A stretch of 43,295 nucleotides of DNA, from NCBI GenBank assembly GCA_024709105.1, contig JANJXJ010000141.1, forward strand, positions 1 through 43,295, read 5' to 3'. Below the pieces are notes generated by a model, which searched no databases, was not told the origin of the DNA, and saw only the letters and a program-made list of their open reading frames with translations. This DNA is from Lentimicrobium sp. (GTDB lineage Bacteria > Bacteroidota > Bacteroidia > Bacteroidales > Lentimicrobiaceae). The first letter of the stretch is position 1, and each line of letters begins with the position of its first letter. This document shows, in pieces, positions 1 to 43,295 of this stretch. The translations under genes were made by a program, and so were the position numbers.

Positions 1-1
1 A

Positions 2-3000
2 TCACCGTGCATACAAAATTCAATGCCTGTTTACTCTTCATGGAATTATTCCTGGAGCTCTCTGATTTATAATCAGGCAGATCTTGGCAGTTCCAAAACC
101 ATAACTAGCATTGGCCTGCATTGTACAAATGGCCCTAAAACTGTTCCTAACCAGAAGGTTTATATGAAACTTAGCTCAGCAGCTATCTTTTCTAATGCTG
201 GTTATGAAGATCCGGCTAATAATGGTTACACCTTGGTATATGAAGGTTCGCTCACTTTTCAAACTGGATGGAACGAGATTGTTCTGGCAGCGCCATTTGC
301 TTACGATGGTGTGCAAAACCTTATAATTCACTGGGAAAACAGGTGGGGAAATACCTACGGGCCCATGTTTAATGCCACATCATCTGCAATTAACAATAAT
401 AAAAACTGTGGCAGTGATATTGGTTTTCCAGGGACTGGAAGTACAGGTTATCTGAACCCATATCCCAGTGCATTGACCAACATGCGTTTTTATTATCCCT
501 CTGATTTGCCTGCTACACCTCAGAATCCCTATCCCGCTGACAATGCAACAGTTATTCCTGTGGATACATATTTAAGCTGGACACTTGGAGCGAATACTGA
601 AACTTACGATCTGTATTTTGGCACAAATCCAGATGCACTTAATCTTATAGCAGCTGATGTGCCTGCAGTTTCAGGCGTAAATACCTATAACTTCAACGAT
701 TTTCTTGCAGATTCAACCTGGCATTACTGGAGGGTAGCTGCCAAAAACAGCACAACTCAGGAATTATCACCGGTCTGGGACTTTAAAACGGAAGTAGTTA
801 TTGATGAATTCCCTTATAATCAGGGTTTTGAAGATTCAACCGTTTTCCACACATGGCCAGTGCAAAGTGCCTGGGTTACTATACCTGAGTTTTCGTGGTA
901 CGAAAGTGAAGTCAATCCGCATTCGGGTAGTTTATGCGCCAAAGCTTTTAAGCTGGGAAGCAGTCCGGTTTCAATATTGCGGTCTCCGAGAATTTTTCTT
1001 CCCGAAAATCACAGGATTACTTTTAACTGGGCCAATACCGATGCCCGGGTTGCAGGTCATGATACCACGTTTTTTGAAGTTTCTTCCAACGGAGGTAACA
1101 GTTGGCAAACGCTAGCATTTTTGTCTCCTGATGCACCTTCAACTTACGTTGAACAGTCCGTTGACCTCTCTGATTTTTCAGGAACCAACTTCTTCTTCAG
1201 GTATCGCTATGTTACAGATCAAACATTAAATGCAGCATCAGTTTATCTTGATGATATTACGATTGAGGAAATTTCAAATGTTCCTGAGATTGAGTTAAGT
1301 ACAGCCGTAGTTCCTTTCAGGGAGTTATATTCGGGCGGTCAGACCTATGAGAATGTAACAATTACAAACCCGGGTTCTGTTGACCTGGTGATTACCTCAA
1401 CCCAGTCAGCTGTGCCTTTCAGCTGTAGCTACAGCGGAACGATTCCTGCAGGAACTTCTGTTGAAGTGCCGGTATATTTTATAGCCAATACCCCGGGTAG
1501 TTTTTCAGGCAATATTACCTTTGTTATCGAAGGAGATTTCTCAGGCAATAATCAGCTTAGTGTTAGTGGTCTGGTGCTGGAGCCTGGCGATGAATTGTTT
1601 GAAGCTTTTGATGCTTCGGTTCAGATTCCGGAACACTGGAATAAAATCATAAGTCCTACCGATCCCAACAAAGATGTTGTAATCATCACATCATCATTTG
1701 ACCCTCATTCAGTGCCCAATGTGGCCCGCATGTTGAATGCCAATGATATAGAATCACCATTGCTCTTTATTATGCCCGGACTTACCGGTTTTGATTCACG
1801 AGAGTTGAGCTTTTGGGCTAAAAAAGGAGGCGATTTCTATGATCTTGATGTTGTTGTGGGATTAATGGATGATCCTTACCATGCCGAAAGTTTTGTTCCG
1901 GTTCAAACCATGCAGCTTACTCCTGAGCATACCGAATTTACTGTTGTGTTTCCGGCATCAAATAATAAGCCCTACATAGCATTTAAACATGGTGATAATG
2001 TGGCCTGGGCTAGCCTTTGGATTGACGATGTAGAATGGACAAACCCAACTGCAGGCACACCACCCAATCCGGCTAATGTTTTGTATCCGGCCAATAGTGC
2101 TCAAAATGTTGATCTTATGCTGCCGGCCGATTATTTAATCTGGGCCAATGGTGGGGGAGCTCCGGTTGGTTACAGACTGAGCCTCGGAACTGACAATCCG
2201 CCAACCAATATGCTGAATCAGGCAGATTTGGGAGATACCCTGATTTATAGTATAGTTAATGACCTGGATTTCAACACCGTTTATTACTGGCAAATTGTGC
2301 CTTACAACGAATTCGGCAATGCTGTTAATTGTCCGGTATGGTCATTTACTACCATGAACGATCCTTTGGTTAACAACTTCCCGTTCTCGGAAAACTTTGA
2401 TGCATTAATCGCCGGATCGGCCTTTTATTACCCTCCATTCCTTAACGGTAATGTTTATCCTATTGGCTGGACAGACGTAAGTGTTGAAAGTCAGAATATG
2501 TCGTGGACCATGATTGCCAATAGCTCTGGTAATCCAAACATAGCACATTCAGCACCCAATGCCATGCATATGGGCTGGAGTTTCCTTACACCCATGGATG
2601 AATGGCTGATTACTCCGCCAATGCAACTGAAATCTGATAAAATTTATGGAATTAGTTTCGTTTACAAAACTGCAAGCGTTGGCCTGGCAACATCAGAAAA
2701 ACTTGAATTGCTGGTAGGCAGCTCCAATGAACCTTCAGCTTTTACTCAGCAGCTTTTTAATGATTCTAATGTTACCTCGCTTGATTATGTTGATGTTAAA
2801 GTGAATTATACTCCGGCTTCTGACGGTATATATTATTTCGCTTTTCATGGTTACAGCGATCCGTTGCAGTTTTTGCTGTTTGTTGATGATGTTAATATTA
2901 CAGAACAAACCATTATAAATACGGAACTAAATTCATTTGCCGATATACAGGTTTACCCGAATCCGGCAAGTGATTTTGTAAATATCGTGCTTCCCGGTAA

Positions 3001-3172
3001 TATCAGGGAAGGGGAAATTCGTGTAATGGATATGACCGGAAGGTTGTTGTTAACAGATCAGATTAATGTCTCCGGGCATCGCATGAGCACAAGATCATTG
3101 AAAAAAGGAATATATCTTCTTCAAGTCAACTCAGGTGCAGATTCCTGGAATACACGGATAGTAGTTGAGTAG
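2..3172 (+). CDS. Modular secreted adhesin-like protein with T9SS sorting domain (5' truncated)
   Basis: The frame is open to the window edge, so the true start and signal peptide lie outside; the first in-window ATG is at 23. Numbering from that Met (1049 residues), the protein is a chain of extracellular beta modules. Residues ~1-125 are a Bacteroidota beta-sandwich (pattern TLVYEG...GWNEI). A fibronectin-III-like module (~165-255) is followed by a choice-of-anchor J/MAM-like jelly roll (~262-415). A DUF1573/ASPM-like Ig module (~420-520), a second jelly roll, another Fn3-like module (~690-780) and a third jelly roll (~785-965) follow. Residues ~978-1049 form a type A T9SS sorting domain (starts YPNPASDFV, contains DMTGR, KKGIYLLQV). 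The sorting domain implies outer-membrane export and surface attachment or release. No catalytic domain is visible in the part seen; one could lie upstream. A strong hairpin follows the stop. Confidence 0.85.
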   Translation, partial: SPCIQNSMPVYSSWNYSWSSLIYNQADLGSSKTITSIGLHCTNGPKTVPNQKVYMKLSSAAIFSNAGYEDPANNGYTLVYEGSLTFQTGWNEIVLAAPFAYDGVQNLIIHWENRWGNTYGPMFNATSSAINNNKNCGSDIGFPGTGSTGYLNPYPSALTNMRFYYPSDLPATPQNPYPADNATVIPVDTYLSWTLGANTETYDLYFGTNPDALNLIAADVPAVSGVNTYNFNDFLADSTWHYWRVAAKNSTTQELSPVWDFKTEVVIDEFPYNQGFEDSTVFHTWPVQSAWVTIPEFSWYESEVNPHSGSLCAKAFKLGSSPVSILRSPRIFLPENHRITFNWANTDARVAGHDTTFFEVSSNGGNSWQTLAFLSPDAPSTYVEQSVDLSDFSGTNFFFRYRYVTDQTLNAASVYLDDITIEEISNVPEIELSTAVVPFRELYSGGQTYENVTITNPGSVDLVITSTQSAVPFSCSYSGTIPAGTSVEVPVYFIANTPGSFSGNITFVIEGDFSGNNQLSVSGLVLEPGDELFEAFDASVQIPEHWNKIISPTDPNKDVVIITSSFDPHSVPNVARMLNANDIESPLLFIMPGLTGFDSRELSFWAKKGGDFYDLDVVVGLMDDPYHAESFVPVQTMQLTPEHTEFTVVFPASNNKPYIAFKHGDNVAWASLWIDDVEWTNPTAGTPPNPANVLYPANSAQNVDLMLPADYLIWANGGGAPVGYRLSLGTDNPPTNMLNQADLGDTLIYSIVNDLDFNTVYYWQIVPYNEFGNAVNCPVWSFTTMNDPLVNNFPFSENFDALIAGSAFYYPPFLNGNVYPIGWTDVSVESQNMSWTMIANSSGNPNIAHSAPNAMHMGWSFLTPMDEWLITPPMQLKSDKIYGISFVYKTASVGLATSEKLELLVGSSNEPSAFTQQLFNDSNVTSLDYVDVKVNYTPASDGIYYFAFHGYSDPLQFLLFVDDVNITEQTIINTELNSFADIQVYPNPASDFVNIVLPGNIREGEIRVMDMTGRLLLTDQINVSGHRMSTRSLKKGIYLLQVNSGADSWNTRIVVE

Positions 3173-3196
3173 TTGTTTTAAATTGAGGGTGTGTAA

Positions 3197-3225
3197 AAAC
3201 GGGGCAGCATTTTGCTGCCCCGTTT
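3197..3225. terminator. Bidirectional rho-independent terminator
   Basis: A perfect 13-bp stem (AAACGGGGCAGCA with its complement) around a TTT loop sits between the convergent ends of the T9SS protein and bcp. The A-run on the left and T-run on the right mean it can terminate transcripts from both sides. Confidence 0.85.
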
Positions 3226-3261
3226 GCTTAAAAGAAATTTTGATTCTGAAAACAATACAAA

Positions 3262-3714
3262 TCAGGCAAGAATCTGTTTCGCATGATTTTTGGTGTCAAC
3301 TTTTTCAATAACTTCCAAAATTACACCTTCTTCGCTGATAACAAAGGTTGTACGTATTACACCATCGTATTCCTTGCCCATAAACTTCTTTCTTCCCCAA
3401 ACCCCGTAATCATTCAGAATCTTTTTTTCTGTGTCAGCTATAAGCGGAAAAGGCAGGGAATATTTCTCCGTAAACTTTAAATGCGATTTCTCGCTGTCAG
3501 GGCTTACGCCAACGATTTTGTAACCGGCAGCTATTAATGCATCATAGTTGTCGCGCAGGCTGCAGGCTTCTGCAGTGCACCCGGGGGTGTCATCTTTAGG
3601 ATAAAAATATAACACCACTTTATTTCCTTTGAGCGATTCAAGGTTTATTTCATTGCCGTTTTGATCTTTACCGGCAAAATTCGGAGCTTTATCTCCTGCT
3701 TTCAGTGAAGCCAT
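3262..3714 (-). CDS. bcp: Thioredoxin-dependent thiol peroxidase (peroxiredoxin Bcp/PrxQ)
   Basis: A 150-residue AhpC/TSA-fold peroxiredoxin of the Bcp/PrxQ class, the usual length for the family. It reduces hydrogen peroxide and organic hydroperoxides in the cytoplasm using thioredoxin. The active-site run PKDDTPGCTAEAC holds the peroxidatic Cys46 and the resolving Cys51 five residues later, the atypical 2-Cys arrangement of PrxQ. The downstream GVSPDS and FPLIAD motifs are also present. It is monocistronic, convergent with the adhesin gene and divergent from recA. No clear TAnnTTTG promoter was found in the 214-bp recA-bcp gap on this strand. Assignment is secure from the motif and length. 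Confidence 0.95.
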   Translation of the reverse strand: MASLKAGDKAPNFAGKDQNGNEINLESLKGNKVVLYFYPKDDTPGCTAEACSLRDNYDALIAAGYKIVGVSPDSEKSHLKFTEKYSLPFPLIADTEKKILNDYGVWGRKKFMGKEYDGVIRTTFVISEEGVILEVIEKVDTKNHAKQILA

Positions 3715-3903
3715 AATTCTTTTTGTTTAAATTTCGTTTATTGTTCCTTAAACAAATGCTTTGGCTTATGGTTCAAACTCTGATTGAAATAAGGTAATTG
3801 AGAGTACTCCAATATCTGCATTAAATTTTCAGTGAATAAGATTCCTTTAAACTGTTGTTGATAAATATTTTGTGTTCATAAAAAATGTAATCAAACAATT
3901 TAG

Positions 3904-3911
3904 TAATTTTG
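3904..3911 (+). promoter_or_regulatory. -7 promoter box of recA
   Basis: TAATTTTG matches the Bacteroidota -7 consensus TAnnTTTG. Transcription would start near 3917, leaving ~40 nt before ATG 3956. No well-spaced -33 TTG was seen. Confidence 0.5.
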
Positions 3912-3955
3912 GTATTCCAGTATAAAAATTGACAACAATTGAAAATCAAAGCAAT

Positions 3956-4969
3956 ATGAGTAAAGATCAAAAAGAAACCAATCTTGAAAAATTAAAAGCC
4001 CTTCAACTCACCCTCGATAAGATTGAAAAGTCATATGGCAAGGGTACCATCATGAAACTCGGTGCAACCGAGATTGAAGAAATGCCAAGCATCTCAACCG
4101 GTTCAATTGCATTGGATGCCGCACTCGGTGTAAATGGATTGCCCAAAGGCCGCGTTGTAGAAATATATGGTCCTGAGTCATCAGGTAAAACAACGCTGGC
4201 TCTCCATGCTGTGGCTGAATCGCAGAAACAGGGCGGAATTGCTGCCTTTATTGATGCCGAGCATGCTTTCGACAGATTTTATGCGCAGAAGCTGGGCGTT
4301 AATATTGATGAGTTGTTGGTTTCACAGCCTGATAATGGTGAACAGGCACTTGAAATTGCCGAAAACCTCATCAGGTCGGGCGCAATTGATATCATTGTAA
4401 TCGACTCTGTGGCAGCGCTTACTCCCCGCAGCGAAATTGAAGGAGAAATGGGAGACTCCAAGGTTGGTTTACAAGCCAGGCTTATGTCGCAGGCTCTTCG
4501 TAAACTCACCTCTACCATAAGCAAAACAGGATGCTGCTGTATTTTTATCAATCAGCTTCGTGAAAAAATTGGTGTTATGTTCGGAAACCCCGAAACAACT
4601 ACCGGCGGTAATGCATTGAAATTTTACGCTTCGGTCCGACTGGATATCCGCAGGGTTAGCCAGATCAAAGACAATGAAAATGCCATTGGAAACCATGTAA
4701 GGGTGAAAGTGGTTAAAAATAAAGTAGCTCCGCCTTTCAGGCAGGCTGAATTTGATATCATTTATGGTGAAGGTATTTCGAAAACCGGCGAGATTGTTGA
4801 TCTTGGTGTGGATTACAACATCATTAAGAAAAGCGGCTCCTGGTTCAGTTATGGGGAAACCAAGCTTGGTCAGGGCCGGGATGCAGTAAAAAAATTACTT
4901 ATTGACAACCCCGAACTTGCTGATGAACTCGAAAAACTGGTTCGTGAGGCACTTGCCAAAACAGTATAA
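3956..4969 (+). CDS. recA: Recombinase RecA
   Basis: RecA strand-exchange ATPase for homologous recombination and SOS signalling, 337 residues from ATG 3956. Walker A is GPESSGKTT at residues 72-80. Walker B lies around [10 protein letters not shown], and the signature segments [30 protein letters not shown] are intact. An upstream in-frame TTG at 3929 would add nine residues. It directly follows a stop codon and sits only ~12 nt after the expected transcription start, so ATG 3956 (MSKDQKE) is preferred. It is a single gene on the plus strand. The C-terminal tail after the core is short (ends [10 protein letters not shown]) and lacks the long acidic tail of enterobacterial RecA. No LexA-type operator was recognised. 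Confidence 0.98.
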
Positions 4970-5004
4970 ATTAATTCAGTAAAACTATACTTCAGCCTGT
5001 GCCA

Positions 5005-5034
5005 TTGTGGCATGGGCTGATTTTATTAACTTTG
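5005..5034 (+). promoter_or_regulatory. Promoter (-33 TTG, 19 bp, -7 TAACTTTG) of TPR lipoprotein gene
   Basis: TTG at 5005-5007 and TAACTTTG at 5027-5034 are separated by 19 bp, matching the Bacteroidota consensus in both sequence and spacing. Expected transcription start is ~5040. The promoter lies inside the longest possible reading frame of the next gene (which could begin at GTG 4999), so it decides the start in favour of ATG 5065. Confidence 0.7.
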
Positions 5035-5064
5035 TACCGGATTAACAAAGACTTAACTCAAATT

Positions 5065-6111
5065 ATGCCTGCCTTATCTTTCAGAAGTGCTTTGCTTTCT
5101 GCAGTTTTGATTTCTGCAGCTGCTTTTTTCTCATCCTGTGTAAATGAAAAAATTTCACCTGATAAACAGAAAAATCAAACTGATACTGTCGTCAGTGAAC
5201 TGGAATTACTTAACAGGAAAGTAGCTGAATCAAAAGGAGTTGCAGCGCCTTTGCTTGAAAGGGCTGTATATTTCGCTAAAAATAACCGCTATAATGAAGC
5301 ACTTCAGGATATCAATAGTGCACTTGATCTGGATGATAAAAATCCTGATGTTTATGCTGCTCTTTCTGATGTGTATATGTACGAAGGTAAAATGCAGCGA
5401 TCACTTGATGCTGTAAAAAAAGCGATTGAACTTGCACCCGGCAGAGCCGACCTTGAAGTTAAAAGAGCCCGTATTTTTCTCACCATGAGCGATTACAAAC
5501 AAACGTTTGATGCACTCAGGGAAGCTCTTCGCAAAAATCCTGATAATGCAGAAGCTTTTTTTATAAGTGGTCTGGCTAATGAAGAGATGGGTGATACAGC
5601 CAAAGCTATTGAAAGTTATCAGAAAGCAGTCCTGAAACAGCAAAATCACTATGAATCGCTGAAACAACTGGGCATTCTGTTTGCTGAAAAAAAAGACAGA
5701 ATGGCCATTGATTATCTGAGAAATGCTTCATCTATAAAGCCAAAAAATCCTGAGCCATTATATATTTTGGGAATGTACTATCAGGAAACTAATGAAGCAG
5801 ACAAAGCTCTTGCGGTTTATGAGGAAATTTTGCTGATTGATTCAACTTTTACACTTGCAAATTATAATAAGGGGTATGTTTATCTTGTACTAAAAAATGA
5901 GTATTCCAGTGCTATTGAGGCATTTAACAAGGTTCTTCTCGCTGAGAATGAGAATGCAGATGCCATTTATAACCGGGGACTTGCCTATGAGCAGCTGGGA
6001 GAATATGAAATGGCAAGGAAAGATTATGAAGCCGTATTGAGACTGCGGGTCAACGACGAAAAAACAATCAATGGCTTAAACAGGCTTGATAAAGTTGCAC
6101 CACGAAAATAA
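5065..6111 (+). CDS. TPR-repeat lipoprotein
   Basis: A 348-residue envelope protein. ATG 5065 gives a lipoprotein signal peptide: MPALSFRS, a hydrophobic core, then FFSSC with lipidation at Cys25. A GTG at 4999 in the same frame would bury this signal behind 22 residues and would start before the promoter, so it was rejected. The mature part carries about eight tetratricopeptide repeats from ~residue 60 to the C-terminus, recognisable by repeated A..Y...L.l.P.n.eay phasing (for example NRYNEALQDINSALDLDDKNPDVYAALSDVY split over one repeat). TPR arrays are protein-binding scaffolds; the partner cannot be told from sequence. It has its own promoter and a strong terminator, so it is monocistronic. 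Confidence 0.9.
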   Translation: MPALSFRSALLSAVLISAAAFFSSCVNEKISPDKQKNQTDTVVSELELLNRKVAESKGVAAPLLERAVYFAKNNRYNEALQDINSALDLDDKNPDVYAALSDVYMYEGKMQRSLDAVKKAIELAPGRADLEVKRARIFLTMSDYKQTFDALREALRKNPDNAEAFFISGLANEEMGDTAKAIESYQKAVLKQQNHYESLKQLGILFAEKKDRMAIDYLRNASSIKPKNPEPLYILGMYYQETNEADKALAVYEEILLIDSTFTLANYNKGYVYLVLKNEYSSAIEAFNKVLLAENENADAIYNRGLAYEQLGEYEMARKDYEAVLRLRVNDEKTINGLNRLDKVAPRK

Positions 6112-6116
6112 TTTGC

Positions 6117-6144
6117 AAAGGCCTCTTATTCTAAAGAGGCCTTT
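6117..6144. terminator. Bidirectional rho-independent terminator
   Basis: A perfect 11-bp stem AAAGGCCTCTT/AAGAGGCCTTT with a 6-nt loop is followed by a T-run on the plus strand and an A-run on the left. It separates the convergent TPR lipoprotein and HPt genes. Confidence 0.85.
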
Positions 6145-6162
6145 TTTTGCTGTAAGCTGATT

Positions 6163-6522
6163 TTATTGTGCCTTGATTTCAGTAAGGTCGGTGATCATTT
6201 CGGCAATCATCCCCCTTATAATGGTAAGATCCTGCAGTAAAGCATCCTTATTGAAACCTTCCCCCTCTGTTTCCATAAAGTCAGCCGCACTTCTCTCTAA
6301 GCTTTTTACCTTCTCAAAGGCAGGCTGAGAAGCAAAATTGGCCACCACTCCTTTTAGGCTGTGAGCATTGAACCTAAGCATCTTAAAATCACCATCATTG
6401 ATATTCTGCTCCAATGAATTAAGCCTGTCGGGGCTTTCATTGATAAAGATATCAATAATCTCAATTATTACAGATTTGTCGAAGTACTGAAAAGTTTCAG
6501 TAAATAATTTTTTGTCAACCAT
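6163..6522 (-). CDS. Single-domain HPt histidine phosphotransfer protein
   Basis: A 119-residue all-helical HPt protein. The phospho-accepting histidine is His54 in the motif FNAHSLKGVVANF, which matches the HPt signature HxLKG with the conserved following hydrophobic run. There is no kinase or receiver domain, so it must shuttle phosphate between a hybrid kinase and a receiver encoded elsewhere. The hybrid kinase at the right end of this window and the lone receiver at 22.6-23.0 kb are possible partners, but this is inference. It follows the Feo cluster on the same strand with a 54-bp gap and appears to have its own promoter. No evidence ties it functionally to iron uptake. Confidence 0.9.
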   Translation of the reverse strand: MVDKKLFTETFQYFDKSVIIEIIDIFINESPDRLNSLEQNINDGDFKMLRFNAHSLKGVVANFASQPAFEKVKSLERSAADFMETEGEGFNKDALLQDLTIIRGMIAEMITDLTEIKAQ

Positions 6523-6554
6523 GGAGAGGCGATTTCTGAAGTTTGAAACAAATA

Positions 6555-6587
6555 CAAATTTAGATAGAAAATGTGTTTAAACCTCAA
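6555..6587 (-). promoter_or_regulatory. Promoter of HPt gene
   Basis: On the minus strand TAAATTTG (6555-6562) fits the -7 consensus exactly. A TTG at 6585-6587 lies 22 bp upstream, inside the 3' end of the preceding gene. Predicted transcription start is ~6548, about 26 nt before ATG 6522. Confidence 0.5.
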
Positions 6588-6801
6588 CTTGCCGGCTATT
6601 TATTGCCTGACCGGCCTCTTTTTTTCTGCGGTTTTCTTCAATCTCCTTTTTCAGATCCTGCAGCTGGCATCCTGAACAATCAGAAGCACAACTATTACAG
6701 CCTTTTAGAGGGTCGGTAAACTTCCTGTATAATTTATAGCCTGCCAGTGCAAAAGCAGAACCAGTAATCAGCAAAACTATGAGTTCCTGATAATTTTCCA
6801 T
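6577..6801 (-). CDS. FeoB-associated Cys-rich membrane protein
   Basis: A 74-residue single-pass membrane peptide. Residues ~5-22 form one transmembrane helix (LIVLLITGSAFALAGYKLY). A cysteine cluster follows: Cys35, Cys38, Cys42, Cys45 in GCNSCASDCSGCQ, spacing CX2CX3CX2C. A charged helix (DLKKEIEENRRKK) ends the protein. This layout, one TM helix plus a CxxC-type cluster next to feoB, is that of the FeoB-associated Cys-rich family (Pfam FeoB_associated). The cysteines could bind ferrous iron or a cluster at the membrane face; this role is inferred. It is the third gene of the Feo cluster, 25 bp after the M50-like gene. Confidence 0.85.
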   Translation of the reverse strand: MENYQELIVLLITGSAFALAGYKLYRKFTDPLKGCNSCASDCSGCQLQDLKKEIEENRRKKEAGQAINSRQVEV

Positions 6802-6826
6802 TTTAAATTTGAGTTGAGCTTAGTCA

Positions 6827-7546
6827 TTAAACACCTTGTAATGCGAATAGTTGCATGGGAGGCGGGAAAAAGTTAATAAAACAGTAATATGCTGTAAGCA
6901 AAACAATTGCCAGCGTAATGATTGCCCATAACTGAGAAGGCAAACCGGTGAGCTTTGCTAAAATACTCATATCACCTGCTTTTTTGCTGTTTGAAAAAGC
7001 TAAAAATGTAATTCCTGCTGTTGAAATGATTGCCTCAGCAAAACCAATTAAACCAATAAACAGGAAAAATAAGCCCGATAATCTGGCAGAAAAATGCATT
7101 GCAGCCAGATAACATAAAACTGAGAAAGTAATAAGCCAGAAAATTCCAAAAGTGTTACGAACCAGAAAAATAAGATTGATTATGGCAAGTGAAACCAGCA
7201 TAAAGAAGCCTGTTCTGATATTTCCTGAAGCCCATAACCATATTAATCCGGTTGCCGCAAAAATAGCCAGTGGATAACCGGAAAAAGTGACTAATGCAGC
7301 CCTGAATCTGGATTGGGATTTGGTAAGAGCAGACCCGGATGTGTTTGAATTCAGCTTTATTTCAATCACTTCCCCGCTTAACAAAATGGCAGCCAAAGCA
7401 TGACCATTTTCATGGAACAGCGTGTTAAGGGTCTTAAAAAAGTTGTTGAGGTAGGGTATTTTCAATAACAGCAGTGACAAAGCAAATACTGCATAAAACA
7501 CAGCAGCAGGATTTTTGTCAAAAAATGTTGTTATTTCAGTGGCCAT
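6827..7546 (-). CDS. M50-like integral-membrane metalloprotease in the Feo operon
   Basis: A 239-residue polytopic protein with about six transmembrane segments (~15-30, 83-106, 110-133, 136-155, 158-180, 205-228). HENGH at residues 45-49 is the zinc-binding HExxH of M50 site-2-protease-like enzymes. A distal GDMSILAKLTGLPSQLW block (~191-207) resembles the conserved Asp-containing C-terminal block of M50B peptidases, which would supply the third ligand. The start codon overlaps the feoAB stop (TAATG, 7544-7548), so translation is coupled to the iron transporter. Substrate unknown. It could process a regulatory or transporter component, or be a non-peptidase membrane protein that kept the motif; the Feo link is strong, the enzymatic role inferred. 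Confidence 0.75.
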   Translation of the reverse strand: MATEITTFFDKNPAAVFYAVFALSLLLLKIPYLNNFFKTLNTLFHENGHALAAILLSGEVIEIKLNSNTSGSALTKSQSRFRAALVTFSGYPLAIFAATGLIWLWASGNIRTGFFMLVSLAIINLIFLVRNTFGIFWLITFSVLCYLAAMHFSARLSGLFFLFIGLIGFAEAIISTAGITFLAFSNSKKAGDMSILAKLTGLPSQLWAIITLAIVLLTAYYCFINFFPPPMQLFALQGV

Positions 7547-10062
7547 TAAACAATAAAACTACCGATCTGAAAAACAATGAGTGAAACCAGATAAGCCAGG
7601 GCCGTTGTATAAACTACAATGAAGGCCGCCCATTTCCAGCTTCCGCTTTCTTTTTTAATGGCTGCGACCACAGCAACACAAGGGAAGTATATGAGTATGA
7701 ACAGCATGAAGCTGAATGCAACCAGAGGAGTAAAGACTTTTTCTCCTTTGCGGTGTCCTTCATAATAAGTTTGTTGCTGAAGTTTCTGAATCAGTGAGGC
7801 TGAGGTTTCGTCGGCATCGGCACCTACCTGATAGAGTACCCCCAGGGTCCCAACCGTGATTTCTTTAGCGGCAACGCCGGTAAGTATAGCTACACTCATT
7901 TTCCAGTCGAAACCAAGTGGGCGCATCACCGGTTCAATCATATGGCCCAATCGGCCGATGTATGAATTTAACTGCCTGTAACTTTCATGCTCATGTATTA
8001 CCTGATTGAGGATTTCATCCAATTCTTCACTAGTTGTAACCAGCTCATTTGTCTCAGGATGAGTTAATGTTCCGTTCTCAAACATGGCAGTAGTTTCTGA
8101 AAGACGGGTATTGTAAAAGCCGTCTTTGTCTGTTTCGCGGGGAAAGTAGCCTAATGCCCAAATAATGATTGAAGCTACCAGAATTACACCTCCTATTTTT
8201 CTCAGGTATTGTTCGGCCCGGCTCCACATGTGGCGAAGAATGGCTTTAGGTGTCGGAACACGGTAGGGGGGGAGTTCCATTACGAATGGAATATCAGGCC
8301 CTCTGACAATTGCTTTTTTGAAAAGAAGTGCAGAACCAATGGCTAAAAGAACACCAAAAAAGTACATCAAAAAAAGAATACTGCCCTGATACTTGACAAA
8401 AAAAGCACTGATAAACAAAATGTATACAGGCAACCTTGCACTGCATGACATAAAGGGATTGATGAGCATGGTAATAAGCCTGTCGCGGCGGCTTTCAATG
8501 ATTCTTGTGCTTAGAATTGCAGGTACATTACAGCCAAACCCCATAAGTAAGGGGATAAATGATTTTCCATGGAGCCCGATTTTGTGCATGGCCTTGTCCA
8601 TTATAAATACAGCTCTGGCCATGTATCCGGTATCTTCCATCAGCGAGATAAACAGATACAGTAAAAGAATATTAGGCAGGAATATGATAACACCTCCAAT
8701 GCCTCCAAGAATCCCATCAATCATCAGGTCTTTAAGGATTCCGTCTGCAAGGAGCCTATCCAGTCCTGAGGCAACCATATCCACCAGCATCTCTATCCAG
8801 GTCATCGGATATTCACCGATTCTGAAAGTGCCGTAGAAGGTCAGCCACATAAAGAATACAAAAATCGGAATACCCCAGACTTTATGAGTAATGATTGTGT
8901 CAACTATTTCGGTTTTTTTGCGCTGTATAATCTTATTTGGAGTAAAGGTCTCTCTCAGTGCCCCTGCAATAAACCCATATTTTGCATCCGCTATCAAACT
9001 TTCTGTGTCCTGCCCCGATGATTGTTCAATCAACTCAATCTGGGAATCTGTTACCTCAGTAACTTCCTGATAATTGACAAGTTGCTCCGAAAGAACTTCG
9101 GTTGCTCTGTCTTTTTCTATAAGTTTAAGCGCCAGGAAGCGGGTAGAGATTTTGTCAATAATTGCAGTATTTCCAGGTTTACGGAGATAATCCTGAATTT
9201 TTTTAATACCCTGTTCAACTATTGAACCATAATTGATGTGAATGTGGCGTACAGTTTCGTCACGGTTTTCATAAACATCAATGATTTTATTAAGCAATTG
9301 GTCGATGCCTTTACCTCTGGAACCAATGGTTGTTACAAAAGGTATCCCCAGCAGCTTTCCAAGTTGATGATAATCAAGTTTATTTCCGGCTTTTTCAAGC
9401 TCGTCGTACATGTTTAGGACTCCCACCAGCTTGATGTCCATATCAATCAGCTGCGTAGTGAGGAACAGATTTCTCTCAAGATTTGAACTGTCTAAGATAT
9501 TTACAACAATGTCCGGCGCCGATTCTGTAATAAAATCTCTTACAAATAACTCCTCAGGACTGTAAGCACTTATGGAATAAGTACCTGGCAGGTCAGTAAT
9601 TACAAACTTATATCCTCCGAATTTTATGCGGGCTTCCTTGGCATCAACGGTAACTCCTGAGTAATTTCCTACTCTTTCCTTGAGTCCTGAGATTTGATTA
9701 AAAATGGTTGTTTTTCCTGAATTAGGATTTCCAACCAATGCTATATTTATGGTTTTGCCTGCTGTTCTGGTATGGCCATTATGTAATTCACCTTCAATAC
9801 TGCCCTTGGAAGTCATTTCGTAGTTAGCTGAAGCAGTATCTTCGGTTGTGATCTCAACCAAAGCAGCATCACAATTTCGCAGCGAAACATTATACCCCAT
9901 TACATGATATTCAACAGGATCCATAAACGGAGCACGCTGTACCACAGAAACTTCTTTTCCTGTAATAAAGCCCATCTCCATGATGCGCTTGCGAAACGCA
10001 CCCCTGCCCCTAATCTTTGTAATCGTGCCCTTTCCTCCGGGTATCAGCTCGTCTAATGTCAA
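7546..10062 (-). CDS. feoB: FeoA-FeoB fusion ferrous iron transporter
   Basis: Fe(II) importer of the inner membrane, ~838 residues, with FeoA fused to FeoB as is common in Bacteroidota. The SH3-like FeoA domain occupies ~1-75 (MTLDELIPGG, RRIMEMGF-type turn, SLRNCDAALVEI). The G domain follows: G1 GNPNSGKTT at 111-119, G3 DLPG at 157-160, G4 NMYD at 217-220. The permease contains the gate motifs GFGCNVPA and MSCSARLPVY and the C-terminal ILTGVAAKEITVGTLGVLYQ. The longest frame starts at TTG 10095, but that codon lies within a perfect -7 box (10093-10100). TTG 10062 gives a canonical FeoA start and is preferred. No Fur box was recognised upstream. It leads the operon with the M50-like and Cys-rich genes. 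Confidence 0.95.
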   Translation of the reverse strand: MTLDELIPGGKGTITKIRGRGAFRKRIMEMGFITGKEVSVVQRAPFMDPVEYHVMGYNVSLRNCDAALVEITTEDTASANYEMTSKGSIEGELHNGHTRTAGKTINIALVGNPNSGKTTIFNQISGLKERVGNYSGVTVDAKEARIKFGGYKFVITDLPGTYSISAYSPEELFVRDFITESAPDIVVNILDSSNLERNLFLTTQLIDMDIKLVGVLNMYDELEKAGNKLDYHQLGKLLGIPFVTTIGSRGKGIDQLLNKIIDVYENRDETVRHIHINYGSIVEQGIKKIQDYLRKPGNTAIIDKISTRFLALKLIEKDRATEVLSEQLVNYQEVTEVTDSQIELIEQSSGQDTESLIADAKYGFIAGALRETFTPNKIIQRKKTEIVDTIITHKVWGIPIFVFFMWLTFYGTFRIGEYPMTWIEMLVDMVASGLDRLLADGILKDLMIDGILGGIGGVIIFLPNILLLYLFISLMEDTGYMARAVFIMDKAMHKIGLHGKSFIPLLMGFGCNVPAILSTRIIESRRDRLITMLINPFMSCSARLPVYILFISAFFVKYQGSILFLMYFFGVLLAIGSALLFKKAIVRGPDIPFVMELPPYRVPTPKAILRHMWSRAEQYLRKIGGVILVASIIIWALGYFPRETDKDGFYNTRLSETTAMFENGTLTHPETNELVTTSEELDEILNQVIHEHESYRQLNSYIGRLGHMIEPVMRPLGFDWKMSVAILTGVAAKEITVGTLGVLYQVGADADETSASLIQKLQQQTYYEGHRKGEKVFTPLVAFSFMLFILIYFPCVAVVAAIKKESGSWKWAAFIVVYTTALAYLVSLIVFQIGSFIV

Positions 10063-10092
10063 TGGTGTATTATTTAGAAAGATTTTAAATAG

Positions 10093-10100
10093 CAAAAATA
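10093..10100 (-). promoter_or_regulatory. -7 promoter box of the feo operon
   Basis: TATTTTTG on the minus strand fits TAnnTTTG. Predicted transcription start ~10086, 24 nt before TTG 10062. A clear -33 TTG at the right spacing is missing, as expected for a regulated promoter, though this could also be chance. Confidence 0.45.
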
Positions 10101-10207
10101 CAGAATTTCAGATTATCCGTAAGTTTTACTGTAAAAAATGAGAGTAGTTTATGAGCAAATGTTCATAAAGCGGCAATAGTTACACTTAGTCAACAGTTTT
10201 TGGCTGT

Positions 10208-10729
10208 TTAAGTGTTTAGCAAAGGATCGGATTTGTGTAAAGCAGTTAGGGCATAAGTAATCTTTTTGCCATAATTTTCTCTGAAAAGTCTGGTAATTCC
10301 TGCAACAGCATTTTCGCGTGAGCTATATCTGTTCTTCTGATACAGCATTATAAAATCTTTCATATCCTGATAAATATCAGCGATGCATTCCCCCAAACTC
10401 ATTTTTTGAAGGTTGCTGTTTTCTCCATCTACTTCCTCAGGCATCCAAAAGTGATCGTGCGGATAAAACTTGTTTCTCAGTGTGTTAAAGATCAACTCCC
10501 ACGATTCTTCAGTAACAAATCTTTCATCAGCATCAGGGTCTTCAGGAATTAAAGGTTTAACAACTGAACCTTTTAGATAAAGCAGTGGCAAAATGTGTCT
10601 GTAGAAAGTGATAATATCCTGACTTTCATACTTCTCTGAATTTTCTGTAAAAACACAGAACTCATTGGCTACCGTGAGCAATTCTATTACCTGTTTTGAG
10701 TAAACGGGGTCATTAGGCTGAATTTCCAT
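10208..10729 (-). CDS. DUF5063-like conserved protein
   Basis: A soluble, mostly helical, acidic protein of 173 residues with no signal peptide or transmembrane segment. The N-terminal block (VIELLTVANEFCVF) and the central DHFWMPEE and LGECIADIYQDMKDFIMLYQ segments resemble the DUF5063 family of Bacteroidota. That assignment is from memory of the family pattern and is moderate. Function is unknown. It is a single gene upstream of the feo operon on the same strand, with a 112-bp gap and its own -7 box. No catalytic motif can be pointed to. Confidence 0.75.
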   Translation of the reverse strand: MEIQPNDPVYSKQVIELLTVANEFCVFTENSEKYESQDIITFYRHILPLLYLKGSVVKPLIPEDPDADERFVTEESWELIFNTLRNKFYPHDHFWMPEEVDGENSNLQKMSLGECIADIYQDMKDFIMLYQKNRYSSRENAVAGITRLFRENYGKKITYALTALHKSDPLLNT

Positions 10730-10747
10730 TTCAAATCATTTGAATGG

Positions 10748-10755
10748 CAAAGTTA
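10748..10755 (-). promoter_or_regulatory. -7 promoter box of DUF5063-like gene
   Basis: TAACTTTG on the minus strand, exact match to TAnnTTTG, with predicted start ~10742 and a ~13-nt leader to ATG 10729. No TTG at -33. Confidence 0.5.
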
Positions 10756-11006
10756 ACAGTTATATTAATCCGGTTATTAAAAATGCTTTTCAAAAGGTGG
10801 TTGTAATATTCGTTATGGCATTAATGCCAGTGATTATCGTCGCTTCATCCCGCATAAAAATTACTGCCGACTTGATTTAGAAAAATAGCTATATTTACAA
10901 AACAATCAATAGATGTCTTTAAATTGCTTTTGGCAATTCCAAAATGTGGAATAATATTCCAAAGTCAGAAATTGTTAAATTGGTCTTTAAAATATTCAGG
11001 TTTATG

Positions 11007-11459
11007 GAAAGGCTATTGCTTAAGAAGCGGCTGCTTGAAATGTGCCGGGAACTCAAAGTTGAGAATGAAAAGAATTTGCTTTTAGCGATGGAAGATGCCC
11101 AGCAAAGTGCAAATGATTATGGACAGCCGCGCGACAGATACGACTCATACAGGGCACAGCTGCTTCGAAAACGTGATATGCTTGGGCAGCAACTTGAAAA
11201 GGTTCAGAATGAGATTGCTGTTCTTGACCGGATTGATTTGAAAAGAGCTTGTACCGAAGCAGGATTCGGATCTGTAGTAATAACTGACCAGCAAAAAGTG
11301 TTTATTTCCATTGGAATCGGAAAGATTTGTCTGGAAGGAGAGGGGGATTTTTATGCCATTTCTTCGGGGGTGCCTTTTGCAGAAGCTGCCAAAAATAAAA
11401 GGAAAGGCGATTTTATAGTTTTTAATGGCAAAAAAACAGAGGTACTTGATGTTTTCTGA
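11007..11459 (+). CDS. GreA/GreB-like small protein
   Basis: A ~150-residue protein from ATG 11007 (ATG 10944 in frame would add 21 residues; the shorter form matches the usual length and N-terminus of the family). Residues ~1-75 form a charged coiled coil (MEDAQQSANDYGQPRDRYDSY...), and the C-terminal ~75 residues form a beta domain (GSVVITDQQKVFISIGIGK, FYAISSGVPFAEA, GDFIVFNGKK). This layout resembles transcript-cleavage factors GreA/GreB, and Bacteroidota databases often mislabel such proteins as 3-oxoacyl-ACP synthase. The acidic tip residues that make GreA a cleavage factor cannot be confirmed, so binding to RNA polymerase is inferred only. It converges with rplS across a terminator. 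A near -7 box (TATATTTA, 10890-10897) has one mismatch. Confidence 0.75.
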   Translation, partial: ERLLLKKRLLEMCRELKVENEKNLLLAMEDAQQSANDYGQPRDRYDSYRAQLLRKRDMLGQQLEKVQNEIAVLDRIDLKRACTEAGFGSVVITDQQKVFISIGIGKICLEGEGDFYAISSGVPFAEAAKNKRKGDFIVFNGKKTEVLDVF

Positions 11460-11466
11460 AAAAAAA

Positions 11467-11490
11467 AGTCTGCTCCATAGGAAGCAGACT
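11467..11490 (-). terminator. Rho-independent terminator of rplS
   Basis: An 8-bp stem AGTCTGCT/AGCAGACT with an 8-nt loop, 26 bp after the rplS stop. On the minus strand it is followed by a long T-run (A-run at 11458-11467 on the plus strand). It overlaps the end of the convergent GreA/B-like transcript and may serve both. Confidence 0.8.
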
Positions 11491-11515
11491 CTCTTCAACA
11501 CTTATGAAAACAAAG

Positions 11516-11872
11516 TTAAACCCTTTTCTCTTTAATTCTGGCTTTTTTACCTTTGAGGTCACGGAGATAGAAAATACGTGCTCTGCGAACAACGCCTCTC
11601 TTGTTGACTTCAATTTTGTCAATAAAAGGAGAAGCAATAGGGAAAATTCTCTCAACGCCAGTGTTGCCTGAAATTTTCCTGACTGTGAAAGTTTCAGTTA
11701 CACCACTTCCTGCACGTTGTAAAACAACGCCCTGAAACTGCTGAATTCTTTCCTTGTCACCTTCTTTGATTTTATAGTGAACGGTAATGGTGTCGCCGGC
11801 TTTGAAGCTTGGTAACTCTTTCATAGTCACGAAATTGTCCTCTACAAACTTCAGTAATGCGTTCTTGCTCAT
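11516..11872 (-). CDS. rplS: 50S ribosomal protein L19
   Basis: L19 of the large ribosomal subunit, 118 residues, normal length. It sits at the 30S-50S interface. Conserved family blocks are [57 protein letters not shown] and [18 protein letters not shown]. In most bacteria rplS directly follows trmD in an rpsP-rimM-trmD-rplS operon. Here trmD lies upstream on the same strand but the cstA gene, on the opposite strand, separates the two by 1.8 kb. Accordingly rplS has its own promoter and terminator. Confidence 0.98.
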
Positions 11873-11913
11873 TATCTTAGGTATTAAATGGTTGCGTTTT
11901 CCAAAAATGAGTG

Positions 11914-11945
11914 CAAATATACGGCATTTTTTTTTTAATAAACAA
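11914..11945 (-). promoter_or_regulatory. Promoter of rplS
   Basis: Minus-strand TATATTTG (11914-11921) fits the -7 box exactly, and TTG (11943-11945) lies 21 bp upstream as a -33 element. Predicted start ~11907, leader ~35 nt. Confidence 0.6.
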
Positions 11946-12191
11946 GCCGGATTGTAAATTAATTTTTAAAGTTTTTTGCCCGGAGGCTTTAACGACAGAA
12001 TATTTACTCTTTCCTGGTCCGATTTTAGCCACAGGATTTGTACTTATGTTCAATTATAATTTATAAATAGCAGATAATGAGCATAATAGAATCGTACTCT
12101 TAAACATTGAGATTGAACCACCGGATTTCCTCAAGTCATAATCAATGCTTGAAAATCTGCTGATATTCCGAACTTCTTAAGAATAATCTTC

Positions 12192-12199
12192 TACATTTG
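12192..12199 (+). promoter_or_regulatory. -7 promoter box of cstA
   Basis: TACATTTG is an exact TAnnTTTG match; predicted start ~12206, about 22 nt before ATG 12228. No TTG at the -33 position, which would suit an activator-dependent (catabolite-controlled) promoter. Confidence 0.5.
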
Positions 12200-12227
12200 T
12201 GCGCTGTTCATAATACATTCCGGCAGT

Positions 12228-13661
12228 ATGATAACGTTTTTATTGTCGATCCTTGCACTTATTGCAGGCTATATAGTTTACGGTGCATTTGTTGAAAAGG
12301 TTTTTGGAGTTGATTCTAAGCGACCCACCCCTGCAGTTACTCTGCGAGACGGTGTGGATTACATTCCCATGGGGTGGGGCAAAATTTTCCTTATACAGTT
12401 TCTGAATATTGCTGGCCTGGGGCCTATTTTCGGTGCAATTGCTGGTGCCTTATGGGGACCTGTGGCTTTTTTCTGGATTGTATTTGGCAATATTCTGGCC
12501 GGCGCTGTGCATGATTATTTCTCAGGAATGCTATCAGTAAGAAATGACGGAAAAAGTATCCCTGAGATAGTCGGAGATTATCTTGGGAATGGATTCAGGC
12601 AGTTTATGCGCATTTTTACTGTATTATTGATGGTATTGGTAGGGGCAGTTTTTGTGGTGGGGCCGGTTGGTATTCTTAATAATATGGCCAATTTGGGTAT
12701 TTCAGTATGGACTGCCGCTGTATTCATTTATTATATACTTGCCACTTTGTTGCCGGTTGACAAAATAATTGGAAAAATATATCCTGTGTTTGGTTTTGCC
12801 ATGCTCTTTATGGCAACAGGAATTTTTTCCGGTATCATGTCAGGAGGTTTTGAAATTCCTGAGGTATGGCCTTCTGGACTGATAAATATGCACAGCAATG
12901 CAGATAAATACCCTGTATTTCCATTGTTGTTCATAACCATTGCATGCGGGGCAATTTCAGGATTTCATTCCACACAGTCGCCTTTGATGGCACGTTGTAT
13001 TACCAATGAAAAACTCGGCCGCAGGGTATTCTATGGCGCTATGGTTGCCGAAGGAATTGTTGCTCTGATCTGGGCTGCGGCGGGTATGGCTTTTTTCGGT
13101 GGAATTCAGGAACTTAATGTTGTAATGGCTGAGCACAAAGGAAATGCTGCCTGGGTTGTAAATGAGATTTCCAATTCTCTGCTTGGAAAAGCAGGTGGGC
13201 TACTTGCACTTATCGGTGTGGTTGTTGCACCAATCACATCCGGAGACACCGCTTTCAGAAGTGCCCGCCTGATTATTGCTGACTTTTTAAAACTGAAGCA
13301 AGGGCCTATGAGAAACAGATTACTGATTACCGTACCTCTGTTTGTTGTCGGGTTTGTTATAACACAGGTTGACTTTGCCATCATTTGGCGGTATATGGCC
13401 TGGTCGAATCAAACCCTGGCTACCATTGTATTGTGGGCAATTACGGTTTATCTGCTTAAAGAAAATAAACCTTATCTGATTACTCTGATACCAGGGGTTT
13501 TTATGACGGCTGTTGTTTCAACCTACCTGTTTATAGCTCCGGAAGGGTTTGCTTTGCCTAAAAATATTTCATACGTTGCAGGAGGAGTAATCACTTTAAT
13601 AATAACAACCGGCTTTCTGGTTGTGGCTTTCAGAGGAAGCAAAGCCGGGAATAAGGAATAA
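12228..13661 (+). CDS. cstA: Carbon starvation protein CstA family transporter
   Basis: Inner-membrane transporter of the CstA family, 477 residues, the short form usual in Bacteroidota (enterobacterial CstA is ~700). CstA-type proteins import pyruvate and/or peptides on carbon starvation. The N-terminus shows the family pattern: a first TM helix, RPTPAVTLRDGVDYIPMG, then GLGPIFGAIAGALWGPVAFFWIVFGNILAGAVHDYFSGMLSVRN in pieces. About twelve hydrophobic segments follow, with the conserved FHSTQSPLMARC and GDTAFRSARL blocks. It converges with trmD, their stops being 7 bp apart. Its position between trmD and rplS is unusual. Substrate cannot be fixed from sequence. Confidence 0.92.
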   Translation: MITFLLSILALIAGYIVYGAFVEKVFGVDSKRPTPAVTLRDGVDYIPMGWGKIFLIQFLNIAGLGPIFGAIAGALWGPVAFFWIVFGNILAGAVHDYFSGMLSVRNDGKSIPEIVGDYLGNGFRQFMRIFTVLLMVLVGAVFVVGPVGILNNMANLGISVWTAAVFIYYILATLLPVDKIIGKIYPVFGFAMLFMATGIFSGIMSGGFEIPEVWPSGLINMHSNADKYPVFPLLFITIACGAISGFHSTQSPLMARCITNEKLGRRVFYGAMVAEGIVALIWAAAGMAFFGGIQELNVVMAEHKGNAAWVVNEISNSLLGKAGGLLALIGVVVAPITSGDTAFRSARLIIADFLKLKQGPMRNRLLITVPLFVVGFVITQVDFAIIWRYMAWSNQTLATIVLWAITVYLLKENKPYLITLIPGVFMTAVVSTYLFIAPEGFALPKNISYVAGGVITLIITTGFLVVAFRGSKAGNKE

Positions 13662-13668
13662 CAAAGGT

Positions 13669-14349
13669 TTATTTTTCATCGAGCAGGTCGGGCCTGCGGG
13701 CTTTGGTGCGCTCTACAGCTCGATTGTAATTCCAGTTTATGATTTCCTTTTCATTTCCTGAAAGAAGTATTTCGGGGACTTTCCATCCGTTATATTCAGC
13801 AGGCCGGGTGTAAACCGGCGGGCTCAGCAAACCGTCCTGAAAAGAATCAGACAAAGCTGAGGTTTCATCGCTCAACACCCCCGGAATCAGCCTGATAATG
13901 CTGTCAGTAAGCACTGCTGCTGCAAGTTCGCCACCAGATAGCACATAATCGCCGATCGAAATTTCCCGGGTAATATAATTCTCACGAATTCTTTCGTCAA
14001 TTCCTTTATAATGGCCACATAATAAAATCAGATTCTGCTTCAGGCTCAGCGTGTTGGCAATGCCCTGGTTTAGGACTTCCCCGTCAGGCGTCAGGAATAT
14101 TACCTCGTCATATTCGCGTTCTTCTTTGAGTTTGTTAATGCAATCAGCAATCGGCTGAATCATCATAACCATTCCTGCGCTTCCGCCATAAACGTAGTCA
14201 TCAACATTCCGGTGTTTATTTTTGGCATAATCGCGTATATTATGAATGTGTATTTCAGCCAGACCTTTATTTACAGCACGTTTTATGATTGATTCTGTAA
14301 ACGGTCCCTGAAACATTTCGGGGAATATGCTGAGAATGTCAATGCGCAT
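13669..14349 (-). CDS. trmD: tRNA (guanine37-N1)-methyltransferase TrmD
   Basis: SPOUT methyltransferase that makes m1G37 in tRNAs reading CNN and GGG codons, preventing frameshifts. 226 residues, the standard length. Start [13 protein letters not shown] is canonical. [23 protein letters not shown] and the knotted AdoMet site [13 protein letters not shown] are intact, as are the C-terminal PPVYTRP and RRPDLL blocks. It has its own -7 box. The usual partner rimM is not adjacent, and the downstream neighbour cstA is convergent, with rplS beyond it. Confidence 0.97.
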
Positions 14350-14363
14350 GTTTCTTTTTTCTG

Positions 14364-14371
14364 CAAAAATA
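14364..14371 (-). promoter_or_regulatory. -7 promoter box of trmD
   Basis: Minus-strand TATTTTTG matches TAnnTTTG; predicted start ~14357, a short ~8-nt leader to ATG 14349. A TTG lies only 15 bp upstream, closer than usual. Confidence 0.4.
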
Positions 14372-14473
14372 CAACAATAGCATTAGCAATAAGAACCCGG
14401 AAGCCTGAACTGTATTCCCCTTGTTAAATAAGAATACATTGCCGGTTGCATCTGTATTCTCAGATAAAATCCG

Positions 14474-14481
14474 TAGGTTTG
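14474..14481 (+). promoter_or_regulatory. -7-like box abutting the transporter start
   Basis: TAGGTTTG matches TAnnTTTG but touches ATG 14482. If it works, transcription starts ~14488 and translation would begin at GTG 14500. It may be chance. Confidence 0.3.
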
Positions 14482-15501
14482 ATGCGTAATTATTATCCTG
14501 TGAAACCATTGAAACTGAGTGCTTTTTTCAGTAGGTTGGATTGGTTCTCGGCAACATTGCTGCTGATGATACTAGCTGCCAGATTTTTTCCTGAACCTGG
14601 CATGTATCGTGGACTTTTTTCGCTCAAGAGCTTTTCTTTGGCTGGAATATCAGTTATTTTCTTCTTGTATGGATTGCGTTTAAGCCTTCCGCAAATGCTT
14701 AAATGTGTGAATAACTGGAAATTGCATGTGCTCATTCAGGCCACTACATTTCTGGTATTTCCTCTGATTGTATTGCCTGGCTATTTTCTCTTTAAGGGAA
14801 GCGAATATTATGATCTGTGGCTGGGAGTGTTTTTTCTGGCAACTCTGCCTTCTACGGTGTCTTCTGCGGTAGTTATGGTTTCGCTGGCAGGAGGAAACGT
14901 GCCTGGTTCAATTTTTAATGCAACTTTTTCCAGCATAGCAGGAATTCTTATTACTCCATTATGGATGGGATTGTTTCTGGCTGCTGATGCGCATAGCCCC
15001 GGGTTAGGAATTGTTTTTCAAAAACTTGCCATTCAGATACTTTTGCCTCTTTTTATCGGAATAACTTTGCACAGATGGTTTGGGAGTATTGCCATCAAGT
15101 ATAAGGATTTTACACGTTACTTCGATCAATTGGTTATTCTTTCAGTAGTGTACACCTCATTTTGCAGCTCCTTTAGCCAGGGTTTGTTTGATGATTTTAA
15201 TACTTTGGTAATTCTGGTTTTGCTTTTTTTTCTGATACTTCTGTTTGTTATAGCCAATTTATTGATTGTCAGGGCTGCGAATTTTACGGGACTTCCTTTG
15301 CCGGATAAAATTGCAGCACTTTTCTGCGGATCAACCAAATCGTTGATGCATGGAAGTGTTATGGCTGGTGTGATGTTTGCCGCTACAGGAAAGGGTGGGG
15401 TATTGTTGCTGCCGGTATTAATATATCATGCAATGCAATTGACATTTACTGGATTTATGTCGCAGAAATTTCGAAGAGAATCCAGAAGTCAGGCACAATA
15501 G
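14482..15501 (+). CDS. SBF-like (bile acid:sodium symporter superfamily) membrane transporter
   Basis: A ten-helix inner-membrane transporter of the SBF/BASS superfamily, closest in pattern to the SBF_like (YfeH) branch, ~340 residues. Visible marks are the LDWF entry before TM1, FFLYGLRLSLPQM, the cross-over motif LPSTVSSAVVMVSLAGGN in TM4, and FCGSTKSLMHGSVMAGVMF in TM9. These two discontinuous helices form the sodium/substrate site in the superfamily. The substrate is unknown; organic anions are the family's usual cargo. TTG 14446, ATG 14482 and GTG 14500 are all possible starts. TTG is least likely; GTG would give MKPLKLSAFFSRLDW, resembling typical family starts. The 3' end overlaps the convergent STAS-like gene by 13 bp. 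Confidence 0.85.
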   Translation: MRNYYPVKPLKLSAFFSRLDWFSATLLLMILAARFFPEPGMYRGLFSLKSFSLAGISVIFFLYGLRLSLPQMLKCVNNWKLHVLIQATTFLVFPLIVLPGYFLFKGSEYYDLWLGVFFLATLPSTVSSAVVMVSLAGGNVPGSIFNATFSSIAGILITPLWMGLFLAADAHSPGLGIVFQKLAIQILLPLFIGITLHRWFGSIAIKYKDFTRYFDQLVILSVVYTSFCSSFSQGLFDDFNTLVILVLLFFLILLFVIANLLIVRAANFTGLPLPDKIAALFCGSTKSLMHGSVMAGVMFAATGKGGVLLLPVLIYHAMQLTFTGFMSQKFRRESRSQAQ

Positions 15502-15938
15502 CCAGTTTGTTCGGTTGAACAACTAATTTTATCGCTGCTTGCTGGTTTTATAAGGTCCATAATCCACCCCAGAGCGTCAGGTATGGTTGTAAAAACTCCG
15601 ATTTCAGGAAAATGGTAAACCTGATGTACTATCTGGTGTGGTAAACAATTTTCCTTCTGCATCACAAAAGCAACCCTTTTAACACCTATATGTTTCATCT
15701 GTGGGATAAGATACTGCATTATCCATGATCTTAACCTGCGTTCGAATAATGGTGAATCATAAGGAGCTGAAATAATCAGATTCTGTGCTTCTTTTTGCTC
15801 TGCTTCTGATATACAACTATTAATTACCTGTAAAAAATCTGCAGTGGAACTCACCTGCTCAGGCGTAACTTTTTTTATCAGTAAACCAAGTTCACTGAGG
15901 AAATCCTTGCTTCTGATGTCGGGTAGTTTTCCAGTCAT
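15489..15938 (-). CDS. STAS/SpoIIAA-like conserved hypothetical protein
   Basis: A 149-residue soluble protein with no signal or TM segment. The second half alternates beta and alpha: NLIISAPYDSP, WIMQYLIPQMKHIGVKRVAFVMQ, then VFTTIPDALGWIMDLI. This order (a strand, a W-x-P helix, G(V)KRxAFV strand, final xxALxWI helix) is that of SpoIIAA/STAS-like proteins widespread in Bacteroidota, where it is used in non-enzymatic signalling. The family call is moderate and no phospho-site can be assigned. It is convergent with, and overlaps by 13 bp, the SBF transporter gene. No good -7 box was seen upstream. The 265-bp region to its right holds no gene. Confidence 0.75.
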   Translation of the reverse strand: MTGKLPDIRSKDFLSELGLLIKKVTPEQVSSTADFLQVINSCISEAEQKEAQNLIISAPYDSPLFERRLRSWIMQYLIPQMKHIGVKRVAFVMQKENCLPHQIVHQVYHFPEIGVFTTIPDALGWIMDLIKPASSDKISCSTEQTGYCA

Positions 15939-16203
15939 ACGTCTGAGCCAAAATTCGGATATAAATGTAATAAAATTTACTTAATTGCGCAATGTTTTTT
16001 ATTAAAAAATATTACAATGTTAATGTCCTTTGAATTAGTCTGTTAAGAGTTGAAGGTATTGATTTTAATGTAAATTTAATGTACATATATGTAAAATAAA
16101 TGACATTTGATCTTCATTAATGAGCAAAATCATGCTTCGGCCATATAATAGCCGGGTGGCAAGTTTTATTTATGAAGAGGTGATTTTTACGGAAGCAATT
16201 CTG

Positions 16204-17223
16204 TCAATTACTAATTTTGACCAGCATTTTTCCTTTGGTAGCGGCATTTTTCATCCTGTGTAAAGCTTCAGGAACTTCTTCTAACGAAATTGTTGTTTTG
16301 AGAAGAGAAATCTTTTCTGGTTTGATTATTTCGGATATCAGTTTCCAGATTTCAAGCCTTCGGGGCATTGGAGTATCTGCAGAAGCAATTCCTATTAGCC
16401 TTACGCCTCTGATTATGAACGGGAAAACCGGAACCTGCAGTTTATCGGAAGCAATCATTCCGCAATTGGCAACCAAACCTCGTTCTTTTGTGCTTAAAAG
16501 GATTGTGCTCAGTGTATTCCCGCCAACTGTATCTAATGCAGCAACCCATCTTGCGGGAAGCAGACCTCTGCCGCTCTGGTCATTAAGTGTATCTCTTTCA
16601 ATAACTTCGGATGCGCCAATTGATTTAAGAAAGTTATATTCTTCGGGTTTCCCGCTGGAAGCAATGACCTTATAACCAGCCTGAGCCAGCATTACAACAG
16701 CAGCTGAACCAACTGCACCCGTTGCTCCGCTTACCAGAATGTTTCCATCTTCGGGGTTGATGCCATGTTTGTATATCTCATAAACCGCACTGGCAGCTGT
16801 AAACCCTGAAGTCCCTATAATCATGGATTCCTCAAGTGTCAGGTTGCCAGGCCTTTTTACAATCCATGCTGCCGGGACACAAATATATTCTGCCAAACCT
16901 CCGCTGGTATTCATGCCCAGGTCGTAACCGGTAACAATAACCTCATCTCCTGGTTTAAAATCAGAAGTTTCAGATTTTACCACAAGCCCGGCAGCATCAA
17001 TTCCTGGTGTGTGCGGATATTTGCGTGTGATTCCTTTATGACCTGTGGCCGAAAGTGCATCTTTGTAATTTAATCCTGAAAAGAGTACGCGGATTAACAC
17101 AGCATGTTGGGGCAGATCAGATAATTTACGAAGCGAAATATTGCTTCTGAATACTCCGTCTTCGCCCTCTGTTGTTACAATTGCCCTGAATTTGTCAGGT
17201 AATGGGTTGGTTATGTGATTCAT
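16204..17223 (-). CDS. acuI: YhdH/YhfP-family acrylyl-CoA reductase (MDR quinone oxidoreductase)
   Basis: A zinc-independent medium-chain dehydrogenase/reductase of 339 residues. The GroES-like half carries SGLNYKDALSATGHKGITRKYPHTPGIDAAG, the YhdH/AcuI signature shown here in overlapping parts (LNYKDAL, PGIDAAG). The Rossmann half has the NADPH-binding SGATGAVGSAAV at about 165-176 and ASSGK after the second strand, which favours NADPH. AcuI enzymes reduce acrylyl-CoA to propionyl-CoA, removing a toxic electrophile. It is divergent from a succinyl/acetyl-CoA transferase, which fits a propionate or acrylate route, but the pairing is inferred. A generic quinone reductase is the alternative. 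Confidence 0.85.
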   Translation of the reverse strand: MNHITNPLPDKFRAIVTTEGEDGVFRSNISLRKLSDLPQHAVLIRVLFSGLNYKDALSATGHKGITRKYPHTPGIDAAGLVVKSETSDFKPGDEVIVTGYDLGMNTSGGLAEYICVPAAWIVKRPGNLTLEESMIIGTSGFTAASAVYEIYKHGINPEDGNILVSGATGAVGSAAVVMLAQAGYKVIASSGKPEEYNFLKSIGASEVIERDTLNDQSGRGLLPARWVAALDTVGGNTLSTILLSTKERGLVANCGMIASDKLQVPVFPFIIRGVRLIGIASADTPMPRRLEIWKLISEIIKPEKISLLKTTISLEEVPEALHRMKNAATKGKMLVKISN

Positions 17224-17410
17224 GGCTTAATCTTTTGAAATGCAGATATGTAAATGAATACATGTCTGAAAATTTTTGTACGGTGGAACCAAATATTAAT
17301 ACATTTGTCACCATTTTCAGTGATGCAAAGATGTAAACAATTTCACAATTGCGGTGCTTTGCCGGGCTGATAACACGATTAAATTTTAATAGTTTTTAAA
17401 TAACTGCACA

Positions 17411-18910
17411 ATGGCATTAAGATTCATGTCGGCAGAAGAAGCTGCCGATTTCATCAAACATGATGATGTGGTTGGATTCAGCGGATTTACACCTGCCGGA
17501 TCAGTTAAGGCAATTCCTGTTGCAATCGGAGAGAAAGCTAAAGCCGAACATGCAAAAGGCAATCCTTTTAAAATCGGAGTGATTACCGGAGCATCAACCG
17601 GCGATTCTCTGGATGGGTCTCTGGCACGTGCCGAGGCGGTTAAGTTCAGGACTCCATATCAGTCGAATAACGATTTGCGCAACCTTATCAATGCAGGCAA
17701 AGCCGATTATTTCGACACACATCTTTCGGTGGTTGGCCAGCACATCAGATATGGATTTCTTGGGAAAATAAACTGGGGTATTATTGAAGCCTGCGATGTT
17801 ACCGAACAAGGTGAAATTGTGCTTACTACAGGTGTTGGTATTTCGCCAACCATATGTATGTATGCCGATAAACTGCTCATCGAGCTGAACTCCTTCCACC
17901 CGAAAGCTTTACGAGGAATGCACGACCTTATAGTGGTTGCAGATCCGCCAAACCGCAGGGAAATACCTATTTACAAACCTTCAGACAGAGCCGGGAAGGA
18001 AATTATTAAAGTTGATCCTTCAAAAATTGCAGGAGTTGTACTTACCAATCAGGCAGATGAAGTAGGAGGATTTGCCGGAACCGATGAAGTTACCGATCGT
18101 ATTGGGTTGAATGTTGCAGAATTTTTGTCGGCTGAACTGAAAAGCGGACGAATTCCGGCTTCTTTTCTGCCTCTGCAATCGGGAGTTGGAAATATTGCAA
18201 ATGCGGTAATGTCGGCGCTGGGTAATCATAAAGGCATTCCTGATTTTGAAATGTATACCGAAGTGATACAGGACAGTGTGATTGACCTGATGATGAAGGA
18301 AAGGATCAGGTTTGCCAGCGGTTGTTCCCTTACTGTTTCTCCCGGGCAGTTAAAACAGATCTATGAAAATCTTGACTTCTTCCATAAGCGCATAGTATTG
18401 CGGCCGCAGGAAATCTCAAACAGTCCTGAGGTGGCCAGAAGGATCGGAATAATTTCCATAAATACTGCCCTTGAAGCTGACTTATTTGGTAATGTAAACA
18501 GTACCAATGTTATGGGCCGCAAGATGATGAATGGTATTGGAGGGTCGGGAGATTTTACCAGAAATGCCTACATTTCAATTTTTACCTGCCCCTCTGTTGC
18601 CAAAGGCGGTAAAATATCTGCTTTTGTACCTATGGTATCCCATACCGACCACAGTGAGCATTCGGTTCAGGTTATAATTACTGAACAAGGGGTTGCCGAC
18701 CTCAGGTCGAAATCGCCCAAAGCAAAAATGGAAGCAATTATTGAAAATTGTGCTCATCCTGATTACCGCGAAGCACTCAGAGATTATGCCCATCTTGCAG
18801 GCGATACCCACACTCCCTGTACTCTTTCTGCTGCATTTGGGATGCATCTTGAATTTGAAAAATCAGGCGATATGCGGAATGTTAATTGGGGAGATTGTTT
18901 TAAAAAGTAA
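17411..18910 (+). CDS. Succinyl-CoA/acetyl-CoA transferase family protein
   Basis: Class I CoA transferase of the acetyl-CoA hydrolase/transferase family, 499 residues, the normal length for Cat1/AarC/ScpC-type enzymes. It moves CoA between acyl donors such as succinyl-CoA or propionyl-CoA and acetate or succinate. The catalytic glutamate is Glu284 in FEMYTEV. The oxyanion-forming VGGFAGTDEV, QSGVGNIANAV, NGIGGSGDFTRNAY and ITEQGVADLR blocks are all present. In Bacteroidota this type of enzyme often closes the methylmalonyl-CoA route to propionate or makes ATP from acetate with succinyl-CoA synthetase; the substrate is inferred only. A 16-bp terminator follows. The acrylyl-CoA reductase lies divergently upstream across 187 bp. 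Confidence 0.93.
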   Translation: MALRFMSAEEAADFIKHDDVVGFSGFTPAGSVKAIPVAIGEKAKAEHAKGNPFKIGVITGASTGDSLDGSLARAEAVKFRTPYQSNNDLRNLINAGKADYFDTHLSVVGQHIRYGFLGKINWGIIEACDVTEQGEIVLTTGVGISPTICMYADKLLIELNSFHPKALRGMHDLIVVADPPNRREIPIYKPSDRAGKEIIKVDPSKIAGVVLTNQADEVGGFAGTDEVTDRIGLNVAEFLSAELKSGRIPASFLPLQSGVGNIANAVMSALGNHKGIPDFEMYTEVIQDSVIDLMMKERIRFASGCSLTVSPGQLKQIYENLDFFHKRIVLRPQEISNSPEVARRIGIISINTALEADLFGNVNSTNVMGRKMMNGIGGSGDFTRNAYISIFTCPSVAKGGKISAFVPMVSHTDHSEHSVQVIITEQGVADLRSKSPKAKMEAIIENCAHPDYREALRDYAHLAGDTHTPCTLSAAFGMHLEFEKSGDMRNVNWGDCFKK

Positions 18911-18925
18911 TATTTAACTCCTGAA

Positions 18926-18961
18926 AATCAATCCCCGGAAGCTTACTTTCGGGGATTGATT
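18926..18961 (+). terminator. Rho-independent terminator of the CoA transferase gene
   Basis: A 16-bp stem (AATCAATCCCCGGAAG with its complement, one G-U pair) around a CTTA loop, followed by an uninterrupted T-run. Confidence 0.92.
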
Positions 18962-19083
18962 TTTTTTGTCCTTAGGGTTAACATTCTGCTCAAGGATCAC
19001 GCATATCCGTGAAATATCGAAATATATCAGCTCATTACTGGAAGCAGAATTTGATGAATGAATTTCAAAATACAGAATTGACT

Positions 19084-19091
19084 TATCTTTG
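19084..19091 (+). promoter_or_regulatory. -7-like box just before DUF481 gene
   Basis: TATCTTTG matches TAnnTTTG but ends only 4 nt before ATG 19096. Transcription would start at about the ATG itself, giving a leaderless message if the box is real. Confidence 0.35.
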
Positions 19092-19095
19092 CCAT

Positions 19096-19851
19096 ATGAA
19101 ACATAATCTGCTTATAATACTACTATTTCTTTCGTTTTATGCTTCTGAAGCCCAGGTTTTGAATATTGAGCGCGAAAGAATAAAAACTGATACAACAGGT
19201 TGGTCAGGAACTGGTAAACTTACTTTCAACCTTATAAGTAACACTAAAAAATTCACTGAAGGAGGGTTGCGAACTCATATTCAGTTTAAAACGAAACGGA
19301 GCCTTTACCTGGCTCTTACTGAGTATGAATTGATAAAATCGGAAGATGACGATTTTTCAAATAAAGGGATGGTCCATTTGCGTTACAACTACAAATTAAA
19401 TTCCGTTTTAACTGCCGAAGCTTTTACACAGGCACAGTTTAATAAAGTACTGAATCTTAATTTCAGAGGTTTGACGGGAGCTGGATTGAGAGCCAAAGTT
19501 TTGGGTTTTGATAGTTTCAGGCTATATACAGGTGCTGCCTATATGTTTGAATATGAGGAACCAGTTGCGCCAAATCCTCATGAATATAACCATCGTTTGA
19601 GCTCTTACCTATCTTTTACGATCAAGGTAAATTCAGGATTCAGTTTGATAAATACCTTGTATTATCAGCCACTTTTAAGTGATTTCAGCGACTACCGGAT
19701 CTCTACAAACCTTGATATGGTAATCAGAATATCAAAAAAGCTCTCATATGTAACAACGCTGGAATACTTATCTGATAACCGGCCATTACCTGAAATGCCC
19801 CGGAATATCTATTCCTTTAAGAACAGCCTTTTGTTTGACTTCGGCAGGTGA
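19096..19851 (+). CDS. DUF481 outer-membrane beta-barrel protein
   Basis: A 251-residue exported barrel protein. ATG 19096 gives a clean signal peptide (MKHNLLIILLFLSFYASEAQ, cleavage after SEAQ or nearby). The GTG at 19009 in frame would prepend 29 residues before it and was rejected. The body is a run of amphipathic beta strands: SLYLALTEYELI, MVHLRYNYKLN, LTAEAFTQAQFNKVLNLNFR, GAGLRAKV and a terminal LFDFGR ending in an aromatic-polar pair typical of barrels. The order Y-x-L with AEAF.Q.Q and GAGLR is that of DUF481 (YdiY-like) proteins. Function in this phylum is unknown. It is a lone gene, downstream of the CoA transferase terminator. Confidence 0.82.
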   Translation: MKHNLLIILLFLSFYASEAQVLNIERERIKTDTTGWSGTGKLTFNLISNTKKFTEGGLRTHIQFKTKRSLYLALTEYELIKSEDDDFSNKGMVHLRYNYKLNSVLTAEAFTQAQFNKVLNLNFRGLTGAGLRAKVLGFDSFRLYTGAAYMFEYEEPVAPNPHEYNHRLSSYLSFTIKVNSGFSLINTLYYQPLLSDFSDYRISTNLDMVIRISKKLSYVTTLEYLSDNRPLPEMPRNIYSFKNSLLFDFGR

Positions 19852-19901
19852 CCGTGAAGCATATGCTCCTGGTTTTATTCTCTGCTCTATAAGGTTGAAT
19901 T

Positions 19902-20333
19902 TCAGAGCCTTTCCGTTATCACAAATTCAAGCAATTCAGCCAGACTGTCAAACGCATAATACTCGTCCCAGCCGGTAAAATCAAGAATCTGATATTTGTT
20001 TTCAGGCCCGTTGTAAACATAAACCTCTTCGTCGCTTCTGCCAAAGAGCACACACCGGTCAAGGCGTTCAGAGATGTCCCACTGTACATTTTGAACCAGC
20101 AAATCGTAGCTTTCATCAGCTTCATCTGACCTCACAGAAAAAAGATAAATGCCATTATAGAAGAATCCATTGCAAATCAGGTAGATATCTGTGAGTTCCT
20201 GCGACCAGGCATGGCCAGAGCCAACTAATAGTTCAGCAGATTCTGCCAGCAATTGTTTATCTGCCGGTGAATACACCTCGGCATATTCGGTTTCTTTTAA
20301 AAGCTTAACCAGTTTTTTTAGTTCGTTTTTCAT
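19902..20333 (-). CDS. SUKH (SMI1/KNR4)-like protein
   Basis: A 143-residue acidic soluble protein. The fold order matches SUKH/YrhA-type proteins: an N-terminal helix (KLVKLLKETEYAEVYSPADKQ in parts), LTDIYLICNGFFYNGIYLFS, an acidic segment, CVLFGRSDEEVYVYN, then a C-terminal AFDSLAELLEFV helix. The NGF.yNGiyLFS block is the key reason for the call. SUKH proteins include immunity partners of polymorphic toxins, but no toxin gene is adjacent, so a housekeeping or orphan-immunity role stays open. It is 26 bp downstream of the mscS gene on the same strand and may be co-transcribed with it. Confidence 0.7.
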   Translation of the reverse strand: MKNELKKLVKLLKETEYAEVYSPADKQLLAESAELLVGSGHAWSQELTDIYLICNGFFYNGIYLFSVRSDEADESYDLLVQNVQWDISERLDRCVLFGRSDEEVYVYNGPENKYQILDFTGWDEYYAFDSLAELLEFVITERL

Positions 20334-20359
20334 TGAAGGATTAAGTTAGATTAAATAAA

Positions 20360-21193
20360 TCAGACAGTTCTGATGATGTGAACATCCCTCTGCGGGAAAG
20401 GAATCTGAATGTTGTTTTCAGTAAAACTTCTGTTAATTGCGTAGCGAAGTTTGCTTTTGGTATTCTCGCTTCTGAATGACTCAAGAGTCCAGAAAAGAAT
20501 CTGAAAATTTAAGGAAGAATCTCCGAAATCAGCAAACCGGACAAAAGGAGCAGGATGTTTTTCAATTTCAGGAACCAACCTGGTGCATTCCAATAATAAT
20601 TGCGTAACTTTTTCAACATCAGATCCATATGCGACTCCAACCTCAACCATGAACCGAGTGGGAATCTGATTGTGACTCCAGTTGATAACCCTGTCGTTTA
20701 TAAATTTTGAGTTGGGAATAATCATTGCGATATCATCCCTTGTTTGGATTTTTGAAGTTCTTAAGCCTATACTGCTTACCTTCCCGACAATCTCATTTTC
20801 AAATTCAATTATGTCGCCTACCTTAAGATTCCCTTCAATAAGAATTATCACACCTGAAACCATATCATTAAAGATTTGCTGAATTCCAAACCCAAGGCCA
20901 ACAAGCAAAGCTGCCGAACCCGCCAGCATAATGTTCAGGTTTACACCAATAGTTTCAAGAGTGGTGAGAATAAAAACTATCCACAATAAATATCTGAGTA
21001 TGCTGTAGATAGAATATGCACTTCCTTTGTCAATTTTACCGGATTTGACACGTCTGTTAAAAAAAGCTTTTATAGCTCTTAACAACAACAAAGTAATTAT
21101 CAATAAAAGCCCTGTAATGGCCAGGTCGGCAATATTCAATTGGAATTTTCCGACATCGAGGAGTTTATAGTCAAGAATGCTGCTGATACTCAT
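20360..21193 (-). CDS. Small-conductance mechanosensitive channel (MscS family)
   Basis: A 277-residue MscS-type channel that opens under membrane tension to release solutes in hypo-osmotic shock. ATG 21193 is preferred; the in-frame TTG 21202 sits next to the -7 box. TM1 and TM2 lie at ~22-45 and ~65-85. The pore-lining TM3 (LAGSAALLVGLGFGIQQIFNDMVSG, ~90-115) has the Gly/Ala pattern of MscS, followed by the cytoplasmic beta domain beginning GDIIEFEN and VGKVSSIGLRTSKIQ. The C-terminal domain ends with FPQRDVHIIRTV, a typical MscS tail. It is a short, single-channel form with no extra domains. The SUKH-like gene follows closely. Confidence 0.94.
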   Translation of the reverse strand: MSISSILDYKLLDVGKFQLNIADLAITGLLLIITLLLLRAIKAFFNRRVKSGKIDKGSAYSIYSILRYLLWIVFILTTLETIGVNLNIMLAGSAALLVGLGFGIQQIFNDMVSGVIILIEGNLKVGDIIEFENEIVGKVSSIGLRTSKIQTRDDIAMIIPNSKFINDRVINWSHNQIPTRFMVEVGVAYGSDVEKVTQLLLECTRLVPEIEKHPAPFVRFADFGDSSLNFQILFWTLESFRSENTKSKLRYAINRSFTENNIQIPFPQRDVHIIRTV

Positions 21194-21212
21194 AATTACC
21201 AATAGTTTTGCT

Positions 21213-21220
21213 CAAAATTA
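21213..21220 (-). promoter_or_regulatory. -7 promoter box of mscS-like gene
   Basis: Minus-strand TAATTTTG fits TAnnTTTG exactly. Predicted start ~21206, a 13-nt leader to ATG 21193. Confidence 0.5.
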
Positions 21221-21370
21221 CAATTTTGCCTGCATAATATTTCAGTTTTCAAACACTGTTTTTGATTATTTTAAATTAATTCAGTTACTAAAGCCGGAAT
21301 GTTAACAACTTAACAGGCCTTTAAACGTTAATTTGCATGAAAGTCGCCATCAAGAGCATCAGAACTTTTA

Positions 21371-21378
21371 TAAATTTG
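21371..21378 (+). promoter_or_regulatory. -7 promoter box of PAS sensor kinase
   Basis: TAAATTTG fits TAnnTTTG. Predicted start ~21385 and a leader of ~16 nt to ATG 21401. Confidence 0.5.
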
Positions 21379-21400
21379 CAAACCCTGAAAATATAAGATT

Positions 21401-22570
21401 ATGGAAGACGGTCGACAGGATGGGTTGGAAACTTATTACGCCCCGGCTCAAAAAGCAGGGCAAGCTGCTATTGATAAGGATTTTGGCCTCCTTCAATCAG
21501 ATCTTTATTTTCAGATGTTTACTGAGGCAATGCCCGATATTGCCATGGTAGTTAACGAAGAACGGCAGGTAGTTTATTCAAATCAGGCACTGCTTGAGAT
21601 CATAGGAGAAGATAAATTAGAGGGAATAATTGGTGATCGGCCCGGAGAATTATTTAAGTGTATCAATCTGAATTCAGGAGCCTTTTCATGTGGTACCACC
21701 CGCTCATGCAGATATTGTGGTGTTGTAAATTCAATACTTGATGCATTCAGTACCGGAAAATCTTCGGTTTATGAGTGCAGGCTTACTTCTGCAGAAATCA
21801 ATAACGGGCAATCTTTTGATGTTGAGGTGAAGTCTACCCCTATACAGGTTTCTTCAAGGAAATTCGTGATAATGTCCGTAAAGGATATAAGTGATAAAAA
21901 AAGAAGACAGGTACTCGAAAAGTTGTTTTTTCATGATATCCTGAATACTGCATCGGGACTTAGCGGAATTCTACAGGCCATTGATGATGCCAGCGTTTCC
22001 GATGATGTAAAAAGTATGGTTGGCTTTGCCAAAAAGGCCGGGGGTGAACTGATTGACGAAATTATGGCACAAAGGGTGCTGGTTTCTGCCGAAAACAGTG
22101 ACCTGGAGTTGAATGTGAGCAGATGCAGTTCATTACAGATATTACAGGACGTGGCTGCCTATCTTTCCTATCATGAAATTGCAGAGGAGAAAAAGCTTTT
22201 TATTGATCCTTTTTCGCATATGTCGCAGCTCGAAACCGATGCAATGCTGCTCAAACGAGTGCTGATCAATATGGTGAAAAATGCTTTGGAAGCCTGTCCC
22301 GGCGGAGAAGTGGTTCAAATGGGAACAAGATTCTCTGATAAAAACATGATTTTCTGGGTTAACAATCCCGGTGTAATTCCTGATGCTGTGAGAGCTCAAA
22401 TCTTCCAAAGGTCTTTTTCAACCAAAGGAGCCAACAGGGGAATAGGAACCTACTCCATTAAATTACTGGTTGAAAGGTATTTGGGAGGAACTGTTTCTTT
22501 TGAATCAAATAAAGAAAAAGGAACTACTTTTAATGCAAGTATTCCTTTATTCGTTGGGAATAAAAACTAG
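21401..22570 (+). CDS. Soluble PAS-domain sensor histidine kinase with Cys cluster
   Basis: A 389-residue kinase without transmembrane segments. A PAS domain (~35-165) contains a cysteine group, Cys87 plus C97-x5-C103-x2-C106 (CGTTRSCRYC), that could bind metal, a cluster or sense redox state; this is inferred. The kinase core has the H-box FFHDILNTASG with phospho-His178, of the HDxxN type. The N-box LINMVKNALEA follows. A degenerate G1 box (VNNPGVIP, without the usual DxGxG) and STKGANRGIGTYSIKLL complete it; this variant occurs in a recognised subset of PAS kinases. It is convergent with a single-domain receiver whose stop is 6 bp away, making that receiver a candidate output partner. Confidence 0.92.
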   Translation: MEDGRQDGLETYYAPAQKAGQAAIDKDFGLLQSDLYFQMFTEAMPDIAMVVNEERQVVYSNQALLEIIGEDKLEGIIGDRPGELFKCINLNSGAFSCGTTRSCRYCGVVNSILDAFSTGKSSVYECRLTSAEINNGQSFDVEVKSTPIQVSSRKFVIMSVKDISDKKRRQVLEKLFFHDILNTASGLSGILQAIDDASVSDDVKSMVGFAKKAGGELIDEIMAQRVLVSAENSDLELNVSRCSSLQILQDVAAYLSYHEIAEEKKLFIDPFSHMSQLETDAMLLKRVLINMVKNALEACPGGEVVQMGTRFSDKNMIFWVNNPGVIPDAVRAQIFQRSFSTKGANRGIGTYSIKLLVERYLGGTVSFESNKEKGTTFNASIPLFVGNKN

Positions 22571-22576
22571 TCGGAA

Positions 22577-22984
22577 TCAGGACTTGCTCACAAATTTATT
22601 GACAATTTCGATCAGCGCAGCAGCTTTAATGGGCTTGGGAATATAGTCGTCGCAACCAGCTTTCAGAAAAACTTCTCTGTCGCCTGGAATGGCAAAAGCG
22701 GTAGTAGCGATGATTGGAATATGAGGTTTGAATAATTTGATTTCACGGGTAGCTTCAACCCCATTCTTCACTGGCATCTTAATGTCCATCAAAATCAAAT
22801 CAATGTCGTCGTATATACGGGCGTATTCCACTGCCTCATATCCATTGTTTGCCCTGAGCAATTCATAACCTGCTTTTGAGAGCAGCTTTTCTACATATCT
22901 GAAATTGGAATCTTCATCTTCTGCAACCAATATTTTTATTCCATTTGGTGCACTATACTCCGCAGGTTTCTTAATTTCATCCAT
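22577..22984 (-). CDS. Single-domain response regulator (receiver)
   Basis: A 135-residue CheY-like receiver with no output domain. After a 15-residue lead, ILVAEDEDSN gives the acidic pocket. Phospho-acceptor Asp67 lies in LILMDIKMP, the switch Thr in ATTAFA, and Lys117 in YIPKPI. The sequence is closely similar to the receiver at the C-terminus of the hybrid kinase at the right end of this window (shared DIKMP...GVEATREIK-like and CDDYIPKPI-like blocks), suggesting a hybrid-kinase origin. It converges with the PAS kinase gene, stops 6 bp apart. It may be a terminal or intermediate receiver in a phosphorelay. Confidence 0.93.
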   Translation of the reverse strand: MDEIKKPAEYSAPNGIKILVAEDEDSNFRYVEKLLSKAGYELLRANNGYEAVEYARIYDDIDLILMDIKMPVKNGVEATREIKLFKPHIPIIATTAFAIPGDREVFLKAGCDDYIPKPIKAAALIEIVNKFVSKS

Positions 22985-23291
22985 GTGCTTTTTCTCCCGG
23001 ATTGTGTTTGACAGTTAACCTGAATTAAAGATTTTTGTTTAGTAAAACGCAAAAAAAAAGAAACCAACCGGTCTTTTTTTAACAGGACGACCAACCGGCT
23101 AATTTAAATATGCTTTTGAAGTCACGAAAATAAGCAATTTTCAACAACTTCCCAAATTCAAAGCAGCAAAAGTGAATATTTTTTTTACAAAACCGGGCAT
23201 TAAGAAATGGATAGGTGAGCCAGGGTTTTGATAGAATATTAAACTTTTGCTGAAGATTCCTAAGTTTGTCTAAAGCTTAAAAATCAGATAA
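22985..23291. other. Intergenic region with ACCAACCGG direct repeats
   Basis: A 307-bp AT-rich gap between the receiver and nfo. It contains ACCAACCGG twice (23063-23071, 23090-23098). Read on the minus strand, AGCCGGT and ACCGGTT can pair (7 bp, one G-U) ahead of a nine-T run at 23051-23059, so this may be a distal terminator for nfo. No reading frame or RNA gene was recognised in the rest. Confidence 0.5.
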
Positions 23292-24137
23292 TTAGTGTGA
23301 AATTAAATTGTAAAGCAGGCTAATCTCCTCTTTCCATAATTCTTCGTCCGGAGTTTCCAGTATAACCGGTATATTGTCGAAACGAGAATCATTCATCATA
23401 CGCCGGAAAAACTCAATGCCTAACAATCCTTTACCAATACTATCGTGCCGGTCAACATGACTGCCAAGTGGTTTCATACTATCGTTGAGATGAATTCCTC
23501 TCAGGTAGCTGAATCCGATAACAGAATCAAATTGTCTGAAAGTTTCTTCATATCCTTCGGGTGTAACCAATTCATATCCGGCAGTATAGGTATGGCAGGT
23601 ATCAAGACAAACACCGACTCTTTCCTTATCGCCAATCAGATCAATGATATACCTGATTTGTTCAAAAGTGTGTCCGAGATTGCTTCCCTGGCCTGCAGTA
23701 TTTTCTATAACTGCGGTAACTCCTTTGGTTTTGTCGAGCGCAGTGTTAATAGATTCAGCAATAATCTTCAGGCTATCTTCCGGTGAAACCAACTTGAGGT
23801 GACTTCCCGGATGGAAGTTCAGCATAGAGAGGCCCAATTGTTCACAACGTTGCATTTCATCTAAAAATGCAGCCCTTGATTTGGCCAGTTCATCCTTGCC
23901 CGGATGCCCCAGGTTAATCAGATAACTGTCGTGGGGTAAAATATGAGAGGGATCAAACCCATGAATCCTGCAGTTTTCTTTGAATTTTTCAATACTTTTC
24001 TCCGAAAGGGGAGGTGCATTCCATTGCCGCTGATTTTTGGTGAACAATGCAAAAGCCTTTGCCCCGATGGCAGCAGCATTTAAAGGGGCATTTTCAACAC
24101 CACCTGCCGTACTTACATGTGCTCCGATATACTTCAT
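23292..24137 (-). CDS. nfo: Endonuclease IV (apurinic/apyrimidinic endonuclease)
   Basis: Nfo-type TIM-barrel AP endonuclease with a trinuclear zinc site, 281 residues, the usual length. It cleaves 5' to abasic sites and repairs oxidised 3' ends in base-excision repair. The start [14 protein letters not shown] is canonical (the His is a zinc ligand). Further metal-binding blocks are [54 protein letters not shown] shown across its halves, and the terminal ETPDE. It is a lone gene, upstream of which (in coordinates, 24.2 kb) the peroxiredoxin terminator isolates it from the PerR operon. Confidence 0.97.
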
Positions 24138-24222
24138 AAAGAAAAATTGTTGTTAATAAAACAATGATGTATTGTTTTTGTTGGCTTTAGAAATTCTGCC
24201 TTTTTATAAAGAACTGATGTAA

Positions 24223-24253
24223 AAAGCCACTGTACACATTGCACAGTGGCTTT
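24223..24253 (-). terminator. Rho-independent terminator of the perR-dps-prx operon
   Basis: A perfect 11-bp stem AAAGCCACTGT/ACAGTGGCTTT, loop of 9 nt, lies 26 bp after the peroxiredoxin stop. On the minus strand it ends in TTTTT. Confidence 0.88.
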
Positions 24254-24279
24254 GGCTTACACATTTTCTGAAATTCAGA

Positions 24280-24927
24280 TTACAGGCTTTTGTGGCAGAA
24301 CCACCAGTCGTAACCTTCGTATTCTTTGAGTCTCTGTTTTGCAGTTTGAACATCTTTTGCAGGAGGAATAATAACGCGGTCACCAATCAGTTCATTGTTT
24401 GGCCAGCCGGCTGGAATAGCAACTTTGTGTGCATCTGAAGTCTGCAATGCTTTAAGTGCGCGCAGTATTTCATCCATATTCCGACCAATTTCCTGTGGAT
24501 AGAACAGTATGATTCTGATGATTGAATTGGGGTCAATCAAAAATACCGCACGAACAGTATCTGAGGCTTTTCCAGGATGAATCATTCCCATAGCCATGGC
24601 TACATTGCCGGTAGAATCAGCAATAATCGGGAAAGGAATCTGAACATTGAGTTTTTCTTCAATCCACTCATCCCATTTAATGTGTGAGAAAATCTGGTCG
24701 ATGGATAAGCCGAGAAGTTCAGCATTCAGGGCTTTGAATTGATCATAGCGTTTAGCAAAAGCTACAAACTCGGTGGTGCAAACCGGAGTAAAATCAGCGG
24801 GATGGCTGAAAAGTACCACCCATTTGCCTTTGTAGTCGTTAATCAGATTTTTTACCCCGTGGGTAGTTTGTACAGTTAAATCGGGAATTTTGTCACCGAT
24901 AAGCGGAAAGCTTTTTACTTCTGACAT
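24280..24927 (-). CDS. 1-Cys/Prx6-type peroxiredoxin
   Basis: A 215-residue peroxiredoxin of the Prx6/AhpC-TSA class that reduces peroxides. The start is ATG 24927 ([17 protein letters not shown]); the same frame runs 42 residues further upstream into the dps gene and is not used. Peroxidatic Cys50 lies in [13 protein letters not shown]. The long C-terminal extension (from ~150) and the end DWWFCHKSL, with Cys211, fit the archaeal/Prx6-like form in which a C-terminal Cys can act as resolver. It is the last gene of an operon with perR and dps, 37 bp after dps, and so is likely under PerR control. Confidence 0.95.
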
Positions 24928-24964
24928 TGTTTTTGTTTTTTGGTTATTAAGAATTGATATTGAA

Positions 24965-25441
24965 TTATTTTGCAAGAAAAGCCGAATACATCCATACAAG
25001 TTTTTCTTTTTCGCGGATGTAGTCGCTGGCCATGGCATTGGTTCCTTCATCATTAAGTTCTGATGAAAGATTTAAAATTTCTCGCTCTTTTACAAGAAGC
25101 AGTTTGAAAGCGTCAAGCACATGCCCTACACATGTTGGGCCATGGGTCTCATTTTCAAGTGGTTTGATTTCTGAAAATTTCAGGTATCCCGCAAATGTGT
25201 GTATTGGAGTGCCTCCCAGAGTAAGGATGCGTTCAGCAATTTCATCAATTTTAATTTGAAGGTCGTTGTAAAGCTCCTCAAACTTCAGGTGAAGTTCAAA
25301 AAACTTTTCTCCTTTAATGTTCCAGTGAAAGCCGCGGGCATTCTGGTAGAACACCTGATAATTGGCCAAAAGGTCATTCAATTTTTCAATCAATTGGGCC
25401 GACATGGCTTCGTCAAGTCCGATTTTGTTCATCTTTTTCAT
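24965..25441 (-). CDS. dps: Dps ferritin-like DNA-protection protein
   Basis: A 158-residue dodecameric mini-ferritin that oxidises Fe(II) with hydrogen peroxide and stores the iron, keeping Fenton chemistry off DNA. The ferroxidase site is complete at inter-subunit spacing: His39, His51, Asp66 and Glu70 ([26 protein letters not shown]). The N-terminal tail is short and only weakly basic, so DNA binding is uncertain. It is the second gene of the operon, 20 bp after perR and 37 bp ahead of the peroxiredoxin, an arrangement matching a peroxide stimulon. Confidence 0.97.
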
Positions 25442-25461
25442 ATTCCTTGAATTTTGGTAAT

Positions 25462-25893
25462 TTAATTTTTGTTGTTTTCGTTAAAATCTCCCATAAGCTG
25501 CAGCCTGATGTCGCTTACCGAAAAACCTGAGATCTGCTTTTTATTGAAATAGTCACTCAGAATCCGATCTAGTTCGGGGTCGAAATAGTCCTCCATACGG
25601 TCAGATACTGCGCAATACAGGTGATGATGATGATCGGTAATGGCATCGTAGCGCATAACATCGGCATCGGTCTTTACCCGTTTGATCAATCCTTTTTCAA
25701 CAAAAGTATCCAGGGTGTTGTATATGGTAGTAGGGGACAATCCGGGTAATATTTGCGAAACTTCTGCAAATAACTCGTCGGCTGTAGGATGGTTTTTTAG
25801 TTTACACAACATTTGCAACACAGTTACGCGCTGAGGGGTAATTTTTAACCCTGCGTCACTTATTTTTTTTACAATGTCCTGTGTTGATTCCAT
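25462..25893 (-). CDS. perR: PerR-type Fur-family peroxide regulator
   Basis: A 143-residue Fur-family repressor. The winged-helix half (~15-80) has TPQRVTVLQMLCKLKNHPTADEL and LSPTTIYNTLDTFVEKGLIKRV in parts. The regulatory metal site of PerR is complete: His35, Asp83, His89, His91 and Asp102, each exactly two positions before the Bacillus PerR ligands. Of the four structural-zinc cysteines only Cys94 remains; positions 97, 134 and 137 are Ser, Met and Phe. The Asp at 102 rather than Glu favours a peroxide sensor over Fur. It heads an operon with dps and a peroxiredoxin and is preceded by a dyad that is probably its own operator. Confidence 0.93.
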   Translation of the reverse strand: MESTQDIVKKISDAGLKITPQRVTVLQMLCKLKNHPTADELFAEVSQILPGLSPTTIYNTLDTFVEKGLIKRVKTDADVMRYDAITDHHHHLYCAVSDRMEDYFDPELDRILSDYFNKKQISGFSVSDIRLQLMGDFNENNKN

Positions 25894-25914
25894 GTTAAGA
25901 GTTTTTTGTAACTT

Positions 25915-25944
25915 GAAAATTAAGTTAGTTTGTAATATTTACAA
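25915..25944 (-). promoter_or_regulatory. Promoter of the perR-dps-prx operon
   Basis: Minus-strand TTG at 25942-25944 (-33) and TAATTTTC at 25915-25922 (-7, last base off consensus) are 19 bp apart. Predicted start ~25908, leader ~15 nt to ATG 25893. Confidence 0.6.
25930..25944. promoter_or_regulatory. PerR-box-like operator
   Basis: TTGTAATATTTACAA is a 15-bp 7-1-7 inverted repeat, matching 12 of the 14 specified bases... in form the PerR/Fur box TTATAATnATTATAA, with arms complementary at six of seven positions. It covers the -33 element. A second, weaker dyad TAACTT-N7-AAGTTA (25909-25927) lies 19 bp nearer the gene over the -7 box. Confidence 0.65.
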
Positions 25945-26276
25945 TTTAGAATCGCAATTGTTCAATAACCCGATGAAAAAAATGCATTTTTTTTCAAAAA
26001 ATTTTCAAAAATTGTTTTATGTGATTGATATTTAGCGAATTGTAAGCCGGGGGGATTTTTGAGTTTTTTTAGATTATTTTTTGATAATTTTCTATAATGA
26101 CTTTTAAAGTCTGGGATTAAGAAATTCAAATTATTCAGGGGTAGGTGAGGCAATATCTTTTAATGAACAAGAATTAAATTGAAACGGAATTATAAATTCC
26201 GATTAACTGCAGTTTTTGAAAGATATAATGAGTGAGATTTCTCTATTAGGTAAACAGAAATGTACCGCAGATAAAC

Positions 26277-27854
26277 CTAATCTTCAAAATCCTGACTTTC
26301 AGGGAGAATAAGTTGTGTTTCCTGGTCGCCCAGAATTTCAACATCTTTGAGTTTTCGTTGAATAGCGCGGGTCCGCTTGCCCATTACCTCATCAATCTGA
26401 TCGCTGGCCACACGGATATTTTTTTGTGCTTTTTCGAGCATTCCGCCAAAGTTTTCAAATTCTTTTTTAACAGCGCCCAGAATTTTCCACACTTCACTGC
26501 TTCGCTTTTGAATGGCCAGTGTCCTGAATCCCATTTGCAGACTGTTTAAAATGGCTGCAAGAGTAGCTGGGCCGGTAACAACCACTTTATAACTGCGCTG
26601 AAGTTCCTCCAGAAGGCTGGCTTTTCGTACAACTTCTGCATAAATGCCTTCAAAAGGCAGGAACATTATTGCAAAATCAGTAGTAAAAGGCGGATCTATG
26701 TATTTTTCACTGATGTCTTTAGCCATCTTTTTTATGGTGGCTTCAAGCAATTTCTGAGCTGTTTCTATTTGTAATGTATCGGCCGTATCATATGCTGTCT
26801 GAAGGGTTTCATATGCATCTCTGGGGAATTTGGCATCCACCGGAAGCCATACGCTGCCTTGCAAATCGTCCTTTCCGGGTAGTTTTATGGCAAATTCAAC
26901 AACATCTGAACTTCCCTTTTTGGTTTTTACGTTGGCTTCATATTGCTCCGGAGCGAGAATCTGTTCGAGCAACATCGAAAGTTGTACTTCGCCAAATCCA
27001 CCCCGCATTTTTACATTACTCAATACCCGCTTTAAGCCACCCACATCCTGAGCAAGGGTTTGCATTTCACCAAGCCCCTTCTGTACACTTTCCAATTGTT
27101 TGCCGACCAGTTCAAAGGATTGTCCAAGCCTTTCGTTGAGAGTTTTTTGTAATTTTTCGTCCACTGTCTGCCGCATTTCCTCCAATCGCTTTTCGGTGCT
27201 TTCAATCAGTTTTTGTTGTTTTTCTTCGAGCTGACCAAACTTTTCGCGCTGCAGTTCATTGAATGACTGCACATTCTTGTCAAATGCCGTCTGAAATTCC
27301 TTGATTACCTTTTCTAAAGATTCTCTGATGAGTTTGCTGTCGGCCTGGCTTTGTTGATTGATGGCGGAAAGTTTTTCTTCAACTTTCAAAGTGATTTTTT
27401 CAAGATTTTCAATGGTTTTCTGAGTCAACTCCTTTTGTTCAGAGCGCAATTCATCAAATTTCTGTCTTTGCTCAATTGTAAAGTCCTTCAGGCTGCTGAC
27501 CAGCGTTTCGCGGTTATTTTTATTATTATCTTCCAGCGTTCTTAGCATGGTTTCGAGCGCCTGCTGATTTTGCAAAGTGATAAGTTTCAGGTTTTCAGTC
27601 ATTTCGCTCTTAAAAGCGTTAAAACCTGCACTCATTTCATTGCGGTTTTCCCGGGCTGATGCTGAATTCTCTTCCCGGTTTGCCCTGAAGTCTTCCTTCA
27701 GGTTTGTTTCCAGGCGGCTGAGCGCACCTGCGAGGTTATCTAATTTTGCCGGAAGTTCACTTTCGGCTAAATTTTTCTTGCCGGACCTTAAAAACAGAAA
27801 TACAATCAGGTGAATTACAACCAGAACCAATGTTATAAGGCTGAAAATATCCAT
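26277..27854 (-). CDS. rmuC: DNA recombination protein RmuC
   Basis: A 525-residue membrane-anchored nuclease-fold protein that limits inversions and rearrangements at short repeats. An N-terminal TM helix (~3-25) is followed by a long coiled coil (~35-270, rich in E/K/Q/L). The RmuC core then starts at LKRVLSNVKMRGGFGEVQL. Core motifs WLPVDAKFPRDAYE, ISEKYIDPPFTTDFAIMFLPFEGIYAEV in pieces and VVTGPATLAAILNSLQMGFRTLAIQKRSSEVW are characteristic. Its length is typical. It follows an exonuclease gene on the same strand but is separated from it by a terminator. Confidence 0.96.
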   Translation of the reverse strand: MDIFSLITLVLVVIHLIVFLFLRSGKKNLAESELPAKLDNLAGALSRLETNLKEDFRANREENSASARENRNEMSAGFNAFKSEMTENLKLITLQNQQALETMLRTLEDNNKNNRETLVSSLKDFTIEQRQKFDELRSEQKELTQKTIENLEKITLKVEEKLSAINQQSQADSKLIRESLEKVIKEFQTAFDKNVQSFNELQREKFGQLEEKQQKLIESTEKRLEEMRQTVDEKLQKTLNERLGQSFELVGKQLESVQKGLGEMQTLAQDVGGLKRVLSNVKMRGGFGEVQLSMLLEQILAPEQYEANVKTKKGSSDVVEFAIKLPGKDDLQGSVWLPVDAKFPRDAYETLQTAYDTADTLQIETAQKLLEATIKKMAKDISEKYIDPPFTTDFAIMFLPFEGIYAEVVRKASLLEELQRSYKVVVTGPATLAAILNSLQMGFRTLAIQKRSSEVWKILGAVKKEFENFGGMLEKAQKNIRVASDQIDEVMGKRTRAIQRKLKDVEILGDQETQLILPESQDFED

Positions 27855-27960
27855 AGCTTCAGAGTATTGTTTGCAGGGTTAAAGGTACGTTTTTTTGATG
27901 TTTCAGGCAATTTCCAGTAATATTTCGCATTATAAATCTCATGGAAACTGTCACAAAAAA

Positions 27961-27980
27961 AACCGACCCACAGGCCGGTT
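27961..27980 (-). terminator. Rho-independent terminator of the exonuclease gene
   Basis: AACCG-a-CC/GG-c-CGGTT, a 7-bp stem with one mismatch and a CACA loop, 23 bp after the exonuclease stop. It ends in eight T residues on the minus strand. Confidence 0.75.
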
Positions 27981-28002
27981 CTTTTCATTGATGTTTTATT
28001 TT

Positions 28003-28824
28003 CTAAATCTTCACCGAGCTTTTGTTAAAACCCCTGAGTTTGATGGCGGTAATAATTTTTTTTGTGTAAAGCGGAAACTCTGCTTTCATCATCCAGTCGT
28101 AGTAGGATGGTTCCTGCGCAAAAACTTCTTCAACGGTTTTACCTTTATATTTTCCGAAATTGAAAATTTCATGGTTCTTATCGTTGTAAATGATGTGGCC
28201 TGCGAGGTCGGCATTGCGGTTGTGGAATGAAAATTCATGCAACTGCCTGATGTCGTTGACAATGGGTACACTGCTGCGACCGTCCTTATCGGTTATTTCC
28301 ACTCCCTGATAACGTTCGAGCTGCGAAAGCAGAATCTCGTAAGTAGCCCGGGTATCGGCCTCTGCTGAATGTGCATTAATGATATCCTTGTTGCAATAAA
28401 ACTTATAGGCAGCTTTGAGTGTGCGGGGCTCCATTTTATGGAAAATATTCTGAACATCAACGAATCTGCGTCCTTTAAGGTCAAAATCCACACCGGCTCT
28501 TAAAAATTCTTCAACCAGAAGTGGTATATCAAACTTATTTGAATTATAACCTCCCATATCGCAATTGGCCAGAAACTGTGTTAAAACCGGAGCTAACTGT
28601 GCAAATGTAGGCTCATTTTTTACATCCTCATCTGTAATTCCGTGAATAGCAGTGACTTCAGGTGGAATGGGAACGCCCGGATTGATCCGGCGAGTGAGTG
28701 TCTCCTCTCTGCCATCGGGATGAATTTTGATGATGCTTATTTCAACAATCTTGTCGCTGCCAACATTGGTGCCGGTGGTTTCAAGATCGAAAATGGCTAA
28801 AGGTTTGGTAAGATTCAGTTTCAT
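28003..28824 (-). CDS. DEDDh 3'-5' exonuclease (DnaQ/epsilon-like) with ExoX-type C-terminus
   Basis: A 273-residue exonuclease of the DnaQ superfamily. ExoI is IFDLETTG with Asp13 and Glu15, ExoII lies around GYNSNKFDIPLL, and ExoIII is the DEDDh pattern INAHSAEADTRATYEIL with its His and Asp. Residues ~218-250 (FNFGKYKGKTVEEVFAQEPSYYDWMM, split here) are the C-terminal domain found in exodeoxyribonuclease X-like proteins, which binds the DNA end. It could proofread or trim 3' ends in repair rather than being the Pol III epsilon subunit proper; the free C-terminal domain and lack of a polymerase neighbour support a repair role. It carries its own terminator and lies upstream of rmuC. Confidence 0.92.
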   Translation of the reverse strand: MKLNLTKPLAIFDLETTGTNVGSDKIVEISIIKIHPDGREETLTRRINPGVPIPPEVTAIHGITDEDVKNEPTFAQLAPVLTQFLANCDMGGYNSNKFDIPLLVEEFLRAGVDFDLKGRRFVDVQNIFHKMEPRTLKAAYKFYCNKDIINAHSAEADTRATYEILLSQLERYQGVEITDKDGRSSVPIVNDIRQLHEFSFHNRNADLAGHIIYNDKNHEIFNFGKYKGKTVEEVFAQEPSYYDWMMKAEFPLYTKKIITAIKLRGFNKSSVKI

Positions 28825-28930
28825 CGTTGAAATATTTGCTTATGGAGTTGGGCCAAAACTCAACTGCGTGAAGATTAATTAACTGTGAGCTTGTTCAAGC
28901 AAAGCAGTCTGGTTTTATACACAAAAAATA

Positions 28931-28961
28931 AAAAGAGATTATTCCGCTTATTTATCTCTTT
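28931..28961 (-). terminator. Probable terminator downstream of the E2 gene
   Basis: AAAGAGAT/ATCTCTTT, an 8-bp stem with a 14-nt loop, ends in TTTTATTTTTT on the minus strand. It sits ~105 bp after the E2 stop, in the 241-bp gap before the exonuclease gene, and is long-looped, so confidence is modest. Confidence 0.5.
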
Positions 28962-29065
28962 GCTTAGCTGATTTACCATTGCAGAATTTCTTTCTGCTTC
29001 TGACATACCGGCCTTAAAGAGTTTTCAATACGGAATAACCTCTGCGAAATTAGGCTTTTTTTGAT

Positions 29066-30394
29066 CTAAATTACCCTTTTGGGGTCGAAACTTTCGAGCA
29101 ATTGCTGCATACGCTGCAAATACATTCCTCCCAGCGCGCCGTCAACTACCCTGTGGTCGTACGACAATGAAAGTATCATCATGTGCCTGATGGCAATAAC
29201 GTCTCCTTCTTCGGTTTCGAGAACAACCGGTTTTTTCTTGATTACACCCACTCCCAGTATGGCCACCTGAGGCTGATTGATGATCGGGGAACCGGTGATG
29301 CTTCCGAAAGTGCCCAGGTTGGTGATGGTAAATGTACCTCCTGCAATGTCGTCGGGATCAAGTTTATTGGTCCTGGCTTTGTTGGCTAAGCTGTTTACAT
29401 CTTTTGCAAGGCCAAGCAGGTTTTTCTGATCGGCATTTTTTATAACCGGCACAATGAGGTTGCCATTGGGCAATGCAGCGGCCATACCAATATTGATATT
29501 TTTGCGAAGTATCACTTTGTACCCGTCAACTGAGGCATTTACACCAGGGAAGTCTTTCAGGGCCTGAGCTGCAGCTTCAACAAAGATTGGGGTAAAGGTG
29601 ATCTTTTCCTTTTCACGTTTCTGGAAGTCATCTTTTACTCTGTCGCGCCATTTTACTATATTGGTAACATCCACTTCGATGAAGGAGGTAACATGAGGCG
29701 AAGTCTGAACCGACATCACCATATGATCGGCAATGAGCCTGCGCATACGATCCATTTCAACAATCTCATCGCCGGCGCTGCTAATTATTGCAGGAGCCTG
29801 ATGTTTTACAGCGGCAACCGGAGCGGCAACCGGTGCAGGTGAGGCTGCGGGAGCAACTGCCTGTGCAGGACTTGCAACTGCAGCGGGTTTGCCCTGTCCA
29901 CGGGTTTTGAGGTACGCCATCAAATCGTCTTTGGTAACGCGGCCATCTTTCCCTGTGCCAGGAACCTGATCAAGTTCTGATTGAGTAATGCCTTCGGTTT
30001 TGGCAATATTTTTAACAAGCGGCGAATAAAAACGATCTGAAGAATTTTCGATAACTTCAGTTGATGCAACCGGAATATTCTCTTCAATATCGCGGGCCAC
30101 ATTTTCAACAGTTTTTGCACTGCTGCCAACAGCAGGCTCAACGGAGGCATTCGGGTCTGTTTCGATGATGGCGATGATTTTTCCTACAGGCACAATGTCG
30201 CCTTCCTGATACAAAGCTTCAACCAACCGGCCTTCAACAGGAGAGGGGATTTCAGAATCTACCTTGTCTGTAGCAATTTCTACAATGGGATCATCTTCTT
30301 CGATGGTATCGCCGGGACTTTTGAGCCATTTGGTAATGGTGGCTTCAATAATGCTTTCGCCCAGTTTGGGCATTACAACTTCAAATTTTGCCAT
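29066..30394 (-). CDS. Lipoyl-dependent 2-oxoacid dehydrogenase E2 acyltransferase
   Basis: A 442-residue E2 subunit. ATG 30394 gives MAKFEVVMPKLGES, the canonical start; an ATG seven codons upstream is less likely. The single lipoyl domain (~1-80) carries the lipoylated Lys44 in EIATDKVDSE. A peripheral-subunit binding domain follows (~128-165, SPLVKNIAKTEGI...GTGKDGRVTKDDL), then an Ala/Pro-rich hinge, and the catalytic domain ends with SYDHRVVDG, whose His and Asp are catalytic. Such E2s serve pyruvate or, more often when as here alone, branched-chain 2-oxoacid dehydrogenases. E1 and E3 genes are not adjacent, so the substrate cannot be decided. Confidence 0.94.
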   Translation of the reverse strand: MAKFEVVMPKLGESIIEATITKWLKSPGDTIEEDDPIVEIATDKVDSEIPSPVEGRLVEALYQEGDIVPVGKIIAIIETDPNASVEPAVGSSAKTVENVARDIEENIPVASTEVIENSSDRFYSPLVKNIAKTEGITQSELDQVPGTGKDGRVTKDDLMAYLKTRGQGKPAAVASPAQAVAPAASPAPVAAPVAAVKHQAPAIISSAGDEIVEMDRMRRLIADHMVMSVQTSPHVTSFIEVDVTNIVKWRDRVKDDFQKREKEKITFTPIFVEAAAQALKDFPGVNASVDGYKVILRKNINIGMAAALPNGNLIVPVIKNADQKNLLGLAKDVNSLANKARTNKLDPDDIAGGTFTITNLGTFGSITGSPIINQPQVAILGVGVIKKKPVVLETEEGDVIAIRHMMILSLSYDHRVVDGALGGMYLQRMQQLLESFDPKRVI

Positions 30395-30493
30395 TTCAAT
30401 GTATTTAGGTAGCATGTCTTTGGCAAGTACATGCAGATTTGTTTAATCAATGGCCTATTAACAAACGATTCTGAAAAAGGTTTACAGTATTTA

Positions 30494-32458
30494 TCAGGCT
30501 TTTCTTCCCAGATTCCTGAAACCTTTGAGAATTATATTTATATCGCTGCTCAGCCGATAGTCGCGGGCATACAACATATTGAGCCTGATGGCAGTTTCGG
30601 TGTCCGGGATGTTAAAATTCAGGGCATCGGTTGGATTAAGAATTCCCTTGCGAACGGGAGGCAGGTTTTGTGGTGCTGAAAATTTGCTGTATCCCACCCA
30701 GGTTCGGTTTCCCGAAAGGACCCGCAGAATATTCCAGATGAAACCATGAGGCCTCTTCATAAAAATGAACAGCAGTGGTGAGAAAGCCAGCAATAAAAAT
30801 GACAAAACCACATCAAGCAATCGTTTATTTCTAAGATTGTTAACCCGGGTAATAGAGTTTATTTCAATTACATACAAATCGCCGGTTGTGCTTATTGAAT
30901 TTGATCCTATGATGGATAAACTTTCAGGTGGAACAATCTTAAATTCAACCTGCAATTTGCTTAATTGCGACATGGTATCAATAATCTGACTGGCGGGTAT
31001 ATCCTTTGCACAAAAAATAACCTCGTCTATTTTGTAAATGTTTATGATGTCAGAGATGTTAGGCAGTGAGCCAATAAACCCTTCGGTGTTGTTTTTGCTG
31101 TTTTCGGTATTGACCAATCCAATAAATCCGGCATTTACCAGTCCTTTCCTAAGAATGTCGGCTACTCTTTCAGATTCATCTTTATTCCCAATAATGGCAA
31201 ACCTCCTGTTTGGATTTAAACCCAGCCGGTAGGATCTGAAGCCTGCAAAGTGAAGCAGCAGCCTTATTCCCGTAACTGAAGCAATACCCCATATGCCTGA
31301 TAGTATAATGATGGCTCTTGAGAATCTGAATCCGGCAGGTAAAAGTGCGTAAAATACAAGAATGGCAATTGTTCCGGCAAATATGCCGGTAAATATTTTT
31401 CGCAAACTCAGGGGTTTGTCGTAACCTCCTGCAAGTAAAACAGAAAACAACCAGATCAGCACATATCCGGGTAATAAGCCAAATAGAAACTGTGGCGGAT
31501 AGTGGCCTCCAAAAGTGTAGGTTACATTCGATTCCCAATAATCAACAATAAGCAGCGATCCTGAATAAATTACTGCTGCATCGGCAAGCGGCAGCAATAC
31601 TTTGTTGAGCAGGCGGTGAAGAATGGAAATGCCAGCCCTCAGGTAAATGGCAATATGGATGAGAAATGAAAAAAGTCTGGCATTTTTTTGCGAGAAGTGT
31701 TTTCTGGCAAAAATAACCATAGCATTATAAAACACAAATACGTAATTGATGCTGCTTTTTTTTGTGCTTTCTCCTTTGTAGTGGATTATCCTTGCCCCAG
31801 GGAAATAGTAGTTTTTATAACCCGATTTTGTGATGCGATAGCTCAGGTCAATGTCCTCGCCATACATAAAAAAGGTTTCGTCGAGCAGGCCTGTTTTTTC
31901 CAGCGTTTCTCTTCTCAGCATCATGTATGCTCCGGCAAGTACATCAACAACATGCGTTTTTTCATTGTCGAGATACCCTAGGTGGTATTGCCCGAAGATT
32001 CTTGATTTCGGAAACAAGGCGGACAATCCGAAGATTTTATAGAATGCCACTGCAGGAGTGGGAAGTCCGCGTTTCGATTCTGGCAGAAACCGGCCGCTTC
32101 CGTCAACCATTTTTATTCCGAGGCCACCTGCATCGGGATGGGCATCCATGAACTCTACCGACTTCGAAAATGTATCGAGCTCAACAACAGTATCAGGATT
32201 CAGAAGTAAAATGTACTCGCCCGAAGCTACTTTGATTGCCTGATTGTTGGCAACCGAAAAGCCTGTATTTACAGTATTGGCAATGAGTTTTACGTCGGGG
32301 AATTTTTCCCGCACCATCTCTACAGAACCATCAACAGAATTATTGTCAACTACAAATACTTCAGCATCAATGCCTTTGATTGCAGCTTCAACCGAATGCA
32401 GGCACTGCTCAAGAAAGTATTTTACATTGTAATTAACAATGACTACAGATAACTTCAT
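30494..32458 (-). CDS. GT2 glycosyltransferase fused to membrane region and remnant sugar-phosphate transferase
   Basis: A 654-residue protein starting at ATG 32458 (MKLSVVIVNYN); a start 14 codons upstream is unlikely. Residues 1-~240 are a GT2 fold: VVIVNYNVKYF, the DxD-like LLNPDTVVE, and the C-terminal acceptor-site GEDIDLSYR. Four to six TM helices (~285-420) follow. A Rossmann CoA-binding-like domain starts at RRFAIIGNKDES (~430). The end resembles polyprenyl-phosphate sugar-1-phosphate transferases (KRLLDVVLSFLLLAFSPLL, then NILRVLSGNRTWVGY and YARDYRLSSDINIILKG). The intervening KFRSM/DELPQ catalytic section is absent. The GT2 half should be active on a cell-surface polysaccharide or lipid acceptor; the fused half is probably structural or a binding unit. 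Confidence 0.88.
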   Translation of the reverse strand: MKLSVVIVNYNVKYFLEQCLHSVEAAIKGIDAEVFVVDNNSVDGSVEMVREKFPDVKLIANTVNTGFSVANNQAIKVASGEYILLLNPDTVVELDTFSKSVEFMDAHPDAGGLGIKMVDGSGRFLPESKRGLPTPAVAFYKIFGLSALFPKSRIFGQYHLGYLDNEKTHVVDVLAGAYMMLRRETLEKTGLLDETFFMYGEDIDLSYRITKSGYKNYYFPGARIIHYKGESTKKSSINYVFVFYNAMVIFARKHFSQKNARLFSFLIHIAIYLRAGISILHRLLNKVLLPLADAAVIYSGSLLIVDYWESNVTYTFGGHYPPQFLFGLLPGYVLIWLFSVLLAGGYDKPLSLRKIFTGIFAGTIAILVFYALLPAGFRFSRAIIILSGIWGIASVTGIRLLLHFAGFRSYRLGLNPNRRFAIIGNKDESERVADILRKGLVNAGFIGLVNTENSKNNTEGFIGSLPNISDIINIYKIDEVIFCAKDIPASQIIDTMSQLSKLQVEFKIVPPESLSIIGSNSISTTGDLYVIEINSITRVNNLRNKRLLDVVLSFLLLAFSPLLFIFMKRPHGFIWNILRVLSGNRTWVGYSKFSAPQNLPPVRKGILNPTDALNFNIPDTETAIRLNMLYARDYRLSSDINIILKGFRNLGRKA

Positions 32459-32576
32459 GCAGTATGGAATTTTGGGACGGTAAAGGTATGGATTTATCAT
32501 TAAACAGTAAACCTATAATCACTAACCTGATCAGGAATGATTGAATTTGCCGGGTAAGCGTATGAATGACTTTTTG

Positions 32577-32584
32577 TAGTTTTG
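32577..32584 (+). promoter_or_regulatory. -7 promoter box of rluE
   Basis: TAGTTTTG fits TAnnTTTG. Predicted start ~32591, a short ~9-nt leader to ATG 32600. A TTTG at 32546-32549 is spaced 27 bp away, too far for a standard -33. Confidence 0.45.
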
Positions 32585-32599
32585 CTGTTCAATTGAGCT

Positions 32600-33175
32600 A
32601 TGAAGCACAGGCATTTTATTTTTCACAAACCTTTTGGCTATTTAAGTCAGTTTAAATGCGAGCACGACTGGAAAAAAGTGCTGGGCGAACTCTATGATTT
32701 TCCTGAAGGCACCATGACCATTGGCCGGCTGGATGAGGACAGCGAAGGATTGTTATTACTTACCACCGATGGCAAACTCTGCGATTCAATGCTTGCCCGC
32801 GATAAGGAAAAAGAGTATTATGTTCAGCTCGACGGAATAATTGATGAGGCTGGTTTGGAAAAACTTCGGTCAGGGGTTGAAATCGGACTCAGGGGCAAAA
32901 AATATAAAACTCTGCCCTGCAAAGCCCATAAATTGGAAATTGATCCCGGATTTTCTCCCAGAGTTAAAAAAATCAGAGATGACAGGCATGGCCCCACCTG
33001 CTGGATATCCGTAACACTGATTGAGGGCAAAAACAGGCAGATACGCAAAATGACCGCTGCAGTTGGCTATCCTACCTTAAGACTTTTCAGGGTTAGGATG
33101 GATAATATCAGGCTGAACCAGCTTTTGCCGGGCGAAGTTATTGAAGTTGAGGGGTTTGATGTATCAGAAATGTAA
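32600..33175 (+). CDS. rluE: 23S rRNA pseudouridine synthase RluE-type
   Basis: A 191-residue RsuA/RluE-family pseudouridine synthase, without an S4 domain as in RluE. RluE makes pseudouridine 2457 in 23S rRNA (E. coli numbering). The catalytic Asp45 is in MTIGRLDEDSEGLLLLT. The HKPFGYLSQF start and the ISVTLIEGKNRQIRKMTAAVGYPTLRLFRVRM block are typical. It is convergent with the NUDIX gene, 13 bp between stops. Confidence 0.95.
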   Translation: MKHRHFIFHKPFGYLSQFKCEHDWKKVLGELYDFPEGTMTIGRLDEDSEGLLLLTTDGKLCDSMLARDKEKEYYVQLDGIIDEAGLEKLRSGVEIGLRGKKYKTLPCKAHKLEIDPGFSPRVKKIRDDRHGPTCWISVTLIEGKNRQIRKMTAAVGYPTLRLFRVRMDNIRLNQLLPGEVIEVEGFDVSEM

Positions 33176-33188
33176 AGTAAATCTGTAG

Positions 33189-33635
33189 TTATTCACGGTT
33201 TTCGGGAAACAAATCGCCGGTCAGTATTTTTTTTACCGCTTCGAAAAGCACAGGTTGTATGTGCGGATAGGTTAAATTTTCGGGTAAAACTTCAGAATAC
33301 ATCACTTCGGCTATTTCAAAATCGGAAAGAGGCCCTGTTTTTTCGATTTCAGCGAAAAAAAGCCTGCCAAAAGTTTTATTTGAGCCGTTTTCAACGGAAT
33401 AATCACATAATTCCCTGATTGAGAACTCCAAAGCCCCTGTTTCCTCTTGCAGCTCTCGGGTGGCGGCCTGTAACGGAGATTCTCCGGCTTCGATATGGCC
33501 GCCGGGGATTTCCCAGGTGTTTCTGTCCTTATTTCGGACCAAGGTCCACTTTCCCTGATAAAGTGCAAATATTATTGAATACTTGTACGAAGAATCAGAT
33601 GAGCCGGTTTGCAGAATGTCAATTTTAAAATTCAT
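33189..33635 (-). CDS. NUDIX hydrolase
   Basis: A 148-residue NUDIX-fold pyrophosphohydrolase. The NUDIX box is intact: [24 protein letters not shown], i.e. Gx5Ex7REUxEExGU with the catalytic glutamates. Substrate class (8-oxo-dGTP, nucleoside diphosphate derivatives or others) cannot be told; WEIPGG precedes the box as in MutT-like enzymes. It follows the CAT-like gene by 17 bp on the same strand, so the two are probably co-transcribed. Confidence 0.93.
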
Positions 33636-33652
33636 TGAATATCAATTGAATA

Positions 33653-34288
33653 TCAAACTTTTTCGGTTAATAATTCAGAGAAAATTCTGTAAAATTCAGC
33701 CACATGCCATGCATCCATCAGGCCATGATGCGCGTGCACAGAAACAGGAATCAGCTGCTTGTTACCCGATTCATAAATTTTTCCGAAAGTGATCTTGGGT
33801 ACACTGTCTCTGTAAGCAAAATGCCGGGCGTGGCTCACCGAAGTAAATCTTATCCAGGGGAGTACTGAAAGGTGAATTACATCAGTTCTGGATGTGTTTT
33901 CTGTCATTCTAAGGCCACTCACCGAAGCAACTTCCTCAGTTTCTTTGCTTACAGATTCGCTGAAAGCAGAAAAATCATCGGAAAAAGGAATGAAAGAAAA
34001 GCCGAAAGTTTTATCGGGCCTGCTGATGGTGGATGAGGCATGTATCTTGTCGAAGATGACGGGTTTATCGTCCACAATCCGAGTTCTGAATTCGTCAATC
34101 CTGTTTAACGCACGCAGGGTTTGGAAAAGATAGTAATGAAACAGCCTGATGTTCTTTTGTTTACAATAAATCACAGCTGGGCCGATTTCAATTTCTGCAT
34201 TAATGCCGAAAAAGGGTTCATCAAACTCTTTAAAAAAAGCAAAGTGCTCTTTTCTTACCCAATTTTGAGTTTCAATTTCTTGATGCAT
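33653..34288 (-). CDS. Chloramphenicol acetyltransferase-like acetyltransferase
   Basis: A 211-residue CatA-type acyltransferase. The catalytic motif is HAHHGLMDAWH: His188 is the general base and Asp192 keeps the HxxxD spacing, while the classical G after the Asp is Ala193. The N-terminal RKEHFAFFKEFDEPFFG block and the RIDEFRTRI segment match the CAT fold (trimer, active site at interfaces). Chromosomal Bacteroidota homologs of this type are not proven resistance enzymes, so calling it chloramphenicol resistance would be an overreach. It is the upstream gene of a likely two-gene unit with NUDIX. Confidence 0.85.
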   Translation of the reverse strand: MHQEIETQNWVRKEHFAFFKEFDEPFFGINAEIEIGPAVIYCKQKNIRLFHYYLFQTLRALNRIDEFRTRIVDDKPVIFDKIHASSTISRPDKTFGFSFIPFSDDFSAFSESVSKETEEVASVSGLRMTENTSRTDVIHLSVLPWIRFTSVSHARHFAYRDSVPKITFGKIYESGNKQLIPVSVHAHHGLMDAWHVAEFYRIFSELLTEKV

Positions 34289-34315
34289 AAAGTCTTGTGA
34301 AAATTTTAGCAGTAA

Positions 34316-35233
34316 TTATTTGCTGAGTAAGAAGAGCAAAGGGATTTCGAGGCGCTTTCGCCATGCGATTTCGGAATGATCCTCGCCCTGGAATTTACGG
34401 GTTGTCCAATCATTTTGAGTGTAACCCTTGCTTCTGATAATTACATCGGCTTGCTTCTGAAATGGTTCGTAGAGTGCATCGAGGGTTTCAGTGCCAAAAT
34501 CAAAATACAGCCGGTGATTTCCGGCATCAGGCAGATGATCATTCATATACCGGAGAAATGCTGCGGGAATGGGATTGTTTTCAACTGTAAACACTCCGGG
34601 CCAGTGGGTTGATAAGCAGGCTGCACCTCCGAAAATTCCGGGATATTCGCACAGCGCATACATTGAAATAAGCCCGCCCATGCTCGATCCGGCAATAAAG
34701 GTATTGTTACGGTCAGTTTTTGTATTGTATGCTGAATCAATAAAAGGTTTGAGCTCTGAGGTTAAAAACTTCAGGTAATTGTCTGATATAATACCTCCCT
34801 CAAACAATGGAGGAAAACCTTCACCTCTGCTTGCATTCATCAGGCTGTCGATTTGTCTTTGAGTAAGGTAATTAAGTGCTCTTTGCGGAAAATATTCCAT
34901 ATGTCGCCGGGGAGTATTCCAAATACCAACAACTATGCATTCAGTAATTTTTTGTTCGTTAAGCAATCTGCCCATGGTTTCATCCACACCCCATTCCTGT
35001 TTGTTCCAGGTAACAGCCGAATCAAACAGCATTTGCCCATCGTGCATGTACAGTACTGAATATTTTGTATTTGAGTTATAACTGTCGGGCAACCAGACAT
35101 CAACATTACGGGCAGAAACAAATTGTGAAGAAAAGTCAGAATGACGTATGATTCTTCCCGAACTCAGGGATGGCAATTGCGCTGATGCCATTATTGACAA
35201 AAGAAAAGAAAAAATAAGCAATGGAATTCTCAT
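34316..35233 (-). CDS. Secreted esterase-family alpha/beta hydrolase
   Basis: A 305-residue exported hydrolase of the esterase (EsteraseD-like) family. ATG 35233 gives a signal peptide (MRIPLLIFSFLLSIMASAQ); an ATG nine codons upstream lies in the promoter region and was rejected. The nucleophile is the Ser in AGSSMGGLIS. YSVLYMHDGQMLFD (oxyanion side) and GEDHSEIAWRKRL with its His near the C-terminus complete the triad with an upstream Asp. The arrangement resembles feruloyl and siderophore esterases; the substrate is undetermined. Single gene; the stop is 27 bp upstream of the CAT-like gene start. Confidence 0.9.
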   Translation of the reverse strand: MRIPLLIFSFLLSIMASAQLPSLSSGRIIRHSDFSSQFVSARNVDVWLPDSYNSNTKYSVLYMHDGQMLFDSAVTWNKQEWGVDETMGRLLNEQKITECIVVGIWNTPRRHMEYFPQRALNYLTQRQIDSLMNASRGEGFPPLFEGGIISDNYLKFLTSELKPFIDSAYNTKTDRNNTFIAGSSMGGLISMYALCEYPGIFGGAACLSTHWPGVFTVENNPIPAAFLRYMNDHLPDAGNHRLYFDFGTETLDALYEPFQKQADVIIRSKGYTQNDWTTRKFQGEDHSEIAWRKRLEIPLLFLLSK

Positions 35234-35257
35234 AAGATGCAGATGGTGATTATAAAG

Positions 35258-35265
35258 CAAAGTTA
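35258..35265 (-). promoter_or_regulatory. -7 promoter box of the esterase gene
   Basis: Minus-strand TAACTTTG fits TAnnTTTG. Predicted start ~35251, 18 nt before ATG 35233, which excludes the longer frame beginning at 35260. Confidence 0.55.
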
Positions 35266-35394
35266 ATAAAAAATTGCTGAATTTTTAAGATCAGGATCAG
35301 TCTCAAGATCAACTAATTACAAAAAATGTGAACCCGGGTGCTTACAGAAAGAGGAATTCAACGATCTGCAGCATAGTATTGCAAAAATGAAGAA

Positions 35395-36690
35395 TCAGAT
35401 GTCGGTCTTTTCCCTTCGAATATTCAGCCGGATTATTTTAAGTTTCTCCCAGTCAATTAAACTGATGATTGCCAGCATTATACCTGATATAGATACAGCA
35501 AGCATTCTGTATGTAAACCAGTTGTGGTGATAAGTGTGATTGGCTGTTGCCGCTATCCATAAAAACGGGGTGAGCGCAACCAAAATGAAAAGGAGTGAAT
35601 TAAGTAAACCTTTTCTATTAAATCTTACAAAGGCTAAAATAATGAGAACGAGAAGTATCAAGTTTATTACCGGCAACTGAATGAGATTCAGATTTTTATC
35701 AATTGCATCAAATCTTGAGAATTCCTGAGCACCTGCCCTCAAGGTAAACTGAGCAATAAAATCATCAATCAGGTTGAAACTGCAAAACGGGTAGGTAATC
35801 AGAATTTTCGCAATCCAGGCCCCTGCATACCCTGCAAGCCATAATAAACCCATTTTGACCAGCTGAGTGGCTTTTGTGAGAAAACTTTTGAGAGTGAACT
35901 CTTTATCATGTTGTAAACAAATATAGAGTAATAAAGGAATGCCGAGCGTAAGAACCGGTGCGGTGAGAAGATCAAAGTAATTGACAATCATGCCGGTAAT
36001 AAGTAAAATCATATAAGGAGGTTTCGGGTCAGATTTTCCCCTGGTAAGAATCATCATACCGATAATCAGAGTTATCAAAAGCACCGGCGACATTTGCATG
36101 GAGAACTGCATGATGTAAAAGTTGACAAAAAACAGCCCGGCCATAATTGCAAGAGTTTTTCTGCTGCCGGCCATTTTATAAGAGATCATGATAAATATTG
36201 TAATCAATATTGATGTGATGATAAAAATGTAAAGCTTTATTTCGTTAAAATGAAGAAAACTATAAAAATATCTGAATAAGAATGAATTGCCATGCCAGTA
36301 GCGCGCATAATGATTGTTGGTGGGCTGATTTTTATTTTTAATATTATACTCTACATATTTCCATTGTGAAACATAACCCTGATCCATTCTGCTTCTGCCA
36401 AGCAAGGCCGATTGAATGGGCTCTTTGCTGTTGATGGAGTAAATAATATTGGTAATTTGTCCATCCATCGCATAATCAAGCCGGTGTTGAATACCATCAA
36501 TTATCGGGTCAGGGTAGTCAATGTAATACTTTGCATATTTTATTGTCTTTTCAATGTTTCTCTGTACTGCCTTATCTGGCAATAGAACAACAGAAAGGAG
36601 TGAAAATACCAGAAATGCAGAAATTGTAATGAGAAATGCAGCGAAATACTTAAAAACAACTGCTGTTTTGCCCAATCCGGGATTTGCCAT
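35395..36690 (-). CDS. Polytopic membrane protein with YARYWHG motif, function unknown
   Basis: A 431-residue protein with about ten transmembrane segments (first ~14-34, then from ~155). A large extracytoplasmic loop (~35-150) contains DPIIDGIQHRLDYAMDGQI and NHYARYWHGNSF; the YxRYWHG motif recurs in an uncharacterised family of Firmicutes and Bacteroidota membrane proteins. The topology, a long first periplasmic loop followed by many helices, resembles GT-C glycosyltransferases, but the GT-C catalytic DxD/ExD was not identified with confidence. Neighbours: a GH53 galactanase 67 bp upstream on the same strand and an esterase downstream. No function is proposed beyond a possible envelope-glycan role. 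Confidence 0.75.
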   Translation of the reverse strand: MANPGLGKTAVVFKYFAAFLITISAFLVFSLLSVVLLPDKAVQRNIEKTIKYAKYYIDYPDPIIDGIQHRLDYAMDGQITNIIYSINSKEPIQSALLGRSRMDQGYVSQWKYVEYNIKNKNQPTNNHYARYWHGNSFLFRYFYSFLHFNEIKLYIFIITSILITIFIMISYKMAGSRKTLAIMAGLFFVNFYIMQFSMQMSPVLLITLIIGMMILTRGKSDPKPPYMILLITGMIVNYFDLLTAPVLTLGIPLLLYICLQHDKEFTLKSFLTKATQLVKMGLLWLAGYAGAWIAKILITYPFCSFNLIDDFIAQFTLRAGAQEFSRFDAIDKNLNLIQLPVINLILLVLIILAFVRFNRKGLLNSLLFILVALTPFLWIAATANHTYHHNWFTYRMLAVSISGIMLAIISLIDWEKLKIIRLNIRREKTDI

Positions 36691-36757
36691 TTCAGATCAA
36701 CAGGTTAACTTATTTTGAAACTAATGTTATGAGAATTATTTGAAAAGATCTGTAAGA

Positions 36758-37843
36758 TTAAGGCCTGAATGCTCTTAAAGCCGGAAGGGCTTTATTGTCA
36801 AAATCAAACAACGCCATATTCTCCCATGACGATCCATTGTTTGCCTGTGGTCCTTTAAAAGAAACCCATTCACCACCCCAATAGGCAAAACCAACCAGAT
36901 TTTTATCAGATGTGGAGATTCGTCTTATCTCTTCAAGAAAGGCAAGCTGCCCCCCGGGTGTGCCGGGAAAATCGGGATGTGCCTGTTCCTGACTTCCTAC
37001 TACATTGTTTGTCCAGTCGTTCCAGCCAAAAGTAAAAGGGTAGGAGGTTTCAGCGATCATAACTGGTTTAAACATGCTTTTCGACAGTGAAATAAGGTCA
37101 GTTTGTAGCTTATTCAGGTCTTTGCCATGCCAGTTGGGATAATAACTGATGCCAATAATATCATAGTCAATACTTTGCAGGTTTTGAAGCATATATTCTG
37201 CTCCATCAGTTCCGGCATAGTGAAACATGATTTTGCAATCTTTTTTTGAGTCTCTCACAGCTTTAGATCCCGCCCTGAGTAATGCTTTCAGGTTGGTCAT
37301 ATTCGAATATTTTCCAGCAGGCCACAACATGCCACCGTTAATTTCATTACCGATCTGAATAAAATCGGGCGAAATTTCATCCATAATTCTTGCAGTGTAA
37401 TTGTAAACACTATCAGAAAGTGGCATAATTTCAAGGCCTTGCCAGGCTGAAGGGGTTGTCTGATGGCCCGGGTCTGCCCATGTGTCAGAATAATGAACAG
37501 TGATCCATACTTTTAAGCCCATGCTCTTAACTTTGTGAGAGAACTCTTTTACTTCGTTAAAGCCGGAATGTTTGTCAGCCGGAGTATGCCAGATCCTTAT
37601 TCTTACAGTATTCAGCCCTGATTCCTTTAATATGGTTAACATCTCTTTTTCCAAACCCGCCGAATCATAAAATTTAATTCCGGCTTCTTCCATTTCCGGG
37701 AGAAATGAAAGATCAGCTGCTCTGAAAATAAAGGGCTTTTCTTCCGGCTCTGGCTCAGGTGTTTTTTCAGTGCACGAACTTATGTTCAGCGACACGAAAA
37801 TAAGAGGTACTATTAGTAAGGATATTCTGGTTAATTGTTTCAT
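36758..37843 (-). CDS. GH53 arabinogalactan endo-beta-1,4-galactanase lipoprotein
   Basis: A 361-residue glycoside hydrolase family 53 enzyme that cleaves beta-1,4-galactan side chains of pectin. The lipoprotein signal ends LNISSC with lipidated Cys24, followed by an acidic/proline stretch (TPEPEPEEK) of the kind that routes lipoproteins outward. Catalytic Glu167 (IQIGNEING, acid/base) and Glu265 (MIAETSYPF, nucleophile) are present, with RAADLSFLPEMEEAG at the start of the barrel. GH53 enzymes usually sit in polysaccharide-utilisation loci with susCD genes; none is in this window, so it works alone or with distant genes. Confidence 0.95.
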   Translation of the reverse strand: MKQLTRISLLIVPLIFVSLNISSCTEKTPEPEPEEKPFIFRAADLSFLPEMEEAGIKFYDSAGLEKEMLTILKESGLNTVRIRIWHTPADKHSGFNEVKEFSHKVKSMGLKVWITVHYSDTWADPGHQTTPSAWQGLEIMPLSDSVYNYTARIMDEISPDFIQIGNEINGGMLWPAGKYSNMTNLKALLRAGSKAVRDSKKDCKIMFHYAGTDGAEYMLQNLQSIDYDIIGISYYPNWHGKDLNKLQTDLISLSKSMFKPVMIAETSYPFTFGWNDWTNNVVGSQEQAHPDFPGTPGGQLAFLEEIRRISTSDKNLVGFAYWGGEWVSFKGPQANNGSSWENMALFDFDNKALPALRAFRP

Positions 37844-37877
37844 TTTTCAGGATCCGGTGAAATGTTCATTCAATCTA

Positions 37878-37885
37878 CAAATGTA
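37878..37885 (-). promoter_or_regulatory. -7 promoter box of the GH53 gene
   Basis: Minus-strand TACATTTG fits TAnnTTTG. Predicted start ~37871, 28 nt before ATG 37843; -33 not recognised. Confidence 0.45.
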
Positions 37886-37922
37886 GTCATTAGTTCTTTA
37901 GTAAAATCATTCATTCTGTAAT

Positions 37923-37964
37923 GTTGGTCAGGAGTTCTCAAAATTCGCCATGGGCCTGACCGAC
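37923..37964. repeat. 10-bp inverted repeat downstream of the outer-membrane protein gene
   Basis: GTTGGTCAGG pairs with CCTGACCGAC (one G-U) around a 22-nt spacer, 13 bp past the stop of the barrel gene. There is no T-tract, so it is a weak terminator candidate at best. Confidence 0.35.
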
Positions 37965-37976
37965 AGCGATGCTTGT

Positions 37977-39269
37977 TTACCAGAAGAAGTTATACCTCAG
38001 GCTTGTTTGAAATATTTGTGAACGAAACCTGAATAATTTATTTATATCTCCTGCCATAAGTTCTTGTACATACCTGGCATCCAATTCAAAACTCCCTCTT
38101 TGTGAAGTTTTGACTGCAATGAATAAACAGCCGGTAAATCCTGCCTGAGCTAATGGTACATTCCGCCCGAAGCGGTCATTGAAATAGGTATAGATAATAT
38201 CCTTGCTTTCATAAATGTTAAAAGTAACCAGCGGACCGGCACCAAAGCCACCTCTGAGATTTCCTTTCTGGTAATTATATTTCATTACAAGCGGGATTGT
38301 GAGAGATATGAGTTCCAGGTCGGCTTTAAGCGAAAATACTTTAACCGAAAAATTTCCAATGGAGCTTTCTTCGCGATTGTTGATGTAATAATTCTTATCT
38401 CCAACTTTAACATGCTCCGAAATAAGGATCCCCTCAGGAGGATACAGCGTGGTTTGGCCCAGTCGCATTAATTGTAAACCGCTTTCAAGAGAGAGCTTTT
38501 CGTTGTTTGTAAATAAATTTCTTAGTTGTATAGATAATCCTGCATTAATTGCCGGAGTATAATCTGAATAAAGTCCTGCTCCAAAAATTATTTTTTTAAA
38601 AGTTATTCCACTATAAACTGAAGGATTGATCTCAATTTTTTTATACCGGCGCTCGAAAATAACACATTCTTCGTCGGTACATACCAGATCATGGTATTTA
38701 TTTGCCAGTTTGATCATGGGTTTTGGCCTGAGCGGAGTTTGCTGAATATCTTCTCTTATTTCAGGACAATCGGCCATCAAATAAAGCAGTTTACCCTTGT
38801 ATTTGGGAATATTGTAAAACGCACCACTGTCGTTGTGGATAATCCTTTCGGGTTCTGAAAGTTCTACCAGGCCATTACTTTCAGTTTCAAGAAAATATCT
38901 GGGAGATTTATCGCCTGGATGCTGATAAAGGTTGGCTTTTCCCTGTATCAGAAATTCAAGAAAAACAGTTTCGGCTTTGCCATTATTGTCAATTGTCTTC
39001 GAAATCATAAACCTGCCTGCATCAAAGCGATATGCTCTAATTTGGGAGGCATCGTACTTCTGATACTGAGCATTCGGACTAATTTTGAAATTACAGCTCC
39101 TGGCAGCATGCTTTTCGCCCATAATTTCAAGATACCCCCGAAGGGTGTCGTTATTTAATGTAATGATATAACCTTCAGCAAAACTCTCCTGTGCAGCAGC
39201 ATGATTTGAAATGAGGAAGGAAGATAAAATCAGCAGAATAGTAATAATTGGGTAAACAAACGCTTTCAT
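37977..39269 (-). CDS. Exported outer-membrane beta-barrel protein
   Basis: A 430-residue exported protein from ATG 39269 (MKAFVYPIITILLILSSFLIS, cleavage near HAAAQ); an ATG eight codons upstream was not used. The N-terminal ~160 residues start with GYIITLNNDTLRGYLEI, a small beta domain found on several Bacteroidota exported proteins. The C-terminal ~220 residues (from SVYSGITFKKIIFGAG) are an eight-strand-like PorT/OMP barrel of the outer membrane beta-barrel family, ending TSLRYNFFW with a terminal aromatic. Function unknown. Lone gene. Confidence 0.82.
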   Translation of the reverse strand: MKAFVYPIITILLILSSFLISNHAAAQESFAEGYIITLNNDTLRGYLEIMGEKHAARSCNFKISPNAQYQKYDASQIRAYRFDAGRFMISKTIDNNGKAETVFLEFLIQGKANLYQHPGDKSPRYFLETESNGLVELSEPERIIHNDSGAFYNIPKYKGKLLYLMADCPEIREDIQQTPLRPKPMIKLANKYHDLVCTDEECVIFERRYKKIEINPSVYSGITFKKIIFGAGLYSDYTPAINAGLSIQLRNLFTNNEKLSLESGLQLMRLGQTTLYPPEGILISEHVKVGDKNYYINNREESSIGNFSVKVFSLKADLELISLTIPLVMKYNYQKGNLRGGFGAGPLVTFNIYESKDIIYTYFNDRFGRNVPLAQAGFTGCLFIAVKTSQRGSFELDARYVQELMAGDINKLFRFRSQIFQTSLRYNFFW

Positions 39270-39331
39270 ATACTTAATATAGGTTAAAAACAAGTGCCTT
39301 CTCTTTATTCGGAAGAGGGTTTAAACTGCGG

Positions 39332-39339
39332 CAAAAATA
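39332..39339 (-). promoter_or_regulatory. -7 promoter box of the barrel gene
   Basis: Minus-strand TATTTTTG fits TAnnTTTG; predicted start ~39325, a 56-nt leader to ATG 39269. Confidence 0.4.
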
Positions 39340-39558
39340 TGCAAAAGGACAGAAGTATGCTATCTGCCAAAATAAATTAACAGGAATTACCAATTCTGAA
39401 TGGTTTTAGGACAGAACAGCGTTTGTTAATAAAAAAACTGTTTTCCGGCAAGGAAAGAAGTTTCAAATATTTAGTAATCTGCACACCTGTATCAGGCTCA
39501 GATTCTTCAATCTTTTAAAGGAAGTTGTTTACTTTAAAGTTATTTGCAAAATTTCAAT

Positions 39559-41982
39559 TTATTCATACCTGAGTGAAACTGCCGGATTAACATTAGCAGC
39601 CTTGATTGCTCTGTAACTAATGGTAGCCAGCGCAATACAGAGTGCGACTGCAAATCCCGAAACAAAATCAAAGGGATTGATTTGTATGCGGTAATGGTAA
39701 TTGTTAAGCCAGTTGTCGGCTGCCAGATAGATAAATGGGGCTGAAATGGCCAGAGATACTGTAAGCAATATGATTATTTCACGTGCTATCAGAAACCATA
39801 TTCGCCCGACCGATGCACCGAAGGTTTTTCTGATTCCTATTTCGCGTGTGCGTTGCTGAACAGTAAAAGAGGTTAATCCATAAAGGCCCAGCGAAGCTAT
39901 GAGTATTGCCAGAATGGTAAAAATAATAGCCAGCCATGCATTTTGTCGTTCAGACTTGTACATTTGTTCCACATCCTTGTCCATAAAGAAAAACTGAAGC
40001 GGGGAGTTTGCGGTGTAACTTTGCCAGACTTCTTCGATTTCATCCAGGGTGTTCTGACTTGCATTGGCCGCAAGCCTTACACTAAAATACCCCCAGTGAG
40101 TGTCCTCACTTTTTAACAACATTATATGCGGTACAATTTCTGCTTTGAGCGATTCGAAGTGAAAGTCTTTTACAATTCCGATAACTGATGATAATTCCTG
40201 CGTTTCATCAGGGCCATAGTTGGTGATAACCCTGGTTTCAAATGGCTTGGTTAATGAAAAATCTTTCACAGCTTCCTGATTTATGATGCATGCGAGGTGG
40301 TCCGTTCCATGCTCTTTGCTGAAAAATCTGCCTGATTCCAGTTTTATCCCATACACATCAAGATAGTCGTAGTCAACCCAATTGGTTTGCATAAGGAATG
40401 ACTCATCGGTGCGGCCTTTTATCATATAGCCATTGTTGTTGTTGCTGTGACCTGGCACAGCTGTGGAGGCAGAAACTGAAACTACTCCCGGAATGCTTTT
40501 AATGGAATTCTTAAATTCTGCGATTTTTCCTCCAATAGCATCTGCTCTTTTTATTACAATAACATTCTCCTTGTTAAAGCCAAGATCTTTGTTGCTCATA
40601 TATCTGATTTGCCTGAACATAATCAATGTGCCGGCAATGAGTATGATAGAGATGGAAAACTGCAGTACTACCAGACCACTTCGCAAATAACGGCTGCTTT
40701 TTCCGGCCTTTATCCTGCCCTTTAAAACCATATATGGATTAAATGAAGACATGTAGAATGCAGGATAACTTCCGGCAGCTAGTCCTATAAAAATGGCTAA
40801 AAATATCAGGAAAGGTATATAATACCATTCTGCTGTGAGATCAAGGGTGAGATGTGTGTCGAGCAGCGAACTGAAATACGGCAATGCAATGGAAGTGATT
40901 ATCAAAGCTACCAGCAACGACAGAAAGGATAACATGATGGTTTCGGAAATAAATTGCCAGGTTAAAGCTCCACGCGAAGAGCCAACAACCTTTTTAATGC
41001 CGATCTCCTTAGCCCGTTTTGAAGCCTGAGCTGTTGAAAGATTCATAAAATTGATGGATGCAATAATAATTACAAGCACAGCAATACTGCCAAAAATCCA
41101 GAGATATTTCGGGTCACTGGCAGCTTTTAACTCCTGTTGAATTCCAGGATTAAGATGAATATCGCCAAGAGGCTGCAAAAACAAACTGTATCTGTTTCCC
41201 TGATTGATGAATTCTTCAATGGTAATACCCAGAAACTTTTTCAACTCCGGTCCGACGTTCTTTGCCAGAAGTGGAATAAGTTTTTCGTCAACCGATTTTG
41301 GGTCTGAGCCTTCTTTGAGCAGAAGGTATGTGCTGAAGCTGTTTGATGTCCACTGCGTATCGTTTGCCCGCTGATTGGTCATGAATGATCCAATCATATT
41401 GGCTTGAAAATGAGAATTCTCCGGTATGTCTTCAAAAACTCCTGTTATTCTGTAAGGGTTAGGGTCGGTACTTACATAAACTAGCTTATCAATAGGATCG
41501 GAATCTGCAAAGATTTTTTTTGCAGTACTTTCAGAAATGGTAAGTGTTCGTTTCTCATTTAAAGCATTTTTGGGATTACCTCTCAGCAGAGGGATCGTAA
41601 AAACCTTGAAAAATGAGGAATCGGCTTCAATAAATTTGTCTTCAGTAAAAATCTGGTCTTCATATCTGATTATGGTTTCGCCCCAGCCGTTAATTCTGAG
41701 AAATTCTTCTACTTCGGGGAATTCAGCCTTTGTGGCAGGGCCAATAGGAGAGGCGGTGCTGGCAGCAAGTATTTCCTGCCCGCTGATTTTGCCATCTAAA
41801 ATAATTCGAAATATTCTGTCGCCTTTCTCATGAAAGCGGTCATAGCTTAACTCATGAAGAATCACCAGACAGATTATCAGGCTTGAGGCTATTCCGGCTG
41901 ATAGTCCAATGATGTTAATTATTACGTAGGATCTCTGTTTTAGTAAAGCCTTCAGGCTGTGGTTGAAAATGTCCTTAACCAT
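39559..41982 (-). CDS. MacB/FtsX-type ABC transporter permease
   Basis: An 807-residue permease with the double MacB_PCD-FtsX layout of Bacteroidota: TM1 (~22-42), a periplasmic MacB-like domain (~45-270), FtsX helices (~290-405), a fifth TM (~430-450) starting the second periplasmic domain, and a final FtsX unit (~690-800). Typical segments are NIIGLSAGIASSLI, AKEIGIKKVVGSSRG, VLKGRIKAGKSSR and REIGIRKTFGAS. MacB-type permeases do mechanotransmission: they push or pull periplasmic partners, exporting lipids, peptides or drugs. No ATPase or membrane-fusion gene lies next to it, as is common for this permease class. Substrate unknown. Confidence 0.93.
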   Translation of the reverse strand: MVKDIFNHSLKALLKQRSYVIINIIGLSAGIASSLIICLVILHELSYDRFHEKGDRIFRIILDGKISGQEILAASTASPIGPATKAEFPEVEEFLRINGWGETIIRYEDQIFTEDKFIEADSSFFKVFTIPLLRGNPKNALNEKRTLTISESTAKKIFADSDPIDKLVYVSTDPNPYRITGVFEDIPENSHFQANMIGSFMTNQRANDTQWTSNSFSTYLLLKEGSDPKSVDEKLIPLLAKNVGPELKKFLGITIEEFINQGNRYSLFLQPLGDIHLNPGIQQELKAASDPKYLWIFGSIAVLVIIIASINFMNLSTAQASKRAKEIGIKKVVGSSRGALTWQFISETIMLSFLSLLVALIITSIALPYFSSLLDTHLTLDLTAEWYYIPFLIFLAIFIGLAAGSYPAFYMSSFNPYMVLKGRIKAGKSSRYLRSGLVVLQFSISIILIAGTLIMFRQIRYMSNKDLGFNKENVIVIKRADAIGGKIAEFKNSIKSIPGVVSVSASTAVPGHSNNNNGYMIKGRTDESFLMQTNWVDYDYLDVYGIKLESGRFFSKEHGTDHLACIINQEAVKDFSLTKPFETRVITNYGPDETQELSSVIGIVKDFHFESLKAEIVPHIMLLKSEDTHWGYFSVRLAANASQNTLDEIEEVWQSYTANSPLQFFFMDKDVEQMYKSERQNAWLAIIFTILAILIASLGLYGLTSFTVQQRTREIGIRKTFGASVGRIWFLIAREIIILLTVSLAISAPFIYLAADNWLNNYHYRIQINPFDFVSGFAVALCIALATISYRAIKAANVNPAVSLRYE

Positions 41983-42139
41983 AGTAAAGTGTTGTTAGCG
42001 CAGTAAGATCAGATGATTTTATGACGCTAATGGCAGCACTTTGTTACAATTCAGGAATGAAAAAAAGCAAATAGTGTATCCTGAACAGCAGTTTTCTATT
42101 CATTGAAAAAAATAAAACTAAAGAATTGACTCTTGATAA

Positions 42140-43295
42140 TCAGTTACTTTCGATGCCAAGGAAAGTGTTGATTAATTCAATGAGTTCATGTTTGATAATT
42201 GGCTTTGTAATGAAAGCGTTACACCCTGCCAGCAAGGCATCTTCCTTATCGCCGGCAAAAGCAAAAGCAGTCTGGGCAATTACAGGCACATTTTTGTTTA
42301 ATTTCCTTATTTCGCGTGTGGCTTCAAATCCGTCTATTCCTGGCATTTTTATATCCATCAGAACTAAGGATATGTCAGGATGGGCCTTAAAAACCTCTAT
42401 GGTTTGCATTCCATCGGTAGTTCTTAGGATGGTTAAATCATATTTGTTTAAAATTGCTGATATCAGTCTGTAACTATTGTCGTCGTCTTCGGCAAGTAAT
42501 ATTTTTATTTTCGACGGCATTTTTACAGAAGTTTCTTTTTTTATTGCAGGGGTATCCTGATGTTCCTGCCCATTAATGTAAGGCAATGAAAACCAAAAAC
42601 AGGAACCCACACCAGGAGTTGAATCAACCCATACCTTGCCGTTTAGCAATTCAATGTAAGATTTTACAATCGCAAGCCCAAGTCCTGAGCCTTCATGTGG
42701 TCTGGTGCTTCTTATTTCAGCCTGAATAAATCTTTCAAAAATTTTATCAATTCTTTGAGGATCAATGCCAATGCCAGTATCTTTTACATAAAATCTGATT
42801 TCGCCATCCATTAAAAAGTTACCCATGTGGATTTCGCCCGAATGGGTGAATTTTAAAGCGTTGTTTATGAGATTGGAGATAATACTTTCAATTTTATTCT
42901 TATCTGAAACTAACCTTGCATCAGGGCCTTTTACATAATTGTCGAGTACGAGATCCAATTTTTTGTCGAGGCACTGTTTTTTAAAGAAATTGTGATAATA
43001 CTCCATTATTTCGGCTGAATTAAAAACCGACCTCACAATTTCAACCTGACCGGCTTCAATTTTTGAAACTTCAATAATATCATTAATGGTATTCAGCAAA
43101 CGGTGGCCGCTTTGCTCAACAATATCCAGATATTGTCCTTTCTCTTCCTCCGGCAGATTGGTTGATTTGAGTAAATCAATAAAACCAATGATTCCATTCA
43201 TGGGAGTCCTGATTTCGTGCGACATATTCTGCAGAAATGCTGTCTTTAATCTGTCAGATTCTTCGGCTTTGTCGCGGGCCAGGATAAGTTCATTT
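42140..43295 (-). CDS. Hybrid histidine kinase (N-terminus beyond window)
   Basis: The frame is open past the right edge, so sensor domains lie outside; an apparent ATG at 43225 falls inside the H-box and is not a start. The dimerisation domain carries the phospho-His in NMSHEIRTPMNG. The ATPase domain has SNLINNALKFTHSG (N-box), VKDTGIGIDPQ (G1) and GSGLGLAIVKS (G2), all complete. A C-terminal receiver follows: ILLAEDDDN, phospho-Asp in LVLMDIKMP, and FITKPI. Phosphate would move His-Asp within the protein and need an HPt to travel further; the single-domain HPt at 6.2-6.5 kb is a candidate. The receiver closely resembles the lone receiver at 22.6-23.0 kb. Confidence 0.94.
   Translation of the reverse strand, partial: NELILARDKAEESDRLKTAFLQNMSHEIRTPMNGIIGFIDLLKSTNLPEEEKGQYLDIVEQSGHRLLNTINDIIEVSKIEAGQVEIVRSVFNSAEIMEYYHNFFKKQCLDKKLDLVLDNYVKGPDARLVSDKNKIESIISNLINNALKFTHSGEIHMGNFLMDGEIRFYVKDTGIGIDPQRIDKIFERFIQAEIRSTRPHEGSGLGLAIVKSYIELLNGKVWVDSTPGVGSCFWFSLPYINGQEHQDTPAIKKETSVKMPSKIKILLAEDDDNSYRLISAILNKYDLTILRTTDGMQTIEVFKAHPDISLVLMDIKMPGIDGFEATREIRKLNKNVPVIAQTAFAFAGDKEDALLAGCNAFITKPIIKHELIELINTFLGIESN

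Follow-up and report, generated by a model that had tools for sequence, protein, structure and literature searches.

The 43,295-nucleotide stretch of Lentimicrobium sp. DNA analysed here (the window) contains a gene for an M50B-like membrane protein, located between a feoAB fusion and a gene for a small Cys-rich peptide. Our favoured reading, held tentatively and with a little less than even confidence, is that this gene is a lineage-specific Feo accessory in part of the Bacteroidales. The encoded protein would be an intramembrane protease, its proteolytic activity being presumed, partnered with the Cys-rich peptide.

Organisation of the feoAB locus

The initial annotation described a FeoA-FeoB fusion, an M50B-like open reading frame that overlaps it at TAATG, an HENGH motif with a distal Asp and a Cys-rich peptide. 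All are present as claimed (Table 1). In a profile scan, FeoAB passed the FeoA, FeoB_N, FeoB_Cyto, Gate and FeoB_C cut-offs. The first TTG of the predicted open reading frame, at 10095, falls inside a −7-like promoter box. Hence, the TTG at 10062 is the probable feoAB start. The Cys-rich peptide gene starts 25 nt after the M50B gene, and the M50B protein is probably made from the feoAB mRNA, a single transcript being assumed.

Table 1. Features of the feoAB locus and its surroundings in the window
Feature	Position	Strand	Remarks
Stand-alone Hpt domain	6163..6522	(-)	often neighbours M50B locus downstream
FeoB-associated-like Cys-rich membrane peptide	6577..6801	(-)	74 aa; 25.0 bits on PF12669
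Charged tail of Cys-rich peptide	6580..6666	(-)	QLQDLKKEIEEN...
Cys cluster of Cys-rich peptide	6667..6699	(-)	CNSCASDCSGC
M50B-like membrane metallopeptidase-like protein	6827..7546	(-)	239 aa; seven long helices; PF13398
Asp192, presumed third metal ligand	6971..6973	(-)	within KKAGDMSILAKLTGLP; conserved in homologs
HENGH, presumed zinc site and catalytic Glu	7400..7414	(-)	residues 45-49; conserved in homologs
TAATG, feoAB stop/M50B start overlap	7544..7548	(-)	from sequence
feoAB fusion (FeoA-FeoB)	7546..10062	(-)	stop 7546-7548; probable start TTG 10062; ORF 7546-10095
Operator-like inverted repeat	10073..10089	(-)	TTTAAAA-TCT-TTCTAAA, just upstream of feoAB; from window sequence
−7-like promoter box	10093..10100	(-)	TATTTTTG, resembles TAnnTTTG; from sequence
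DUF5063 protein	10208..10729	(-)	often neighbours locus upstream

The TAATG overlap had been taken as a sign of translational coupling. In 18 genomes of the genus, the offset of the M50B start from the final base of the feoAB stop ranges from -3 to 21 (the L012 start is ambiguous), and the exact overlap occurs only in the window's genome. Given this range, we rejected TAATG coupling as a conserved device. A narrow DNA pattern search of the window's own genome gave no matches.

The promoter box resembles TAnnTTTG, which we take to be the Bacteroidota −7 box consensus. The inverted repeat could, at a guess, be an iron operator. In 11/11 regions from same-family relatives, 12 or 13 of its 14 positions are kept. 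With a consensus and threshold (at least 11 of 14 positions) that were fixed after inspection of the data, the site was found before all 11 linked feoAB genes of the family, 5/10 in other families (L215, which would have been the eleventh, was too short), 7/7 split feoAB and 6/20 other feoAB. At the same threshold, it preceded just 1 of the 21 unlinked M50B genes tested and only 2/8 detached M50B-Cys pairs. Because of this last count, the operator test gave no support to a reading centred on the Cys-rich peptide. The classical Fur consensus was not enriched.

Family, motifs and predicted fold of the M50B-like protein

In a curated profile scan, residues 20-220 matched PF13398 (Peptidase M50B-like) at 115.1 bits, against a cut-off of 26. 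The protein also exceeded this cut-off in a search of its own genome, and no NCBIfam family matched it. The 115-bit match, HExxH and conserved distal Asp are all shared with PF13398 members. Homologs without HExxH, a prospect raised by the initial annotation, were not seen in the alignment; H45, E46 and H49 are each kept in 59/59 aligned homologs. Protein and profile searches supplied 51 of these, and the pattern NT[LM][LFI]HE[SNT]GH the other 8. HExxH is likewise present at 28/28 phylum-level loci found by profile. D192, in the context KKAGDMSIL, is conserved in 67/67 rows of alignment A2 and in 58/59 rows of a second alignment. Since 80 named-genome loci were retrieved with the above pattern, invariance of the block it covers is partly built in for A2.

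Classical site-2 proteases have an LDG-type motif around the Asp, and in SpoIVFB and mjS2P the spacing from HExxH to Asp is shorter than the ~145 residues of the M50B protein. The LDG-type motif is absent around D192. Hence, we do not class the M50B protein as a classical site-2 protease.

The structure model (pLDDT 95.4) shows seven long helices (residues 13-29, 33-55, 90-106, 110-128, 132-151, 154-185 and 204-226), not the six proposed originally. In a VIA-align 2 structure comparison, six of the top seven rows were RseP (four entries), SpoIVFB and M. jannaschii S2P. The Z scores of 7.5, 6.4 and 5.6, respectively, are all below the guide value of 8. The alignments fall within residues 29-209, which span H45/E46/H49 and D192, and share the HExxH helix, a beta hairpin directly after it and the Asp-bearing segment. 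Thus, set against site-2 proteases, the window protein differs in the residues around the Asp and in Z scores short of the guide, and the fold resemblance of the model (Z 5.6-7.5) is suggestive only. Foldseek returned no match for the model at E 0.001, and a sequence search of solved structures gave a single chance-level match (E 0.66). The predicted topology should place the active site near the cytoplasmic membrane face.

Linkage to feo across genomes

The order feoAB-M50B-Cys is found in all 18 same-genus genomes with the M50B gene. Together with the curated family match and the upstream feoAB of six other families (below), this speaks against a chance arrangement. The sole same-genus genome without it (1/19; G003, 78% complete) also misses feoAB and the Cys-rich peptide. 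In an order-wide sample of Bacteroidales, 46/393 genomes hold the M50B gene, after exclusion of 12/58 matches that were partial and at E 2.7e-7 or weaker; the one excluded match inspected (G055, L024) is another M50 protein. No genome was counted twice within any one count. Upstream feoAB was found in 18 of the 46 genomes, from seven families, including 6/6 of the window's family. Outside that family, 12/40 homologs have feoAB upstream (families f12, f27, f39, f118, f125 and f184). A further 7/40 have the Cys-rich peptide only (f20 and f172), with feoAB elsewhere or not found. Linkage restricted to the window's family was rejected, as feoAB is upstream in six others. Gaps between feoAB and M50B outside the family were estimated at 24 nt or less in 11/12 loci and at ~133 nt in L213. 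No Cys-rich peptide was detected at four linked loci (L198, L200, L225 and L227). L219 ends right after the M50B gene and its downstream side is unseen.

Neither feoAB nor the Cys-rich peptide was linked at 21/46 order-wide homologs. The 38 phylum matches comprised 28 loci examined, none with a feo link, the window itself, 8 matches without a locus, and L114, where no feoAB was seen. Among distinct M50B loci, 66/92 had neither link. Hence, we rejected the idea that feo linkage characterises the protein family as a whole. In a sample of relatives, the M50B gene was missing from 36/41 genomes of other families, most of which have FeoAB. The placement beside feo noted at the outset stands for seven families of the order, but the gene is absent from most sampled genomes. 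Scattering of the neighbour, which the initial annotation had set against its own proposal, is partly true; the gene is unlinked at the order-wide and phylum-level loci counted above and linked elsewhere. Taken together, 18/18 same-genus genomes and 12/40 homologs in other families indicate that Feo membership is lineage-specific, not universal. As read from their sequences, Bacillota members have other neighbours, such as molybdate-type ABC genes.

At E 1e-20 or better, 5/21 M50B-bearing genomes gave no FeoAB match (G586, G338, G545, G421 and G583). The same was true of 4/22 in a second set, three being apparently identical to genomes just named. G029 had no true FeoAB match.

Two M50B trees, which bear on whether the link arose once, had weak backbones. 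Long branches meet in each of them, and bootstrapping of the second tree had yet to settle. In a FeoAB tree made by a quick method, one 30-row clade holds all 20 linked FeoABs, 4/7 split FeoABs and six others; the other three split FeoABs fall outside it. In the literature searched, judged by titles and abstract openings, no paper seemed to describe an M50B-like protein in a feo operon, and the only one to name PF13398 was a fungal chitinase survey.

The Cys-rich peptide and the role of the M50B-like protein

FeoAB fusions and a FeoB-associated Cys-rich protein (PF12669) are described for Bacteroidetes in excerpts of PMC8749426 and PMC8980893. The latter excerpt also reports operons with FeoAB fusions that have no FeoC gene. 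We found no FeoC-like match among the scanned neighbours. The locus differs from those described in that the M50B gene lies in between, and M50B-adjoining peptides mostly bear an extra charged tail. A Cys-rich peptide does follow the M50B gene, as first annotated, but it misses the PF12669 cut-off (25.0 bits, E 2.3e-5, just short of 27). Hence, we call it FeoB-associated-like. Its cysteines, spaced C-x2-C-x3-C-x2-C, do not fit the motif Cx3-5Cx2-3Cx6-8C given in part of PMC8749426.

Using a tail pattern chosen after data inspection, an LKxEI-type charged tail was found in 30/34 Cys-rich peptides adjoining M50B versus 2/17 not adjoining. Outside the window's family, 14/16 M50B-adjoining peptides have it. 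A tail profile trained on the window's family alone separates the two groups (p 9e-4), while the stretch preceding the cysteines fails to do so (p 0.08). G057 and G030 are without M50B, yet their peptides bear the tail. Hence, the tail may track FeoAB ancestry.

Where the M50B-Cys pair is away from feoAB, 7/7 genomes checked hold a feoAB copy without its own Cys-rich peptide. Conversely, 17/22 other feoAB copies have their own (Fisher p 5e-4; a comparison chosen post hoc; G443 duplicates G316 and was dropped, a second feoAB in G315 that has its own peptide was omitted, and G639 was taken, by eye and with its Cys unchecked, to carry a fused peptide; without G639, 16/22). Given the gene neighbours and the tail correlation, the most likely partner of the M50B protein shifts from the transporter to the Cys-rich peptide.

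The protease might instead act directly on FeoAB, in membrane quality control or turnover, with the peptide as bystander or protector. Enzymes of the site-2 protease type usually favour single-pass substrates, which counts against this, as do the 7/46 order-wide genomes where M50B sits with the Cys-rich peptide and feoAB is elsewhere or not found. The adjacency in seven families, mostly with short gaps, and the four feoAB-M50B loci without a detected peptide argue for it, and precedents exist in YqgP-MgtE and FtsH-FeoB (PMC10710835, in part). On balance, we regard direct action on FeoAB as improbable. Equally improbable, in our judgement, is a membrane peptidase with a general role in Bacteroidota and Bacillota, for which feo adjacency is ancestral gene order alone. 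Such a peptidase would suit the 66/92 loci with neither link, the syntenic DUF5063, Hpt, TPR and recA neighbourhood of many same-family loci, and G536, where M50B keeps its DUF5063 and Hpt neighbours without feoAB. It fits poorly with feoAB linkage in seven families, Cys-only linkage in two more, gaps of mostly a few nt and the tail correlation.

We give still less weight to a Feo factor that handles metal or aids assembly without proteolysis, in which HExxH and the Asp bind metal or the protein is an FtsH adaptor. The presumed catalytic Glu46, present in 59/59 homologs, goes beyond the needs of a structural metal site. The gene is nonetheless placed in a metal-transport operon, and YqgP directs MgtE to FtsH independently of catalysis (PMC10710835, in part).

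Partnership of a protease with the Cys-rich peptide thus remains our favoured reading. The protease may clip or turn over the peptide, or FeoB loaded with it, upon iron or redox change, and peptide turnover would set the amount of active FeoAB in the membrane. A fuller version, possible but doubtful, is an iron/redox switch on Feo; the Cys cluster would sense iron or oxygen, release or destruction of the presumably cytoplasmic tail by the protease would tune FeoAB in either direction, and where the genes are split the pair would act in trans. Classical site-2 protease substrates have type II orientation. The peptide is likely N-out, which counts against its being the substrate. The unlinked homologs, the M50B-bearing genomes that gave no FeoAB match, the FeoAB-bearing relatives that do not have the gene and the four linked loci where no peptide was detected also weigh against the favoured reading. 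Rhomboids are serine proteases. One of them, YqgP, cleaves the metal transporter MgtE in B. subtilis and, as proposed for the M50B protein, controls metal transport by proteolysis within the membrane (PMC10710835, in part). The M50B protein differs in being metalloprotease-like, and that excerpt names no small Cys peptide for YqgP/MgtE. In Salmonella, FeoC shields FeoB from FtsH, and Lon degrades FeoC (PMC10710835, in part). Peptide turnover would be similar, in that a small Cys-containing Feo protein is tied to proteolytic control of FeoB. Here, unlike in Salmonella, the operon itself encodes the putative protease, along with a small protein that is a membrane peptide.

The role of FeoB-associated Cys-rich peptides is stated as open in PMC8749426. 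A protease-like gene that accompanies the peptide, even with feoAB elsewhere, would offer a direct handle on that role. The M50B protein is also a candidate regulator, acting after translation, of ferrous iron uptake in bacteria whose FeoA and FeoB are fused.

The feo operon region

The M50B-like gene (M50B) lies between feoAB, which encodes a fused FeoA-FeoB importer, and a gene for a FeoB-associated-like Cys-rich membrane peptide (the Cys peptide). As the initial annotation described, M50B starts within the feoAB stop codon (TAATG, 7544-7548) and the Cys peptide gene comes next.

Features of the feo operon region, with genes in operon-region order
Feature	Position	Strand	Remark
DUF5063 gene	10208-10729	-	first of five genes
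feoAB	to 7546	-	after DUF5063 gene
M50B-like gene	6827-7546	-	after feoAB
Cys peptide gene	6577-6801	-	after M50B
Stand-alone Hpt gene	6163-6522	-	after Cys peptide gene
Inverted repeat TTTAAAA-TCT-TTCTAAA	10073-10089	-	just before feoAB; candidate iron operator
Syntenic flanks of operon	3262-6522 and 10208-11872		

The ORF tool placed the feoAB start at TTG 10095, within TATTTTTG, a sequence that we take to resemble the consensus Bacteroidota -7 promoter box. In our reading, a start at TTG 10062, the end coordinate given in the initial annotation, fits better with the upstream sequences of relatives. FeoAB has the Pfam domains FeoA, FeoB_N, FeoB_Cyto, Gate and FeoB_C. The Cys peptide scores 25.0 bits against PF12669, below the cut-off of 27. 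In another genome (G639, locus L236), FeoAB seems to be extended at its C terminus by a hydrophobic segment that may be a Cys-peptide domain fused to it. Many same-family loci (L025-L038) keep the order peroxiredoxin-like, recA, TPR, Hpt and DUF5063. At two same-family loci, L035 and L036, an additional gene (ORFs of 230 and 211 aa) separates the Cys peptide and Hpt genes.

Family, fold and conserved residues of M50B

The 239-residue M50B protein scores 115.1 bits against PF13398 (cut-off 26); a profile search of its own genome gave this single match at E 0.001 or better. There was no NCBIfam match, and a PDB sequence search returned only one match, at E 0.66. An AlphaFold2 model built on alignment A2 (67 sequences) had a pLDDT of 95.4 and a pTM of 0.91. 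Six helices had been annotated; the model instead has seven long ones. A beta hairpin (residues 59-76) is predicted directly after the HENGH helix, and the positive-inside rule would place this hairpin and the Asp192 loop on the cytoplasmic side. In VIA-align 2 comparisons, RseP, SpoIVFB and S2P entries formed six of the top seven rows, aligned inside model residues 29-209. The Z scores were 7.5 (K. koreensis RseP), 6.5 (E. coli RseP), 6.5 and 6.1 (two A. aeolicus RseP entries), 6.4 (SpoIVFB) and 5.6 (M. jannaschii S2P); since values below 8 may reflect merely a common arrangement, the likeness to site-2 proteases is support rather than proof. Foldseek alone found nothing at E 0.001 or below; M. 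jannaschii S2P ranked third (E 1.5).

All 67 rows of A2, which apart from the window were retrieved by a pattern containing the NT..HExGH block, share N41, T42, H45, E46, G48, H49, G71, G90, Y91, R130, N131, G134, W137, G191 and D192. In a 59-row set, with 51 rows from protein or profile search, T42, H45, E46, H49, G71, G90 and Y91 are invariant, and G191 and D192 are each present in 58 rows. HExxH is also present at all 28 phylum-level loci examined. The HExxH motif and matching distal Asp first noticed in the window are kept in homologs. Judged by family and active-site conservation, M50B is a protease-like protein.

Distribution of the feoAB-M50B-Cys order

We refer to M50B as linked when feoAB is upstream, as detached (and the feoAB as split) when an M50B-Cys pair lies away from feoAB, and as unlinked when it has neither neighbour. 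Among 60 relatives, own genome included, 24 matched and 23 carry M50B, because the match in G055 (L024) is a different M50 protein. All 18 carriers in the window's genus have the order feoAB, M50B, Cys peptide; a nineteenth genome of the genus (G003, 78% complete) is without all three. Among the other five carriers, the same order is seen in G056, G037 carries an M50B-Cys pair with feoAB on a different contig, and M50B is unlinked in G019, G029 and G043. No true FeoAB match was found in G029. In three M50B-less genomes (G030, G035 and G057) the Cys peptide directly follows feoAB, and G057 has DUF5063 and Hpt flanks like the window's, though M50B is absent.

In an order-wide sample, 58 of 393 genomes matched and 46 were kept as carriers, leaving out 12 weak partial matches. 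All six carriers in the window's family are linked. Outside it, feoAB is upstream in 12 of 40, from six families (f12, f27, f39, f118, f125 and f184; genomes G056, G335, G342, G401, G410, G422, G441, G497, G506, G576, G638 and G644). The estimated feoAB-M50B gap in these is at most 24 nt, save at L213 (~133 nt). Seven of the 40 have M50B-Cys with feoAB not adjoining (families f20 and f172; G037, G415, G510, G586, G648, G630 and G487). In 21, neither feoAB nor a Cys peptide is beside M50B; one of these loci, L219, ends at the gene. In an unlinked family, a small 131-aa membrane protein precedes M50B in place of feo genes (L209, 3679-4074; L046, 5554-5949).

In G536, DUF5063, M50B and Hpt lie together (L223, 2379-4287) with no feoAB or Cys peptide; a separate feoAB elsewhere has its own Cys peptide, without the charged tail considered below. 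Because DUF5063 and Hpt still flank M50B in G536, and the complete arrangement occurs in G342, a genome of that family, we suggest that this part of the order had feoAB-M50B-Cys early on and that it was then broken up several times. Trees did not settle the number of break-ups.

At class level, 10 of 247 genomes sampled gave a match, counting the window's own, and none of the nine other loci (eight plus L114) had feoAB upstream; at L109 a FeoB-like stretch lies ~0.9 kb off on the opposite strand. At phylum level, matches came from 38 of 395 genomes sampled, most of them weak, and none of the 28 loci examined adjoins feoAB or a Cys peptide within ~1.5 kb (8 further matches had no locus). The first searches gave 92 distinct loci: 20 with feoAB and peptide, 1 with feoAB only, 5 with peptide only and 66 with neither. 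Bacillota loci fall among these 66, with no feoAB match. In several Bacillota genomes, as at L069 and similar Halobacillus loci, the homolog's neighbours are presumably molybdate-type ABC transporter genes. The proposed feo neighbourhood holds throughout the genus carriers and in part of the order, but not for the unlinked carriers (21 of 46) or the 28 phylum loci examined.

Candidate iron operator, Cys peptide and the possible role of M50B

The inverted repeat before feoAB resembles the Irr-type iron box. In the window, as in ten relatives, feoAB is immediately preceded by TTTA[AT]AA-N3-TTCTAAA or a sequence close to it, and all 11 same-family relatives have the repeat with 12 or 13 of its 14 positions matched. 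With 11 or more of 14 positions required, it precedes 7 of 7 split feoAB genes, 5 of 10 linked feoAB genes from outside the window's family and 6 of the 20 remaining feoAB genes. Among the M50B genes tested it is much rarer, preceding 2 of 8 detached M50B-Cys pairs and 1 of 21 unlinked genes. These counts give no good sign of iron regulation of M50B away from feoAB. M50B may, however, be iron-regulated where it is carried on the feoAB mRNA.

Seven genomes with detached M50B-Cys were checked (G308, G309, G315, G317, G037, G415 and G648). In all seven, a feoAB copy lacks a Cys peptide in the 900 nt that follow it; of 22 other feoAB copies, 17 are followed by one (p 5e-4). The second feoAB of G315 has its own. 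FeoAB was not detected at E 1e-20 in G586 (92% complete). A charged LKxEI-type tail, a pattern picked after data inspection, follows the cysteines in 30 of 34 Cys peptides beside M50B (14 of 16 when the window's family is set aside) and in 2 of 17 not beside it. A profile of the tail, built from peptides of the window's family alone, still separated the groups among the rest (p 9e-4), and the membrane part did not separate them (p 0.08). None of these tests takes account of relatedness. The FeoABs of the two tail-bearing exceptions (G057 and G030) are close to linked FeoABs, so common ancestry may account for part of the correlation. The Cys peptide was undetected at four linked loci (L198, L200, L225 and L227), which counts against its being a partner of M50B.

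PMC8749426 reports that in Firmicutes and Bacteroidetes feoB is followed by a gene for a Cys-rich peptide, whose function it leaves unanswered, and the word 'peptidase' is absent from its main text. The passages of PMC8980893 on FeoAB fusions name no protease partner. FeoC-FtsH-Lon and YqgP-MgtE are precedents (PMC10710835), and such a Cys peptide appears among the transcripts of an iron-depletion comparison (PMC10434189) and of a regulator-deletion comparison (PMC9478572). A search of titles and abstract openings, largely without subscription journals, found no description of a feo-associated M50B gene. We conclude that M50B is a real, conserved but non-universal Feo accessory in part of the order. 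The protein may cleave, with the Cys peptide as its putative substrate.
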